A stretch of DNA of 55,784 bases from Candidatus Gastranaerophilales bacterium (GTDB lineage Bacteria > Cyanobacteriota > Vampirovibrionia > Gastranaerophilales > Gastranaerophilaceae), in the NCBI GenBank assembly GCA_905234865.1, contig CAJOJE010000017.1, positions 1-55,784 on the forward strand, given 5' to 3'. Below are positions 1 to 55,784 of the stretch, one piece after another. Position 1 is the first letter of the stretch, and each line of letters starts with the position of its first letter. Made by a program: the position numbers and the translations under genes. Under the pieces are notes generated by a model. The model saw only the letters and a list, made by a program, of their open reading frames with translations, ran no database searches and was not told the origin of the DNA.

Positions 1-23
1 AATGATATTTGCACATTAACTTT
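1..23. repeat. 23-bp direct repeat, copy 1
   Basis: The first 23 bases of the window recur exactly at 132-154 in the same orientation. The second copy forms the junction where the broken transporter gene ends. A repeat placed exactly at the first base suggests that the contig was cut at a repeated k-mer. Whether the unit recurs elsewhere in the genome cannot be seen here. Confidence 0.8.
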
Positions 24-52
24 TCGTATGTGCAAAGCCCGTCTTCGACACC

Positions 53-108
53 ATAATGAGGGTAATGACAAAAGTTGTTGCCCTCATTATTTTATATAAT
101 TTTTTTTC
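53..108 (+). terminator. Strong rho-independent terminator of an upstream gene
   Basis: Bases 53-69 pair with 74-90 in a continuous 17-bp stem closed by an AAAA loop, followed by a T-rich stretch that ends in eight T. Three of the pairs are G-U wobbles in the plus-strand RNA and would be A-C mismatches in the minus-strand RNA, so the plus strand is the working one. It must end a transcript that begins before the window. Confidence 0.85.
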
Positions 109-126
109 AACGGGACTTGAACCCTA

Positions 127-587
127 TCAAGAATGATATTTGCACATTAACTTTAATTGCATAATATTTGTTGCAACTTCATACATTGCGCTTTCAACGG
201 GCGCAGATAACGTATGTTCGCTTGCAAAAAAAGCCGCCGTTATTGCCGTACCTATTATATTAAACAAAAATACCGTACTCCAAAGGCGGATTACTTTTAA
301 AAGCCTTTTTAAAGACCATTCGCTTAAAAGCGGTATAATTGTCGTTATAGGGTTTTCCGTAAACAATTGCATTCTTCCCAATATTACGATAAGAAACCCT
401 ACCGTATAACCTGTGCTTGAAATTAAAGGTTCAAAGGGTGAGTTTCCTAAGTACATGTGTCATATTGAGCGAAACAAAAAAAGAAAACGAAACGAAAATT
501 CCCGCTGCAAGTCCCGAAAATGCAAGCGCCATAAAAGGACGGCGCAATTCTTCTTCTCCTTCTTTTTTTGATTATTTTAAATATCAT
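127..587 (-). pseudogene. Formate/nitrite transporter family remnant (frameshifted, truncated)
   Basis: Read on the minus strand, two pieces in different frames resemble the N-terminal third of YfdC-type formate/nitrite transporters. The first (about 571-460) reads EEELRRPFMALAFSGLAAG, a typical start of the first membrane helix. The second (456-127) carries GFLIVILGRMQLFTEN, the family signature of the second and third helices. The frame changes once near 452-465. It probably changes again near a run of seven T at 563-569, since the only nearby ATG (587) is in another frame. The normal family length is about 270-300 residues. Here similarity ends near 155, at the 23-bp repeat, and the last ten residues look unrelated. 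A channel could not be made. It is either a decayed gene or a low-quality contig end. Confidence 0.75.
132..154. repeat. 23-bp direct repeat, copy 2
   Basis: Exact copy of bases 1-23, 131 bp downstream. It coincides with the point where the similarity of the minus-strand formate/nitrite transporter remnant stops, so it may mark a recombination or insertion junction. Confidence 0.8.
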
Positions 588-786
588 TTGCGGAGATAGC
601 GGCATATATTCATTTAATATATGTTATTCTGCTTTTGGCGGTTCATAAATGAAACCTTTATCCTCTGTTATTATTCAATCCTCGATTACTTAAATCGCAC
701 TATATTTATACTACTATAAAAATCGTTTTGAGCCGTTTGTTTTTTGTTATAACGGAATAAATCCCGATATAGCATGTGGCTTTAAA

Positions 787-803
787 ATGTATATTTTATA
801 CAT
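787..803. promoter_or_regulatory. Palindrome, possible operator
   Basis: ATGTATA and TATACAT form a perfect inverted repeat around a 3-base centre. The size and symmetry suit a dimeric regulator, but no regulator can be assigned and A+T-rich palindromes also occur by chance. Confidence 0.3.
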
Positions 804-931
804 CTAAAAATAAATATAAATTTATCAAAATGTGCCTTATGCGGAATTAATCGAATAAAAAGCAATTTTACGGGATGTTTTCATAAGGCAAATCGGTCTG
901 TTTGGGTAAAGCTAAAAATAGAACAATTAAT

Positions 932-958
932 TTGTCGGTTTAATATTTTTGATATAAT
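932..958 (+). promoter_or_regulatory. Probable crcB promoter, predicted leaderless
   Basis: TTGTCG at 932-937 and a perfect TATAAT at 953-958 are 15 bases apart. The -10 box ends 7 bases before the crcB ATG at 966, so transcription should begin at or next to the start codon. There is no ribosome binding site in the gap. Confidence 0.5.
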
Positions 959-965
959 TAAATTT

Positions 966-1343
966 ATGATAGTAAATATTTTTGCAATTTTTTTAGGCGG
1001 CGGCATAGGAGCGGTTTTAAGATATTTTTTAACCGAATTGTGCCGTAATTTATTTTCTTTTTCAATGGTTGGTACATTTTCTTCAAATTTAATCGGCTGC
1101 TTTTTAATAGGGTATGTTTTTGGAATAATTTTTAATAAAACGGATTTAATCCCTCAGGCGTTGAAACTTTTTGTAACGGTGGGTTTTTTGGGCGGTTTAA
1201 CAACTTTTTCCACGTTCTGTTTTGAAATTTTTGATTTAATTAAAAATGATAAATTTTTTATCGGGCTATTATATCTTGTAATAAGTTGTATAATGGCAAT
1301 TATGTTAACGTGTGTCGGATATTATCTTGCAATAAGGCGCTAA
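966..1343 (+). CDS. crcB: Fluoride exporter CrcB/FluC
   Basis: A 125-residue protein with four predicted membrane helices, the full length of the CrcB/Fluc family. Fluc proteins form dual-topology dimeric channels in the inner membrane that let toxic fluoride out of the cell. Visible family motifs are GGGIGAVLRY near the N terminus, GTFSSNLIG in the second helix with the conserved Asn, and GGLTTFSTF in the third helix, which contains the pore-lining Phe and polar residues. The ATG has no Shine-Dalgarno sequence and sits directly after a TATAAT box, so it is probably read from a leaderless mRNA. crcB is often preceded by a fluoride riboswitch; none was recognised here. A small membrane protein follows after 37 bp. 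Confidence 0.94.
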   Translation: MIVNIFAIFLGGGIGAVLRYFLTELCRNLFSFSMVGTFSSNLIGCFLIGYVFGIIFNKTDLIPQALKLFVTVGFLGGLTTFSTFCFEIFDLIKNDKFFIGLLYLVISCIMAIMLTCVGYYLAIRR

Positions 1344-1380
1344 AATTATTTAATACGGAGTACATAAGGAAAATTTATAT

Positions 1381-1608
1381 ATGTTTAATCATTTTCAAAG
1401 CGGTATATTATTGAAAAATCCCGATTTATTGTTTGAAGCGGTAATTTTTATCCTGTTTATTATTTTCTATCTTTCATTTAAGTTTGTTAAAAAAAAGATG
1501 AATATAACCCTAAAAAACAAAAAATATGATGATTATGACGCAGCAAGCGTTCTTTTTTGGTCAATAGCTCTTTCGATTGTTATTTTAATATCTTTTTTCC
1601 ATAAATAA
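1381..1608 (+). CDS. Small two-helix membrane protein, unknown function
   Basis: A 75-residue protein with two predicted membrane helices (about residues 17-34 and 56-72) joined by a short Lys-rich segment and an acidic stretch (KKYDDYDAAS). The helix lengths, an AAGGA-like ribosome binding site about 11 bases before the ATG and the position 37 bp after crcB support a real gene in the crcB transcript. I do not recognise a family. Its last 24 bases overlap the end of the convergent acyltransferase gene. It could be a small accessory membrane protein, but nothing in the sequence indicates a role. Confidence 0.6.
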   Translation: MFNHFQSGILLKNPDLLFEAVIFILFIIFYLSFKFVKKKMNITLKNKKYDDYDAASVLFWSIALSIVILISFFHK

Positions 1609-2652
1609 ATCAATTTTTGAACAAATATAATTTATCGGTTTTTGAAAGATTTTTGTCGTTATTTTATCAATAATAATTCCTAATATAAAAGTTGTTGCTA
1701 TGCAAAAAATGACATAAAATCCAAAGTAACGGGAATGTGCAAAGTTTGTAATATTAAATAAATTACTCCACAAAAAATGACGAGTAAAAATCGGGTTATC
1801 ATGGAATAAATATACTCCGAGGACGGAGCTTGACATATAATTTATGATTTTGTTTTCTTTAATGCCTGTATTTTTGAAAAAATGAAAGAAAAACAGCGCA
1901 AAAATAATCATTGTAAGCGAATTTATTTTTATAAAAGGTGTCATAAAACGCAAATCAAAGTTTGAATTAAGACTGATAATCATAATATAAAAAATCGTGC
2001 ATATAAAAGTTATTGCGGATAACATGTTTATAAGGGTTCGATTTTTAAATATATTGTGAAAATCCTCAAGCCTGATTATAGCTCCAAGGCAATACATAAA
2101 AATAAACCACAGTATATGTTCAATGCGAAAAAGGTTATTGTCCGTACTTTTTCCCATAATAAAACAAGCTATATACAAAATAATTACGGTACAATTTAAA
2201 ATTTGCCTTTTTTTGGAAATGATGAATTTATTTAAAAAAGGAATCAGAATATATAATCCCAAATATGCGCTTATAAACCGGTATACATTATAAGTTATCG
2301 GCATTAGCGCTCCTTTTACGACAGGAGAGGGTAGAGCGAAATTGTTTTGAATGTATACGGGTATAAGAAATAATGCCGAATAGATAAACGTTGTTAAATA
2401 CAGCTTTATTGCTTTTGAAAATTTGTATCTACTTTTGCACATAAAATATCCCGTTATCAGAATAAATATGTTAACCCCCAACTTTCCGCCCATAGAAAGA
2501 AAATATATTATAAATTTATTAATGCAGGAGATAATATCGTTTGTTTGAAATTGATATGCGGAAAATCCATGTAGCATGCAATGATGTGCAACAATTAACA
2601 TCATTGCAAATATCCTCAATAATTCAACATTTGATTGTCTTTTTAAATTCAT
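1585..2652 (-). CDS. Acyltransferase family 3 membrane protein
   Basis: A 355-residue integral membrane protein of the acyltransferase-3 family (OafA/WecH type), which moves acetyl or other acyl groups onto sugars of surface glycans, lipids or peptidoglycan at the inner membrane. The start reads RQSNVELLRIFAMMLIVAHH, the family's first helix with the catalytic His-His pair at its end. About ten membrane helices follow, and the length is typical. The gene begins 23 bp after the peptidase gene and probably shares its transcript. A TAAAAT box 7 bases before the ATG and the absence of a ribosome binding site also allow an independent leaderless mRNA. The acceptor substrate cannot be inferred. The 3' end overlaps the convergent small membrane gene. 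Confidence 0.85.
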   Translation of the reverse strand: MNLKRQSNVELLRIFAMMLIVAHHCMLHGFSAYQFQTNDIISCINKFIIYFLSMGGKLGVNIFILITGYFMCKSRYKFSKAIKLYLTTFIYSALFLIPVYIQNNFALPSPVVKGALMPITYNVYRFISAYLGLYILIPFLNKFIISKKRQILNCTVIILYIACFIMGKSTDNNLFRIEHILWFIFMYCLGAIIRLEDFHNIFKNRTLINMLSAITFICTIFYIMIISLNSNFDLRFMTPFIKINSLTMIIFALFFFHFFKNTGIKENKIINYMSSSVLGVYLFHDNPIFTRHFLWSNLFNITNFAHSRYFGFYVIFCIATTFILGIIIDKITTKIFQKPINYICSKIDLFMEKRY

Positions 2653-2675
2653 CCAAGAAATTTTATCATAAAAAG

Positions 2676-3938
2676 TTAATGTTTTGAAATTTTATCTCTT
2701 TCTATTTGTAAAGATAAGGTTTTAATTGCAAAATCGAGCTGTCTGTCTTTATTTTGTTTTATGTCGTCGTTTGTAATTTCAACGTAATAATCGGGGGTTA
2801 TTCCCTTTTTGTTTATATCAATGTTATTTGGGGTTAGATATCTTGCAATGGTTAAATTAATCGCCGAACCGTTTTTTAAAGGGAAAAGTTTTTGAACAAG
2901 CCCTTTTCCGAATGTTTTTGTTCCGACAATAAGCGCTCTTTTGTTATCTTTTAAAGCTCCGGATACAATCTCTGAAGCCGAAGCCGAATCACAATCAACA
3001 AGGACAATCATCGGGTTCTCGTAAACATACCCTTCGTTTTTTGATTTATATACGTTTTTGTTTTCGCCTCTGCCTAAAATGGTTACAACATTTTTATCCT
3101 TTAAGAATATATCGGCCACAAAAAGCGCATTTTGAAATAATCCGCCCGTATTTCCCCTTAAATCAAGAATTAAACCCTTTGTGTTTTTCACTTTATCCAT
3201 AGCTTCAATAAATTCAACGGGGGTATCATTTCCGATAAAACTTGAAATTTGAATATAACCTATTTCTTTATTGAAAATGTCCGATTTTACGGCTTTAATT
3301 TTTATTTCCGCTTTTTTAACGATTTTTGCGATTTTTTTATTATCTCTTGAAACTTCCATTTTAATAACGTCGGTTTTTGAGTTTTTAATCAGCGAGGCAA
3401 CTTCAAAAATATTTTTTCCGCCGGTATCTTCATCGTTTATTTTTAAAATTACGTCTCCCGCTTTTATTCCCGCATTATATGCCGGAGTTCCCTTGATAAC
3501 ATTAACTATAACCGTATTTCCGGCATTGGAATCAATATTTATTCCGATACCGTATATTTTTGAATTAATACTGTTGTTTAATTCGCTGCAATCTTTTTTG
3601 TCCAAAAATTTTGAATACGGATCATCAAGACTTTGCAGCATGGAATTAATTGCAACTTTAGCATCCTCGTCGGTTTCGAGTTTTCCTGCGTATCTTTTTT
3701 TCCACTTCGGTAAAGCTTCTTTTACAAGTTCTTTATTCCAATAATTATCTTTAATTGTTTTATAAGCCGACAAATACAATTCATCCGGAGTGACTTCTTT
3801 TTCTTCTTTTGTTTCCGTATTTTCAAGGAAAAATGACGGATTATTTTCAAAGTAAAAAGTATTTTTTGTTCCGAAAAATAAAATTATTAGGGATAAAATA
3901 AGAACAATGTAACGATTTCTGAGGTAATTTTTAATCAT
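2676..3938 (-). CDS. ctpA: C-terminal processing peptidase (S41 family, CtpA/Prc type)
   Basis: A 420-residue serine protease with a Ser/Lys dyad that trims or degrades envelope proteins from their C termini. The order is an N-terminal membrane anchor (about 10-28), a tail-specific-protease N domain with the DDPYSKFL motif (105-112), a PDZ domain (about 130-200) that binds the substrate C terminus, and the S41 catalytic core. The core contains the GLILDLRGNTGG motif (255-266), the nucleophile region SASASE (318-323) and the general-base Lys in TFGKG (Lys345). It acts outside the inner membrane. It lies 3 bp behind the response regulator gene, so the pair is almost certainly co-transcribed. 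The exact targets are unknown. Confidence 0.92.
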   Translation of the reverse strand: MIKNYLRNRYIVLILSLIILFFGTKNTFYFENNPSFFLENTETKEEKEVTPDELYLSAYKTIKDNYWNKELVKEALPKWKKRYAGKLETDEDAKVAINSMLQSLDDPYSKFLDKKDCSELNNSINSKIYGIGINIDSNAGNTVIVNVIKGTPAYNAGIKAGDVILKINDEDTGGKNIFEVASLIKNSKTDVIKMEVSRDNKKIAKIVKKAEIKIKAVKSDIFNKEIGYIQISSFIGNDTPVEFIEAMDKVKNTKGLILDLRGNTGGLFQNALFVADIFLKDKNVVTILGRGENKNVYKSKNEGYVYENPMIVLVDCDSASASEIVSGALKDNKRALIVGTKTFGKGLVQKLFPLKNGSAINLTIARYLTPNNIDINKKGITPDYYVEITNDDIKQNKDRQLDFAIKTLSLQIERDKISKH

Positions 3939-3941
3939 TTT

Positions 3942-4673
3942 TTATTTCTTCTTTTTATTTTTTATGATAACCCCGTTTGGAACAAGGCGATATCCGCCCC
4001 CGTATATTGTTTCTATGTAGTTCTTATTTTCGCTTGAAATTTTATCTACTTTTGCTCTCAAGTGTCTAATATGCACCCTTATGGTATCAACGTCATCATC
4101 TTCGTTATATCCCCATATTTCTTTTAAAAGAGCTTTTGATGAAACCATGTTTGAATGATTTTGAACAAGAAAATTCAAAATTTCAAATTCAATCGGGGTG
4201 AGCTTTGTTTCTTTGTCTTGAATTTTTACCGTATAACTTTCAGGGATTAAGGTTATATCTCCTACGGTTAAAAGTTCCTTTACTCTCGTTGAATCAAGTC
4301 CTTTATGGCTTCTGTTCAATAAAGCCTGAACTCTTGCTTTTAATTCTTCCGTTTCAAAAGGTTTTGTTAAATAATCGTCAACTCCGGAGTTAAAACCTTT
4401 TAATTTATCGTCCAATTTATCCAGGGCAGTGAGCATGATAATCGGTAAATCTTTCGTACTTTGATTTTGTCTTATTTTCATAACAAGCGAATACCCGTCA
4501 ACATCGGGCATCATAACATCAATTATCGCAAGGGAAATATCTTCCTGTTTAATCATAGCAAATCCCTTTATGGGGTCAGGACACGTAAAACAGGTATATC
4601 CCGATAGTTCCATGTTAATTTTTATAAGCTCCAATATGGCTTCATCGTCGTCAATTGCAATTATTTTTATCAT
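3942..4673 (-). CDS. OmpR/PhoB-family response regulator
   Basis: A 243-residue two-component response regulator. The receiver domain (about 1-120) has the acidic pocket Asp8-Asp10, phosphate-accepting Asp52 in LAIIDVMMP, and a conserved Lys in the DDYLTKPF motif. A winged-helix DNA-binding domain follows (about 140-235), with the recognition helix region DVDTIRVHIRHLRAKV and the terminal hairpin YIETIYGGGYRLV. No histidine kinase gene is present in the window, so it is an orphan here. It is the first gene of a run with ctpA and the acyltransferase, which suggests an envelope-stress or surface-remodelling role. A TAAAAT box 6 bases before the ATG and the lack of a ribosome binding site predict a leaderless transcript. 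Confidence 0.92.
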   Translation of the reverse strand: MIKIIAIDDDEAILELIKINMELSGYTCFTCPDPIKGFAMIKQEDISLAIIDVMMPDVDGYSLVMKIRQNQSTKDLPIIMLTALDKLDDKLKGFNSGVDDYLTKPFETEELKARVQALLNRSHKGLDSTRVKELLTVGDITLIPESYTVKIQDKETKLTPIEFEILNFLVQNHSNMVSSKALLKEIWGYNEDDDVDTIRVHIRHLRAKVDKISSENKNYIETIYGGGYRLVPNGVIIKNKKKK

Positions 4674-4764
4674 AAACTGATTTTACAACAAAATTAAAAT
4701 ATAATTTAATTTATTAATAAAATCTTAAACCTTTAATTTTATGAAAGCATTATCTTTTTTGATT

Positions 4765-4793
4765 TTGACATTCCTTGTTTTTTTTCTTATATT
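4765..4793 (+). promoter_or_regulatory. Promoter of rimI-bioY
   Basis: TTGACA at 4765-4770 and TATATT at 4788-4793 are separated by 17 bases, a near-consensus housekeeping promoter. The start point should fall around 4800, giving a leader of about a dozen bases before the rimI ATG. Confidence 0.7.
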
Positions 4794-4811
4794 TGTAAAT
4801 TATAACGATTA

Positions 4812-5342
4812 ATGCGGTTTGAAATGAATAATTTTAATGTTGAAAAATTGGCGTTGTATCATCTTGACGATATTATGGAAGTTGAAGAAAAATGCTACGG
4901 CGCACATCATTGGAGCAGAAATTCTTTTGTACAGGAATTAAACAATAATTGTGCAAGGTATTTGACCGTTAATACTTCGGATAAAAAATGCGTCGGATAT
5001 ATGGGCGTTTGGAGAATTTTTGACGAGGCGCATGTTACAAACCTTGCGGTACATCCCGATTATCAGGGGTTGGGGCTTGCACATCTTTTGATTTTATCCT
5101 CTCTTGATGAATGCTATAAAGATAAGATTAAATATATGACCCTTGAAGTCAGGGTGACAAATGAAAGAGCCAAAAAAGTTTATGAAAGTTTCGGCTTTAA
5201 ATCTTTGGGGGTTAGAAAAAAATACTATCAGGATAACGGCGAGGACGCACTGATAATGTGGACGGAGGATATTTTTTCCGAGAAATATAAAAAAATTTAT
5301 GAAGAAAATAAGAAATTTCTTTTGGAGAAAATTAAAGCATGA
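4812..5342 (+). CDS. rimI: Ribosomal protein S18 alanine N-acetyltransferase RimI-like
   Basis: A 176-residue GNAT-fold acetyltransferase. RimI enzymes transfer acetyl from acetyl-CoA to the N-terminal amine of ribosomal protein S18. The acetyl-CoA-binding motif reads VTNLAVHPDYQGLGLAHLLI (about 75-94). It is followed by the family's LEVRVTNERAKKVYESFGF segment with the catalytic-side Asn and Tyr, then KYYQDNGEDALIM. An extra Lys/Glu-rich tail (about 155-176) is longer than in most RimI proteins. The ATG at 4812 follows a strong promoter. A second in-frame ATG at 4824 is an alternative start. The stop overlaps the bioY start in ATGA, so the two are translationally coupled. Other GNAT substrates cannot be excluded. 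Confidence 0.85.
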   Translation: MRFEMNNFNVEKLALYHLDDIMEVEEKCYGAHHWSRNSFVQELNNNCARYLTVNTSDKKCVGYMGVWRIFDEAHVTNLAVHPDYQGLGLAHLLILSSLDECYKDKIKYMTLEVRVTNERAKKVYESFGFKSLGVRKKYYQDNGEDALIMWTEDIFSEKYKKIYEENKKFLLEKIKA

Positions 5343-6070
5343 ACAAACGTCTTGTCGGGGAATACGAAGAATTTGTTTATAAAGGCGAAAGAACTCCTTT
5401 TTCGCCGGGGACTCTTGCCGTTGTTATTTTCTGCACAACGCTTTTGATAATTGCAACGTTTACCAAAATTGATATTTCTCATCTTTGGTTTGAATTTACG
5501 GATGAAGGCATTTTAACAGTCACAAAAAAATATTCTCTCATACCTCAAGTGCCGATTGTTTTAATGTCTGCGGCTCTTTTGGGCGCCAGATTCGGGCTTG
5601 TTGTCGTATTTTTATATCTTTTATGCGGATTTTTTGTGTGGCCCGTTTTTGGTTTCGGAGGCGGAGTGGAATATGTAAAAAGCTATTTTTTCGGATATAT
5701 ATTAGGCTTTTTCGCCGCAACGGTTTTTTCGGGACGGGTTTTATCCAAAAGATTCGGTTTTAGGGGAATGCTTTATGCCTCAATTGTCGGGGTTTTGGCA
5801 ATACATATATCGGGAATTATTTATTCGTTTGTATTGAGCCTTTTTAAATCATCTCCGTACAATCCCGATTTTTCGTATATTTTTACACAAATTATATATG
5901 ATATAGTTTTTTCGTTTTTTGTTATTTTTCTTGCAAAGCCGCTTAAATATATTCTTTGGATTGCAATGAAAAAAGACGGCAAAAAACAAAAAAGAGAAAG
6001 AAAAAGATATATACGGGAAGAAAATTCGGATTTAAACAAAGAAAATAATCAAGAAATTCAATTAAATTAG
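5339..6070 (+). CDS. bioY: Biotin transporter BioY (ECF substrate-binding component)
   Basis: A 243-residue inner-membrane protein of the BioY family, the biotin-capturing S component of energy-coupling factor transporters. About six membrane helices are visible. The family core spans residues about 64-130, with YSLIPQVPIVLMSAALLGAR, the glycine-rich PVFGFGGGVEY and the GYILGFFAA motif. An unusually basic, then acidic C-terminal extension (about 210-243, KKDGKKQKRERKRY onward) lies beyond the last helix. No ECF ATPase (EcfA) or EcfT gene is in the window, so it either uses a shared module encoded elsewhere or works alone. It implies dependence on external biotin or active scavenging. The gene is coupled to rimI by a 4-bp overlap, and its stop overlaps the end of convergent umuC by 9 bp. 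Confidence 0.88.
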   Translation: MNKRLVGEYEEFVYKGERTPFSPGTLAVVIFCTTLLIIATFTKIDISHLWFEFTDEGILTVTKKYSLIPQVPIVLMSAALLGARFGLVVVFLYLLCGFFVWPVFGFGGGVEYVKSYFFGYILGFFAATVFSGRVLSKRFGFRGMLYASIVGVLAIHISGIIYSFVLSLFKSSPYNPDFSYIFTQIIYDIVFSFFVIFLAKPLKYILWIAMKKDGKKQKRERKRYIREENSDLNKENNQEIQLN

Positions 6071-7261
6071 TTTTTTTTCGGCTTGTTTTTTTATTCCGAT
6101 TGTAATTGCGCCGTATCCGAATTTTTGCTCTATTTTATCCCAGGCATTGGAAAGTTTTTGTTTTTTCTTTGCTTTTTCATCTTCAAATAAATTTAATTGT
6201 ATGTCTTCCGTTTTGCTTAATTTTGATACGATTATTCCCGATGAGCGGTAAATTATGTTTTCTTTATATAAAAGCTCGAACATTTTGTGCATTGTTTTAT
6301 AAAGTTCAAATTCACTGTTTTTAGGGGTTATAAAATTAACTTTTTCAGCCGTTACGATAAAATCTTTTGTTCTTAACATTACGCTCATTGAACCTGCGGA
6401 TAAATTATGATGTCTTAACCGAATACAGATTTTGTGGAGATGTTTATTTAATTCGTTTTTAATATAATCGCAATTTGTAGTAAACTCGCTGAAGGACGAT
6501 GTTCTCGAAATGCTTTTCGGAGCTTCGTAATAGTCTATAACGGGGTATTTTGAAATTCCTTTTAATTCATAAAAAAGTTCAACTCCTTTTTTTCCTAAAT
6601 TGCGTTGTATAAAATCCTCTTTTTGTTCAATAAGCATTTTTGCATTTGTAATATTATGTTTTCTGAAAAATTTATGTAAATTTTTTCCTATTCCCCAAAC
6701 TTCTTCGATGGGAGTTGAAGATAAAATTTTGTCGGAGTTATCCTTGTTGATTTGAAAAACTCCTTCAAATTCGGTTTTGATTTTCTTCCTCGTGTTATAT
6801 TTTGCAATTTCGCTCGCAATTTTAGCAAGAGTTTTTGTGTCGGAAACGCCTATTGAAACTTCAATTCCTATGTTTTCTTTTATTTCATGCCTTATTTTGT
6901 TTCCGAGCTCATACGGCGTCATTTTATGCAATCTTTCAACACCCTTTGTATCCAAAAAAGCCTCATCTATTGAATATGTTTCAACGGCAGGGGTGTATGT
7001 TTTTAATCGGGTCATTATTCTTTTTGAAATTGCACCGTATTTTGACAGGTTTCCCGATAAGTAAGTTATATTTTTAAATTTTTTCTTTGCCATAAAATAC
7101 GGCATGCCCATAGGAACACCCATATCTTTTGCTTCATTCGACCTTGCTACGATGCAACCGTCGTTATTGCTTAAAACGCAAACCGCAAGCCCTTTTAATT
7201 TCGGATTAAAAAGTTGTTCGCAAGATACAAAAAAATTGTTACAGTCGACAAGAAGTATCAT
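6062..7261 (-). CDS. umuC: Translesion DNA polymerase V catalytic subunit UmuC
   Basis: A 399-residue Y-family DNA polymerase that copies past damaged bases, at the cost of mutations, when partnered by processed UmuD. It starts with the palm motif MILLVDCNNFFVSCEQLF, whose Asp is a metal ligand. It then has the UmuC-style NNDGCIVARSNEAKDMGVP segment, the second catalytic motif YSIDEAFLD (metal-binding Asp-Glu) and helix-hairpin-helix and little-finger regions. The length is close to the usual 420. The start codon shares one base with the umuD stop (TAATG), so the genes are translationally coupled. The NNDGC segment and the umuD partner favour UmuC over DinB. Expression is expected to be damage-inducible, but no LexA box of a known type could be named. 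Confidence 0.93.
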   Translation of the reverse strand: MILLVDCNNFFVSCEQLFNPKLKGLAVCVLSNNDGCIVARSNEAKDMGVPMGMPYFMAKKKFKNITYLSGNLSKYGAISKRIMTRLKTYTPAVETYSIDEAFLDTKGVERLHKMTPYELGNKIRHEIKENIGIEVSIGVSDTKTLAKIASEIAKYNTRKKIKTEFEGVFQINKDNSDKILSSTPIEEVWGIGKNLHKFFRKHNITNAKMLIEQKEDFIQRNLGKKGVELFYELKGISKYPVIDYYEAPKSISRTSSFSEFTTNCDYIKNELNKHLHKICIRLRHHNLSAGSMSVMLRTKDFIVTAEKVNFITPKNSEFELYKTMHKMFELLYKENIIYRSSGIIVSKLSKTEDIQLNLFEDEKAKKKQKLSNAWDKIEQKFGYGAITIGIKKQAEKKLI

Positions 7262-7653
7262 TAAAAATTCCTGACTAATCCGATTGCTTTTCCGAAAATT
7301 TCAAGTTTCATTTTTGGTTTTATTGTTTTGTATTCAGGGTTTGCCGCCTCGAGCCAAACTTCATTCCCTTTTTTTCTGTATATTTTTAAGGTATAAAGTC
7401 CGTCGACGTTAGCAATTACAATGTCCTTGTCTTTAATTAAATCGGTTTTTTTGATTACGACATAATCTCCTTCGTAAATTCCCATATTAATCATGGAATC
7501 TCCCGATACATGGAATACGAAAATTGAAGGACTTTGTAAATCAAACTCCTTATCAAAAGAAATTCTTTTTTCTATGTCATCATCGGTGATAACTTGAAAG
7601 CCCGCTCGTATATTTGTTGAAAAAAGCGGCGCTCCTTTGAAATTTTTTGCCAT
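7261..7653 (-). CDS. umuD: UmuD-like self-cleaving polymerase V subunit
   Basis: A 130-residue S24-family (LexA/UmuD fold) protein. Self-cleavage stimulated by RecA turns UmuD into UmuD', which activates UmuC. The probable cleavage site is Ala17-Gly18 in NIRAGF. The nucleophile is Ser53 in VSGDSM and the general base is Lys90 in YTLKIY. The distances between cleavage site, Ser and Lys (35 and 37 residues) equal those of E. coli UmuD, which supports both family and function. There is no N-terminal DNA-binding domain, so it is not LexA. It is transcribed away from obg, and a 6-bp inverted repeat with a 14-base spacer (7734-7759) lies between the two genes. No ribosome binding site is evident before the ATG. 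Confidence 0.9.
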   Translation of the reverse strand: MAKNFKGAPLFSTNIRAGFQVITDDDIEKRISFDKEFDLQSPSIFVFHVSGDSMINMGIYEGDYVVIKKTDLIKDKDIVIANVDGLYTLKIYRKKGNEVWLEAANPEYKTIKPKMKLEIFGKAIGLVRNF

Positions 7654-7711
7654 ATTTATATTTTCTTATTAACTAATAAAAAAATCAATTATTACAAAAA
7701 TTAATCTTTTT

Positions 7712-7740
7712 TTGACCCCATAATTATGTTTTGGTAAACT
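7712..7740 (+). promoter_or_regulatory. Probable obg promoter
   Basis: TTGACC at 7712-7717 and TAAACT at 7735-7740 are 17 bases apart, predicting a start near 7747, about 40 bases before obg. The -10 box overlaps one arm of the GTAAAC/GTTTAC inverted repeat at 7734-7739 and 7754-7759, so a bound regulator could control obg, umuD or both. Confidence 0.5.
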
Positions 7741-7786
7741 TTTAATATCATACGTTTACAAGTTTTTAATTAAGCAGGGAGTAAGT

Positions 7787-9067
7787 TTGGCTCAGTTTAT
7801 CGACAAAGTTAAAATAAAAGTGCAATCAGGAAAAGGCGGCAACGGCGCTGTTGCCTGGCATAGAGAAAAATATGTCGATAAGGGCGGCCCTGACGGAGGG
7901 GATGGCGGCGACGGAGGTTCCGTTTATTTTGTTTCTACGTCAAATATGACAACCCTTCTTGATTTTACTTATAAATCAATTTTTCGGGCTCAAGACGGAG
8001 AGGCGGGCGGAATAAAAAACCAATACGGAAAAGCAGGTAAAGATATCACGATTAAAGTCCCGATAGGAACAATCGTAAGAGATTTGAAAACCGGTGATAT
8101 TATTGCCGATATGAACGAGGACGGCAAAACGGTTTTAATTGCAAAAGGAGGCAGAGGCGGCAGAGGTAATGCCAAATTTGCAACCTCAAGAGCAAGAGCG
8201 CCGCAATTCTCGGAACCCGGTGAAGCTGCCGTCGAAAGAGAGCTTGAACTTGAATTGAAACTAATAGCGGATATCGGGCTTCTCGGCATGCCTAATGTCG
8301 GAAAATCGAGTTTTATTTCAAGAATATCATCCGCAAAACCAAAAATTGCCGATTACCCCTTTACGACTTTGGTGCCGAATTTGGGAGTTGTCAAAAACCC
8401 TAACGGCGACAGCTTTGTTGTTGCTGATATTCCGGGGTTAATTGAAGGTGCGCATTCAGGAGTAGGATTAGGGTATGAATTTTTAAGGCATGTCGAAAGA
8501 TGTAAATTTTTTATCCATGTCGTCGATATGACAAGTGAAAATCCTATTTCGGATTATAAAAAGATTAATGAAGAATTGTTAAAATATTCAAAAGAACTTT
8601 CGGAAAGATTTCAAATTGTCATGCTTAATAAGCAAGATGCCGTAAACGAAGAAACGGCGGACAATTTAAGGAAGGAATTTTTAAAATTAAACCAAAATGT
8701 TTTTGTGGTTTCTGCCGTATCGGGGCATGGAATTTACGAATTATTAAACTATGTTTACATAAAATATGAAGAAATTCCCTCTCCCGAATTTAACCTGAAT
8801 GTCAAAGAGGACAAGGGTTTTAATGATAATGACGATAGTGCTTATGAAGTTTTGAAACTTAACAAAAACACATATTCAATAGATGGTGGTAAAATAAAAA
8901 GGTTAGTAAGTGTGGTTGATGTGAAAAATATACATCAAATCAGACGACTCACAAATATCCTTGATTCTATGGGAGTATTTGCCGAATTAAGACAAAAGGG
9001 TTTGAATGAGGGAGATACGATATATGTTTCGGGGCTGGAGATGATATATACAGGGGAGTACAATTAA
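7787..9067 (+). CDS. obg: GTPase Obg/CgtA
   Basis: A 426-residue, complete Obg GTPase, needed for late 50S ribosome assembly and linked to growth and stress control. The order is a glycine-rich Obg domain (about 1-158, with GGPDGGDGGDGGSVYF), a GTP-binding domain and a C-terminal OCT domain (about 350-426). The GTP-binding domain has the P-loop GMPNVGKSS, the G3 motif DIPGLIEGA, the G4 motif LNKQD and the SAVSGHG segment. The start is TTG, preceded at the right distance by GGGAG; no better in-frame start exists. The gene has its own promoter and diverges from umuDC. A 9-bp hairpin follows the stop without a clear T-run, so some read-through into the pilus operon is possible. Confidence 0.96.
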   Translation: MAQFIDKVKIKVQSGKGGNGAVAWHREKYVDKGGPDGGDGGDGGSVYFVSTSNMTTLLDFTYKSIFRAQDGEAGGIKNQYGKAGKDITIKVPIGTIVRDLKTGDIIADMNEDGKTVLIAKGGRGGRGNAKFATSRARAPQFSEPGEAAVERELELELKLIADIGLLGMPNVGKSSFISRISSAKPKIADYPFTTLVPNLGVVKNPNGDSFVVADIPGLIEGAHSGVGLGYEFLRHVERCKFFIHVVDMTSENPISDYKKINEELLKYSKELSERFQIVMLNKQDAVNEETADNLRKEFLKLNQNVFVVSAVSGHGIYELLNYVYIKYEEIPSPEFNLNVKEDKGFNDNDDSAYEVLKLNKNTYSIDGGKIKRLVSVVDVKNIHQIRRLTNILDSMGVFAELRQKGLNEGDTIYVSGLEMIYTGEYN

Positions 9068-9107
9068 AATGCAAAAGTCACTAATCCGTTTATATGATTT
9101 TTGCATT
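9068..9107 (+). other. Hairpin after obg
   Basis: AATGCAAAA (9068-9076) and TTTTGCATT (9099-9107) can form a 9-bp stem with a 22-base loop directly after the obg stop. There is no following T-run, so it may be an RNA-stability or weak termination element rather than a classical terminator. Confidence 0.4.
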
Positions 9108-9191
9108 AGGAAGCGAAAAACACGCTCAACTGTCAGATAATGTCACTAAGAGTATTTGTTGTTTTTTGTACAATAATTTGAAAGAAAAAAT

Positions 9192-10625
9192 ATGCAGTTT
9201 GAAGACAAAAATCAGGATTATAACGAAAATAACGGCTTTTCATTGGATGACGATAAGGATAATTCAATTTCTTGGGATGACCTTGTAAATGAGGATGAAG
9301 AAGTTGATGTATCCGATATGTTCGCTGATGATGAAAATGTGCCGCAAAATGACGGTGCGAAAAGTGCTGAAAATCACCAAAACGATGACGGTATAGTAAA
9401 TATTTCATCTCCCGAATTCAATATCAAAGATACGGCAAATAATTATGTAAACAGTCTTGATATTTCGGAAACCACCGTAGATTTAAATGCATACGGCGAA
9501 CAAGGTGAAATGATGAGGTTTGAGGACGGCTCACCGGATAATGCGGAGAATTCTTCATTTGACAAGCCTTCCCCCGTAAGCGGCGAACAAAATTCGGATT
9601 TTGGCGGATTCGACAATGATATATTAAGCATGCTTGATAATAATCAGGACGAACAGGATACAATTAATAATATAACTTTTAACACAACCAATCAGGATAA
9701 TACGCTTTCATCTCAAGAACAAGTCGGACAAAATTATCAAAACCAAAGTTATAATGGGGAACAACAGGAAACTCAATATCAGAGAGTTTATCCGAATGCG
9801 AAACCCAAAGCAACAAAGACGTCGCTTGCGCTTATTATATTAATAGGTTTTGTAGGTCTTGTCGCAATCATATTTATGATTTCAAAATTAATGCCGAGTA
9901 AGGTAAAAGTTCTTGAAGATAAAGATTTAACAACGCTTAAATTAGTAGTTGACGGTGTTGTTGTCGAGGAAAGATACGTTCCGCATAATATGGCGGAAGC
10001 AGAAAAGAAAAAAATGGAAGCAGCAGGCAAGGGCGAAGTCATTCTTGAAAAGAAAACGGAATCATCTTCTCTTGCGGACGATGAAATGACAAGCCCCGAC
10101 GAGGAAGGTATGAATACTCCGAATAGCAATAGACCTGCCATTGCCGTTCAGGAAACAAGACAATCCGTATCGAATAAACAGCCCTTAACAATTGTTTCTC
10201 TTTCATACGGCGGAAGAAAAAATCCTTTCTTGCCTCAAGGGACGTTCGGCAGCAACGTAAGCGCTTCCGATTTGTTTTCACCGCCCGATCTTGCAAGCGA
10301 TGACCCTGCCGCTATTGAAGCAAGCAAACTTTTAACCATAAAAGTGACGGGTATTGTTTATGATACAAGAAAGCCTTCGGCGATAGTTAATTTTGCTAAA
10401 AAAGACTATTTTGTTCAAACGGGCGATAGAATTGATACATATAACGTAAGCAGAATTACAAAAGAAGCTGTTTCCATACAAAACGGAACAAATATTTATA
10501 CGGCGAAAGTCGGCGAGGAATTTATACTTGAAGAAAAAATTCCCGAATCCAAACAAATGAAATACGGTCCAAGCGGACACAGACAATATATTTCATCAGA
10601 TGATATACAAATAAGTACCAAATAA
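9192..10625 (+). CDS. pilP: PilP-like type IV pilus assembly protein with long acidic cytoplasmic domain
   Basis: A 477-residue protein just upstream of pilQ. Residues 1-200 are acidic, Asn/Gln-rich and probably disordered. One membrane helix follows (about 211-231), then a periplasmic part. That part contains GGRKNPFLP (340-348), resembling the PilP RNPF motif, and a beta-rich domain (about 380-447) of the PilP/GspC homology type, which connects the inner-membrane pilus platform to the secretin. Ordinary PilP is a lipoprotein of about 170-180 residues. Here the lipid anchor is replaced by a membrane helix and a large cytoplasmic tail. No pilM, pilN or pilO gene is adjacent. The family assignment rests on the C-terminal domain and the neighbours. 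Confidence 0.7.
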   Translation: MQFEDKNQDYNENNGFSLDDDKDNSISWDDLVNEDEEVDVSDMFADDENVPQNDGAKSAENHQNDDGIVNISSPEFNIKDTANNYVNSLDISETTVDLNAYGEQGEMMRFEDGSPDNAENSSFDKPSPVSGEQNSDFGGFDNDILSMLDNNQDEQDTINNITFNTTNQDNTLSSQEQVGQNYQNQSYNGEQQETQYQRVYPNAKPKATKTSLALIILIGFVGLVAIIFMISKLMPSKVKVLEDKDLTTLKLVVDGVVVEERYVPHNMAEAEKKKMEAAGKGEVILEKKTESSSLADDEMTSPDEEGMNTPNSNRPAIAVQETRQSVSNKQPLTIVSLSYGGRKNPFLPQGTFGSNVSASDLFSPPDLASDDPAAIEASKLLTIKVTGIVYDTRKPSAIVNFAKKDYFVQTGDRIDTYNVSRITKEAVSIQNGTNIYTAKVGEEFILEEKIPESKQMKYGPSGHRQYISSDDIQISTK

Positions 10626-10648
10626 GTAAAATCAGGAGTTTAATAATT

Positions 10649-12538
10649 ATGACATTCAAAAAGAAGGGTTTTATACAAACCGCAATGACGGTTGCACTTG
10701 CCTTTACGATAGCAAACTGTGCTTGGGCAGGTTTTGATGATAGCAATAATAAACTTGCATATTCTTCAAACGGTTTATCTGCTTGGGATGATTCCGAAAG
10801 TGAAAGCCTTTATTTGGATGACGGTGAAAGCTATATTATTGATGCAAATTCTCCTGAAGCTGTCAGTGTTCCCTCGACGACAAGGTTGACCGGTAATATT
10901 CAAATAGCGGATGATACGGAACTTGTTACATTATCTTTAAGAGATGCCGATGTAAAGCAGGTTTTAAGAGTTTTTGCGGATAAGGCAAAAATGAATATCG
11001 TTTTCCACAACTCCGTATCGGGTGAAGTTACTTTGGATCTTAAAGACGTTCCCGTTAATACCGCTCTTGAATTTGTACTTGATGCCTGCCAATTGACTTA
11101 TGTAAGGCAAGATAACAATATGATTGTTGCTTCCAAAGATGCTGCAAAAGATTTGAGCTATGCAAGACAAAACTTTACGACAATTCCCGTTAAATATGTA
11201 AATGCTCAAATGGTTGCAAATTTCTTAAACAAAAGTATGTTTAACGGAAAATATCAAGGTGTTTCCGCAGTTCCTAACGTTGCGGTTAACGCTACCAAAA
11301 ACGAGTTGATGATATTCGGTACGGATGAAGATGAAAAGCTTGTAAGAAAATTATTAACAAAACTTGATACAAAACCCATGATGAACGTTTTTAGGGTAAA
11401 CCACGTTACTCCTGCCGAAATGGCGGCTACAATTTGCGATACTATTTTGGCGGATAAGTCAAAAGGCAGCTCTGACGGCGTTTCAATTCAAGGACAAAGA
11501 CAAACCGGATCAAGCAACGAAAATGAAATTACGTTAGGCGGCGGTTATACGGTTTGCGTTGTCGGACAAACAACGTCCGGAACCGTTGATGATAGCTCGG
11601 GAAGCGACGATTTTGCAAACTATGCTTCAAATCCTCTTACCGTTGCGTATTTCCCTGAACTTGGAACGGTTACTACATACGGCGGTTCAAGAGAACAGGT
11701 TAAAATGATTGAAAGTTTTATTAAACTTCACGATAAAAAACAACCTATGGCATATATTGAATTTTCTTTAATTCAATTATCGGAAGAAGGCTCAAAAGCT
11801 TTTAACACAGAATGGAGTATGTGGACTCCCGTCGGTGAATTTAACTTCGGACAAGGCGGTTTGTATACAAATCCTTGGGCGCCTACATTCTTTAAAGGCG
11901 GGCATAAGGATGTTTATAGCCAATCTACGCCTGACGTTCAATATACGATACAAAAACCGCATGGTTGGGGTCCTATCGTTATGTCTTTGAACTATTTGTT
12001 GCAAAACGGTAAAGGAAGAACGCTTGCAAATCCTAAAGTTATGGTAACAAACGGCAAAACATCAACTATTGACCTTACATCAGACTATGTTAAAAAGGTT
12101 ACTCAAGAATATACCGGTCAACAATATACCGCCGTTACAAGAAAAACCTATGAAATCGGTTCCGACCAAGGTATCAAAATCGAGGTAACCCCTTTTATAT
12201 CTCCTGACGGTTATGTTGTATTGAACTTAAAACCCGATTATACGGAAATCAGGGAAAGACAAGAAGATTACACGCTCCTTTCAAGAAGAAATCTTGAACT
12301 TGAAAACATAAGAGTAAAAGACGGTGAAACACTTGTTCTTGCAGGTATGGTTCGTGAAGCCGAAACAAACTCCACGACCAAGCTTCCTGTATTGGGCGAC
12401 CTTCCCGTTATAGGTGCGTTTTTCAGAAATTCTTCTTCCAACCTTGACAGAGAAGAATATATTATTCTCGTAACGCCTCACATTGTTTATTCAAAAGAAC
12501 AAGTTGACAGATTGAAAGCACAACAAAATAATTTATAA
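10649..12538 (+). CDS. pilQ: Type IV pilus secretin PilQ
   Basis: A 629-residue outer-membrane secretin, the channel through which the pilus passes. It starts with a signal peptide probably cut after AWA (residue 27). A periplasmic STN/N0 domain follows (about 85-150, with VTLDLKDVPVNTALEFVLDA), then N1-type domains (about 175-360), then the secretin core. The core ends in VKDGETLVLAGMVREA, PVLGDLPVIGAFF and EEYIILVTPHIV, all classical secretin signatures. The presence of a secretin shows that the cell has an outer membrane. A CAGGAG ribosome binding site lies upstream of the ATG. It follows the PilP-like gene by 23 bp and precedes pilB by 8 bp, so the operon is continuous. No AMIN domain was recognised. 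Confidence 0.93.
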   Translation: MTFKKKGFIQTAMTVALAFTIANCAWAGFDDSNNKLAYSSNGLSAWDDSESESLYLDDGESYIIDANSPEAVSVPSTTRLTGNIQIADDTELVTLSLRDADVKQVLRVFADKAKMNIVFHNSVSGEVTLDLKDVPVNTALEFVLDACQLTYVRQDNNMIVASKDAAKDLSYARQNFTTIPVKYVNAQMVANFLNKSMFNGKYQGVSAVPNVAVNATKNELMIFGTDEDEKLVRKLLTKLDTKPMMNVFRVNHVTPAEMAATICDTILADKSKGSSDGVSIQGQRQTGSSNENEITLGGGYTVCVVGQTTSGTVDDSSGSDDFANYASNPLTVAYFPELGTVTTYGGSREQVKMIESFIKLHDKKQPMAYIEFSLIQLSEEGSKAFNTEWSMWTPVGEFNFGQGGLYTNPWAPTFFKGGHKDVYSQSTPDVQYTIQKPHGWGPIVMSLNYLLQNGKGRTLANPKVMVTNGKTSTIDLTSDYVKKVTQEYTGQQYTAVTRKTYEIGSDQGIKIEVTPFISPDGYVVLNLKPDYTEIRERQEDYTLLSRRNLELENIRVKDGETLVLAGMVREAETNSTTKLPVLGDLPVIGAFFRNSSSNLDREEYIILVTPHIVYSKEQVDRLKAQQNNL

Positions 12539-12546
12539 TATAAGAT

Positions 12547-14874
12547 ATGAATAACGAATATTTATCAGCATTATCAAATAAAATTAATATTGATTTGGCG
12601 ATGAAGTTTGATAGAAGCAAACTGGCAGAGCTTACTTTCTTGCCTGTTGCCGTACAAAACGGCATGGGAATTGCGGCGGTTTCTCAGGATTCAGATAAAA
12701 ATGCCGTTGCTTCCTATTTTGCCCGGGTTATAAAAGTAAATAAAGTTGAGTTTATCACAATTCCGTCTCAACAGTTTACGGTTTTATTCCAGCTGATTGT
12801 AAAGAAAATGTCGGTTCAATCTCAAACAATTCAACAAACTCAGTTTCAAGGGCAAGGTTTGGCACAAAATGCGGCTCAAAATTCTGTTCAAAACGTTCAA
12901 ACAATAGATAAACAAAAAGAGGCTCAGCCTATCGTCCAAAGTTCCTCTCAAACTCCGGTTATTCAAAACGGTTCCGAGGGTAATACATCGGATGCTCGTT
13001 CTGTCGTTCAAAATAAAGATGGATCTTTGCAAGAAGAAAAACAAGAACAGCAAAATAATAACGGTAATACCTCTGATAACGGCGAAGAAAGTCAAATAGC
13101 AAAAGTTAAATCGCCTCAAACCAAAAAAATCGGCGAAATTCTGGTTGAAGAAGGACTTTTAACCGAAGAACAAGTTCAAGAAGCGCTTGTCGAATCTAAA
13201 AAAATCGGTTTTCCTTTAGGTTCAACTCTTGTTAAACTCGGGTATATAACGATAAAACAATTAAGAGAAGCGCTTGCGGCTCAAATGCAGGTAAAATTGG
13301 TTTCCGAAGAACAACTTGCTTCAATAACCGAATCAATCGCCTGCCTTTCCGATGAATTTGTAAGAGAACATAAGGTTATACCTCTTTTATATAATTCAAA
13401 ATCTCTAACCGTCGGTATGGTAAATCCAAAAGATACCGACACCATAAATCAAATTATCGGTATGACGGGTTTAAAGCCCAGTGTTTTAATGGTAACTTCT
13501 CTTGAATATGAAAGTTACATTGAACAGTATTATAAAAACCGTCCTCAGAAAAAACCCGTTAAAAAACAAAAATCGTCTCTTGAAGTTTTAACGGAAGAAT
13601 TGAGCTCGTCGTCAGAGGCTTCTCAAGGTGGCGAACAAACTCTTTGGCAAAAGGTTCAATCCGATATTGATGATATTTCGTCTGACGCTGCAAGATATGC
13701 CAATATGATTGTAACTCAAGCTATTGATTCAAGAGCGTCCGATATTCATATTGAACCGAGGCTGGACGGTTATGTTGCCAGATATCGTATTGACGGTACT
13801 TTGGTAGAAGTTGTCAAAATTCCTGCTTATCTTGAATCTTCAATTGTATCGAGGTTTAAAGTTCTTGCTAAAATGAATATTGCAGAGCACAGACGCCCTC
13901 AGGACGGTAATTTTACAATTAAGTATAACGGCGGCTCTTACGACTTCCGTATAAATACTTTACCTGTCAACGGCAGAGAAAAAATAGTTATAAGAATTTT
14001 GGCTCCTTCAATTAAGGTTGAGGACAGCTATACGGATATTATCGATATTCCGGGTGCGTTTGAAGATGATATAGAGAAAATCAAGTTCTTATTGTCCTCT
14101 CCAAACGGTATTGTTCTGACGTCAGGTCCTACCGGTTCAGGTAAAACAACAACGCAGTATGCTCTTTTAAAAACGAAAAACTCGCCCGATACTAATATTA
14201 CGACAATCGAGGATCCTGTTGAAATCAGGCTTGACGGTGTCAATCAGTCTGCCGTTAATCCAAAAGCAGGCATTACTTTTGCTTCTTGTATGAGAGCGAT
14301 ATTAAGGCAAGACCCTGATATTATACTTATCGGAGAGATTCGTGACTATGAAACTTTAGAAACCGCTATTTCGGCTTCATTGACGGGTCACTTTGTTTTA
14401 TCGACAATTCACACCAACTCTGCCGCCGCAACCGTTACAAGACTTATTGAGATGGGTGCTAAGGATTATTTGATTTCATCAACTTTAAACGGAGTTATTG
14501 CTCAAAGGCTCGTAAAGCAACTGTGTCCTTACTGTAAAAAAGGCTATAAACCTACATTGGAAGAAGTATCCAAAATTACTCATGACCCTGAAGAACAACA
14601 AAAAATTATGAATACCACGATTTATAAAGCGACAGGTTGCCCAAGCTGCGATAATACAGGGTATAAAGGACGTTTGGCTTTACTTGAAATTTTAATTATC
14701 ACAAAAGATATTAAAAAATTAATTGCTCAAAAAGCTCATGATATTGAAATTGAAGATTTCGCAGTTGCAAATAACGGTATGCGCACTCTTGAAGGTGCCT
14801 GCATAAGGCATATTATTGAAGGCAGTACTTCAATAGACGAATTTGTAAGAGTTCTCGGATTGGTTGGTGACTAA
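12547..14874 (+). CDS. pilB: Type IV pilus extension ATPase PilB (GspE family)
   Basis: A 775-residue hexameric ATPase that powers pilus polymerisation at the inner membrane. An N-terminal region is followed by a Gln-rich low-complexity linker (about 85-185), then a GspE/MshEN N-terminal domain (about 190-330, KKIGEILVEEGLLTEEQVQEA) and the motor domain. The Walker A motif GPTGSGKTTT lies near 527, Walker B in DPDIILIGEIRD near 588, followed by the His-box TGHFVLSTIHTN. Two CxxC pairs (CPYC near 660, CPSC near 699) form the tetracysteine zinc site typical of PilB. The protein is longer than usual because of the N-terminal extension and linker. Its stop overlaps the pilC ATG by one base. PilT, the retraction ATPase, is not in the window. 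Confidence 0.94.
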   Translation: MNNEYLSALSNKINIDLAMKFDRSKLAELTFLPVAVQNGMGIAAVSQDSDKNAVASYFARVIKVNKVEFITIPSQQFTVLFQLIVKKMSVQSQTIQQTQFQGQGLAQNAAQNSVQNVQTIDKQKEAQPIVQSSSQTPVIQNGSEGNTSDARSVVQNKDGSLQEEKQEQQNNNGNTSDNGEESQIAKVKSPQTKKIGEILVEEGLLTEEQVQEALVESKKIGFPLGSTLVKLGYITIKQLREALAAQMQVKLVSEEQLASITESIACLSDEFVREHKVIPLLYNSKSLTVGMVNPKDTDTINQIIGMTGLKPSVLMVTSLEYESYIEQYYKNRPQKKPVKKQKSSLEVLTEELSSSSEASQGGEQTLWQKVQSDIDDISSDAARYANMIVTQAIDSRASDIHIEPRLDGYVARYRIDGTLVEVVKIPAYLESSIVSRFKVLAKMNIAEHRRPQDGNFTIKYNGGSYDFRINTLPVNGREKIVIRILAPSIKVEDSYTDIIDIPGAFEDDIEKIKFLLSSPNGIVLTSGPTGSGKTTTQYALLKTKNSPDTNITTIEDPVEIRLDGVNQSAVNPKAGITFASCMRAILRQDPDIILIGEIRDYETLETAISASLTGHFVLSTIHTNSAAATVTRLIEMGAKDYLISSTLNGVIAQRLVKQLCPYCKKGYKPTLEEVSKITHDPEEQQKIMNTTIYKATGCPSCDNTGYKGRLALLEILIITKDIKKLIAQKAHDIEIEDFAVANNGMRTLEGACIRHIIEGSTSIDEFVRVLGLVGD

Positions 14875-16094
14875 TGCCTAATTATAAGTATGTTGCAATG
14901 AAAAATAACAGACAATCCGTATCAGGCAGAATCGATGCTACGGATATTCAGGCTGCAAGAACCGCAATAAGGAAATTGGGCTTAATTCCGGTTAAGATAA
15001 ATGAGGATATTGATTTTCTGGAAAAAGAAAGAAAAGCAAGGGCAAAAAGAAATGAACTTCCGGAACTTCCATTAAGAGATAAAATAGACTTTACGACAAC
15101 GCTTCAAATTTTAACCGCAACGGGTATTCCTATTATCGAAACACTTGCATTTATGGAAGAAAATGCAGAACGACCAAAAGTAAAACATGCATGTTCCGTT
15201 ATTAAAAATCAAATCGTAAACGGCGCTACTCTCGCAGAAACAATGGAGAAAAACAGAAAAGCATTCGGCAGAGTGTACGCAGGTCTTACAAGAGCAGGGG
15301 AAGATTCGGGGGAATTGGACGTTACGCTTGCCCGTATGTTGGATTTATTAAAAAAGCAGGCAAGTATTAAATCAAGAGTAATAGGTGCGCTTGTTTATCC
15401 TTGTTTTGTTATCTTGCTTGCGATTGCGGTTGTTATAGTTATGCTTGCGTTCGTATTTCCTGCTTTTGAATCAATGTTTGAATCGTTGGGCGGAAAACTT
15501 CCCTTCATTACTAAAATGTGTATTGATGCGGGGCACTTTATCGTAGAGTATTGGTGGGTAATGATAATTGCGACAATCTTGATTATTGCTTCAATTATTT
15601 TTGCCTTTAAAAATGAATTTACAAAAAGAATTATTGACAGAGTCGTATTAAAAGTTCCTCTGTTAAACGGTTTGATGAGATTTTCCAATTATTCTAATTT
15701 TCTTGCCGTTTTACAGGTTGCATACGATGCCGGTATTCCCGTCGTAAACTGCTTGTATCTTGCGAATTTAACTTTGGAAAATATGATATTAAGAGATAAT
15801 ATTTCACAAGCTGCCCTAAGAGTTCAACAGGGTGAAAATTTATCCTCGGCTATGAGGGCAACAAAGCAAGTGCCCAATATGATACTTTTTATGATTGCAA
15901 CGGGCGAACAATCCGGTCGTTTGGGCGATATGTTGATGAATTGTACGATGTATATTGATAAAAAACTTGATGAAATTATTGATACGTTTACAAGATTGGT
16001 CGAACCTTTTATGTTGGTTGTAATCGGTGCGGTCGTACTGTTCTTGGCTTTATCTTTATATATGCCTTTGTTTGGTATTTACAACGAAATCTAG
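14874..16094 (+). CDS. pilC: Type IV pilus inner-membrane platform protein PilC
   Basis: A 406-residue polytopic protein of the GspF/PilC family, the inner-membrane platform on which PilB acts. It has a short N-terminal segment (YKYVAMKNNRQSVSGRIDA) and two T2SF domains (about 70-190 and 275-395). The first ends in ARMLDLLKKQASIKSRVIGALVYP, the hallmark of the family, and each is followed by membrane helices (about 170-195, 220-245 and 375-400). The length is typical. Translation is coupled to pilB by the TAATG overlap. It is the last structural pilus gene here; pilins, prepilin peptidase and PilT must be encoded elsewhere. Confidence 0.94.
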   Translation: MPNYKYVAMKNNRQSVSGRIDATDIQAARTAIRKLGLIPVKINEDIDFLEKERKARAKRNELPELPLRDKIDFTTTLQILTATGIPIIETLAFMEENAERPKVKHACSVIKNQIVNGATLAETMEKNRKAFGRVYAGLTRAGEDSGELDVTLARMLDLLKKQASIKSRVIGALVYPCFVILLAIAVVIVMLAFVFPAFESMFESLGGKLPFITKMCIDAGHFIVEYWWVMIIATILIIASIIFAFKNEFTKRIIDRVVLKVPLLNGLMRFSNYSNFLAVLQVAYDAGIPVVNCLYLANLTLENMILRDNISQAALRVQQGENLSSAMRATKQVPNMILFMIATGEQSGRLGDMLMNCTMYIDKKLDEIIDTFTRLVEPFMLVVIGAVVLFLALSLYMPLFGIYNEI

Positions 16095-16104
16095 GAGAGA
16101 AAAA

Positions 16105-16383
16105 TTGGATACTTTTATTTACGAGCCCATTGGTGTTTGTTCAAAATTAATTCAAGTAAAAATTCAAGACGGAGTTATTTACGATGTTGCTTTTACGGGC
16201 GGTTGCAACGGAAATTTAAAAGGGATTTCATCTTTATGCAGAATGGAGAAAGTTGACGATGTTATTAAAAAATTGCAAGGTATTCCCTGCGGAATGAAAT
16301 CAACAAGCTGTCCCGATCAATTAGCGCAATGCTTAATTCAGTATAATCTTGAAAAGCAGTCAAAAAAAGAAAATGTTTTATAA
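16105..16383 (+). CDS. TSCPD domain protein (TIGR03905 family)
   Basis: A 92-residue protein of the small TSCPD family. It contains TGGCNGNLKGI and the name-giving TSCPDQLAQ near the C terminus, plus several Cys residues that could bind metal. Related TSCPD domains occur at the C terminus of some vitamin-B12-dependent ribonucleotide reductases; the free-standing form has no established role. I chose TTG at 16105 because AGGAGA lies 6 bases before it and the residues from there on fit the family. A longer frame beginning inside pilC would only add unrelated residues. It follows pilC by 10 bp and precedes a terminator, so it ends the pilus operon, but a pilus role does not follow from that. Confidence 0.85.
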   Translation: MDTFIYEPIGVCSKLIQVKIQDGVIYDVAFTGGCNGNLKGISSLCRMEKVDDVIKKLQGIPCGMKSTSCPDQLAQCLIQYNLEKQSKKENVL

Positions 16384-16396
16384 TTTAAGAATTATT

Positions 16397-16424
16397 AAGG
16401 ACTTTTTAAAAGAGTCCTTTTTTA
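16397..16424 (+). terminator. Terminator of the pilus operon
   Basis: AAGGACT (16397-16403) pairs with AGTCCTT (16413-16419) around a 9-base loop, followed directly by a T-run. It lies 14 bases after the TSCPD gene stop. Confidence 0.85.
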
Positions 16425-16520
16425 TTGTTTCAATTTCGTTACATAAATATAAAGTTTGCCTTTAATTTGCCGATATCATGCATGTAGGAAGGAAAGAACC
16501 ATATCCAAAAAGGAGAAAAA

Positions 16521-17723
16521 ATGTCAGATTATGAAATCGGCGGATACAAAATAGGTTCAAAATCGGTTTACAACTCGCTGTTTGAAACAAAAAAAACAAG
16601 TACGAGCAAGTTGAAACGCATTGATAAAAACAATGACGGCAAAATAAGCGAAGATGAGCTTGTTGAATTTGAAGAAACATCTTCGGATTCCAAAAACCGA
16701 AAAATATCGACAAAAGTTGACGGTAACGGCAATATTGTGAGTAAAACCGTTGTTGAAGGTGACGGGGATGACAAAACCACGACAACTACTTCTTACGATG
16801 CAAACGGTAAAAAAACAAGCAGAGTCACAATACAAGGCAAAGGTGATGACAGAGTGACTACCGCAATAAAATATAAAGACGGTGTTAAAGCTTCAAGTAC
16901 GAGTGTTTCGGGCAAGGGCAAAAACAGACTTTTAAAATATTACACTTACGATAAAAAAGGAAGAAAAACATCCGGAAAAACCATAAAAGGAACGGGCGAC
17001 GATAAAGTCGTAATTGATAAAACCTATAAAAACGGCCGTAAAACAAAATCCGTCCTAACGGGTATGATTGACGGCAACGACGTTAAAATTACAAGAAATT
17101 TTGATAAGTCGGGAAATGTTATAAAACAGGTCACCGAATCCGATGAAGGTAAAAGTACGATAGAAAGGGGCTATGATTCAAACGGCAGGCTCCAATTTGA
17201 AGAAGAAACCGCAATGGACGGTACTTATGTTTCATCAACGTATTCGAATTATCAAACCCAAAACGGAAAAACGACAAGAACGGCAGAAATCGTGTATGAA
17301 GATGAGGACGGGTACGAAAGAATCGTAACCGAAAAACAAACCCTTGATTCCAACGGTAACGTCGTAAGCTCTACAAGGACAAATTCTTCAAGAACAAATT
17401 CAACAAATTCAAGAACATCAAGAAGAAGTTCATCTTCATCATCGTTAAAAGACACAATACTGGATAATCTTGAAGCAATTCTTTTCTATCCTCCGGGATA
17501 TTCAAGAAACTCAAAAAACAATTCAAGAACTTATACAACAGAATACAACGTACCCACAGAAACTTGGTATTCAAAAAATAAAGATAAATTGAATTATAAA
17601 ATATCTACGACTTCTCCGACAGGAAACAGTTCAAGATACAGAAACAGAGAATTTAAACCTTTTAAAGAAATCCTAAAAGGTTTGGCGACGGTATTTATTG
17701 CAGATTTAATAAGAAAAATATAA
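16521..17723 (+). CDS. EF-hand and hairpin-repeat protein, unknown function
   Basis: A 400-residue protein of no family I recognise. An EF-hand calcium loop is visible near 34-46 (DKNNDGKISEDEL, all ligand positions plausible). About seven degenerate repeats follow (about 60-270) of the form G-D/K-D-K...Y-D-x-x-G-K/R, resembling the two-stranded hairpin units of YD/Rhs or MORN-like surface proteins. A Ser/Arg/Thr/Asn-rich stretch (about 280-313) then leads to a C-terminal region (about 313-400) with two short hydrophobic segments. There is no classical signal peptide. AAGGAGA lies before the ATG. The gene stands alone between two terminators. The repeats suggest an extended, calcium-stabilised surface or secreted protein. 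This is inferred from composition only. Confidence 0.8.
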   Translation: MSDYEIGGYKIGSKSVYNSLFETKKTSTSKLKRIDKNNDGKISEDELVEFEETSSDSKNRKISTKVDGNGNIVSKTVVEGDGDDKTTTTTSYDANGKKTSRVTIQGKGDDRVTTAIKYKDGVKASSTSVSGKGKNRLLKYYTYDKKGRKTSGKTIKGTGDDKVVIDKTYKNGRKTKSVLTGMIDGNDVKITRNFDKSGNVIKQVTESDEGKSTIERGYDSNGRLQFEEETAMDGTYVSSTYSNYQTQNGKTTRTAEIVYEDEDGYERIVTEKQTLDSNGNVVSSTRTNSSRTNSTNSRTSRRSSSSSSLKDTILDNLEAILFYPPGYSRNSKNNSRTYTTEYNVPTETWYSKNKDKLNYKISTTSPTGNSSRYRNREFKPFKEILKGLATVFIADLIRKI

Positions 17724-17756
17724 ATGTAATAAATAAAAAGGTTTAAGCGGTTAACA

Positions 17757-17790
17757 TTGCCGTATGACGAAGGTTGTACGGCATTTTTTT
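17757..17790 (+). terminator. Terminator after the EF-hand protein gene
   Basis: TGCCGTA (17758-17764) and TACGGCA (17777-17783) form a 7-bp stem with a 12-base loop, followed by seven T. Confidence 0.85.
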
Positions 17791-17813
17791 ATCAAAATAA
17801 TCCTTTTGTTTAT

Positions 17814-17841
17814 TTTACAAAAAATAAAATTTTGGTAGAAT
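17814..17841 (+). promoter_or_regulatory. Promoter of the holin-family gene and fixC operon
   Basis: TTTACA at 17814-17819 and TAGAAT at 17836-17841 are 16 bases apart, about 20 bases before the next ATG and just after the preceding terminator. It is the only clear promoter before the run of genes up to aroE. Confidence 0.5.
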
Positions 17842-17859
17842 TTAAAAAAGGAGTATAGA

Positions 17860-18192
17860 ATGATAAAATTAATTTCAAGCTGGCTGCTTTATGCGCTTTT
17901 TGTAGTTTTAATTTCTTGGGTGATACCGGGAATTGATGTGGATAATTTCTATTCCGCTTTAATTCTCTCGCTTATAATAGGTTTATTGAATGTTTTCGTA
18001 AAGCCCGTTTTAAATATTTTAACTCTTCCGATTAATGTTTTAACTTTAGGGTTGTTCGGGCTGGTATTAAATACGTTTTTATTTATGCTTGCGGGATATT
18101 TTACGAACGGAGTTGAAATAGACGGGTTTATTCCCGCACTTTTGGGGTCAATTCTTCTTGCGGTAGCGGGACAATTTATATCAAAAATATAG
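17860..18192 (+). CDS. Phage-holin-4 superfamily membrane protein
   Basis: A 110-residue protein with four membrane helices (about 3-20, 28-50, 55-80 and 88-108). It matches the widespread bacterial family named after phage holins (PF04020), with the family segment GLLNVFVKPVLNILTLPINVLTLGLF in abbreviated form NVFVKPVLNILTLPIN. Most members are chromosomal, are not linked to prophages and have no proven function. No phage genes lie nearby, so a lysis role is unlikely. AAGGAG precedes the ATG at a good distance. A gap of 22 bp separates it from fixC, so the two may share a transcript. Confidence 0.88.
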   Translation: MIKLISSWLLYALFVVLISWVIPGIDVDNFYSALILSLIIGLLNVFVKPVLNILTLPINVLTLGLFGLVLNTFLFMLAGYFTNGVEIDGFIPALLGSILLAVAGQFISKI

Positions 18193-18214
18193 AGTTTATG
18201 AAAAGAATTTAAAA

Positions 18215-19522
18215 ATGGAAAAGCAAATAGAAAATATAGATGTTATTGTTATAGGAGCAGGGCCTGCAGGAATTGCCTCCGCCATTACGATTGCAAGGGC
18301 GGGAAATAAAGTCCTTGTTATGGAAAAATCATCTCATTTTGGGATTAAAAATATGTATGGCGGTGCAATTTATCTTAATTCGGTTCAAGAACTCGTTAAA
18401 AACGTCGATATTCCTTACGATAGGGTAAATGTCAGTCACAATTACGTTATTTTGAATGATGAAAACTCGATAAACGTTTCTTATAAAAATAAAAATTCTA
18501 AAACTTCCGCAACAATTACAAGATTTAATTTTGATACGTATTTATCGGAAATTGCAAAAAAAGAAGGCGTGTTTTTTGCAAAAAATACTCTCGTCGTTGA
18601 TTTAATCAAAGAAAATAATGCAATAAAGGGTGTCAAAACCGAATACGAAGAAATAAGAGCAAAAGCCGTTATTTTAGCCGAAGGGTTTAATTCAATCCTT
18701 GCCGTAAAATACGGGTTTAAGAAAAAAATTGAACCCAAAAGCGCAATTTTAGGCGTAAAAGAAGTAATTTCCCTTCCAAAAGAAATAATTAACAAAAGAT
18801 TTAATCTGGAAGATAAAGAAGGTGCTATTTATCAGTTTTTTGGCGGGCTGCACAAAGAAAACGAAGAAATTCCGATGGGTATGGGATTTTTATACACATA
18901 TAAAAATTTTGTAACCGTAGGGGCGGGAATTTCAATGGAGAGCTTAAAAAGCGGTAAAATTCCTCCTTATGTTTATCTTGAAAGATTGAAAAAACATCCT
19001 TTTGTATCCGATTTGATAAAAGACGGTGAAATTCTTGAATATCAGGCACATTCAATTCCCGAAGGAGGATATAACGAGCTTCCGAAATTATACGATAACG
19101 GTATTTTACTTGTCGGAGATTGCGCCAATCTTGTTGACTCGCCTCATTTTGAGGGGACAAATCTTGCAATAAAATCGGGAATTTTGGCAGGAAATACTAT
19201 TAACCTTGCAATTAAAAAGAATGATTTTTCAAAAAAAACTCTTAAAAAATATAAAAAAGATATGTATAAATCGTTTGTTATTCAAGATTTAAAAACTTAC
19301 AGGAATTTAATCAAAACTCTGATTTTGAAAAAAGAATTTGCATTTTCTTATCTTCCCAAAAAAGCGGATGAATTTTTTGAAATGTTTACCTCGACAAAAG
19401 ATAAAGGAAAAAAACTGGGGTACAGAAAATTTATATCCTCTCTTTTTGCGGACAGATGCCCGTTTAAGAGCATGTGTGATGTTATAAGTTTTGTTAAATG
19501 TGTATTTGAGGCTGTAATATAG
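18215..19522 (+). CDS. fixC: FixC-like electron-transfer flavoprotein:quinone oxidoreductase
   Basis: A 435-residue FAD protein of the FixC/ETF-QO family. FixC passes electrons from the FixAB flavoprotein to quinone in the FixABCX electron-bifurcating complex at the membrane. The dinucleotide-binding motif DVIVIGAGPAGIASA is at residues 9-23, followed by the acidic end of the second strand (VLVMEK). A second FAD motif reads NGILLVGDCANLVDSPHFEGTNLA, with the conserved GD and the family's EGTN. The length is typical. The ferredoxin-like FixX follows 5 bp later, which fixes the assignment. fixA and fixB are not adjacent, so the complex is incomplete in this window. A role in nitrogen fixation is not implied. 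Confidence 0.88.
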   Translation: MEKQIENIDVIVIGAGPAGIASAITIARAGNKVLVMEKSSHFGIKNMYGGAIYLNSVQELVKNVDIPYDRVNVSHNYVILNDENSINVSYKNKNSKTSATITRFNFDTYLSEIAKKEGVFFAKNTLVVDLIKENNAIKGVKTEYEEIRAKAVILAEGFNSILAVKYGFKKKIEPKSAILGVKEVISLPKEIINKRFNLEDKEGAIYQFFGGLHKENEEIPMGMGFLYTYKNFVTVGAGISMESLKSGKIPPYVYLERLKKHPFVSDLIKDGEILEYQAHSIPEGGYNELPKLYDNGILLVGDCANLVDSPHFEGTNLAIKSGILAGNTINLAIKKNDFSKKTLKKYKKDMYKSFVIQDLKTYRNLIKTLILKKEFAFSYLPKKADEFFEMFTSTKDKGKKLGYRKFISSLFADRCPFKSMCDVISFVKCVFEAVI

Positions 19523-19527
19523 AAAAA

Positions 19528-19827
19528 ATGAATAATAATGATGAACAAAAGTTAAAAATTGATGAAAAACTTGCCACATTGCGCTTTATTTGCGATAATG
19601 TAAGTCATATAGAAGTTTGCATGGATAAATGCAGAAAATGTAAGGATAAACCCTGTCTGTATTTCTGTCCCGCAAAAGTCTACAATGAAAGTGAAGATGA
19701 CGGCACAATAGCCGTTGAATATGAAAATTGTCTTGAATGCGGTACTTGCAGGATTTGTTGTCCGCAGGATGCAATTAAATGGAATTATCCAAAAGGTGCT
19801 CAAGGCGTAAGTTACAGATTCGGTTAA
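19528..19827 (+). CDS. fixX: FixX-like ferredoxin
   Basis: A 99-residue iron-sulfur protein of the FixX family, the partner of FixC. The Cys pattern CRKCKDKPCLYFCPAKVY followed by CLECGTCRICCPQDAI gives two Cys-rich segments. The second is a full 4Fe-4S binding site, and the ending KWNYPKGAQGVSYRFG is the FixX family terminus. In FixABCX it carries electrons to or from FixC. It lies 5 bp after fixC. Its stop shares a base with the ATG of the next gene (TAATG), so at least one downstream gene is translationally coupled. Confidence 0.9.
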   Translation: MNNNDEQKLKIDEKLATLRFICDNVSHIEVCMDKCRKCKDKPCLYFCPAKVYNESEDDGTIAVEYENCLECGTCRICCPQDAIKWNYPKGAQGVSYRFG

Positions 19828-20309
19828 TGGAGAAACAGCCCAATATGAAAGAATATTACTCAAGATGGTATGATAAAGATCCCGTTCTTTCGATGTCGAT
19901 GAGAACGCTTGCCAATTCGGACGATGCAAGCCAAATTCAAGTTGCGCTGAATCTTATTAAAGTTATTATTGAGCATAAAATCAAATCCAATGAATATAAA
20001 AATGTTGAAGATATTATGAATGACGTTGAAGAAGGCGTTATTCAAAAGGGTGCAAATCGTTGGTATGACCTTGATAAAACCGTTAGAACCGCAATTCAAA
20101 TGTTAGAAAGATGCTCTGACGAAACAAGACAAAGAGTTGCTATTGATATGGCACAAATCGTAATTGAAAATATCGTCATGGATAAAGACGATGAATATGA
20201 CGAAGATAATCTCGATGCCAATAAAATCAGCATTATTGACTTGCAAGGAGAAACTACGGTTTTAGACCTTGACAAAATAATTGAACGCAACGATAAAGAT
20301 AATGAGTGA
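19827..20309 (+). CDS. Conserved-style hypothetical helical protein
   Basis: A 160-residue, mostly alpha-helical soluble protein that I do not recognise. It has long amphipathic helices (about 25-55, 60-75 and 85-118) and a strongly acidic segment near 120-130 (DKDDEYDEDNLD). The ATG at 19827 overlaps the fixX stop. A second in-frame ATG at 19845, preceded by GGAG at a rather long spacing of 12 bases, is a credible alternative start. The 3' end overlaps the TPR gene by 8 bp. Position suggests constitutive co-expression with fixCX and the TPR/dprA/topA genes, but no function follows. Confidence 0.75.
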   Translation: MEKQPNMKEYYSRWYDKDPVLSMSMRTLANSDDASQIQVALNLIKVIIEHKIKSNEYKNVEDIMNDVEEGVIQKGANRWYDLDKTVRTAIQMLERCSDETRQRVAIDMAQIVIENIVMDKDDEYDEDNLDANKISIIDLQGETTVLDLDKIIERNDKDNE

Positions 20310-21225
20310 TATTCAAAGGTTCGAGCAGTTAAAAAAAAATATTGAAGCTGACCCCACAAATTTTCAATCAAGAAGAGAATATGCAATGTTATGTTCCGAT
20401 TTTGGTTTTAATGAGGCTGCAATTAAGCATTTTTACTATCTTTCAACAGTTTTTCCAAACGATGCGAATTTATATTTCAATATAGGAATTTGTTTTGAAA
20501 AATTAAAAAATTTTGAATTTGCCCTTGAGTTTTATAAAAAAGCAATCGAAATAAATCCGAACGACAGCGACTTTCTTTTTAATCTTGCTCTTTGTTATGA
20601 TACTTTAAATATGGCGGACGAAGCAATTTTGGAGTTTAAAAAAGTGGTTTGCCTGGAAAAAACCGATTCCAATTCATTTTTTTGTTTAGGGTGTTTGTAT
20701 TCTAAAAAAAATATGACGGACAAAGCGATAAAATGCTTTCAAAGAGCGATTTTTTTAAATGATGAAGATTACTATGCACATTTTCATCTCGGTAATATGT
20801 ATCATAGTAGAAAAATGTATGATGAAGCAATTGTTCAATACAGAAAAGTTATAGATTTATCTCCCGATTATTCTTGGGCGTACTTTAATCTTGCACAAAT
20901 TTTCTATGAACGCAAGGATTATGAAAACGCAATCATTATGTTAAATATTACCTTACAAAAAAATAAACATGATATAGAGGCATACAAACTTCTTTGTCAG
21001 TTGTATATGAAATTTGATGATATCCAAATGGCAGGAGATGTTCTTGATGAAATGAAAGAAGAAACCGAAGTAACGGGCGATTGGCACTACCTTTCAGCCG
21101 TTTTGGAAAAGAAAAAAGGACATCTTGTTAAATATAAGGATTTTCTTGAAAATGCAATTCAAAACGAAGAAACTTTGACTTTTAACCTGAAAGCCGTATT
21201 AAAGGAATTAAAAGATGCGGGATAA
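20302..21225 (+). CDS. Tetratricopeptide-repeat protein
   Basis: A 307-residue soluble protein made almost wholly of TPR units. At least six consecutive 34-residue helix pairs are visible between about 30 and 240, for example ANLYFNIGICFEKLKNFEFA and YYAHFHLGNMYHSRKMYDEA. TPR proteins act as protein-protein scaffolds. No enzymatic domain or signal peptide is present. The ATG at 20302 lies inside the end of the preceding gene and is preferred over an upstream TTG in the same frame at 20281. The stop overlaps the dprA start by 11 bp, so it belongs to the same tight operon. The partner protein is unknown. Confidence 0.88.
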   Translation: MSDIQRFEQLKKNIEADPTNFQSRREYAMLCSDFGFNEAAIKHFYYLSTVFPNDANLYFNIGICFEKLKNFEFALEFYKKAIEINPNDSDFLFNLALCYDTLNMADEAILEFKKVVCLEKTDSNSFFCLGCLYSKKNMTDKAIKCFQRAIFLNDEDYYAHFHLGNMYHSRKMYDEAIVQYRKVIDLSPDYSWAYFNLAQIFYERKDYENAIIMLNITLQKNKHDIEAYKLLCQLYMKFDDIQMAGDVLDEMKEETEVTGDWHYLSAVLEKKKGHLVKYKDFLENAIQNEETLTFNLKAVLKELKDAG

Positions 21226-22348
21226 AATTATACAAAATAAAATACAATTAAAACAAGAAACATCGGATAAATTTTATCTTGCCTATTCCGAAATTTTTCC
21301 GAATAATCCTTTATTGAAGGCAAAATTATTCGAATATTTTGATTTTGATATTCAAAGAGTTTTTAATTCGGATAAAAAAGATTTGGATAATTTTGTTAAT
21401 TCATATCCTGACATTTCAATTCCGAGAAATTTTTTATCAAAATTAAAATCCGTCAATTTTGATGAAATCTATAATTTTTACAAAACGAATAATATTAATT
21501 ATGTAACATTTACTGATTGTAATTATCCCGAGCCTTTAAAAAATTTGGAAGATTTTCCCGTAATTTTATTTTACAAAGGTGACATTAAACAAAACTTCAA
21601 TAAAAGTATCGGAATCGTAGGCTCAAGAAAAGCAACGGAAGCCGCTAAATTAAACGTCAGACAAATAATTTCGGGTTTTAAAAATACGGATATCGTGATA
21701 AATTCGGGACTTGCAGCAGGAATTGATTCTTGTTCGCATAAGGCTGCGCTTGAATTTGGTATAAAAACATGCGCCGTTATAGGTTCGGGGTTAAAATTTA
21801 AGTATCCTTCAGTTAATGCTTCCCTATACGAAGAAATTGTTCGCCAAAACGGCGTGATAATTTCCGAATACCCCTATAATTATTCCCCGATGCCTCAAAA
21901 TTTTCCCCAAAGAAACAGAATTATAACCGGTTTATCGCAAGGGATTATTATTGCGGAAGCAAAATTAAAATCCGGAGCAATGATATCGGCAAGGTTTGCA
22001 ATTGAACAGAATAAGGAATTAATGTGTATACCGGGTGCAATAACAAATCCGAATTGCGAAGGAATTTATCATCTTTTAAAAACAAATGCCGCTTCGATTG
22101 TAACCGAAACGAACGATATATGTAATATATTAAATTGGACTATAAACTTTGCAAAATCAGATTTAGCACCTATGAGCGAAATTGAAAAAAATATTTATGA
22201 TTTAGTTACAAAAGAAGAAATTTCAATTGAGGGGTTGAAACAAAACCTTGATGTTGGTATAAATGAACTGGTAATGAATTTAACCGCAATGGAATTAAAC
22301 GGATTAATTATTCAAAAAAACGGACTTTACTACATATCGGGAATATAA
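21215..22348 (+). CDS. dprA: DNA-processing protein DprA
   Basis: A 377-residue DprA/Smf protein, which binds incoming single-stranded DNA during transformation and loads RecA on it. A helical N-terminal region is followed by the Rossmann-like DprA core (about 110-310). Its signatures are GIVGSRKATEAA, INSGLAAGIDSCSHKAALE, TCAVIGSGLKFKYPSVN, FPQRNRIITGLSQGIIIAEA and KSGAMISARFAIEQNKELMCIPG. The C terminus has a small winged-helix domain (about 318-375). The length is typical. Together with the pilus operon it suggests natural competence, although dprA also occurs in bacteria not known to be transformable. It starts inside the TPR gene and ends 1 bp before topA. Confidence 0.95.
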   Translation: MRDKIIQNKIQLKQETSDKFYLAYSEIFPNNPLLKAKLFEYFDFDIQRVFNSDKKDLDNFVNSYPDISIPRNFLSKLKSVNFDEIYNFYKTNNINYVTFTDCNYPEPLKNLEDFPVILFYKGDIKQNFNKSIGIVGSRKATEAAKLNVRQIISGFKNTDIVINSGLAAGIDSCSHKAALEFGIKTCAVIGSGLKFKYPSVNASLYEEIVRQNGVIISEYPYNYSPMPQNFPQRNRIITGLSQGIIIAEAKLKSGAMISARFAIEQNKELMCIPGAITNPNCEGIYHLLKTNAASIVTETNDICNILNWTINFAKSDLAPMSEIEKNIYDLVTKEEISIEGLKQNLDVGINELVMNLTAMELNGLIIQKNGLYYISGI

Positions 22349-22349
22349 T

Positions 22350-24614
22350 ATGGCAAAAAATGCAAATTCGGGGAAAACTTTGGTTATAGTCGAGTCACCC
22401 GCAAAATCCAAAACAATTAAGAAAATTCTTGGCAACGATTATATAATTGAAGCCAGCTATGGTCATATAAGAGATTTGCCTCCGAAGGGTTTGGGGTTTG
22501 ATGTGGAAAATGATTTCAAACCGACTTTTACCGTCATTCCCGAAAAACAAAAAGTGGTTGACACTTTAAATAAAATTGCAAAAACGGCCGATAAAATTTA
22601 TTTAGCGTCCGACCCTGACAGAGAAGGTGAAGCTATTGCATGGCATGTTAAAGAAGTTTTGAAAGTTCCGGAGGATAAAATTTTCAGAATTGAATTTAAC
22701 GAAATTACTCCGAATGCAATTAAAAATGCCGTTCAAAATTTCCGTCAAATAGACATGCTAAAAGTCAAAGCTCAACAAACAAGGCAAATTTTAGACAGGC
22801 TTGTAGGCTTTAAAATCAGTCCGATACTTTGGGAAAAATTAAGAAACTATCGTCTTTCGGCAGGCAGAGTTCAATCCGTTGCGCTCAGAATGATTGTTGA
22901 AAGAGAAGAAGAAATTGAAGCGTTTGTTCCTGTTGAATATTGGACTGTGGGGGCATTATTATCCAAAGAAGATTATGATTTTGAAACCGAACTGACAAAA
23001 TATAAAGATAAAAAAATTGAAATCAAAAATAAAGAAGAAGCGGATAAAATCCTGAAAGATTTGGAAAATGCCGTATATAAGGTTTCAAAAATCACATCTC
23101 GTGATACAAAGCGATCTGCACAGCCGCCTTTTATAACTTCCACCCTGCAAAGAGAAGCAAGCTCCAAATTGGGATACGGCGTATCCAAAACAATGCAGAT
23201 AGCACAAAAGCTCTATGAAGGGATAGAACTCGGCGAAGACGGCGCAGTAGGACTTATAACCTATATGAGAACAGATTCGGTAAGGATATCCGATGATGCG
23301 GTTAATGCTGCAAGAGAGTATATAACGTATAATTTTGGGGATAAATATTATCCTAAAACTCCGAATGATTACAATAAAGGCAAGAAGAAAAACGTTCAAG
23401 ACGCACATGAGGCTATTCGTCCTTCTTATGTTTCAAGAACGCCCGAATCAATTAAAAAATATTTGACGGCAGAGCAATTTAAACTTTATAAGCTAATTTG
23501 GACAAGGTTTATGGCTTCTCAAATGGAATCCGCTAAAGTTAAAAACCTTTCGGTTGAAATTGAGGCAAATGATTATACTTTTAGAACAGGTTCTTCTAAA
23601 GTTGAATTTGACGGATTTTTGAAAGTTTATGCTGACGATAAAGAAGAAAATCCGCTTAAAATCCCCGTATTAAACGAAGGAGAAATTTTGGATTTCAAAA
23701 AATTAATGTCAGAACAACATTTTACGCAACCTCCGCCACGTTTTTCGGAAGCAAGCCTTGTAAAACAATTGGAAGAATACGGAATAGGCAGACCTTCCAC
23801 TTATGCTCCGATTATTACAAAAATTCAACAAAGAGGGTATGTTGAAAAATTAGATAAAGCCTTAAAACCTACGCTTTTGGGAAGAACGGTTTCAAAACAG
23901 TTGGTTGAATATTTTCAAACAATTATGAATTATAAATTTACGGCGGATATGGAATTAAAACTTGATGAAATCGCCGAAAATAAGGCTGACCCGATAAAAA
24001 TTTTGAAGAATTTCTATTCTCCTTTTGAAAAAACCGTAGAGGACGCTAAGGTTAATATGGGCAGAGTAGTTATCGAATCCGATAAAATTTGTCCTAACTG
24101 CGGAAAGAAAATGGTCGTTAAAACATCACGTTTCGGAAAGCAATTTTTGGGCTGCTCGGGGTATCCCGAATGTAAAACCATGATGAGTTTGGACGGAGAA
24201 TTGCCTCAAGCTAAGGCGGAAGATGAAAAAACCGATTATAAATGTGAAAAATGCGGTTCGGAAACCGTTATTAAAACGGGTCCCTACGGAAGGTATTATC
24301 AATGTCAAAACGATAAATGCAAAACAAGAAAAGCAATTGTCGTGTCAACAGGCGTAAAATGCCCTAAATGTTTAAAAGAAGGACGTGACGGCGAACTTAT
24401 TCAAAGGCGTTCAAGATACGGCAAAACATTTTTCGGTTGTTCAAAATACCCCGATTGCGATTTTGCGGTATGGAACGAGCCGACGGGCGAAAAGTGTCCG
24501 GATTGCGGAGAATTACTGGTGAAAAAATTCTTAAAATCCGGAAATAAAATCGCCTGCTCTTCAAAAACATGTAAATTTTCCAAACCTTTGGAGGAAGAAA
24601 ACGAGAATGTATAA
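22350..24614 (+). CDS. topA: DNA topoisomerase I
   Basis: A 754-residue type IA topoisomerase, which relaxes negative supercoils by cutting and passing single strands. The TOPRIM domain has LVIVESPAKSKTIKKILG (about 10-27) with the catalytic Glu, and ASDPDREGEAIAWHV with the metal-binding DxD. The active-site Tyr lies in the YMRTDSVRIS motif (near 305). The C terminus carries four zinc-finger-like Cys clusters (about 580-745; CPNCGKK, CEKCGSE, CPKCLKE and CPDCGEL type), as in many full-length bacterial enzymes. It starts 1 bp after dprA and overlaps aroE by 8 bp. The dprA-topA pairing is common in bacteria. Confidence 0.97.
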   Translation: MAKNANSGKTLVIVESPAKSKTIKKILGNDYIIEASYGHIRDLPPKGLGFDVENDFKPTFTVIPEKQKVVDTLNKIAKTADKIYLASDPDREGEAIAWHVKEVLKVPEDKIFRIEFNEITPNAIKNAVQNFRQIDMLKVKAQQTRQILDRLVGFKISPILWEKLRNYRLSAGRVQSVALRMIVEREEEIEAFVPVEYWTVGALLSKEDYDFETELTKYKDKKIEIKNKEEADKILKDLENAVYKVSKITSRDTKRSAQPPFITSTLQREASSKLGYGVSKTMQIAQKLYEGIELGEDGAVGLITYMRTDSVRISDDAVNAAREYITYNFGDKYYPKTPNDYNKGKKKNVQDAHEAIRPSYVSRTPESIKKYLTAEQFKLYKLIWTRFMASQMESAKVKNLSVEIEANDYTFRTGSSKVEFDGFLKVYADDKEENPLKIPVLNEGEILDFKKLMSEQHFTQPPPRFSEASLVKQLEEYGIGRPSTYAPIITKIQQRGYVEKLDKALKPTLLGRTVSKQLVEYFQTIMNYKFTADMELKLDEIAENKADPIKILKNFYSPFEKTVEDAKVNMGRVVIESDKICPNCGKKMVVKTSRFGKQFLGCSGYPECKTMMSLDGELPQAKAEDEKTDYKCEKCGSETVIKTGPYGRYYQCQNDKCKTRKAIVVSTGVKCPKCLKEGRDGELIQRRSRYGKTFFGCSKYPDCDFAVWNEPTGEKCPDCGELLVKKFLKSGNKIACSSKTCKFSKPLEEENENV

Positions 24615-25449
24615 ATTTGCAATTATAGGATACCCGATAAAACATTCCATGAGTATGGTTATGCATAAAGCCGCTTTTAAAAGTTTGGGCTTGGAAGGTG
24701 AGTATTCCGTTCTTGAGACAAAACCGGAAGATTTGATTCCTCAAATTAAACACTTAAAAACTAACGGGTATAACGGTTTCAACGTTACCATTCCCCATAA
24801 AATTCCAATCAGTCTTTTTTTGTCCGATGTGGATGAAATTGTAAATATGATAGGGTCTGTTAATACCGTTTTAATTAATGAAGATAAAACTCTAAAAGGC
24901 TATAATACCGATGTTTGCGGATTTATGGAACCGTTAAAAAAATATGATTTTAAAAATAAAAAAGGAATAATTTTGGGAACGGGTGGCGCTTCAAGAGCGA
25001 TTGTATGCGGAATGTATCTTCTCGGGATAAGAAAAATTGATATGTATACAAGAAATATAGTCAATGCAACAGAATCAATAAATAATCTGAGATTGAAATT
25101 CTCCGATCTTGAAATTAAATTGTACCAAAATGAAACCATGTCTGATTTTAGCGATTCCGCCTTAGTTGTAAATACTACTCCTTTGGGTATGAAAGGATAT
25201 AGAGAGGGTGCAACGCCCGTTGAAGATAAAATAATACAAACCGTTGACAGTTCTTCAATAATATACGACATTGTTTATAATCCGCTTAAAACAGAACTTA
25301 TAAAACAAGCGCAAAGATATAATAAAAAATATATTCAAGGGCTTGATATGCTTGTTTATCAGGGAGCAAAATCATTTGAAATCTGGACGGGGAAATACCC
25401 TAATACCGATAAAATGAAAATAGCTGCTCTTGAAGAATTAGTTAATTAA
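24607..25449 (+). CDS. aroE: Shikimate dehydrogenase AroE
   Basis: A 280-residue NADPH-dependent enzyme of aromatic amino acid synthesis that reduces 3-dehydroshikimate to shikimate. The substrate domain has KHSMSMVMHKAAF (12-24), the catalytic Lys65 in NVTIPHK and the partner Asp102 in GYNTDVCGF. The Rossmann domain has the loop LGTGGASRAI (near 120-130), and VNTTPLGM and GLDMLVYQGAKSFEIW follow. In the first motif the usual Pro of HSxSPxMHN is replaced by Met and the Asn by Lys, a small deviation next to the shikimate site. No other shikimate genes are nearby. It overlaps topA by 8 bp and ends the tight gene run. Confidence 0.93.
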   Translation: MYKFAIIGYPIKHSMSMVMHKAAFKSLGLEGEYSVLETKPEDLIPQIKHLKTNGYNGFNVTIPHKIPISLFLSDVDEIVNMIGSVNTVLINEDKTLKGYNTDVCGFMEPLKKYDFKNKKGIILGTGGASRAIVCGMYLLGIRKIDMYTRNIVNATESINNLRLKFSDLEIKLYQNETMSDFSDSALVVNTTPLGMKGYREGATPVEDKIIQTVDSSSIIYDIVYNPLKTELIKQAQRYNKKYIQGLDMLVYQGAKSFEIWTGKYPNTDKMKIAALEELVN

Positions 25450-25450
25450 A

Positions 25451-26167
25451 ATGAATAAAATTTTAATATTTTTATTGGTATTATTTTTTGCATTGCCTGC
25501 TTATTCTCTGGATGATAATATTCGTCCTTTTGAAGATTATAACTGGGAAATGGAGTACGGTTTTGAATTAGAAGACAGAGAAGAAGAAGTTTTAAAAGAA
25601 GAAACTTACGAAATTGAACCTGAAATTACGTTAAATAGCAAAAATGATAATTCTAAAACTTATGATAATAATTCAAACGTGCAAAAATTAAAAATTGAAA
25701 AAGTTGAATATGTTGATAAATTAAGGGAAACTTTCCGGCCTCAAAAAACCGTTGATGAATTGTATAATGACGGGAAATTAAAAATTTACGGTGAGGGCAA
25801 AAAGGAATTAAGCGATTATATGACGGATAATTTTAAATCTTCTTTGGGGCTTACTTATTCTCTTTCAAAACATATTGATATAAGCGCAGGACAAGAAAAT
25901 ACTTATGTCAATCCTGATGCAACTTTGGGGAGCAGAAAATTCTATTTTAATCCGAGGATAAATTTTACCGAAGATTTTTATATTGATTATTCCACAAGAT
26001 ATGATGCAATATCGGATAATTTCGAGCAGGAAGTCGGAATTAACTATAAGCCGAAAATTTTTCATGACAATACAAAATTTGCGGTTAAAGCGAGTGAAAC
26101 AATCAATCGTGAAACAGGCATGAAAAAATCCAACAGTTTGAAATTTTCTACCGATTTTTATTTTTAA
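25451..26167 (+). CDS. Probable outer-membrane beta-barrel protein, unknown family
   Basis: A 238-residue protein with an N-terminal signal peptide, probably cut after AYS (residue 20). The next 80 residues are acidic and likely flexible. The C-terminal 130 residues alternate polar and hydrophobic residues in short strands (for example GLTYSLSKHIDISAGQENTY, FYFNPRINFTEDFYIDYSTR) and end in FSTDFYF. A terminal aromatic residue after a final strand is the usual outer-membrane insertion signal. I do not recognise a family. It starts 1 bp after aroE and its stop overlaps that of convergent folC. It could be a small barrel lacking its own enzymatic role. Confidence 0.75.
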   Translation: MNKILIFLLVLFFALPAYSLDDNIRPFEDYNWEMEYGFELEDREEEVLKEETYEIEPEITLNSKNDNSKTYDNNSNVQKLKIEKVEYVDKLRETFRPQKTVDELYNDGKLKIYGEGKKELSDYMTDNFKSSLGLTYSLSKHIDISAGQENTYVNPDATLGSRKFYFNPRINFTEDFYIDYSTRYDAISDNFEQEVGINYKPKIFHDNTKFAVKASETINRETGMKKSNSLKFSTDFYF

Positions 26168-27357
26168 TTTATGCCTTTAAAAATTTCGCCGAGCATATAA
26201 ATCGAACCCGATATAACGCATAAATCAAAATCGCCTTTTTTGATTTCGTTTATCGGAGAAGTCGTTTTTTTAAAATTAAAATCTTTTACATACTCGTATT
26301 TAAGCGCATTTGGGTAGTTAAACTCGTAAAAATAAAAGTCATAAGAAGGATTATAAAGAGTTTTTATGATTTTTTCGTATTCTTTATTTTTAAGACACCC
26401 GAATATGAATTTAATTTTTTTATTTTTATGGTATTTTGTTAAATACTCTTTTAAAACCCTTGCGCCATCGGGGTTATGAGAGCTGTCTATCAATATGTTT
26501 TTATTATAAAGCGAAAGTTCTTCCATTCTGAATTTCCATTTTACCTTGGAAATTGCCTTTTTAATCGTATCAAAAGTAATATTCGGAAAAACTTCGCTAA
26601 TTGCAATTAACGCTAATTTTAAATTTTCGCTTTGAAAATCTCCGTATAGAGAAAACGGGGTTTTTTCTCCGTTAATTGTTGCATACCCTTTTTCCGTCAA
26701 AACTTCAATATTCTTTTTAACAAAAATCGCCTCTTTTTCTTCCGCTTCTTTTAAAAGAGTTTTATATCCCAAATTTTCTTTTAAAAATGTGCATTTTGAA
26801 TTTTTTTTAAAAATTCCCGCTTTTTCTTTTGAAATAAGTTCAATCGTATCCCCCAATCTTTCTTTATGGTCAAAAGAAATTGAAGTTATAATTGAAATTA
26901 AGGGATTTTCTATAACATTTGTTGAATCAAGCCTGCCTCCGAGCCCTGTTTCTAAAATTCCTATTTGAACATTATGACGTTTAAAAAATAAAAAGCAAAC
27001 GACGGTTAAAATTTCAAATTCACTCAAGCCTATATCGTTTTCATTATCAATTTTATTTACATATAAAATCAATTCATCTAATTCATCGTCGCTTATGTTA
27101 ATGCCGTTTACCGAAAATCTTTCGTTATATTTAAAAAGGTGAGGGGATGTAAATTTCCCGATTTTATATTTTCCCCATTCAAGTAAAACGGCTTCAATTA
27201 TTGCGCAAGTTGACCCCTTGCCGTTTGTTCCGGCAACGTGGATAAATTTAATATCTTTTTCCGGGTTGTTTAAAATTTTGAGTATCTTTTGAACTCTTTC
27301 GAGTCCTAATTTGATTTTAAATTTTTCGCTTGATTTTAGAATATTTTCGCCGTTCAT
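26164..27357 (-). CDS. folC: Folylpolyglutamate/dihydrofolate synthase FolC
   Basis: A 397-residue Mur-ligase-family enzyme that makes dihydrofolate from dihydropteroate and glutamate and adds further glutamates to folates. The ATP loop is HVAGTNGKGST (about 40-50). Next come the ISPHxF-like TSPHLFKYNERF, the family ETGLGGRLDSTNV, and the C-terminal SSHNPDGAR motif. The length is close to the usual 420. It is the last gene of the minus-strand mur cluster, 1 bp after murG, where murC would stand in the classical order. FolC is homologous to the Mur ligases. The folate-specific motifs, especially GGRLDSTN, exclude MurC. Confidence 0.93.
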   Translation of the reverse strand: MNGENILKSSEKFKIKLGLERVQKILKILNNPEKDIKFIHVAGTNGKGSTCAIIEAVLLEWGKYKIGKFTSPHLFKYNERFSVNGINISDDELDELILYVNKIDNENDIGLSEFEILTVVCFLFFKRHNVQIGILETGLGGRLDSTNVIENPLISIITSISFDHKERLGDTIELISKEKAGIFKKNSKCTFLKENLGYKTLLKEAEEKEAIFVKKNIEVLTEKGYATINGEKTPFSLYGDFQSENLKLALIAISEVFPNITFDTIKKAISKVKWKFRMEELSLYNKNILIDSSHNPDGARVLKEYLTKYHKNKKIKFIFGCLKNKEYEKIIKTLYNPSYDFYFYEFNYPNALKYEYVKDFNFKKTTSPINEIKKGDFDLCVISGSIYMLGEIFKGIN

Positions 27358-27358
27358 T

Positions 27359-28474
27359 TCATTCCTTTAAAGATGATAAAACAAGTTCCGTTATTTTTCT
27401 TGTTGAATGCTTGTAATTTTCGCCTAAAATTTCTGCATTGCGCTTTAGCTCATTGTATTTTTCTTTATTTTCCATAATTTCCGATACAATTTTTGTCAAT
27501 TTTTCTTCGGCTTCACTGTCCTCTAAGTATTCTGCCGCATTTTTTTCAACAATTGCCCTTGCGTTAATTCTTTGATGATCCCCTGCAGCGTAAGGATACG
27601 GAATTAAAATCGAAGGGTTTTTTGAAGATAAAATTTCCGATATGCTTATTGAGCCTGCCCTTGATACTATTAAATCCGAAGCTAAAATCGGTATCGACAT
27701 ATCTTCAAAATACGGTTCAATTTTGGTGTTGTCGGGTATATTTAACCCTTTTACGTATTCTTCGTAATTTTTTTTGCCTGTTTGAACAATAATTTTAATA
27801 TCTTTTTTATCTTTAAATGTTTCGATTAATTTTTTTGAAGCCTTATTGATTGATTTTGCCCCTTGCGAGCCTCCCATAACTAAAATTAAAAATTCATCTT
27901 TAATATTCAAAATGCTTCTTGCTTCTTCTTTTGTTTTATTAAAAAAGGCGTTTCTTACGGGGTTATTGTAAAAATACAAATTATCATTTTTTATGTATTT
28001 TTTGGCATTATCAAATGCAAGGTTAATTCCTTCGGCTTTATTTGCAAAACTTCTTGTTACAATCCCCGGCGAACAATCCGAATCATGCAAAACATAAGGA
28101 ACTTTAAATATTTTTGCCGCAAATAATATAGGAGCGCAAACATAGCCACCCGTTGCAAAAATAACGTCGGGTTTATATTTTAATACATAATAAATTGCTT
28201 TTATTATTGACGTGAAAAGGTTATATAAACAGAGAACAAGTTTAAAAGATATCTTTCTCGGCATTCCGATTACGTTTGTCGATAAAAATTGAATGCCGTT
28301 ATTTGTTACGATATTGTACTCTAAGTTTTTTTTATTTCCGATATAAAAAATATTTTCACATTTTATGTTAAAATTATCTTTTAATTCGTTTATTACGGCA
28401 ATTGCAGGGTAAATATGCCCTCCTGTGCCGCCGCCGGTTATAAAAAATATTTTTTCTTTAATATCTTTGTTCAT
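27359..28474 (-). CDS. murG: MurG, lipid II-forming GlcNAc transferase
   Basis: A 371-residue GT-B glycosyltransferase that adds GlcNAc from UDP-GlcNAc to lipid I, giving lipid II on the cytoplasmic face of the membrane. It begins ITGGGTGGHIYPAIAV (12-27), the diagnostic N-terminal loop. Then follow HDSDCSPGIVTR, the nucleotide-binding LVMGGSQGAKSINKA and the donor-site segment ASDLIVSRAGSISISEI with the conserved Glu. The PYPYAAGDHQRINA motif matches the family's P(Y/H)AxxxHQxxNA. The length is normal. It overlaps ftsW by 17 bp. Confidence 0.96.
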   Translation of the reverse strand: MNKDIKEKIFFITGGGTGGHIYPAIAVINELKDNFNIKCENIFYIGNKKNLEYNIVTNNGIQFLSTNVIGMPRKISFKLVLCLYNLFTSIIKAIYYVLKYKPDVIFATGGYVCAPILFAAKIFKVPYVLHDSDCSPGIVTRSFANKAEGINLAFDNAKKYIKNDNLYFYNNPVRNAFFNKTKEEARSILNIKDEFLILVMGGSQGAKSINKASKKLIETFKDKKDIKIIVQTGKKNYEEYVKGLNIPDNTKIEPYFEDMSIPILASDLIVSRAGSISISEILSSKNPSILIPYPYAAGDHQRINARAIVEKNAAEYLEDSEAEEKLTKIVSEIMENKEKYNELKRNAEILGENYKHSTRKITELVLSSLKE

Positions 28475-29621
28475 TATATGGCCTTATCCTTTGCACTCTT
28501 TTTTTTGAAATATTTAACAAAACTCCGAGCATGCATAAAGTTATAAGCAGGGAACTTCCGCCATAGCTTATAAATGGAAGCGGAATACCCGTTGCGGGAA
28601 GTGCAGAGCTTGCAACCGACATGTTCATTAAGGCTTGAAAGCCTATTGAAAAAGTTATGCCGACGCTTATTAATTTTCCGAACATATCCGGACATCTTGA
28701 AGCTATAACAAAACCCCTTTGAATAAACATTGCAAAAAGGCAAATGATGAAAAAACATCCCAAAAATCCGAATTCTTCCGCTATAACGGCAAAAATAAAG
28801 TCGGTATGCCCTTCGGGAAGCCATGATAATTTTTGTTTGGAATTGCCGTATCCTACACCGAAAAATCCTCCCGTTGCAAAGGCAATCAAAGATTGAATAA
28901 TGTTATAACCCGTATTTAAGGGGTCTTTATTAGGGTCTAACCAAACCAAAATCCTTTGTTTTTGATAATCTCTTATAAAAAGAGAAACTAATCCGCCCAT
29001 AGCTAAAAAACCGCACAAAATCTGTTTTGCGGACAGTCCGCCCGATATATAAAAAATGGCAAGAGAAGTCGTAAATAAAAGAATTATCATTGATAAATTC
29101 GGCTGTTTATAAATAAGTAAAATCATCATAAGAAAAATAACGTAATGGGGGAATTTCTTCGGGTCAAAAATTGCGGTATTTTTGTAAAACAAACTTGCAA
29201 ACATTAAAATACAGGCAGGCTTTGCAAGTTCCGAGGGCTGAAATTGTAGCGGCCCGAATACAAACCACCTTTTTGCTCCGTTTACGGTTAAACCGAACTG
29301 GGTAAATTGTACGAGTAATAATAAAATTAAAACTACAATCGAAAAAGGCATTGAAAACTTTTTTAAAGCTTTATAGTCGGTTTTTGTGAAAAAAATTGCC
29401 CCGAGTATTCCTCCTATCAGCCAAAAAAATTGCCTGATCGTAAAATGCAAGGGCGATAATCCTTCCGCTATCGCTTTTGAGGAGCCTGCCGAAAAAATTG
29501 CCATTATTCCTATGATGACAAGAAATATCGTTACTATTACAAGTGTTTTATCGGGCGGTGATATTATATATCTTTCGCCTTCTCCCTGAAAACTATTTCG
29601 AGCTTCTCTTTTGTAAGACAT
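28458..29621 (-). CDS. ftsW: FtsW, septal peptidoglycan polymerase
   Basis: A 387-residue SEDS-family membrane protein that polymerises glycan strands from lipid II at the division septum, together with a class B penicillin-binding protein. About ten membrane helices are present. Visible family motifs include KRWFVFGPLQFQPSELAKPA, AVIAEEFGFLG and the C-terminal PLPFISYGGSSLL segment. The position between murD and murG identifies it as FtsW rather than the elongation protein RodA. The N-terminal 25 residues are cytoplasmic and basic. Overlaps with both neighbours (29 bp with murD, 17 bp with murG) indicate one transcript. Confidence 0.95.
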   Translation of the reverse strand: MSYKREARNSFQGEGERYIISPPDKTLVIVTIFLVIIGIMAIFSAGSSKAIAEGLSPLHFTIRQFFWLIGGILGAIFFTKTDYKALKKFSMPFSIVVLILLLLVQFTQFGLTVNGAKRWFVFGPLQFQPSELAKPACILMFASLFYKNTAIFDPKKFPHYVIFLMMILLIYKQPNLSMIILLFTTSLAIFYISGGLSAKQILCGFLAMGGLVSLFIRDYQKQRILVWLDPNKDPLNTGYNIIQSLIAFATGGFFGVGYGNSKQKLSWLPEGHTDFIFAVIAEEFGFLGCFFIICLFAMFIQRGFVIASRCPDMFGKLISVGITFSIGFQALMNMSVASSALPATGIPLPFISYGGSSLLITLCMLGVLLNISKKRVQRIRPYNEQRY

Positions 29622-30903
29622 ATTCTCTAAAAGCCTCTCCTCTTACTTCAAAATTATCAAACATATCAAAACTTGCACATGCGGGCGAGAAAAGAACAAC
29701 ATCCGGAGAATTTTTACCTGCTTCGTCTATTGCTTCGTTAAGTGAATTTTTAAATAATACGTTTGTATATCCGATTTTTTGAAGCGCTTCAAAAAATCTT
29801 TCTTTTGCTTCTCCTATTAAAACAACTTTCTCTATTCTGTCTTTTATGTATGAAACAAACTCATCAAGCGGAGTATTTTTATCTCTGCCGCCTGCAATCA
29901 GGGCAACTCTTTTATTCGGGAAAGCATTAAGTGCAACGTTTGACGCTTCGGGGTTTGTTGCTTTAGAATCGTTATAATAATCCGTTTTTCCTATTGTTGC
30001 GATGTATTCAAGCCTGTGAGCAGGCGCTTTAAATTCTTTGATTTTGTTTTTTATTGTTTCGTTATCCGCTCCTTGCAATTTTGCCGCAATTATTCCGCAC
30101 ATAATGTTTTGATAATTGTGGTTTCCTTTTAGGGGAATATCTTTTAACTCAATAATTTTTTCATTTTTAAAATAAATTGAATTGTTATAAATATAGCAAG
30201 CGTTTTCATAATCAATTTTATTTAACGAGAAATAGTAAACGGTTGCTTTTATATCGTCTTTAAAGGTTTTGGTGTACGGGTCATCATAATTTAAAACGAC
30301 ATAAGAATTTTTATCTCCTCTTTTTAAAATATCGGTTTTATCTTTTATATAATTTTCCATAGTGTTATGCCAATTAATATGGTCGGGAGTAATATTACAT
30401 AAAATAGAAATTTTAGGAGTTAATTTTTTTGAATAATGTAATTGATAAGAACTTGCTTCGACAACAAGCATATCGGGGTTTGAATTTTTTAAAACGTTTA
30501 AAGGGGGATTACCTATGTTTCCGACGGCAGGAATTGACAAAATGTGAGAAATTAAAGTTGTGGTTGTTGTCTTGCCGTTTGTTCCTGTTACTAAAATCAT
30601 TTTATCTTCATAATTAAGATTAACTCCGACATATTCAATGTCGGAATATATGGGACAGGTTATTTTCGATAAAATAGGAGATGTATCTTTAATCGAAGGG
30701 GAAATTATGCAAAATTCGGCATTTTTTGTAAAATCTTCCGTATGACCGTTAAATTCAAACTTAACGCCTAACTTTTCAAGCTCTTCCACGTTGTCTTTTT
30801 TTTCGCCAAATTCTGATATATAAACGTCGTACCCTTTTTTTATAAAGTATTCCGCTGATTTTTTCCCTGTTAAGGAACAACCCAATATTAAAACTTTTTT
30901 CAT
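29593..30903 (-). CDS. murD: MurD, UDP-MurNAc-L-Ala:D-Glu ligase
   Basis: A 436-residue cytoplasmic ligase that adds D-glutamate to UDP-MurNAc-L-alanine. The N-terminal Rossmann-like domain starts KKVLILGCSLTGKKSAEYF. The ATP-binding loop reads LVTGTNGKTTTTTLI (about 104-118). The central-domain motifs NITPDHINWH and LKGNHNYQN are present, and the C-terminal domain has YNDSKATNPEAS and ALIAGGRDKNTP, both typical of MurD. The length is close to the usual 440. It lies 9 bp after mraY and overlaps ftsW. Confidence 0.95.
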   Translation of the reverse strand: MKKVLILGCSLTGKKSAEYFIKKGYDVYISEFGEKKDNVEELEKLGVKFEFNGHTEDFTKNAEFCIISPSIKDTSPILSKITCPIYSDIEYVGVNLNYEDKMILVTGTNGKTTTTTLISHILSIPAVGNIGNPPLNVLKNSNPDMLVVEASSYQLHYSKKLTPKISILCNITPDHINWHNTMENYIKDKTDILKRGDKNSYVVLNYDDPYTKTFKDDIKATVYYFSLNKIDYENACYIYNNSIYFKNEKIIELKDIPLKGNHNYQNIMCGIIAAKLQGADNETIKNKIKEFKAPAHRLEYIATIGKTDYYNDSKATNPEASNVALNAFPNKRVALIAGGRDKNTPLDEFVSYIKDRIEKVVLIGEAKERFFEALQKIGYTNVLFKNSLNEAIDEAGKNSPDVVLFSPACASFDMFDNFEVRGEAFREYVLQKRSSK

Positions 30904-30912
30904 TTTAAAAAC

Positions 30913-31881
30913 CTACATAACATGCTGACATAAAAAGCCCCAAACCGCCAAAATGCCGCCGAGAGCAGATATAAAACAAAATACTTTTACGACTTTTGTT
31001 TCCGCCCAGCCGGATAATTCAAAATGATGATGAATGGGACTCATTTTAAAAACCCTTTTTCCCGTTGTTTTAAAACTTATGACTTGAATTATAACGGACA
31101 TTGCTTCCGTTATAAAAATAATTCCGACAGGAATAAGCCATAGTTCAAATTTTCCCATAATTGCAAGTGTTGCAAGCATTCCTCCCAAAGCAAGAGAACC
31201 TGTATCGCCCATAAAAATTTTGGCAGGGTGCTTATTGAAATAAAGAAAACCAAGGCAAGCCGCACTTGCTGCAATTGAAATTATGGCTAAATCATTGTAA
31301 CCGCCTATCTTGCAAATAATAGCGCATGCAAGAAAAGCAAAAACCGAACAGCCGCCTGCAAGCCCGTCCAAACCGTCCGTTAAATTTAATGCGTTTGATG
31401 AGCCTACAAGCATAAAAATTGCAAGAATCGGATATAAATAGCCGAGTTCAATATTAAAATTAAAAAATGTTATGTTTGCCTGATTTTCAAGAATAACATA
31501 TAAAGAAGGAAGCATGGCAACCGCAATTTGCAAAGCAAGTTTACCCTTTGGGCTTAAACCTTCGTTTTGTTTACCTTTTATTTTTTTAATATCATCCTCA
31601 AACCCCGTAAACATGTAAAAAATTAACGTCATAAGAACGATTATTGCTCTTGTTGTAAGTTCCTGCGCCATAAAAAGAGAGATAATGGAACCTGCAATAA
31701 TCGACATAACAATAAATACACCCCCTGTTGTCGGGGTTTTATTTTTGCTTGCATGAAGCATTTTAACTTCTTCTCTTATGTATTGCTCGTACATTTTCTT
31801 TTTCATAAATTCCAAATACGGAATACCGGATAAAAGACACAGCGCAAGAGTAATGAGCGCTGCAACAGAAATCATTATCAT
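30913..31881 (-). CDS. mraY: MraY, phospho-MurNAc-pentapeptide translocase
   Basis: A 322-residue integral membrane enzyme that transfers phospho-MurNAc-pentapeptide to undecaprenyl phosphate, forming lipid I. About ten membrane helices are seen. The diagnostic motifs are KTPTTGGVFIV, the catalytic NLTDGLDGLAGG, the metal-site MGDTGSLALGG and the substrate-site MSPIHHHFELSGWAE, all intact. The start overlaps the murF stop in ATGA and so is translationally coupled. A second in-frame ATG lies two codons later. Confidence 0.96.
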   Translation of the reverse strand: MIMISVAALITLALCLLSGIPYLEFMKKKMYEQYIREEVKMLHASKNKTPTTGGVFIVMSIIAGSIISLFMAQELTTRAIIVLMTLIFYMFTGFEDDIKKIKGKQNEGLSPKGKLALQIAVAMLPSLYVILENQANITFFNFNIELGYLYPILAIFMLVGSSNALNLTDGLDGLAGGCSVFAFLACAIICKIGGYNDLAIISIAASAACLGFLYFNKHPAKIFMGDTGSLALGGMLATLAIMGKFELWLIPVGIIFITEAMSVIIQVISFKTTGKRVFKMSPIHHHFELSGWAETKVVKVFCFISALGGILAVWGFLCQHVM

Positions 31882-33203
31882 AAATTTTTCACCGTTTCTA
31901 TAATTTGTTCAAATTTCATAAACCTTGATGCTTTTAAAAGAACAGTCGTACCCTTTTTTACGTTTGAATTAATATATTCTGCGCACTCTGTCGTGTTTTG
32001 GAAACTTTTTCCCCTGCAAAGACTTGCTTTTAATATGAATTTAGCAAGTTCGCCTACGGTTAAAAGCAGAATATCATCCCTGTTTTTAAATGAAGATATA
32101 AATTCACCGATTTCCTTGTGGTATAAAATGGAATCTTTTCCAAGTTCTCCCATATCTCCTAAAACAAGCGCCAACGGGGGATTTTGTATTGTCAAAAATG
32201 TTTTTATTGCAGCTTTCATTGATTCGGGGTTAGCGTTATAGCTGTCGTTAATAAAATAAATTCCCTTTATGTCGGATTTTTCCCAGCGTTTTTCAATAGG
32301 TTTAAAATTTAATAACCCTTTTTTTACGGTTTCAATATCTATATTTGCAAAAATCCCCGCTTCAATAACCAAAATTGCGTTTTGAACGTTATGCTCACCT
32401 TCGATATTTAAGGTATATTCTTCATTTTTGTATGTAAAAGTTGTTTTGCCCGTTTCAATTTTAATATTACATCCGTTATTTGCAAAAATCTTTTTGCCGT
32501 CGTAATTTATCGTATCTTCGATAATTTTTGAAACGGGGGCAATAAAACACCCGTCTTTCTTTAAATGGCTTGCAATTTCGCACTTTGCAAGAGCAATGTT
32601 TTTTGTGTTTCCCAAAAGTTCGACATGAGCCGTTCCGACATTTGTTATTATTCCGACATCGGGGGTTGAATATTTTGATAAAAGTTCAATTTCTCCCAAA
32701 TTTCTCATACCCATTTCAAGAACCAAAAATTCCGTATCGTTCGGCATATTGAAAAATGTTTCGCAAAGCCCGATTTCGTTGTTATGGTTAAGATTTGTTT
32801 TATATGTTTTGTATTTTTGAGATAATACGGAATACAACATTTCTTTAACAGTGGTTTTTCCCGATGAACCGGTTATTGCGTATACTTTCGGATTGATTTT
32901 TTCTCTTATGTATTTTGCAAGCGAAAGGTAAGCGGAAAGAGTGTTTTGAACATATATTACAAAATCCGCTTCGTTTATGATTTTGTCTTTATCTTGCGTA
33001 AAATACCCGATTGCACCTTGTTTTAGGGCATTATCAATAAAAGAATGCCCGTCATAATTTTCTCCTCTTAAAGGAAGGTAAAAATCATTTTTGTTAATAG
33101 TTCTCGTATCGGTTGATATTAAAAATTCTCTCTCATCTTTTACATTGCCTTTAAGTAAGATACCATCCGTATTTCGGATAAGCTCATCTATATTAAATTT
33201 CAT
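31878..33203 (-). CDS. murF: MurF, UDP-MurNAc-tripeptide:D-Ala-D-Ala ligase
   Basis: A 441-residue ligase that completes the UDP-MurNAc-pentapeptide. The N-terminal domain has the TDTRTINKNDFYLPLRGENYDGHSF segment in family form. The ATP loop is AITGSSGKTTVKEML (about 107-121). NHNNEIGLCETFF, EMGMRNLGEIELL, FINDSYNANPESM and the ALVLGDMGELG motif all match MurF. It is the first gene of the minus-strand mur cluster. CCGGAG sits 5 bases before the ATG and TAATAT lies further upstream, so this gene has a short leader with a ribosome binding site, unlike its divergent neighbour. Confidence 0.95.
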   Translation of the reverse strand: MKFNIDELIRNTDGILLKGNVKDEREFLISTDTRTINKNDFYLPLRGENYDGHSFIDNALKQGAIGYFTQDKDKIINEADFVIYVQNTLSAYLSLAKYIREKINPKVYAITGSSGKTTVKEMLYSVLSQKYKTYKTNLNHNNEIGLCETFFNMPNDTEFLVLEMGMRNLGEIELLSKYSTPDVGIITNVGTAHVELLGNTKNIALAKCEIASHLKKDGCFIAPVSKIIEDTINYDGKKIFANNGCNIKIETGKTTFTYKNEEYTLNIEGEHNVQNAILVIEAGIFANIDIETVKKGLLNFKPIEKRWEKSDIKGIYFINDSYNANPESMKAAIKTFLTIQNPPLALVLGDMGELGKDSILYHKEIGEFISSFKNRDDILLLTVGELAKFILKASLCRGKSFQNTTECAEYINSNVKKGTTVLLKASRFMKFEQIIETVKNL

Positions 33204-33232
33204 TTTTACTCCGGTTAAAAATATTACCCTTA

Positions 33233-33262
33233 TTGTAAATCAAACAGTAATTGATGTAAAAT
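33233..33262 (+). promoter_or_regulatory. Promoter of the DUF4127 gene, predicted leaderless
   Basis: TTGTAA at 33233-33238 and TAAAAT at 33257-33262 are 18 bases apart. The -10 box ends 6 bases before the ATG at 33269, so the mRNA should begin at the start codon. Confidence 0.45.
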
Positions 33263-33268
33263 AATTTT

Positions 33269-34648
33269 ATGAAAATTAATTTTATTCCTATTGATAACCG
33301 TCCTATCACTTATAATCTTACTTCGGACATAATATCAATTAATGAAAATATTGAACTTTTTATGCCCGATATTAAAGATATGGGCGGTTTAATAACAAAT
33401 GCAAATGTTGATAATATTTTAAATCGGCTGAATAATTCAAAATCACCCGATTTAATCGTTCTTACTCTCGATACCGTTGCGTATGGCGGGCTTGTTTCGT
33501 CAAGAAGATGTAAGGAAAGTTTTTTTGATATTAAAAAAAGACTGGATAAATTGGAAGAAATTTTATTGTCTAAAAAAAGAGAGAACAAGAATTTAAAAGT
33601 TTTTGCAACTTCAAGCGTCATGAGAATTTCAAACAATAACGTAAATGAAGAAGAGAAGGAATATTGGGCGGATTTCGGTGAAAAAATTTTTGAATACTCT
33701 TATTATACTCACAAAAATAAAGCACCTTTTAAAACCGATATTCCCGATGAAATTTTATCCGATTATCTTAATGTGAGAAAAAGAAATTTTGAAATCAATA
33801 AAATATATATAGACTTTTTAAAAAACGGAATTTTCGATTATCTTGTTTTTTCAAAAGACGATACGGGAGAATTTGGCTTGAACGTTATGGAAGCCGAATT
33901 TTTAGAAAAAGAACTTTTAAATTTAAACGGAAAAGTTAAAACGGGGGCGGATGAAATTCCTTTGGCGCTTTTAACAAGGGGTATTGTTCAAAATGAAAAT
34001 ATAAAAATAAAACCCGTTTACAGATTTTTTAATTCAAAAAATTTAATTTCAAAATACGAAGATATTTCGGTTGAAGAATGTACAAAAGCACAAATTGAGC
34101 TTTTGGGACTAAAAATTGACGAAGATAATCCGGATATTATTTTATATGTTAATAATTTTAAAAAAACACAGGGAGATTGTGTTTTTCAAGATGTTGTAAA
34201 CAGAGAAGAAAAACACAATTTAGATTTTGACAAACCGTTTATTATAGCGGATATTAATAATTCTAACGGTTCGGATACGGGACTTGTCGAAAAGATATTG
34301 TCGAGTCCGATGAACCCTTTATTTTTGGCATATTCAGGATATAATACAAGTGCAAATTCAATCGGAAGCGCTCTTTCATTCGGCGTTATGACTTATCTTT
34401 CAAAAAAGAAAAATGCATATAACGATAAAGCACACAAAAAACTTCTTGCGATTCGTTTTCTCGATGATTATGCTTATCAGGCGATTTTAAGAAAAGATAT
34501 ACAAAATAATTTCAATTTGGAGAAGTTTCAAAAACTCGATTTTACGTTTTATGAAGAAAAAATCAATAAATTTTTAAACGCCGATTTTACTTTTGAAGCT
34601 TATTCTCCTTGGAAAAGAAGTTTTGAAGCGGGATTTAATTTAAAATAA
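33269..34648 (+). CDS. DUF4127 family protein
   Basis: A 459-residue cytoplasmic-looking protein of the uncharacterised DUF4127 family. The family's opening motif is clear (INFIPIDNRPITYNL, residues 3-17). So are LTLDTVAYGGLVSSRR (about 65-80), the acidic SKDDTGEFGLN segment and the C-terminal ADINNSNGSD region. Conserved Asp, Arg and Asn residues suggest an enzyme, but no reaction is known. It lies 13 bp before dapF and is divergent from murF across a 65-bp gap. That position next to two sides of peptidoglycan precursor synthesis suggests a cell-wall-linked role; this is inference only. There is no ribosome binding site, and the -10 box abuts the ATG. Confidence 0.85.
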   Translation: MKINFIPIDNRPITYNLTSDIISINENIELFMPDIKDMGGLITNANVDNILNRLNNSKSPDLIVLTLDTVAYGGLVSSRRCKESFFDIKKRLDKLEEILLSKKRENKNLKVFATSSVMRISNNNVNEEEKEYWADFGEKIFEYSYYTHKNKAPFKTDIPDEILSDYLNVRKRNFEINKIYIDFLKNGIFDYLVFSKDDTGEFGLNVMEAEFLEKELLNLNGKVKTGADEIPLALLTRGIVQNENIKIKPVYRFFNSKNLISKYEDISVEECTKAQIELLGLKIDEDNPDIILYVNNFKKTQGDCVFQDVVNREEKHNLDFDKPFIIADINNSNGSDTGLVEKILSSPMNPLFLAYSGYNTSANSIGSALSFGVMTYLSKKKNAYNDKAHKKLLAIRFLDDYAYQAILRKDIQNNFNLEKFQKLDFTFYEEKINKFLNADFTFEAYSPWKRSFEAGFNLK

Positions 34649-34661
34649 GAGGAATTTAAAA

Positions 34662-35474
34662 TTGAAAGAAATAAAATTTGAAAAATGGCATGGGCTCGGG
34701 AATGATTTTATAATTTTAGAAAACGACCAAGCAACGTCAGACCTTGCAAAGATTATGTGCGACAGGAAGTTTGGCATCGGAGCGGACGGTATTTTCAGCC
34801 CAAAAACAACAAATAAAGCCGATATTGCGTGGGATTTTTATAATTCCGACGGTTCGATTGCTCAAATGTGCGGAAACGGGATAAGGTGTTTTGCAAAATA
34901 TGCTTATGAAAAAAAACTCGTAAAAAATACAAAATTCAAAGTTATGACTTTAAAAGGAATTGTAATTCCCGAAATTTTAGATAACGGCGAAGTTAAAGTC
35001 GATATGGGAGAACCTGTTTTTAATCCTAAATTAATTCCGGTAAATGTTTTAGACCCTATGAATTTTGAAATTGAAGGCTTTGGTGCGGGAGCAGTCAGCA
35101 TGGGAAATCCTCATTGTTTGATTTATACAAATGAAAATTCCAAAGAACTGGCAGAAAAATTCGGAAGAAAAATTGAAACTTCTTCTCTTTTTCCCGAAAA
35201 AACCAACGTAGAATTTATTAATTTGATAAATAAAAACGAAATTAACGTAAACGTTTGGGAAAGAGGGTGCGGAATAACTCTTGCCTGCGGAACGGGCGCT
35301 TGCGCTTCCGTTGTATACGGAATAAAAAGAGGATTGCTTGATAACATTGTAAAAGTTAATCTTCCGGGCGGTTCTTTGACGATTGAATACTTCGGAAAGT
35401 CGGTTTATATGACGGGAAGCGCCACAAAAGTATATGAAGGAAAATTCTTTTTGACGCAGATATGTAAAGATTAA
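34662..35474 (+). CDS. dapF: Diaminopimelate epimerase DapF
   Basis: A 270-residue cofactor-free epimerase that converts LL- to meso-diaminopimelate for lysine and peptidoglycan. It opens with FEKWHGLGNDFIILEN. Both catalytic thiols are present: Cys70 in AQMCGNGIRCFA and Cys209 in TLACGTGACAS. A conserved MGNPHCLIY segment lies between them. The length is typical. The start is TTG, with AGAGGA upstream. No ATG in the frame would keep the N-terminal strand. Thirteen base pairs separate it from the DUF4127 gene, so the two form an operon. Confidence 0.95.
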   Translation: MKEIKFEKWHGLGNDFIILENDQATSDLAKIMCDRKFGIGADGIFSPKTTNKADIAWDFYNSDGSIAQMCGNGIRCFAKYAYEKKLVKNTKFKVMTLKGIVIPEILDNGEVKVDMGEPVFNPKLIPVNVLDPMNFEIEGFGAGAVSMGNPHCLIYTNENSKELAEKFGRKIETSSLFPEKTNVEFINLINKNEINVNVWERGCGITLACGTGACASVVYGIKRGLLDNIVKVNLPGGSLTIEYFGKSVYMTGSATKVYEGKFFLTQICKD

Positions 35475-35560
35475 GATATATGTATTTTTTTATACTTGTG
35501 TCTTAAAAATGTTTATGTTAGGCTAAAAATTGCAAAAAACAATTAATTAAGGAAATAAAA

Positions 35561-35851
35561 ATGGGAAAATACGAATTATTATCAGCGATTAAACCTAATC
35601 TTGATAACGATGAAGCAGATAAAGTAGTTGCGAAAATCGAAGAAACAATTCAAGGTTTTGGCGGAAACGTTATTGATACAGAAAAAATGGGAAGAAAAAA
35701 ATCGGCATACGATATTCAAGGATACAGGGACAGTTATTTTGTAGTACAAAAAATGAACCTTCCCGAAGATAAAGTAGTTGATTTTAAAAGACAATTAAGA
35801 TTAAACGAAAATATTATCAGAACAATTTTCACAAAAATTACGAAGGCATAA
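35561..35851 (+). CDS. rpsF: Ribosomal protein S6
   Basis: A 96-residue 30S subunit protein that binds 16S rRNA as a pair with S18. The sequence starts KYELLSAIKPNLDNDEADKVV and continues with MGRKKSAYDIQGYRDSYFVVQKM, matching the S6 fold (two helices on a four-stranded sheet). It ends after RLNENIIRTIF. The order rpsF-ssb-rpsR is the standard bacterial operon. A TTGTGT-N17-TAGGCT pair at 35496-35524 is a possible promoter. ssb begins 3 bp after the stop. Confidence 0.95.
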   Translation: MGKYELLSAIKPNLDNDEADKVVAKIEETIQGFGGNVIDTEKMGRKKSAYDIQGYRDSYFVVQKMNLPEDKVVDFKRQLRLNENIIRTIFTKITKA

Positions 35852-35854
35852 AAC

Positions 35855-36268
35855 ATGACTCTTGCAAAAATCGTTGTGACGGGAAATGTTAAAAAAAATC
35901 CCGAAAAAAGATTTACACAAAATAATCTTGCCGTAACAAGTCTTATCGTTGACATTAATCCTGATGATGAAACAATTGTAAGAGTTGTTGCTTTTGGTAC
36001 AATTGCTGACAGAGTAGCGGATACGATTTCTATGGGCGACACCGTTATTGTTGATGGCAGGCTTCAAATGGAATCCGTTAAATCTCAAAACGGCAAAGAG
36101 AGAAAAGTTGCAACGATTAATGCATCTCAAGTGGAAAAAATCGGCGGAGCTTCTGTTTCTTCAAATAATTCTTCGTCATCTTCTTCAAGAAAAGAAGAGC
36201 CGGTTGTACAATTTTCAACCGATGAAATAGCGGAAGATTTGATTGACCCTGATGAAATTCCGTTTTAA
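35855..36268 (+). CDS. ssb: Single-stranded DNA-binding protein
   Basis: A 137-residue SSB. The N-terminal OB-fold (about 1-105) starts LAKIVVTGNVKKNPEKRF and includes VDGRLQMESVKSQNGKERKV. A short Ser-rich linker (about 110-120) leads to the acidic tail DLIDPDEIPF, the protein-docking tip shared by bacterial SSBs. The linker is short compared with E. coli SSB, giving a lower total length. It coats single-stranded DNA in replication, repair and recombination. It lies between rpsF and rpsR in the usual order. Confidence 0.95.
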   Translation: MTLAKIVVTGNVKKNPEKRFTQNNLAVTSLIVDINPDDETIVRVVAFGTIADRVADTISMGDTVIVDGRLQMESVKSQNGKERKVATINASQVEKIGGASVSSNNSSSSSSRKEEPVVQFSTDEIAEDLIDPDEIPF

Positions 36269-36300
36269 TAAGATTAGATAAAAAATAAAGGAAAGTATAA

Positions 36301-36534
36301 ATGGCTAAAGATTTAAAAGACAATAAAAAGAAAAAAACCTGCAGTTTTTGCGCTGACAAAGTTGAAGTAATTGATTACAAAGATACTTCAAAATTAAAAA
36401 GATTTTTATCTGAAGCAGGAAAAATTCTTCCAAGAAGAATAACGGGAACTTGCGCACTTCACCAAAGAAAACTTGCAAGTGCCGTTAAAAAAGCTAGAGA
36501 AGCATCTTTGATCGCATACGTTTTTGAAAACTAA
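36301..36534 (+). CDS. rpsR: Ribosomal protein S18
   Basis: A 77-residue S18 protein. It shows the family's [22 protein letters not shown] in split form (CSFC at 15-18, DYKD near 25), the core [24 protein letters not shown] and the C-terminal AREASLIAY. Four Cys/His residues could bind zinc, as in other zinc-type S18 proteins. It is the likely acetylation substrate of the RimI enzyme encoded at 4812-5342. It is followed by a terminator that ends the rpsF operon. Confidence 0.95.
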
Positions 36535-36552
36535 GTTTATTTTCATAACAAA

Positions 36553-36586
36553 CAAGCCGCAATTTTTGTGATTGCGGTTTTGTTGT
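36553..36586 (+). terminator. Terminator of rpsF-ssb-rpsR
   Basis: CCGCAAT (36557-36563) and ATTGCGG (36571-36577) form a 7-bp stem with a 7-base loop, followed by TTTTGTTG. The flanking A-rich and T-rich bases extend the pairing. Confidence 0.8.
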
Positions 36587-36605
36587 GTGAAAAATTTTGT
36601 TCGGC

Positions 36606-36634
36606 TTGCAAAATATCATAAAAAATGATATAAT
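36606..36634 (+). promoter_or_regulatory. Strong promoter of the ankyrin gene
   Basis: TTGCAA (36606-36611) and a perfect TATAAT (36629-36634) are exactly 17 bases apart. TGA precedes the -10 box, giving an extended -10 motif. The start should fall near 36641, a leader of about 30 bases. Confidence 0.75.
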
Positions 36635-36672
36635 CTACATTATTTTTTTTATTTAACGAGGTTTTGTGCAGT

Positions 36673-37755
36673 ATGAAAAAGACTTTCCCCATTGTCCTTT
36701 TATGTTCTTTTATTGTTTTATCTCCCGTTTATTCAAGCGAAGTAAATTCTAAAGAAAGTAAAACTTTTATCACATCAAATAAAATTCAATCAGCTATCGA
36801 TAAAAAAGAGTTGAATAATGAATTATTTAAGGCAATAGAAGAGGGAAATTTTGATAAAGCAAAAGAACTTATAAAAAACGGCGCAGATGTTAACGCTAAA
36901 ACCGAAGGAGACATAACGCCTTTAATGTTTGCAAGCTTCTTGGGACATACAGATATTGCAAAATACTTAGTTGAAAAAGGTGCCACCAAAGGAGGTGATA
37001 CGCCTTTAATATGTGCAAGTGACGTCGGAAAATTAGATATTGTAAAATACTTAGTTGAAAAAGGTGCCGATGTTAACGCTAAAGATGGGGACGGCTATAC
37101 AGCTCTAATGATTGTAGCTGAAAAAGGAAATTTAGATATTGTAAAATATTTAATTGAAAACGGCGCAGATGTTAACGCTAAAACCAAAGAAGGCATGATG
37201 ACGCCTTTATTCATTGCAAGCTCAAATGGACATACGGATATTGTAAAATATTTAATTGAAAACGGCGCAGATGTTAACGCTAAAACCAAAGAAGGCATGA
37301 CGCCTTTATTCATTGCAAGCTTCTATGGATATACGGATATTGTAAAATATTTAATTGAAAACGGCGCAGATGTTAATGCTGAAGATGGGTACGGCAATAC
37401 AGCTCTAATATTTGCAAGCTTCCATGGACATACGGATATTGTAAAATACTTAGTTGAAAAAGGTGCCGATGTTAACGCTAAAACCAAAATAGGCTGGACA
37501 CCTTTAATGTTTGCAAGCTTCTTGGGACATACAGATATTGCAAAATACTTAGTTGAAAAAGGTGCCGATGTTAACGCTAAAACCGAAGGAGACATAACGC
37601 CTTTAATGTTTGCAAGCTTCTTGGGACATACAGATATTGCAAAATACTTAGTTGAAAAAGGTGCCCGAAAGAGGCGGGATGCCTTTAATGTCTGCAATTC
37701 AAGGAGGAAATTTAGATATTGTAAAATATTTGGTAGAAAACGGTGCAAAAGTTGA
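36673..37755 (+). CDS. Secreted ankyrin-repeat protein, frameshifted near the 3' end
   Basis: A 360-residue protein with a signal peptide (cleavage likely after VYS, near residue 21) followed by about nine ankyrin repeats of roughly 33 residues (for example TPLFIASSNGHTDIVKYLIE, NGADVNAKTKEGM). Ankyrin repeats bind other proteins; an exported version could act in the periplasm or outside the cell. ATG at 36673 fits the signal peptide and a GAGG site 11 bases upstream. A TTG three codons earlier is less likely. After residue 330 or so the frame shifts and the last residues (RKRRDAFNVCNSRRK onward) are out-of-frame noise. The true ending continues in another frame to 37852. Several repeats are identical at DNA level, so recent duplication or misassembly is possible. 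Confidence 0.8.
   Translation: MKKTFPIVLLCSFIVLSPVYSSEVNSKESKTFITSNKIQSAIDKKELNNELFKAIEEGNFDKAKELIKNGADVNAKTEGDITPLMFASFLGHTDIAKYLVEKGATKGGDTPLICASDVGKLDIVKYLVEKGADVNAKDGDGYTALMIVAEKGNLDIVKYLIENGADVNAKTKEGMMTPLFIASSNGHTDIVKYLIENGADVNAKTKEGMTPLFIASFYGYTDIVKYLIENGADVNAEDGYGNTALIFASFHGHTDIVKYLVEKGADVNAKTKIGWTPLMFASFLGHTDIAKYLVEKGADVNAKTEGDITPLMFASFLGHTDIAKYLVEKGARKRRDAFNVCNSRRKFRYCKIFGRKRCKS
36886..36984 (+). repeat. 99-bp exact repeat inside the ankyrin gene, copy 1
   Basis: This block encodes one ankyrin unit with its linker and is identical, base for base, to 37567-37665. Most of it also occurs between 37506 and 37566. Protein-level repeats normally drift at synonymous sites, so identity indicates recent duplication or gene conversion. 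Confidence 0.85.
37567..37665 (+). repeat. 99-bp exact repeat inside the ankyrin gene, copy 2
   Basis: Identical to 36886-36984. The frameshift lies about a dozen bases after its end, in the block that corresponds to the short, non-standard linker following copy 1. Confidence 0.85.
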
Positions 37756-37852
37756 TGCTAAAAACAATGCAAACAAAACCACTCTTGATTATGCCATAGA
37801 AAAAGGTAATAAAGAAATCGAAGACTATTTAAAATCAAAAGGCGCAAAGTAG
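37666..37852 (+). pseudogene. Out-of-frame C-terminal part of the ankyrin protein
   Basis: In the second frame the sequence continues as PLMSAIQGGNLDIVKYLVE, NGAKVDAKNNANK and a capping repeat that ends in DYLKSKGAK, clearly the original C-terminal repeats. Compared with the paralogous block after copy 1 (GATACGCC), the sequence here reads GATGCC, two bases shorter. A 2-base deletion therefore explains the shift. Restoring it gives a protein of about 390 residues with eleven repeats. Confidence 0.75.
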
Positions 37853-37854
37853 AA

Positions 37855-39165
37855 TTATTTTATCATTGTTGCGGAGAATTTATACGCTTTAAACGTGTCT
37901 GAGAAATGGTCATGGGGTAAGCCTGCTTTTAATTTTAAGGATGATAAAAATACTTTTTTATCATGCAATTGCCCCCAAACAGAAGGCAAGTAAACGGCTT
38001 TTGCTTCTTTATCCTGAATAATTATGCCGTCCTCATTTTCTTTTATTTGATTTAATAAATCTTCTTCATCATTAAATCGCATTTCAACGGGTTCCGATAA
38101 TAAAGAAATTTCAATATCCAATTCGTCCAATTCGTCTTTTTGAACGGCACGAAATCTAGGGTCATTATATGCGGCATTTTTAGAGTTTATAACAAGGTCG
38201 ACAATTAAGGGTCTGTGCGGAATAATTGAACCTATGCATCCTCTCAAGTTGCCCGATTTATTTAATGTTACAAAACAAGCGCCGATTTCGTCAAGAACTT
38301 TCGGGTATGCCGGAATTTTTTCATCCCGTATGGATTTTTTTACGATATCAATTAAAACATCTCTATAATTTTGTTTTATAAAATTATTTTTTTTATCTTC
38401 ATATAATCCCCAAGCGCCATAACCTACAACTCTTTCAATGTAGTTTGTGGTTTTTGATGAATTATATAAATCAAGTCTTATGAGAGAATAATTATTTTGA
38501 CGTGCAAAATAAGAAAGCGCATATAAACTTATGGCATTACATGCCATATTTGTTTGAAAATCTTTTAAATCCCCCGTTTCAATTTTAATTGCCGTTATCG
38601 TATCAAGTTTCATAGCCTCGATATCGGTTAAATAATGGCTCAAATCGGATGAAATAACAAAAGCGTTGTCTTTGTCCGGGTAATATTTTTCAAGAATTTT
38701 TACGATTTTATCGGGCGGCATATCGCATATTACAATCGGTATTATTTTAATTTCGTCAAAAAGAGATTGAATTAAAGGAACTTGAACCTCGATTGCATGT
38801 TCATCAACAAACGCTTCAGTTTTAAATTCACACTCAAACTCTTCTTTTAATTCGTTATTTATTTCCCTGTTTACTTCTATTCTTCCTAACGGAGTTACGA
38901 TATAATCGTGGTTTAATAACGCCATTCCCTTAAAATATAATTTATGTGCAGGGGCGATTATAAAAATATTTTTGACATCTCTATTAATAAGGCTTATTGC
39001 TCTGTATGCCAATTCGCCCGAATATTGATACCCTGCATGCGGAGCAACGACTGCTCTTGTAGGAAATTTAACTTCTTCTTTTTTAAATGAAGCAATTAAT
39101 TTTTCCAGTTCTTCTTTATTTTCGGGGAAAAATGTCCCTTCTACTTTGGATGTCGAATTTGTCAT
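37855..39165 (-). CDS. AmrB-AmrA fusion (MEMO1 and AMMECR1 domains)
   Basis: A 436-residue fusion of the two non-radical proteins of the AmmeMemoRadiSam system. Residues about 8-260 are a MEMO-family domain with metal-type residues in VVAPHAGYQYSG, DEHAIEVQVP and SSDLSHYL. Residues about 275-430 are an AMMECR1 domain with ACFVTLNKSGNLRGCIG, NAAYNDPRF and LDIEISLLSEP. Human MEMO1 and AMMECR1 are homologues. The bacterial system's reaction is not established. The radical SAM partner is encoded divergently 21 bp away. A TATAAT box lies 6 bases before the ATG and there is no ribosome binding site, so a leaderless mRNA from the shared symmetric promoter is likely. Confidence 0.93.
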   Translation of the reverse strand: MTNSTSKVEGTFFPENKEELEKLIASFKKEEVKFPTRAVVAPHAGYQYSGELAYRAISLINRDVKNIFIIAPAHKLYFKGMALLNHDYIVTPLGRIEVNREINNELKEEFECEFKTEAFVDEHAIEVQVPLIQSLFDEIKIIPIVICDMPPDKIVKILEKYYPDKDNAFVISSDLSHYLTDIEAMKLDTITAIKIETGDLKDFQTNMACNAISLYALSYFARQNNYSLIRLDLYNSSKTTNYIERVVGYGAWGLYEDKKNNFIKQNYRDVLIDIVKKSIRDEKIPAYPKVLDEIGACFVTLNKSGNLRGCIGSIIPHRPLIVDLVINSKNAAYNDPRFRAVQKDELDELDIEISLLSEPVEMRFNDEEDLLNQIKENEDGIIIQDKEAKAVYLPSVWGQLHDKKVFLSSLKLKAGLPHDHFSDTFKAYKFSATMIK

Positions 39166-39170
39166 AAGTG

Positions 39171-39180
39171 TATTATAATA
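39171..39180. promoter_or_regulatory. Symmetric -10 element shared by divergent genes
   Basis: TATTATAATA is its own reverse complement and gives a perfect TATAAT on both strands: 39174-39179 forward and 39177-39172 reverse. Each copy lies 6-7 bases before the ATG of its gene (39187 plus, 39165 minus). A TTGTTT box at a 16-base spacing supports the minus direction; the plus -35 is weak. Shared symmetric -10 elements are an established cause of divergent transcription in bacteria. Confidence 0.6.
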
Positions 39181-39186
39181 TATCTT

Positions 39187-40173
39187 ATGGAAAAAACAAA
39201 TAAAACAATAAAATGTAATATTTGCCCGAGAAGTTGCAATTTACCTCCCGAAACTGAAGGATATTGTCATGTTAGAAAAAATACGGGAGAAAAAATCGAA
39301 CTTACAACGTACGGTTATAATACGGGTCTTAGCCTTGATCCTATTGAGAAAAAGCCCCTTTATCATTTTTATCCTTCAAGTTCAATACTGTCTTTCGGGA
39401 CAATAGGATGTATTATGGGATGCAGGTTTTGCCAAAATTATCTAACATCTAAATCAAAAGAAAATCCAAAGAAATTTAATAAACTCTTTCCTATTGATAT
39501 TGTAAAAATTGCGCTTCAAAACAATATCGGTTCAATCGCTTTTACATATAACGACCCGATTGCATTTTTTGAATATGCAATCGATACCGCAAGGCTTGCT
39601 CAAGAAAACGGATTAAAAACAGTTCATGTTACAAGCGGTTATCTTTCAAGAGAATATTTTGAAACATTTTTTAAAAATATAAATGCGGTTAATATTGACC
39701 TAAAAGGTTTTAGCGAAGAATTTTACAATAAAAACTGTTTTGCACATCTAAATCCCGTTTTGGATACGATTAAATACGTTAAGAATGAAACAAATGTACA
39801 TCTTGAACTTACAACTCTTTTAATAGAAGGCGAAAATAATTCTTTTGATATATTGAAAAGGGAAATTGACTGGATTTTAAACAATTTGGGCGAATTAACC
39901 CCACTTCATTTCAGTGCTTTTTTCCCGAGATACAAATTATTAAATAAACCCCAAACGTCTTTTGATACGCTTTTAAAAGCGTACAACCTTGCAACTTCAA
40001 TGGGGTTGAAATACGTTTATCTCGGTAATTTGTCCAATGTTAAAACTTCTTCAACTTATTGCCGTAATTGCAAAAAACCCCTGATTGTAAGGGCGGGGTA
40101 TAAAATAATTGAAAATGTTTTAAAAGATAATAAATGTCCTTATTGTAATACTCTTCAAAGCGGAATATTTTAA
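39187..40173 (+). CDS. amrS: AmmeMemoRadiSam system radical SAM enzyme (AmrS)
   Basis: A 328-residue radical SAM protein. The 4Fe-4S-binding CxxxCxxC motif is in GCIMGCRFCQN (about 78-88). An N-terminal Cys cluster (CNICPRSCNLPPETEGYC) resembles that of pyruvate formate-lyase activating enzyme relatives. The SAM-binding TYNDPIAFFEYA and HVTSGYLSREYFE segments fit the AmrS family. A C-terminal CRNCKKP and CPYC pair may hold a further metal. It is the partner of the divergently encoded AmrB-AmrA fusion; together they complete the system. Substrate and product are unknown. Translation probably starts on a leaderless mRNA. Confidence 0.93.
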   Translation: MEKTNKTIKCNICPRSCNLPPETEGYCHVRKNTGEKIELTTYGYNTGLSLDPIEKKPLYHFYPSSSILSFGTIGCIMGCRFCQNYLTSKSKENPKKFNKLFPIDIVKIALQNNIGSIAFTYNDPIAFFEYAIDTARLAQENGLKTVHVTSGYLSREYFETFFKNINAVNIDLKGFSEEFYNKNCFAHLNPVLDTIKYVKNETNVHLELTTLLIEGENNSFDILKREIDWILNNLGELTPLHFSAFFPRYKLLNKPQTSFDTLLKAYNLATSMGLKYVYLGNLSNVKTSSTYCRNCKKPLIVRAGYKIIENVLKDNKCPYCNTLQSGIF

Positions 40174-40310
40174 TTTTTGATAAATTATTATGCGATGAAA
40201 TTATTTAAAATACCGTTGTAGGGTAACATGAATTTATTTTATTGAAAAAGACCTTAAAAATACTGCAATAAAGGGAGTACGCAAGATTTTAAATAAAATG
40301 CATCCTTTTA

Positions 40311-40340
40311 ATTGCCGAAAAACAAGAAAGTTTCGGCAAT
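40311..40340 (+). terminator. Hairpin, weak terminator candidate
   Basis: ATTGCCGAAA (40311-40320) and TTTCGGCAAT (40331-40340) form a perfect 10-bp stem with a 10-base loop, followed by AATTTT rather than a full T-run. It may end the amrS transcript or be an RNA-stability element. Confidence 0.5.
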
Positions 40341-40395
40341 AATTTTGAGGCTTGCGTTGTAATATTTACTGCAGCTTAGAGATTTTTACCCCATA

Positions 40396-40436
40396 ATAAA
40401 ACAATAAGGAAGATTGTTTCCTCCTTATTGTTTTAT
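40396..40436. terminator. Bidirectional terminator, 15-bp perfect stem
   Basis: Bases 40396-40410 (ATAAAACAATAAGGA) pair perfectly with 40422-40436 across an 11-base loop. The A+T-rich foot of the stem supplies a U-rich tail in either direction. It lies between two converging genes (amrS and the gene at 40461), where a two-way terminator is expected. Confidence 0.75.
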
Positions 40437-40460
40437 CAAATTGCTCTTTAGTTTGTAGAA

Positions 40461-41204
40461 TTAGTCTTTCGGTCTGTCCGGAGTAAAATTTGCAACTTCG
40501 GTTTCTTTTCCTTCTTTGTCTATGTCCCATACGATAATTTTGGGAGAAATACCTTTTTGCAAGAGGTATTTTCTGTCAGGATTGCCGTCTTTGTCAAATC
40601 TTGTCAACATATCGCTGTAAATAGGATTTTTATAATCCCTGTCATCATATTTTAATTCATATTTGGGAGTTCTTCCGTCCTCTTGGTATTCCGTTCTTTT
40701 TCCTATCGTTTGAAAACCTGCGTGATTTCCGCCCATTGCGTATGTATAGTCAATTTTGGTCTTTAATTTTGATGTTTCGGGGTCGTAAATTAAAGTTTTT
40801 TCGCCGTGTTTTCTACTTTCGATAGTCCTTGCTATAACTTTATCGTCCTTATCTAAATAAGTCATTACACGACCGTCTTCAATCGGGTCAATTATGTCTG
40901 CTTTTCTGGGATCGTCAAAGATTGCTTCTTCAGGACGTCTTTTTCCGAAATTAAAGATTTCTTCGGGTACGATTTTTTCGATATCGTCATATTTTTTTGT
41001 GTAATCGCTATAATCGCTTCCGCCTGTACCCCAGCCCCAGCCTTTAAAGCTTGTGTTATTTGCCGAGTTATTTTGTTTAACAAATACATCCGTTGCTAAA
41101 GCATGAGAATTGTTAGTGTTGTTAGCTGCGGAAAAGTTGGTGCGATTTACTTTATTTGTGTTAAGGTTTGCACCGAAACCCAATTGAATGCTTCCGATTT
41201 GCAT
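40461..41204 (-). CDS. Hypothetical protein with hairpin-repeat-like C-terminal half
   Basis: A 247-residue protein of no recognised family. ATG at 41204 is chosen because GGAGGA lies about 9 bases upstream; a longer frame would start before that site. The first 60 residues are Asn/Ser/Thr-rich (GSIQLGFGANLNTNKVNRTN) and lead to NTSFKGWGWGTGG. From about 110 on, short segments such as MTYLDKDDKVIARTIE and LTRFDKDGNPDRKYLL repeat a D-K-D-G/D turn between predicted strands, like the units of the EF-hand protein at 16521. No signal peptide or membrane helix is present. The gene stands alone between terminators. It may be a surface or secreted protein; this is inferred from composition. Confidence 0.75.
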   Translation of the reverse strand: MQIGSIQLGFGANLNTNKVNRTNFSAANNTNNSHALATDVFVKQNNSANNTSFKGWGWGTGGSDYSDYTKKYDDIEKIVPEEIFNFGKRRPEEAIFDDPRKADIIDPIEDGRVMTYLDKDDKVIARTIESRKHGEKTLIYDPETSKLKTKIDYTYAMGGNHAGFQTIGKRTEYQEDGRTPKYELKYDDRDYKNPIYSDMLTRFDKDGNPDRKYLLQKGISPKIIVWDIDKEGKETEVANFTPDRPKD

Positions 41205-41367
41205 TTTGATGTGTCCTCCGTTTTCTCTTGTTGTTAATATTTCGTGTTTATTTATGTGTAAGTATAACACTTATAAATAAAATTGTTTGCTAATTCTTTC
41301 TTGAAAACCTTGAAAATTGTAACAATTCTTTATAATTGTATGAATTACACTTTTTGTTTTGAATATT

Positions 41368-41404
41368 AAAAAACCTTCAAAACTTTGAATTTTGAAGGTT
41401 TTTT
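41368..41404. terminator. Terminator of clpC
   Basis: AACCTTCAAAA (41372-41382) and TTTTGAAGGTT (41390-41400) make an 11-bp stem with a 7-base loop, flanked by A-runs on the left and T-runs on the right. It lies 16 bp after the clpC stop on the minus strand and could work in both directions. Confidence 0.85.
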
Positions 41405-41420
41405 AATATATTTTCCGAAT

Positions 41421-43871
41421 TTAATTTTCACTTACTTTTTTTGAAATTTTAATTTTATCATCTTCCATACTCATAATAAGAGTATCTTTTGGTTTGTAGT
41501 TTCCGGTTAAAATTTCTTCAGCAAGAACGTCTTCGATTTTCTTTTGAATGACACGTCTTAACGGTCTTGCGCCGTAGGCTTCGTTGTATCCTTCTTTTGC
41601 AAGATAGTCTTTAACATCGTCGTTTACTTCAATTGTCAGCTCTCTTTCGTCAAGACGTTTGAACAAATCTTTTAACATTAAGTCTACGATTTGCCTGATT
41701 TCTTCTTTTGAAAGATGCGCAAATACTATGATATCGTCAATCCTATTTAAAAATTCGGGACGGAAGGCTTTTTTCAATTCTTCCATAACGGTATCTTTTA
41801 ATTTTTCGTATTTATCTTTTTTGTCATCGTTTGAAACCGAAAAGCCCAACTTTTGAGTTGACGTAATCATTGAAGCACCGACGTTTGATGTCATAATGAT
41901 AATCGTATTTTTAAACGATACAACCCTGCCTTTTGAATCCGTCAGACGTCCGTCATCAAGTATTTGGAGCATTATGTTAAATACATCGGGATGTGCTTTT
42001 TCAATTTCATCAAAAAGAACGACCGAGTACGGTTTTTTTCTGATAACTTCGGTCATATGCCCGCCGTCATCGTATCCGACATAACCGGGGGGCGAACCGA
42101 TTAATTTTGCGGTTGAATGTTTTTCCATAAATTCTGACATATCAACCCTTACAATATTATCTTCGGAACCGAATACGGCTTCCGCAAGAGCTTTTGCAAG
42201 TTCTGTTTTGCCGACACCCGTGGGACCGGAGAAAATAAAACTGCCGATTGGTCTGTTCGGGCTCTTTAGCCCTACTCTTGCACGTCTGATTGATTTTGCA
42301 AGAGCGACAACCGCTTCATTTTGCCCTATAACTCTGTTATGGAGAGTTTCTTCAAGTTTTAAGAGTCTTTCGGATTCACCTTCGGTAATTTTTGTAACGG
42401 GAACTCCTGTGATGGTTGAAATAACCTGAGCGACTTCTTCAACTCCAACAGTGGGTTTGTTGTTTTCTTGTGTACTTCTCCAGGAATCTTGGAGCTCTCT
42501 GATTTTGTCCTTAATTTGGACTTCAACGTTTCTGAGATTAGATGCTGTTTCAAATTCTTGACTCCTTATAGCGTCCTCTTTTTGTTTTATCGTTGCTTTT
42601 AATTCCTTTTCAAGTTCTTTCCCTTCGGGCGGAAGATTGGAAACGTTAAGCCTTACCCTTGAAGCTGCTTCATCAATTATGTCAATTGCTTTATCGGGAA
42701 GAAATCTTTCCGTTATATATTTATTTGATAATTCCGTTGCGGCAATAATCGCTTCATCGGAAATTTTCAGTTTATGGTGTTCTTCATATTTGCTTCTAAG
42801 ACCCATAATTATTTCAATTGTTTCTTCAACGGAAGGTTGTTCAACCAATACCATTTGAAAACGTCGCTCAAGAGCCGAATCTTTTTCTATGTGTTTTCTG
42901 TATTCGTCAAGCGTTGTAGCGCCTATGACCTGAATTTCGCCTCTTGAAAGGGCGGGTTTTAATATGTTTGCGGCATCAATTGCGCCCTCTGCGGCGCCTG
43001 CGCCTATAAGAGTATGCATTTCATCAATAACAAGAATGATATTTCCTGCTTGTCTGATTTCATCCATTATTTTTTTAAGACGTTCTTCAAATTCGCCTCT
43101 GTATTTTGTTCCTGCAACCAAAAGCCCCATATCCAACTGGACGATTTTTTTGTTTTCCAATATGTCGGGAACTTCCGAGTTTACGATTTTCATGGCTAAA
43201 CCTTGAGCAATTGCCGTTTTACCTACACCGGGTTCGCCGATTAATATGGGATTATTTTTTGTTCTTCTTGCAAGAATTTGTATAACTCTTTCGATTTCTT
43301 TTTCTCTGCCAACAACCGGGTCAAGCCTTTGTTCCTGTGCGGCAAGAGTTAAATCGGTGCCAAATTCATCTAATGAAGGAGTTTTTGCTTTTGTCTGAAT
43401 GTTTCCTGCCGCAGCTGCCGTAGCCGTCGGAGTTCTTGTTTCTCCCAAAAGTTTTATGACGTTGGAGCGACACTTATTAAGGTCAACTCCTAAATTTTCA
43501 AGAACTTTTGTTCCTATTCCTTCGCCCTCCCTGATTAACCCTAAAAGCAAATGTTCCGTTCCGATATAATTGTGTCCGAGTTGTTTAGCCTCATCCCATG
43601 ATAATTCGAGAACTTTCTTCGCACGAGGAGTAAAAGGAATTTCAACCGCAACAAAGCCCGAGCCTCTGCCTATAATTTTTTCTACCTGCTCTCTGGCGTC
43701 TTTAATCGTAACCCCCATTGATTTAAGGGTTTTTGCGGCAACACCGGTTCCTTCGCCTATTAATCCCAAAAGAACCTGTTCGGTACCGACAAAATTATGT
43801 CCCAGACGCCTTGCTTCTTCTTGAGCGAGCATTATAACTTTTATGGCTTTTTCGGTAAATCTTTCAAACAT
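41421..43871 (-). CDS. clpC: ATP-dependent Clp protease ATPase subunit ClpC
   Basis: An 816-residue Hsp100 unfoldase that feeds substrates into ClpP. It has two N-terminal Clp repeats (about 1-70 and 76-145), a first AAA+ module with Walker [10 protein letters not shown] (212-220), then a UVR/middle region (about 405-475). A second AAA+ module follows with Walker [10 protein letters not shown] near 545 and a C-terminal D2-small domain. The UVR motif and overall length identify ClpC rather than ClpA or ClpB. AAGGAT precedes the ATG. A promoter lies about 50 bases upstream and a terminator follows. clpP, mcsA, mcsB and ctsR are not adjacent, so the Firmicute arrangement is absent. Confidence 0.96.
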
Positions 43872-43916
43872 GTTTTTATCCTTAAAATAAGATATGACTA
43901 ATTCTATTACAACGGA

Positions 43917-43946
43917 ATTTTAACATAAAATAAGACAAAAAAGCAA
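43917..43946 (-). promoter_or_regulatory. Probable clpC promoter
   Basis: On the minus strand TTGCTT (43946-43941) and TAAAAT (43922-43917) are 18 bases apart, about 46 bases before the clpC ATG. No CtsR- or CIRCE-type heat-shock operator was recognised nearby. Confidence 0.5.
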
Positions 43947-44015
43947 TTTTTTCGGGTAAAATTCAAATATTTTAATATACTTTAAAAAATATGTCGTGTT
44001 TCCGTTTTTTATGTT

Positions 44016-44045
44016 AAAAACCTCTTTTCAAAAAGAAAAGAGGTT
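44016..44045 (-). terminator. Terminator of rpmB
   Basis: On the minus strand an 11-bp stem (44045-44035 with 44029-44019; AACCTCTTTTC-type arms) with a 5-base loop is followed by a T-run. It lies 20 bp after the rpmB stop. Confidence 0.85.
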
Positions 44046-44065
44046 AGAAAATATTTTCTTAAAAA

Positions 44066-44260
44066 CTATACAGCTTTGGTAAAGTTCCCTTTTCTTATGC
44101 ATGATGTGCAAACTTTAGCTTTTTTTGCACTTCCGTTCGGAAGAACGATTTTAACCGATTGCAAATTGGGCATTTGTCTGTATACATTATGTTTATGTGA
44201 AAAAGAAAGTTTTGATGCTTTCTTTGATGTTTTTCCGCATATATCGCAAACTACTGACAT
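44066..44260 (-). CDS. rpmB: Ribosomal protein L28
   Basis: A 64-residue 50S subunit protein. It starts SVVCDICGKTSKKASKLSFSH and continues PNLQSVKIVLPNGSAKKAKVCTSCIRKG. This is the zinc-binding form of L28, with one CxxC near each end. The length matches the family. AAAGGA lies before the ATG, and a TTGACA-N17-TACGCT promoter precedes it in the gap after the SPOR gene, so it can be transcribed alone. A terminator follows. Confidence 0.94.
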   Translation of the reverse strand: MSVVCDICGKTSKKASKLSFSHKHNVYRQMPNLQSVKIVLPNGSAKKAKVCTSCIRKGNFTKAV

Positions 44261-44299
44261 TTTATTTGTCCTTTCAAATTAATGTTTTTAACTTATTTG

Positions 44300-44328
44300 A
44301 GCGTAAAACAAACAAAAACAATTGTCAA
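44300..44328 (-). promoter_or_regulatory. Promoter of rpmB
   Basis: On the minus strand TTGACA (44328-44323) and TACGCT (44305-44300) are 17 bases apart, about 40 bases before the rpmB ATG. A second TTGACA lies at 44349-44344, so overlapping tandem promoters are possible. Confidence 0.6.
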
Positions 44329-44355
44329 ATTTTGGTAAATTTTTGTCAATGTATC

Positions 44356-45159
44356 TTATTGCAAAATCCAAGCGTCAAACCCTTTGCTTTTATATTTTGC
44401 GGCTTGTTCCTTTGCTGTTTCGTAATTATCGTAGGAACCTACCTGTATTGAGTAATAATTATTTATTTTTTTAACAAAAGGCGAAGAATTTGAAACGCTT
44501 CCGACGTTATTTTGAATTTCTCTCGCTTCGGCTAAAGTCGAAAATCTCCCTATTAAAACTTTTGAAGAAGTTATGGGCTGTTCAAGTGCGCTTAAAGGTT
44601 TTGGTACAACCGTTTGAGTTTGTGTTTGAGATGTGCTTGCAGTAGTTCTTACGGGTAGTTTCCCTTTAAGTGCGGGTTTATCCGTTTGCGGAGTCGGCGC
44701 ATTTTGTTTAAAATCCGTTATTTTGTTTGAATTATTGGATTTTATTTCTTCAAAATTTTTCTTTGATATAATCTCGTTTTGAATTTTTGTATCTTTGGGT
44801 TTACTTATGGAAGGACCTTTTTCCTCTTGGCTTATCAAATACAATCTGTTATCCACTTCTTTATGGTTTAGGTTTTGTTCCGTTTCTTCCGTTTCTTCTT
44901 TGTTTAATTCCGTATCGTTTTGCATTTTAAACACGGGTTCGTTATTTTGTCCGAATCTTCCGTATTCGATATCTATTTTAGATGTTCTTGAACTTATGAC
45001 ATTGAAAAATACGAGAAAAAAGCTTATAAAACTTATAAAACAAACGTAGTAAATAAGTTTTCCGCTTTTTTTAATTTGAACTTTTCTTCTCTCGTTTGAC
45101 TGAGCGGGTGAAATTCCCATTTTGCTTTGTTTGTAACTGAGGTAATCAAAAGGTTCCAT
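44356..45159 (-). CDS. SPOR-domain membrane protein
   Basis: A 267-residue protein with a cytoplasmic N terminus, one membrane helix (about 34-54), a long low-complexity periplasmic linker (about 60-195, Glu/Asn/Ser then Thr/Gln-rich) and a C-terminal SPOR domain (about 198-267). The SPOR domain shows VLIGRFSTLAEAREIQNN and YYSIQVGSYDNYETAKEQA. SPOR domains bind glycan strands stripped of peptides and bring proteins such as FtsN and DedD to the division septum. Topology and domain order match those proteins, so a division role is likely, but sequence alone does not establish FtsN identity. AGAGGA precedes the ATG. It starts 7 bp after the DUF366 gene and ends the run from the HEAT-repeat gene. 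Confidence 0.88.
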   Translation of the reverse strand: MEPFDYLSYKQSKMGISPAQSNERRKVQIKKSGKLIYYVCFISFISFFLVFFNVISSRTSKIDIEYGRFGQNNEPVFKMQNDTELNKEETEETEQNLNHKEVDNRLYLISQEEKGPSISKPKDTKIQNEIISKKNFEEIKSNNSNKITDFKQNAPTPQTDKPALKGKLPVRTTASTSQTQTQTVVPKPLSALEQPITSSKVLIGRFSTLAEAREIQNNVGSVSNSSPFVKKINNYYSIQVGSYDNYETAKEQAAKYKSKGFDAWILQ

Positions 45160-45166
45160 GCCTGTT

Positions 45167-45718
45167 TTAAACTCCTCTTACTTTAACTTTTGCAAAGTCG
45201 ATATCTTCTTCCTCTAAACAAAATTTTTCCATAATTTCATTAATTATGCAATCGTATTCAATAATTCCCATATCTTTGAGGGATGAAACGGGAATGGGGG
45301 TGCCTGTCGATACAAGGTTTAATGCCGTATGAATAAGGGTTGATGTTGTTGATATTGTTGCAATCGAAACGCTTAATTTTTTATTTTCAAAAAATAAATC
45401 ATCGCCTTTTCTTTTTAAAACAATTCCTCTATCTTCAAAAACCTCTTTGATGATTGAAATAAAAAGTCTTTGCCTGAAAATTGCTTCTTTTAAATTTGTA
45501 TTAAAAGTTTCAATTATAAAATTTATCATTTTATCGCTTGAAATGGGTTCGTTATTAATAACATCTTCAATATCAACCATTTCGTTTAATTGCACGTTTA
45601 CTCTGCCGACAAACGCAACGATTGCGTCGCCTTTTATGTTGAAATTTTTGTATATCCAATGCGGGGATAATTGATTGCCCGTATATTCGATTTCTTTTTT
45701 TATAAATAATTTATTCAA
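45167..45718 (-). CDS. DUF366 family protein
   Basis: A 183-residue soluble protein of the uncharacterised DUF366 family. Its signatures are GNQLSPHWIYKNFNIKGDAIVAF (about 14-36), MVDIEDVINN, GDDLFFENKKLSVSIAT and the HTALNLVSTGTP segment. No catalytic site is known. The start is TTG at 45718 with AGAGGG about 8 bases upstream. It follows queC by 30 bp, and the pairing suggests, but does not show, a link to 7-deazaguanine metabolism. It precedes the SPOR gene by 7 bp. Confidence 0.85.
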   Translation of the reverse strand: MNKLFIKKEIEYTGNQLSPHWIYKNFNIKGDAIVAFVGRVNVQLNEMVDIEDVINNEPISSDKMINFIIETFNTNLKEAIFRQRLFISIIKEVFEDRGIVLKRKGDDLFFENKKLSVSIATISTTSTLIHTALNLVSTGTPIPVSSLKDMGIIEYDCIINEIMEKFCLEEEDIDFAKVKVRGV

Positions 45719-45748
45719 TTTTTCTACCCTCTTTTTTATAGATTTTAT

Positions 45749-46420
45749 TTAAAATATTATTTTTAGTAAATCGGAATTATTTGTATTAATCAAAGCATTT
45801 TTTAATCTTATGCACGATTCGCATTTTCCGCAATGGGTTTTTTGATTATCGCTTGAATCGTAACAACTTCTGATTAAAGAAAAATCAACCTTTCTTACTA
45901 CTCCGATTGATACTATTTCATTTTTTGTAAGATTATATAAAGGAGCATAAATTTCGGGATGAGAAAGGGTGGAAAATTTGAATAAATCCGTCCCCTTTTC
46001 GATAAAATCAATTGAATTATCGGGAAAAGTTTCCGCTTCTTCTCTGTTTAATCCCATGATTATATAATCATAGTCGAAACTTTCCGCATAACTTGCGCCT
46101 ATATTTGCGAACAGTCCGTTCCTGTTCGGCACCCATACATTTTTTGCGGAATTTTCGTCTGATTTTTCAAATTCTAAATTCAAATCTTTATTTGTTAGGG
46201 AATTATTCGTTATTTCTTTTAAAAAAGGAAGCTCGATTGTTTTATGAGGAATGTCGTATTTTAAGCATATTTTTTTGGAGGCTTCGATTTCTTCTTTTGC
46301 CGCTTTTTGACCGTAATCAAACGTAAGTGCGAGTTTTATTTCGCAAAAATCTCTTGCAAAATCAAGTGCTACAATTGAGTCTAAGCCGGATGACAAAAGA
46401 ATAACTCCTTTTTTATTCAT
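45749..46420 (-). CDS. queC: 7-cyano-7-deazaguanine (preQ0) synthase QueC
   Basis: A 223-residue adenine-nucleotide alpha-hydrolase-type enzyme that makes preQ0 from 7-carboxy-7-deazaguanine and ammonia using ATP, for queuosine in tRNA. The ATP PP-loop is ILLSSGLDSIVAL (about 7-19). Usually it is SGGLDS; here the first Gly is Ser. WVPNRNGLFANIGASYAE and IIMGLNREEAETFPDNS match the family. The C terminus carries the zinc-binding cysteines in SCYDSSDNQKTHCGKCESC. AGAGGA precedes the ATG. queD and queE are not in the window. The PP-loop change and divergence leave some chance of a related preQ0-type enzyme with a different product. Confidence 0.88.
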   Translation of the reverse strand: MNKKGVILLSSGLDSIVALDFARDFCEIKLALTFDYGQKAAKEEIEASKKICLKYDIPHKTIELPFLKEITNNSLTNKDLNLEFEKSDENSAKNVWVPNRNGLFANIGASYAESFDYDYIIMGLNREEAETFPDNSIDFIEKGTDLFKFSTLSHPEIYAPLYNLTKNEIVSIGVVRKVDFSLIRSCYDSSDNQKTHCGKCESCIRLKNALINTNNSDLLKIIF

Positions 46421-46440
46421 TTTTTCCTCTCTTTAAAATA

Positions 46441-47394
46441 TTAAACGTTATCTTCTTTTTCGGGATGTTCTTCATATTCGAGATAGATTTCATTTGCCGT
46501 ATCAATTGCAAAGTTGCTTGAAGAATCGTCTTTTAAAATTTCAAATAACGCCTCTTTTCCTTTTAAATTATACATCGCAATGACGGCATTTTTCACTACT
46601 TCATCGTCATTATCTTTTAATTTTGTTTTAATTAATTCGTATGCTTCTTCGCTATCGGTATTCATGAGGCATTCTATCGCATTAATTCTGACTTGCGCCG
46701 AATCATCGTCCAAAGCGTTTTTAAAAGCGGAGACAGCTCTTTTTGAAGTATTAAAATTCATTCTTGTAAGAGCTTCCGTTATCCTTTCTTTTAAGAAAGT
46801 GAATTTTCCGAGAAAGTTTTTCTTTGCTTCAAGAATACTTAAAAAAGGGTCAATGGCTCTCATATCGCCAATCATGCCTAAAGCTGCGGCTGCTGATTCT
46901 CTAACATAAACGGATTTTTCTTCTTCGTCTATAACAACATTAATTAAAGAATCTACGGCATTTTTATCCCCGATTTTTCCTAAGGCTTCGGCAGCTTGAA
47001 ATCTTATTTTGTAATTCCCTCTTTTATCGTTTAAACAGTACAAAAGAGCGGGTATGCATTTTGTGCTTTTATAATTTGAAACTGCTTTAATGCAGATGAT
47101 TTTAAGGTTAATTATATCGTTTGCGTTTTGTTCGGTAAAAGTTTTCGTCATTAAAAAATCAATAAGGTCGTCAATGTTTTTCGGGTGCCTGAGCTTGTCT
47201 ATTTCTTTAATCGTTTGGGCTAAAAGGGGAAAATTATTTGAGGTTGACAAAATGTACCCGTAAATTTCGCTCAGTTCGTCATCATTCGAATTGTTTCTTA
47301 TTTTTGCGAAATATTCCGCAGGGTTATTTTCTGCACCTTTTGTATCATTTTGAAGTTTGCTTAATTCGTCTTTAGACAATTTTAAAACTTCCAC
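46441..47394 (-). CDS. HEAT-repeat protein
   Basis: A 317-residue, all-helical protein with at least five HEAT/PBS-lyase-like repeats (about 100-300). Examples are IRFQAAEALGKIGDKNAVDSL, split as AAEALGKIGDKNAVDSLINV, and AAAALGMIGDMRAIDPFLSI. Such repeats bind partner proteins, or in cyanobacteria act as phycobilin lyases. No lyase context exists here. The start is GTG at 47394; no ATG keeps the N-terminal region, and no ribosome binding site is clear. It heads the minus-strand run HEAT-queC-DUF366-SPOR and is divergent from dnaG across 173 bp. The partner is unknown. Confidence 0.85.
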   Translation of the reverse strand: MEVLKLSKDELSKLQNDTKGAENNPAEYFAKIRNNSNDDELSEIYGYILSTSNNFPLLAQTIKEIDKLRHPKNIDDLIDFLMTKTFTEQNANDIINLKIICIKAVSNYKSTKCIPALLYCLNDKRGNYKIRFQAAEALGKIGDKNAVDSLINVVIDEEEKSVYVRESAAAALGMIGDMRAIDPFLSILEAKKNFLGKFTFLKERITEALTRMNFNTSKRAVSAFKNALDDDSAQVRINAIECLMNTDSEEAYELIKTKLKDNDDEVVKNAVIAMYNLKGKEALFEILKDDSSSNFAIDTANEIYLEYEEHPEKEDNV

Positions 47395-47567
47395 AATCTG
47401 TTATCGTCCATATTACCGCAAAAAAGATATTTTTACTAACTCAAAACCGTTTTCGGTTAAATTTTGTAAAATTTTTTGTGAAAAATTTGATTTTTATATA
47501 CAAAAAGGTTTTCGGTGGTGTTAAAACATATAGTGTTTGTTTGACAATGATTAAGGGTCTATAAGAT

Positions 47568-49451
47568 TTGAATACGTCCGACGGTAAGTATACAGGAGTT
47601 GTTGAAGAAATAAAAAACAGACTTGATATTGTTGATGTCATCTCTAAATTTGTCGTTTTAAAAAAGTCGGGACATAATTATATGGGGCTTTGCCCTTTTC
47701 ACAACGAAAAAACCCCTTCTTTTACGGTAACGCCGTCAAGGCAGATTTTTAAATGTTTCGGGTGCGGCGAAGGGGGAGATGTCATAAGTTTTTTAATGAA
47801 AATTAACAACCAGTCTTTTATGGAAGTCATAAAAGAGCAGGCGGTTAATTTAGGCATAGAACTTCCCGATTCTTTCGGTCAAAAATCGGATAATAAAGAA
47901 TTTAAGGAAGAAAAAGAAAGACTGAAAAACTCCGTATATGATGCTATGGAATTTTATCACAACAACCTTTTAAATAACGACGGAGCGCTTGAATATCTTG
48001 AAAAAAGAGGGGTCGGGGAAATTGCAATCGGTAAATTTTTCTTAGGTCTTGCCCCGAATTCGAATTTTGAACTCAAAAATCATTTGAGAAATTTAGGATA
48101 TACAAACGACGAACTTTATAAGGCAGGGCTTTTGTACGAGAAAAACGGCGAATATATCGACCGTTTTAAAAACAGAATCATAATCCCGATTTTCGACGTT
48201 AATTCTAAGCCGGTTGCATTTGGCGCAAGAGCAATTTTACCGAACCAAAATCCTAAATACTTAAATTCTCCCGAAAGCGTTATATATAATAAAAGCTCGA
48301 TTTTATTCGGCTTGAATACGGCAAAAGATGCTATAAGAGAGGAAGATTCCGTTATTATAATGGAAGGATATTTTGATGTTATATCGGCTCAAATTTCCGG
48401 AGTAAAAAATGCCGTAGCTTCTTGCGGAACTGCTCTCACGCCGCAGCATATAAAACTTTTGAGCAGATATACGATGTCAAGAAAAATTTATCTGGCATTT
48501 GATGCCGACGGTGCGGGCAGAAAAGCCACAAAATCCGGCGCTCTTGTCATAAAAGAAATTTTTAAGGGTTTGGGGGAAATTAAGCAAACCGATATTTCTT
48601 ATGCAAAAGAATCTGAAAATGTTTGCGAAATAAGAGTTGTCGAACAATTCGGAGGAAAAGACCCCGACGAATATATAAGAGAATTCGGAGCGGAAAGTTA
48701 CAAGGAACAGATTAAAAATGCTCCTCTATTATTGGATTACGAGCTTGATTCTCTTTTGAAAAATTGTACAAAGGACACTTCACCGCAGGAAAAAAGTATT
48801 TTAGTACAACAAATAGTGGATATTTTGAAAGAAATACAAAATCCCGTCATTTTGTCCGATTATATTAGAAAAGTTTCGTTTAGAATAAATGTAGAAGAAA
48901 CACTTTTGAAAGAACAGGTTAAATTAAAAGCAGACGAAAATTATTTTGCAACCGATTTTTCAAATGTTGTATCCTTCTCACGAAAAAATCGTCCGTCAGG
49001 CATGGAAAAAAGATATATTTCTCTTGAATCCAAAATAGTCGAATTGGGTTTAAGGGCAAATTCAAAGGAAAAAGTTATGAATTTTCTCGATAAAACGGAA
49101 AATTATATTGCGAAAGATAATCTGAATGCCTTATATATAAAAGAAATTCGGGAAATCTTAACAAATGATACAATAAATTCGGCTGATTTGGCAAAAAAAC
49201 TTTTTTCGAGGTTTTATAATGAAGCAGATACGTCCAAAAAGTTGACCGATTTGGTTTATGAGTCCGGTGAATACGAACTTATTACATCGGAAGACTATGC
49301 TTATTCGTTAGTTGAAATTTTTAACAGGTTAAAATCTCTTGAAAAGAAAATTAAAATAGAAGCACTAAAAACAAAATACAACAGTCCGGATATCAGCGAA
49401 GAAGAAAAAATTAAAGTTTCTATGCAGATTATCGAACAAGTTAAACAGTAA
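47568..49451 (+). CDS. dnaG: DNA primase DnaG
   Basis: A 627-residue primase that makes the RNA primers for DNA replication. The N-terminal zinc domain has [11 protein letters not shown] and [12 protein letters not shown] (about 41-68). The RNA-polymerase core contains [20 protein letters not shown]. The TOPRIM motifs are [14 protein letters not shown] and [14 protein letters not shown] helical C-terminal part (about 470-627) is the usual place of the helicase-binding domain. The start must be TTG at 47568, because a stop codon lies two codons upstream and no later start would keep the zinc domain. rpoD begins 2 bp after the stop, forming the primase-sigma operon without rpsU. Confidence 0.95.
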
Positions 49452-49453
49452 GA

Positions 49454-50536
49454 ATGGAGAATACTCTTAATATGACCAGAAAGAAAAACCAAGATTCCGC
49501 ATTGGGAGTCATAGACAAAGCGACAGATACTCTTGAAGATACATTTTTTGAGTCTAACGCTCTCGAAACGGATAATATATCGAATATTATAAGAAACCAT
49601 GGAGTAATCGGTATTGAAGCAACTTTATCTTCATCGCTTTACGATAAATCGGAAGATGAAGAAAATGAAGACGACCTTCAAGCCCCAAAAGGAATTTCCA
49701 TTGATGATCCCGTTAGAATGTATTTAAGAGAAATCGGAAGAATTAAACTTTTAACGGCAGATGAAGAAATTGACCTTGCAAGAAAAATAGTTGCGGGCGG
49801 AAATCAAGGCGTGATTGCAAAAAGAAAACTTGTTCAGGCAAATTTAAGACTTGTTGTTTCAATTGCCAAAAAATACGTCGGCAGAGGCATGCTTTTTCTT
49901 GATTTAATTCAGGAGGGTAATTTGGGATTAATCAGAGCCGCAGAAAAATTCGATCATGAAAGAGGATATAAATTCTCGACTTATGCAACATGGTGGATTA
50001 GACAGGCAATCACAAGAGCAATAGCGGATCAGGCAAGAACAATCAGAATTCCCGTTCATATGGTTGAAACAATCAATAAACTTAAAAAAGTGACGAGAAA
50101 ATTAGCGCAAGAGCTTGCAAGAAAGCCGACCGAAGAAGAACTTTCTCTTGAAATGGGAATTTCAATCAATAAATTAAGAGAAATTATTAAAGTGGCGCAA
50201 GAACCCTTGAGCCTTGAAACACCAATCGGAAAAGAAGAAGACTCAAGGCTCGGCGATTTTATCGAAGATAAAGACGCTGATGCTCCCGTTAAAACCGTAG
50301 CTCATGAACTTTTAAGAGAAGATTTGGCGGAAGTTTTATCCGGCTTATCTCCAAGAGAACGTGACGTTTTAAGGCTCAGATTCGGTATGGATGACGGCAG
50401 ACAAAGAACACTCGAAGAAGTGGGTCAGCTTTTCGGTGTTACGAGAGAACGTATCAGACAAATCGAAGCTAAGGCTTTAAGAAAATTAAGACATCCCAAC
50501 AGAAGTAAACGCTTAAAAGAATACATCGAAGTTTAA
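49454..50536 (+). CDS. rpoD: Housekeeping RNA polymerase sigma factor (RpoD/SigA)
   Basis: A 360-residue group 1-type sigma-70. Region 1.2 reads [19 protein letters not shown] (about 77-95). Region 2 includes [19 protein letters not shown]-type residues and the -10-recognising [15 protein letters not shown]. Region 3 starts [16 protein letters not shown]. Region 4 ends [20 protein letters not shown], the -35-recognition helix. Region 1.1 is short. The linkage to dnaG is the usual sign of the principal sigma factor. It would read the TTGACA/TATAAT-type promoters seen in this window. A second ATG at 49472, with GGAG 12 bases before it, is an alternative start. A terminator follows. Confidence 0.95.
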
Positions 50537-50561
50537 TTCTAAAGCTGTTTTAAAAATCATA

Positions 50562-50596
50562 AAAATACCCTCTTTTTTATAAGAGGGTATTTTATT
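50562..50596 (+). terminator. Terminator of dnaG-rpoD
   Basis: AATACCCTCTT (50564-50574) pairs with AAGAGGGTATT (50581-50591), an 11-bp stem with a 6-base loop, followed by TTATTAT. It lies 27 bases after the rpoD stop. Confidence 0.85.
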
Positions 50597-50610
50597 ATCA
50601 ACATATTCGC

Positions 50611-50636
50611 AATTTGTTAATCGAGCTTAACAAATT
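50611..50636. promoter_or_regulatory. Palindromic operator upstream of gap, Rex-like
   Basis: AATTTGTTAA (50611-50620) and TTAACAAATT (50627-50636) form a perfect 10-bp inverted repeat with a 6-base spacer, ending one base before a TTGACA -35 box. The half-sites TTGTTAA/TTAACAA equal those of the NADH-sensing repressor Rex in clostridia, but the known consensus has a 4-base spacer. Rex often controls gap and fermentation genes, so the location fits. Confidence 0.45.
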
Positions 50637-50637
50637 G

Positions 50638-50665
50638 TTGACATATTTTTTATAGATAGTATTAT
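50638..50665 (+). promoter_or_regulatory. Strong promoter P1 in the rpoD-gap gap
   Basis: TTGACA (50638-50643) and TATTAT (50660-50665) are 16 bases apart. The predicted start is near 50672, about 280 bases before gap, so the RNA has a long leader or is a separate small RNA. Confidence 0.65.
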
Positions 50666-50671
50666 ATTTGT

Positions 50672-50796
50672 AAGTTATGTCTAACAATTTAATATTTAAT
50701 TTGAATTGAGTTTAATAAACTTATTTAATTAACCTCCAATACAGTAGCAATAACTAATACATTCACGAATGCGCGCCAAATATGGCGCCCTTTTTA
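50672..50796 (+). ncRNA. Candidate small RNA or attenuated gap leader
   Basis: The RNA from promoter P1 would run about 125 bases to a GC-rich hairpin (GCGCCA 50773-50778, loop AATA, TGGCGC 50783-50788) followed by CC and five T. That is a terminator more than 150 bases before gap. CCTCC at 50733-50737 is complementary to a Shine-Dalgarno sequence, as in small RNAs that block translation. No reading frame or known RNA family was recognised. Either a regulatory small RNA or a conditionally terminated leader would explain the layout. Confidence 0.4.
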
Positions 50797-50815
50797 TTTT
50801 ATTGACTTATAATAA

Positions 50816-50828
50816 GTGTATGATACAC
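50816..50828. promoter_or_regulatory. Palindrome before gap
   Basis: GTGTATGATACAC is a perfect 6-bp inverted repeat around one central base. It lies 9 bases downstream of a TTGACT box (50802-50807) and overlaps the place of its -10 region (TACACA, 50824-50829). It could be an operator for a second gap promoter. Confidence 0.35.
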
Positions 50829-50928
50829 AATTTAATTGAATTTTTCCCTTAAAACCCTTTTAAAATCATGCTTTTAATTTAAAACAACTTGATAATTCAA
50901 TTTGTTTGTAATATAAATTTTCATGTAG

Positions 50929-51957
<1,029 letters not shown>

Positions 51958-51980
51958 TTTTAAATGTTTTAAATTTTAAG

Positions 51981-52010
51981 GGAGTATGCAATTTTGCATG
52001 CTCCTTTTTT
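51981..52010 (+). terminator. Terminator of gap
   Basis: GGAGTATGCA (51981-51990) pairs with TGCATGCTCC (51995-52004), 10 bp including one G-U, with a 4-base loop and a run of six T. Confidence 0.9.
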
Positions 52011-52031
52011 AATTTTTTATCTTTCTTTTAT

Positions 52032-52060
52032 TTGCAATCAAATTATTTTTTGATTACCAT
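52032..52060 (+). promoter_or_regulatory. Possible promoter of nifJ
   Basis: TTGCAA (52032-52037) and TACCAT (52055-52060) are 17 bases apart, about 40 bases before the ATG. An imperfect TTGATTA/TTAACAA pair with a 5-base spacer (52050-52068) overlaps it and resembles the palindrome before gap. Confidence 0.4.
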
Positions 52061-52099
52061 ATTAACAAGTAGAATAGTTATTCAAATGGAGGTTTTTAA

Positions 52100-55000
52100 A
52101 TGAAAAAAACTATTACGGTTGACGGTAACTACGCTGCTGCGCATGTTGCTTATGCGTTAAGCGAAGTATCCGCAATTTATCCCATTACTCCTTCTTCTAC
52201 TATGGGTGAATGGGTTGACGAATGGGCTTCTCAACATAAAAAAAATATTTGGGGAAAAGAAGTCAAAGTTGCCGAAATGCAATCTGAAGCAGGTGCGGCA
52301 GGTGCCGTTCATGGTTCTTTGGCGGCAGGTGCTTTAACTTCTACATATACTGCTTCTCAGGGCTTATTGTTAATGATTCCCGTTATGCACAAAGTGGCAG
52401 GCGAAATGCTTCCTCATGTTATCCATGTTTCCGCTCGTGCTCTTGCTGCTCAATCATTGGCAATTTTTGGCGACCATACCGATGTTATGGGCTGCCGTAA
52501 CACAGGTTATGCAATGCTTGCGGCAAATTCCGTTCAAGAAGAAATGGATTTGGCTTTAGTTGCACATCTTTCTACATATAAAGCAAAAGTTCCTTTCCTC
52601 CAATTCTTCGACGGTTTTAGAACATCTCATGAAATTCATAAAATTGAAGAAATCTCTTATGAAGAAATTGCTTCATTGGTTGAACCCAAATATATCGAAG
52701 AATTCAGACAAAGAGCTTTAAGACCGGAAGCTCCGGTTTGTAAAGTCGGCGCACAAAATACCGATGTTTACTTCCAAGGCAGAGAAACGGTCAATAAATA
52801 TTATGAAATGGTTCCCGATATCGTTCAAGAATATATGGATAAAGTTGCAAAAGTAACCGGCAGACAATATCACCCGTTTGATTACGTCGGTGCTCCCGAT
52901 GCAACCGATGTTATCGTTGCAATAGGCTCTTCTTGCGAAACTATTGAAGAGGCTATTGAATACTTAAATTCTACAAGAGGTACAAAATATGGTCTTGTAA
53001 AAGTCAGATTATACAGACCTTTTGATACAAAACGTTTCAACGCCGTTCTTCCGAAAACAGTTAAAAGAATTAATGTTTTAGACAGAACGAAAGAACCCGG
53101 TTCAATCGGCGAACCTTTATATTTAGATGTTGTTGCAGCTCTTGATAATAAAGATATAAGAGTTATCGGCGGAAGATACGGTTTATCTTCAAAAGAATTT
53201 ACTCCGTCCATGGTTCTTGCGGTTTATAAACATGGAGAGAAAAACGGTTTCCATAACTTCACCGTAGGTATCGAAGACGATGTTACGAATAAATCGTTAA
53301 AAATTGACGAACACATTGTAACAGAACCTGTCGGCACAACAAACTGTATGTTCTGGGGCTTAGGCTCGGACGGTACGGTTGGTGCTAATAAAAACTCAAT
53401 TAAAATTATTGGTCAATACACAAATAAAGATGCTCAAGCATATTTTGCTTATGATTCTAAAAAATCATTCGGCGTTACCGTTTCTCACTTGAGATTTGGC
53501 GACAAACCGATTAAATCGACTTATTTAATTACGGCACCCGATTTTGTTTCATGCTCAGCTCATGCTTATATCGGAAGATACGATTTATTAAAAGGCATTA
53601 AAGAAGGCGGAACTTTCTTATTAAATAGCCCCTATACAAAAGAAGAAGCATTCTCACACTTAACAAGAGATATGCAAAAAACTATTATTGATAAAAAAGT
53701 TAAATTCTATAACGTTGACGCTGAAAAATTAATCAAAGAACAACCGGGGCTAAGAGGCAAAGGTGCAAATACCGTTATGATGGTTGCATACTTTAAAGTA
53801 TCAGGCATTATTCCGTTTGAACAAGCTCTTGAAGGTATGAGAGAAATGACAAAGAAAACCTTTAAGAAAAAAGGCGACGATGTTGTTAATATGAACCTTG
53901 CTTTGATTGATGCTGCGGTTAACGCAACTGAAGAAGTCGTTATTCCTAAATCATTAGACGGTGTAAAATCAGTTGATGAAGTTGAATTGATTTCAAAAGA
54001 TGCAGATGATTTTGCAAAGAAGATTATTGAACCCTCTATGCGTCAAAAAGGCGACGATATTCCCGTTAGCGCAATGAGCGTTGACGGTGTTATCCCAACA
54101 GGTACTTCTTGTTTAGAAAAAAGAGGAATTGCTCCAAGAGTTCCTCATTGGAATTCCGCTAATTGTATTCAATGCGGTATCTGCGCTTCTGCTTGTCCGC
54201 ATGCTGCAATCAGAACAAAATTAGCAGAAAGTAAAGACCTTAAAAATGCTCCCGAATCATTCAATACAGTTGCTGCAAGACCGGCTTTAGCCGATGAACA
54301 ATTTAAAGTTCAAGTATATTGTAAAGATTGTACAGGCTGCGGTGTTTGCGTAGATCAATGTCCTGCTAATAAAAACCCTGAAAAACAAGCTCTTGTTTGG
54401 TCAACAATCGAAAAAGAAGAAGCATTGGGTGAAGTTGTTAATGAAAAATTCTTTGATGAATTGCCTGATAACGTTATGGGTAAAAATACAACCAAAACAA
54501 TTAAAGGTGCAATGTTAAGAAAACCTTTATTTGAGTTCTCAGGCGCATGCGCCGGTTGTGGTGAAACACCTTATGTAAAACTTGTTTCCCAATTGTTTGG
54601 AGAAAATGCTATCGTTGCAAACGCAACGGGTTGTTCCTCGATTTACTCGGGTACTTTCCCCACAATTCCTTATACAAAAACTAAAGAAGGCAGAGGACCC
54701 GCTTGGGCAAATTCATTGTTTGAAGATAATGCCGAATTTGGTTTTGGTATGAGGCTTGCTATTGATTCAAACAGAGAGTTATTAAAAGAAAACGTAGAAA
54801 AAGTTCTCAATAACCCTGAAGCTAAAGCTGACGTAAAAGAAGCTCTCGAAGAAGCTATGAAACATTGGGATAATTCAAAAACAGAAGAAGCAGTTAAAGC
54901 ACAAAATAAAGTTAAAGAAGTTTTAGCAAAACATGCTGATGAACTCTGCCCCGCATGTGCAAAAATCAGAGAACTTCAAGATTACTTTACCGATAAATCA

Positions 55001-55630
55001 GTTTGGATTATTGGCGGCGACGGCTGGGCAAACGATATCGGATACGGCGGTATTGACCATGTTTTAGCTCAAAAACAAAATGTTAATATTTTGGTTCTTG
55101 ATACCGAGGTGTACTCCAATACGGGCGGCCAAGCTTCAAAATCAACTCCGACAGGTGCTGTCGCAAAATTTGCAACAGGCGGCAAACCTACATATAAGAA
55201 AAATATGGGCTTGATGAGTATGAGCTATGGGTATGTTTATGTTGCATCCGTTGCTCTTGGCGCTGATAGAGGACAAACCCTAAAAGCATTCCAAGAAGCT
55301 GAAAGCTATAACGGTCCTTCTATCATTTTTGCTTACGCTCCTTGTATTGCTCATGGTATTGACATGAGTAAAACTCAAACAGAGCAAAAACGTGCGGTTG
55401 AAGCGGGATATTATCCTTTATACAGATACAACCCGAATAATGAAACTCCGTTTACTTGGGATGCAAAAGATCCAAAAGGAAGCTACCAAGAATTCATAAG
55501 ATCAGAAGGCAGATATAAATCACTTCTTAAAACCAATCCGGAAGCTGCTGAAGAGTTATATGCCAAAGCAGAAGCTGATGCGGCACAAAGAATGTCTGTT
55601 TATAAAGCAGTCGGCGAACTTATGAAATAG
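52100..55630 (+). CDS. nifJ: Pyruvate:ferredoxin (flavodoxin) oxidoreductase
   Basis: A 1176-residue, single-chain PFOR. It oxidises pyruvate with CoA to acetyl-CoA and CO2 and reduces ferredoxin, the key step of anaerobic pyruvate use. Domain order: a pyrimidine-binding half (about 1-250, SAIYPITPSSTMGEW), a CoA/transketolase-C-like domain (about 260-400), a gamma domain (about 410-620), a two-cluster ferredoxin domain (CIQCGICASACPHA near 690, CKDCTGCGVCVDQCP near 740) and the thiamine diphosphate domain. The last has the third cluster's CAGCGETPY near 815 and GGDGWANDIGYGGIDH near 973. The length is typical of the homodimeric enzyme. GGAGG precedes the ATG. Genes of highly expressed character and a terminator on each side suggest a monocistronic mRNA. 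Confidence 0.97.
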   Translation: MKKTITVDGNYAAAHVAYALSEVSAIYPITPSSTMGEWVDEWASQHKKNIWGKEVKVAEMQSEAGAAGAVHGSLAAGALTSTYTASQGLLLMIPVMHKVAGEMLPHVIHVSARALAAQSLAIFGDHTDVMGCRNTGYAMLAANSVQEEMDLALVAHLSTYKAKVPFLQFFDGFRTSHEIHKIEEISYEEIASLVEPKYIEEFRQRALRPEAPVCKVGAQNTDVYFQGRETVNKYYEMVPDIVQEYMDKVAKVTGRQYHPFDYVGAPDATDVIVAIGSSCETIEEAIEYLNSTRGTKYGLVKVRLYRPFDTKRFNAVLPKTVKRINVLDRTKEPGSIGEPLYLDVVAALDNKDIRVIGGRYGLSSKEFTPSMVLAVYKHGEKNGFHNFTVGIEDDVTNKSLKIDEHIVTEPVGTTNCMFWGLGSDGTVGANKNSIKIIGQYTNKDAQAYFAYDSKKSFGVTVSHLRFGDKPIKSTYLITAPDFVSCSAHAYIGRYDLLKGIKEGGTFLLNSPYTKEEAFSHLTRDMQKTIIDKKVKFYNVDAEKLIKEQPGLRGKGANTVMMVAYFKVSGIIPFEQALEGMREMTKKTFKKKGDDVVNMNLALIDAAVNATEEVVIPKSLDGVKSVDEVELISKDADDFAKKIIEPSMRQKGDDIPVSAMSVDGVIPTGTSCLEKRGIAPRVPHWNSANCIQCGICASACPHAAIRTKLAESKDLKNAPESFNTVAARPALADEQFKVQVYCKDCTGCGVCVDQCPANKNPEKQALVWSTIEKEEALGEVVNEKFFDELPDNVMGKNTTKTIKGAMLRKPLFEFSGACAGCGETPYVKLVSQLFGENAIVANATGCSSIYSGTFPTIPYTKTKEGRGPAWANSLFEDNAEFGFGMRLAIDSNRELLKENVEKVLNNPEAKADVKEALEEAMKHWDNSKTEEAVKAQNKVKEVLAKHADELCPACAKIRELQDYFTDKSVWIIGGDGWANDIGYGGIDHVLAQKQNVNILVLDTEVYSNTGGQASKSTPTGAVAKFATGGKPTYKKNMGLMSMSYGYVYVASVALGADRGQTLKAFQEAESYNGPSIIFAYAPCIAHGIDMSKTQTEQKRAVEAGYYPLYRYNPNNETPFTWDAKDPKGSYQEFIRSEGRYKSLLKTNPEAAEELYAKAEADAAQRMSVYKAVGELMK

Positions 55631-55653
55631 AGCTTAAAACAGTTCAAAATTTT

Positions 55654-55697
55654 AAATCGGCACCTGAGTTTATTTTTTAATTAGGTGCCGATTTTTT
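55654..55697 (+). terminator. Terminator of nifJ
   Basis: AAATCGGCACCT (55654-55665) and AGGTGCCGATTT (55683-55694) form a perfect 12-bp stem with a 17-base loop, followed by a T-run. Confidence 0.9.
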
Positions 55698-55701
55698 AAT
55701 A

Positions 55702-55730
55702 TTGCAAAATTCTTATACATTCTATATAAT
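55702..55730 (+). promoter_or_regulatory. Strong promoter of the right-end gene
   Basis: TTGCAA (55702-55707) and a perfect TATAAT (55725-55730) are exactly 17 bases apart, about 25 bases before an ATG with AAAGGGG upstream. Confidence 0.75.
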
Positions 55731-55754
55731 AAAAATATCAAAAAGGGGTAATTT

Positions 55755-55784
55755 ATGAATTTAAAACGGTTTACCCCCCCCCCC
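55755..55784 (+). CDS. 5' end of a gene containing a poly-C tract (partial)
   Basis: ATG at 55755 follows AAAAGGGG and a consensus promoter, so a real gene starts here. Only MNLKRFTPPPP-type residues can be read before the window ends. From 55774 on, all 11 bases are C. Such a run a few codons inside a gene is rare in an A+T-rich genome and is the usual form of a phase-variable switch. The product is unknown; the first five residues equal those of the acyltransferase at 1585-2652, which may be chance. Confidence 0.6.
   Translation, partial: MNLKRFTPPP
55774..55784 (+). repeat. Poly-C tract of at least 11 bases at the contig end
   Basis: Eleven consecutive C close the window, starting with the seventh codon of a new gene. 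The true length is unknown because the sequence stops inside the run. Assembly commonly fails at homopolymers that vary between cells or that are hard to sequence. Confidence 0.85.

Follow-up and report, generated by a model that had tools for sequence, protein, structure and literature searches.

What gene starts at the right-hand end of this contig, and does the run of cytosines in which the assembly breaks off set its reading frame? The window, which is the whole stretch of 55,784 nucleotides analysed here, corresponds to contig 17 (C17) of a 22-contig, 1.87-Mb genome, and its final elements are a promoter-like pair of hexamers, a ribosome binding site (RBS), an ATG and a tract of A plus 11 C that begins 19 nt past the ATG (Table 1). 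The contig stops inside the tract, so that this copy shows the leader half alone. The initial annotation had described a promoter and an RBS leading into an ATG, with a run of at least 11 C seven codons after the start, and our reading agrees on each point, the frame being ATG AAT TTA AAA CGG TTT ACC CCC... up to the contig end. The TTGCAA/TATAAT pair matches 10/12 consensus positions; shuffled sequences gave a mean of 1.8 promoter matches of this grade and the single match in the window is not above that level, thus the promoter call rests on its position and on conservation between copies. The window has a G+C content of 34%, all its other C runs are no longer than 5, and 0.10 nine-C matches were expected, compared with 3 overlapping matches observed, a count that 0/100 shuffles reached. 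We therefore do not regard the C11 run as a product of chance, in line with the earlier remark that long C runs are very unusual in this sequence.

Table 1. Features of the window and of the two internal copies of its leader and tract
Feature	Position	Strand	Remarks
Secretin, MshEN/T2SSE ATPase and T2SSF platform genes	10649..16094	+	In the window; ATPase gene between secretin and platform gene
Pyruvate:ferredoxin oxidoreductase gene	52100-55630		Upstream of the terminator
Likely terminator (inverted repeat AAATCGGCACCT / AGGTGCCGATTT with a T run) for the pyruvate:ferredoxin oxidoreductase gene upstream	55654..55694	+	Read from the sequence
-35-like TTGCAA	55702-55707	+	Read from the sequence
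-10 TATAAT	55725-55730	+	17-nt spacer from the -35; hexamers kept in the C15 copy
RBS AGGGG	55744..55748	+	6 nt 5' of the ATG; no difference among 4 copies, one mismatch in a fifth
Start codon ATG	55755-55757	+	Read from the sequence
Start and leader codons ATG AAT TTA AAA CGG TTT A (MNLKRF...)	55755..55773	+	Leader reaches a prepilin at C4:123272
Poly-C tract of at least 11, proposed slipped-strand switch	55774..55784	+	55784 is the final base of the contig
Tract A plus C11, contig C4	C4:123272-123282		In frame: ATG frame continues as MNLKRFTPPPEEKRGLSGVKKKNKKKYNRKVAFTLAETLIALAII into a 419-aa prepilin (GFTLAE motif)
Tract C14, contig C15	C15:756-769		Out of frame: ATG frame stops shortly after the tract; intact 414-aa prepilin frame (GFTLAE motif) beyond

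A search for further long C/G runs near start codons had been proposed along with the annotation. Only five tracts of at least nine C or G exist in the 1.87-Mb genome, and 4/5 are preceded by the identical 30-bp leader AAAAAGGGGTAATTTATGAATTTAAAACGG, namely at the end of C17 and the start of C4, which are both contig ends, and at C4:123272 and C15:756, which are both internal. Since leader and tract lie inside contigs C4 and C15 and run into coding sequence, the tract is not an artefact of end trimming, of which the initial annotation had warned. A fifth leader copy with one base different was found at the end of contig C2, and two relatives whose tracts are interrupted or short, C1:314197 and C4:49041, are each in frame, which is what locked copies would be expected to show. 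A G8 copy at C5:21110, considered as an OFF copy, was dropped and excluded from the switching evidence, its pilin being degraded. Among 9 genomes of the genus the leader itself is present in this genome alone, and exact searches of viral contigs and of the collection of named genomes gave no match; equivalent tracts are borne by other leaders. The named records with related leaders belong to Candidatus Gastranaerophilales, which places the genome in this order or close to it. Window positions 55674-55721 are matched in contig C15 by L012:656-703, a duplicated right half of the terminator lying 5' of the C15 prepilin, and C15:656-755 holds the right terminator arm alone, followed by window-like sequence. 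The promoter-leader-tract cassette of C15 was therefore probably copied from the window locus, with the terminator half left as a scar. Recombination between pilins could be permitted by the shared leaders.

These copies point to the class of gene that is to be expected past the window. The assembled copies carry the prepilin cleavage/methylation motif together with a hydrophobic helix; the C15 protein scored 25.2 bits against PF07963 (cut-off 21.2) and also matched TIGR02532, and the protein at C4:123k scored 16.8 bits against PF07963 when searched alone (under the cut-off of 21.2) and 22.5 (over it) when the genome was searched. We thus predict a prepilin beyond the tract of the window, with GAAGAAAAACGGGG on the 3' side of the tract. 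The genome encodes both a prepilin peptidase, as one gene with its single PF01478 match, and an assembly machine: there are six PF00437 matches, five of them above cut-off, and the secretin, ATPase and T2SSF genes in the window would be expected to form the type IV pilus/type II-like apparatus for these prepilins. The number of prepilin motifs is 35 in this genome and 42 to 146 in related ones, so that genomes of about 2 Mb have between 35 and 146. The expansion is extreme in G206, G126, G157, G173 and G123, with 87 to 146 motifs per roughly 2-Mb genome.

Mixed tract lengths in the population had been suggested as a cause for the break of the contig within the tract. Eight contig-end pairs of this assembly share exactly 99 bases, which is the signature of a repeat break at an assembly k of about 99. 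The C17 end and the C4 start share only 63 bases and none of the other sequence examined contains the last 65-mer of C17, so an ordinary merging of repeats does not account for the C17 end and plain repeat collapse was discarded as its cause. Both ends stop after A plus C11, and an assembly fork at which the next base is either G (n = 11) or C (n >= 12) would be the simplest cause of the break, consistent with mixed lengths. The earlier explanation is plausible, though indirect; possible alternatives are a dead end in coverage and an unbinned contig that is shared. Synteny in seven relatives yielded other genes after the pyruvate:ferredoxin oxidoreductase and did not identify the follower of the window; in G002 alone, a pilin-like C-terminal stretch lies there on the opposite strand. 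Candidates for the missing continuation of the window leader are two prepilin bodies devoid of an N-terminus, one at the start of C14 and one, reversed, at the end of C6, with an N-terminus type as in C4:49041. Most breaks of the assembly fall within near-identical prepilin paralogues (both ends of C22, the starts of C10, C12, C14, C1 and C11, and the ends of C6, C13 and C3). As tracts and paralogues break assemblies, metagenome-assembled genomes probably list too few pilin genes, and breaks within near-identical paralogues make it likely that pilin genes are lost or chimeric in the metagenome-assembled genomes of this group.

Tracts of this kind are not confined to the genome of the window. 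A tract of at least seven C 5' of a prepilin motif was found in 46/288 family genomes from 12/41 genera, with only 2 genomes matched by a reversed-pattern control, while a tract of at least nine G in this position was found in 30/97 family genomes from 17/41 genera, with 0 control matches. In a phylum sample, the C-tract pattern (C>=9) was present in 19/48 family genomes and in 0/69 genomes outside the family. Runs of C40-C52 at contig ends in other genomes (L102, L120) were omitted as probable artefacts. Tracts in prepilin leaders are thus a feature of many genera of the family, and they occur in all three frame states.

We determined the frame state at 148 leader tracts from 37 assemblies, whose loci are not independent, so that the statistics are indicative only. 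In tract-to-motif segments of at least 25 nt the pilin frame is open in 94/94 cases, compared with 7 and 2 for the other two frames, which means that the spacer is coding and that it must be translated from the tract onwards. The RBS-preceded upstream ATG is in frame at 16/148 loci, one base long at 33 and one base short at 99, with per-genome averages of 13%, 31% and 56%, respectively; in-frame copies are hence rarer than one in three.

Taken together, we consider it likely, with a probability of roughly 0.7, that a large prepilin repertoire undergoes slipped-strand translational phase variation, that the switch sits in the leader removed by the peptidase, and that most copies are OFF in the consensus assemblies. 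The proposal of a phase-variable gene in the initial annotation is hereby supported from the comparison, which supplies prepilins as the gene class, four sites with the same leader, and C or G tracts across genera. The repeat is longer than chance would produce. It lies in the 5' coding region where it sets the frame, with an RBS and ATG before the tract and all of the long spacers open, as the window copy displays for the leader half. Alleles of both states with conserved flanks occur at C4:123272 (in frame) and C15:756 (out of frame), in G049 with five of each, and in G008, a genome of the same genus as the window, with C13 against C11 and C12.

Under such phase variation, translation from the ATG at 55755 would have to pass through the C run before arriving at the downstream prepilin motif, and slipped-strand mispairing in living cells would alter the C count by one. 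One length in three would join leader and pilin (ON), and the other two would yield no more than a short peptide (OFF). Since the G/A↓F(T/S)LxE cleavage site is situated downstream of the tract, prepilin peptidase is expected to cut the tract off together with the leader and, going by what is known of class III signal peptide processing, any added Pro or Gly residues should leave with it. Any in-frame length should then yield an identical mature pilin, which would place the switch where the mature protein pays nothing. With this device repeated on many paralogues, most of them OFF, the population would display a shifting few members of a large repertoire.

Differences in length between closely related copies are frequent. 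In G008, copies with one leader carry C11 or C12 (out of frame) or C13 (in frame), copies of one leader in G045 carry G10, G12 or G13, and a tandem pair in G030 carries G10 and G12. In pairs of copies that are 85-95% identical downstream, 12/22 differ in tract length (13/23 before the artefactual contig end L118 was dropped). Tract length changes faster than the flanks.

The most serious rival is programmed slippage, where a fixed slippery site one base short would be read through by -1 ribosomal frameshifting, or corrected by extra-base transcripts, to give a low but steady level of pilin from unchanged DNA. The poly-C tract of Helicobacter pylori fucT2, with programmed frameshifting, is the model for such ribosomal slippage restoring the frame. 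Its appeal comes from the fact that 99/132 out-of-frame tracts are exactly one base short, with the pilin frames downstream intact, and from the uniformity within genomes: all 12/12 C tracts of G206 are C10 and one short, 16/18 G tracts of G030 are one short, and genus g38 has C9 at nearly all loci, this bias persisting though lead and spacer lengths vary. Tracts that slip freely would not usually be so uniform in length within genomes, and the uniformity suits this rival. However, a frameshift cassette would have a constant shift direction, and the direction is constant only in G206, most of g38 and G030, whereas it is mixed in G008, G045 and G049 and opposite in G266 (6/6 copies). The same leader with C11 and with C12 in G008 would need opposite shifts, and half of the copies in G049 (5/10, with tracts of G9-G11) are in frame already. 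In addition, both C (Pro) and G (Gly) tracts are in use, the spacers range from 12 to over 100 nt, over which a common stimulating element would not be expected, and unlike in fucT2, we identified no fixed slippery heptamer or stimulator. We hence judge programmed slippage to be unlikely. Uniform one-short lengths indicate either silent pilins that a single insertion would turn ON or a programmed slippage site, and the opposite directions in G266, G008, G045 and G049 favour the former.

It could further be argued that the tract is an ordinary proline- or glycine-coding run or 5' untranslated sequence and that the pilin starts on its 3' side, making the frame relation irrelevant. The C15 copy indeed carries an in-frame ATG after its tract (ATG AAA AAA GGA, immediately 5' of the prepilin motif) and might be translated anyway, and at L099, L100 and L106 an RBS-preceded ATG lies 3' of the tract. 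Nevertheless, an in-frame ATG between tract and motif is missing at 73/89 loci, 89% of loci would not be out of frame if the run were simply coding in frame, and the spacers that are open back to the tract argue in the same direction, leaving this explanation very improbable. Slighter still are the chances of an assembly artefact, in which true in-frame lengths were called one base short or the C run arose as a poly-G sequencing artefact: a one-base deficit is indeed a typical homopolymer error and the C40-C52 contig ends resemble two-colour poly-G artefacts, but the tracts lie internally in contigs between coding halves, C9 tracts are seen in g38 records with NODE and k127 contig names (by convention from short-read assemblers), and equal tracts in G008 are in frame in 14/23 other genes compared with 1/17 prepilins (Fisher P 0.0006), which speaks against general under-calling and makes the OFF bias peculiar to prepilins.

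Going back to phase variation, we tentatively extend it, at somewhat less than even odds, to a repertoire that is silent by default throughout the family. Dozens of prepilin paralogues per genome would each be kept exactly one base short by a C or G tract in the discarded leader, as independent one-base switches, so that an insertion would give a rare, transient ON state and a contraction would leave the gene silent, resulting in the display of one or few of many pilins. Such a system suggests a possible reason for the large prepilin families.

Many variant copies of a surface protein, few of which are expressed at once, are known from Neisseria pilE/pilS and Mycoplasma vlhA/vsa. The repertoire proposed here would resemble these, although each gene would have its own start and its own switch. 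The tract of pilC sits in the signal-peptide region. In Neisseria gonorrhoeae pilC1/pilC2, an early-coding poly-G homopolymer switches the expression of a pilus gene by frame (PMC5320596). The tracts described here are likewise homopolymers near the start of a pilus-related gene, whereas pilC encodes a pilus-associated protein in two copies and our case concerns the leaders of prepilins with many paralogues per genome in a non-photosynthetic cyanobacterial relative. The AT-rich gut bacterium Campylobacter jejuni NCTC11168 has 29 loci with G/C tracts of at least 7 in reading frames (PMC4965091); G008, with 61 matches to a tract of C8 or longer, several of them in glycosyltransferases, is similar, but unlike the set described in that study ours includes a prepilin repertoire with tracts strongly biased towards out-of-frame lengths. 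Homopolymer phase variation as a class is hence known from pilC and C. jejuni. In the open-licence PMC literature we found no description of such a tract within the leader that is cleaved off in a large family of prepilins, and no report of phase variation in this lineage, which agrees with the statement in the initial annotation that such loci were not known in this kind of organism. A review lists as open why genomes with many phase-variable loci seem to be confined to pathogens (PMC11868660), and here a many-locus system would belong to a lineage of uncultured gut commensals that branches on the side of the cyanobacteria.

The tracts of G008 are also located in GT2, GT8, GT9 and GT11 glycosyltransferases, a polysialyltransferase-like gene, a deacetylase and an acyltransferase. 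Examples with C or G tracts of 10-16 in surface genes, some of them splitting the frame, include L156, L164, L169, L173, L174, L183, L184, L188 and L190, where the genes encode glycosyltransferases (GT2, GT8, GT11), a polysialyltransferase-like protein, a polysaccharide deacetylase, an epimerase and an acyltransferase. Glycosyltransferases and similar surface genes are the usual targets in phase-variable genomes, and these loci may be regarded as a Campylobacter-like set of phase-variable candidates. In the genome of the window, the fifth tract, a C12 at C14:47403-47414 (L011:4404-4415), lies between an N-terminal zinc-ribbon frame and a membrane/TPR frame that are not joined, and marks a second candidate phase-variable gene, which is not a pilin.
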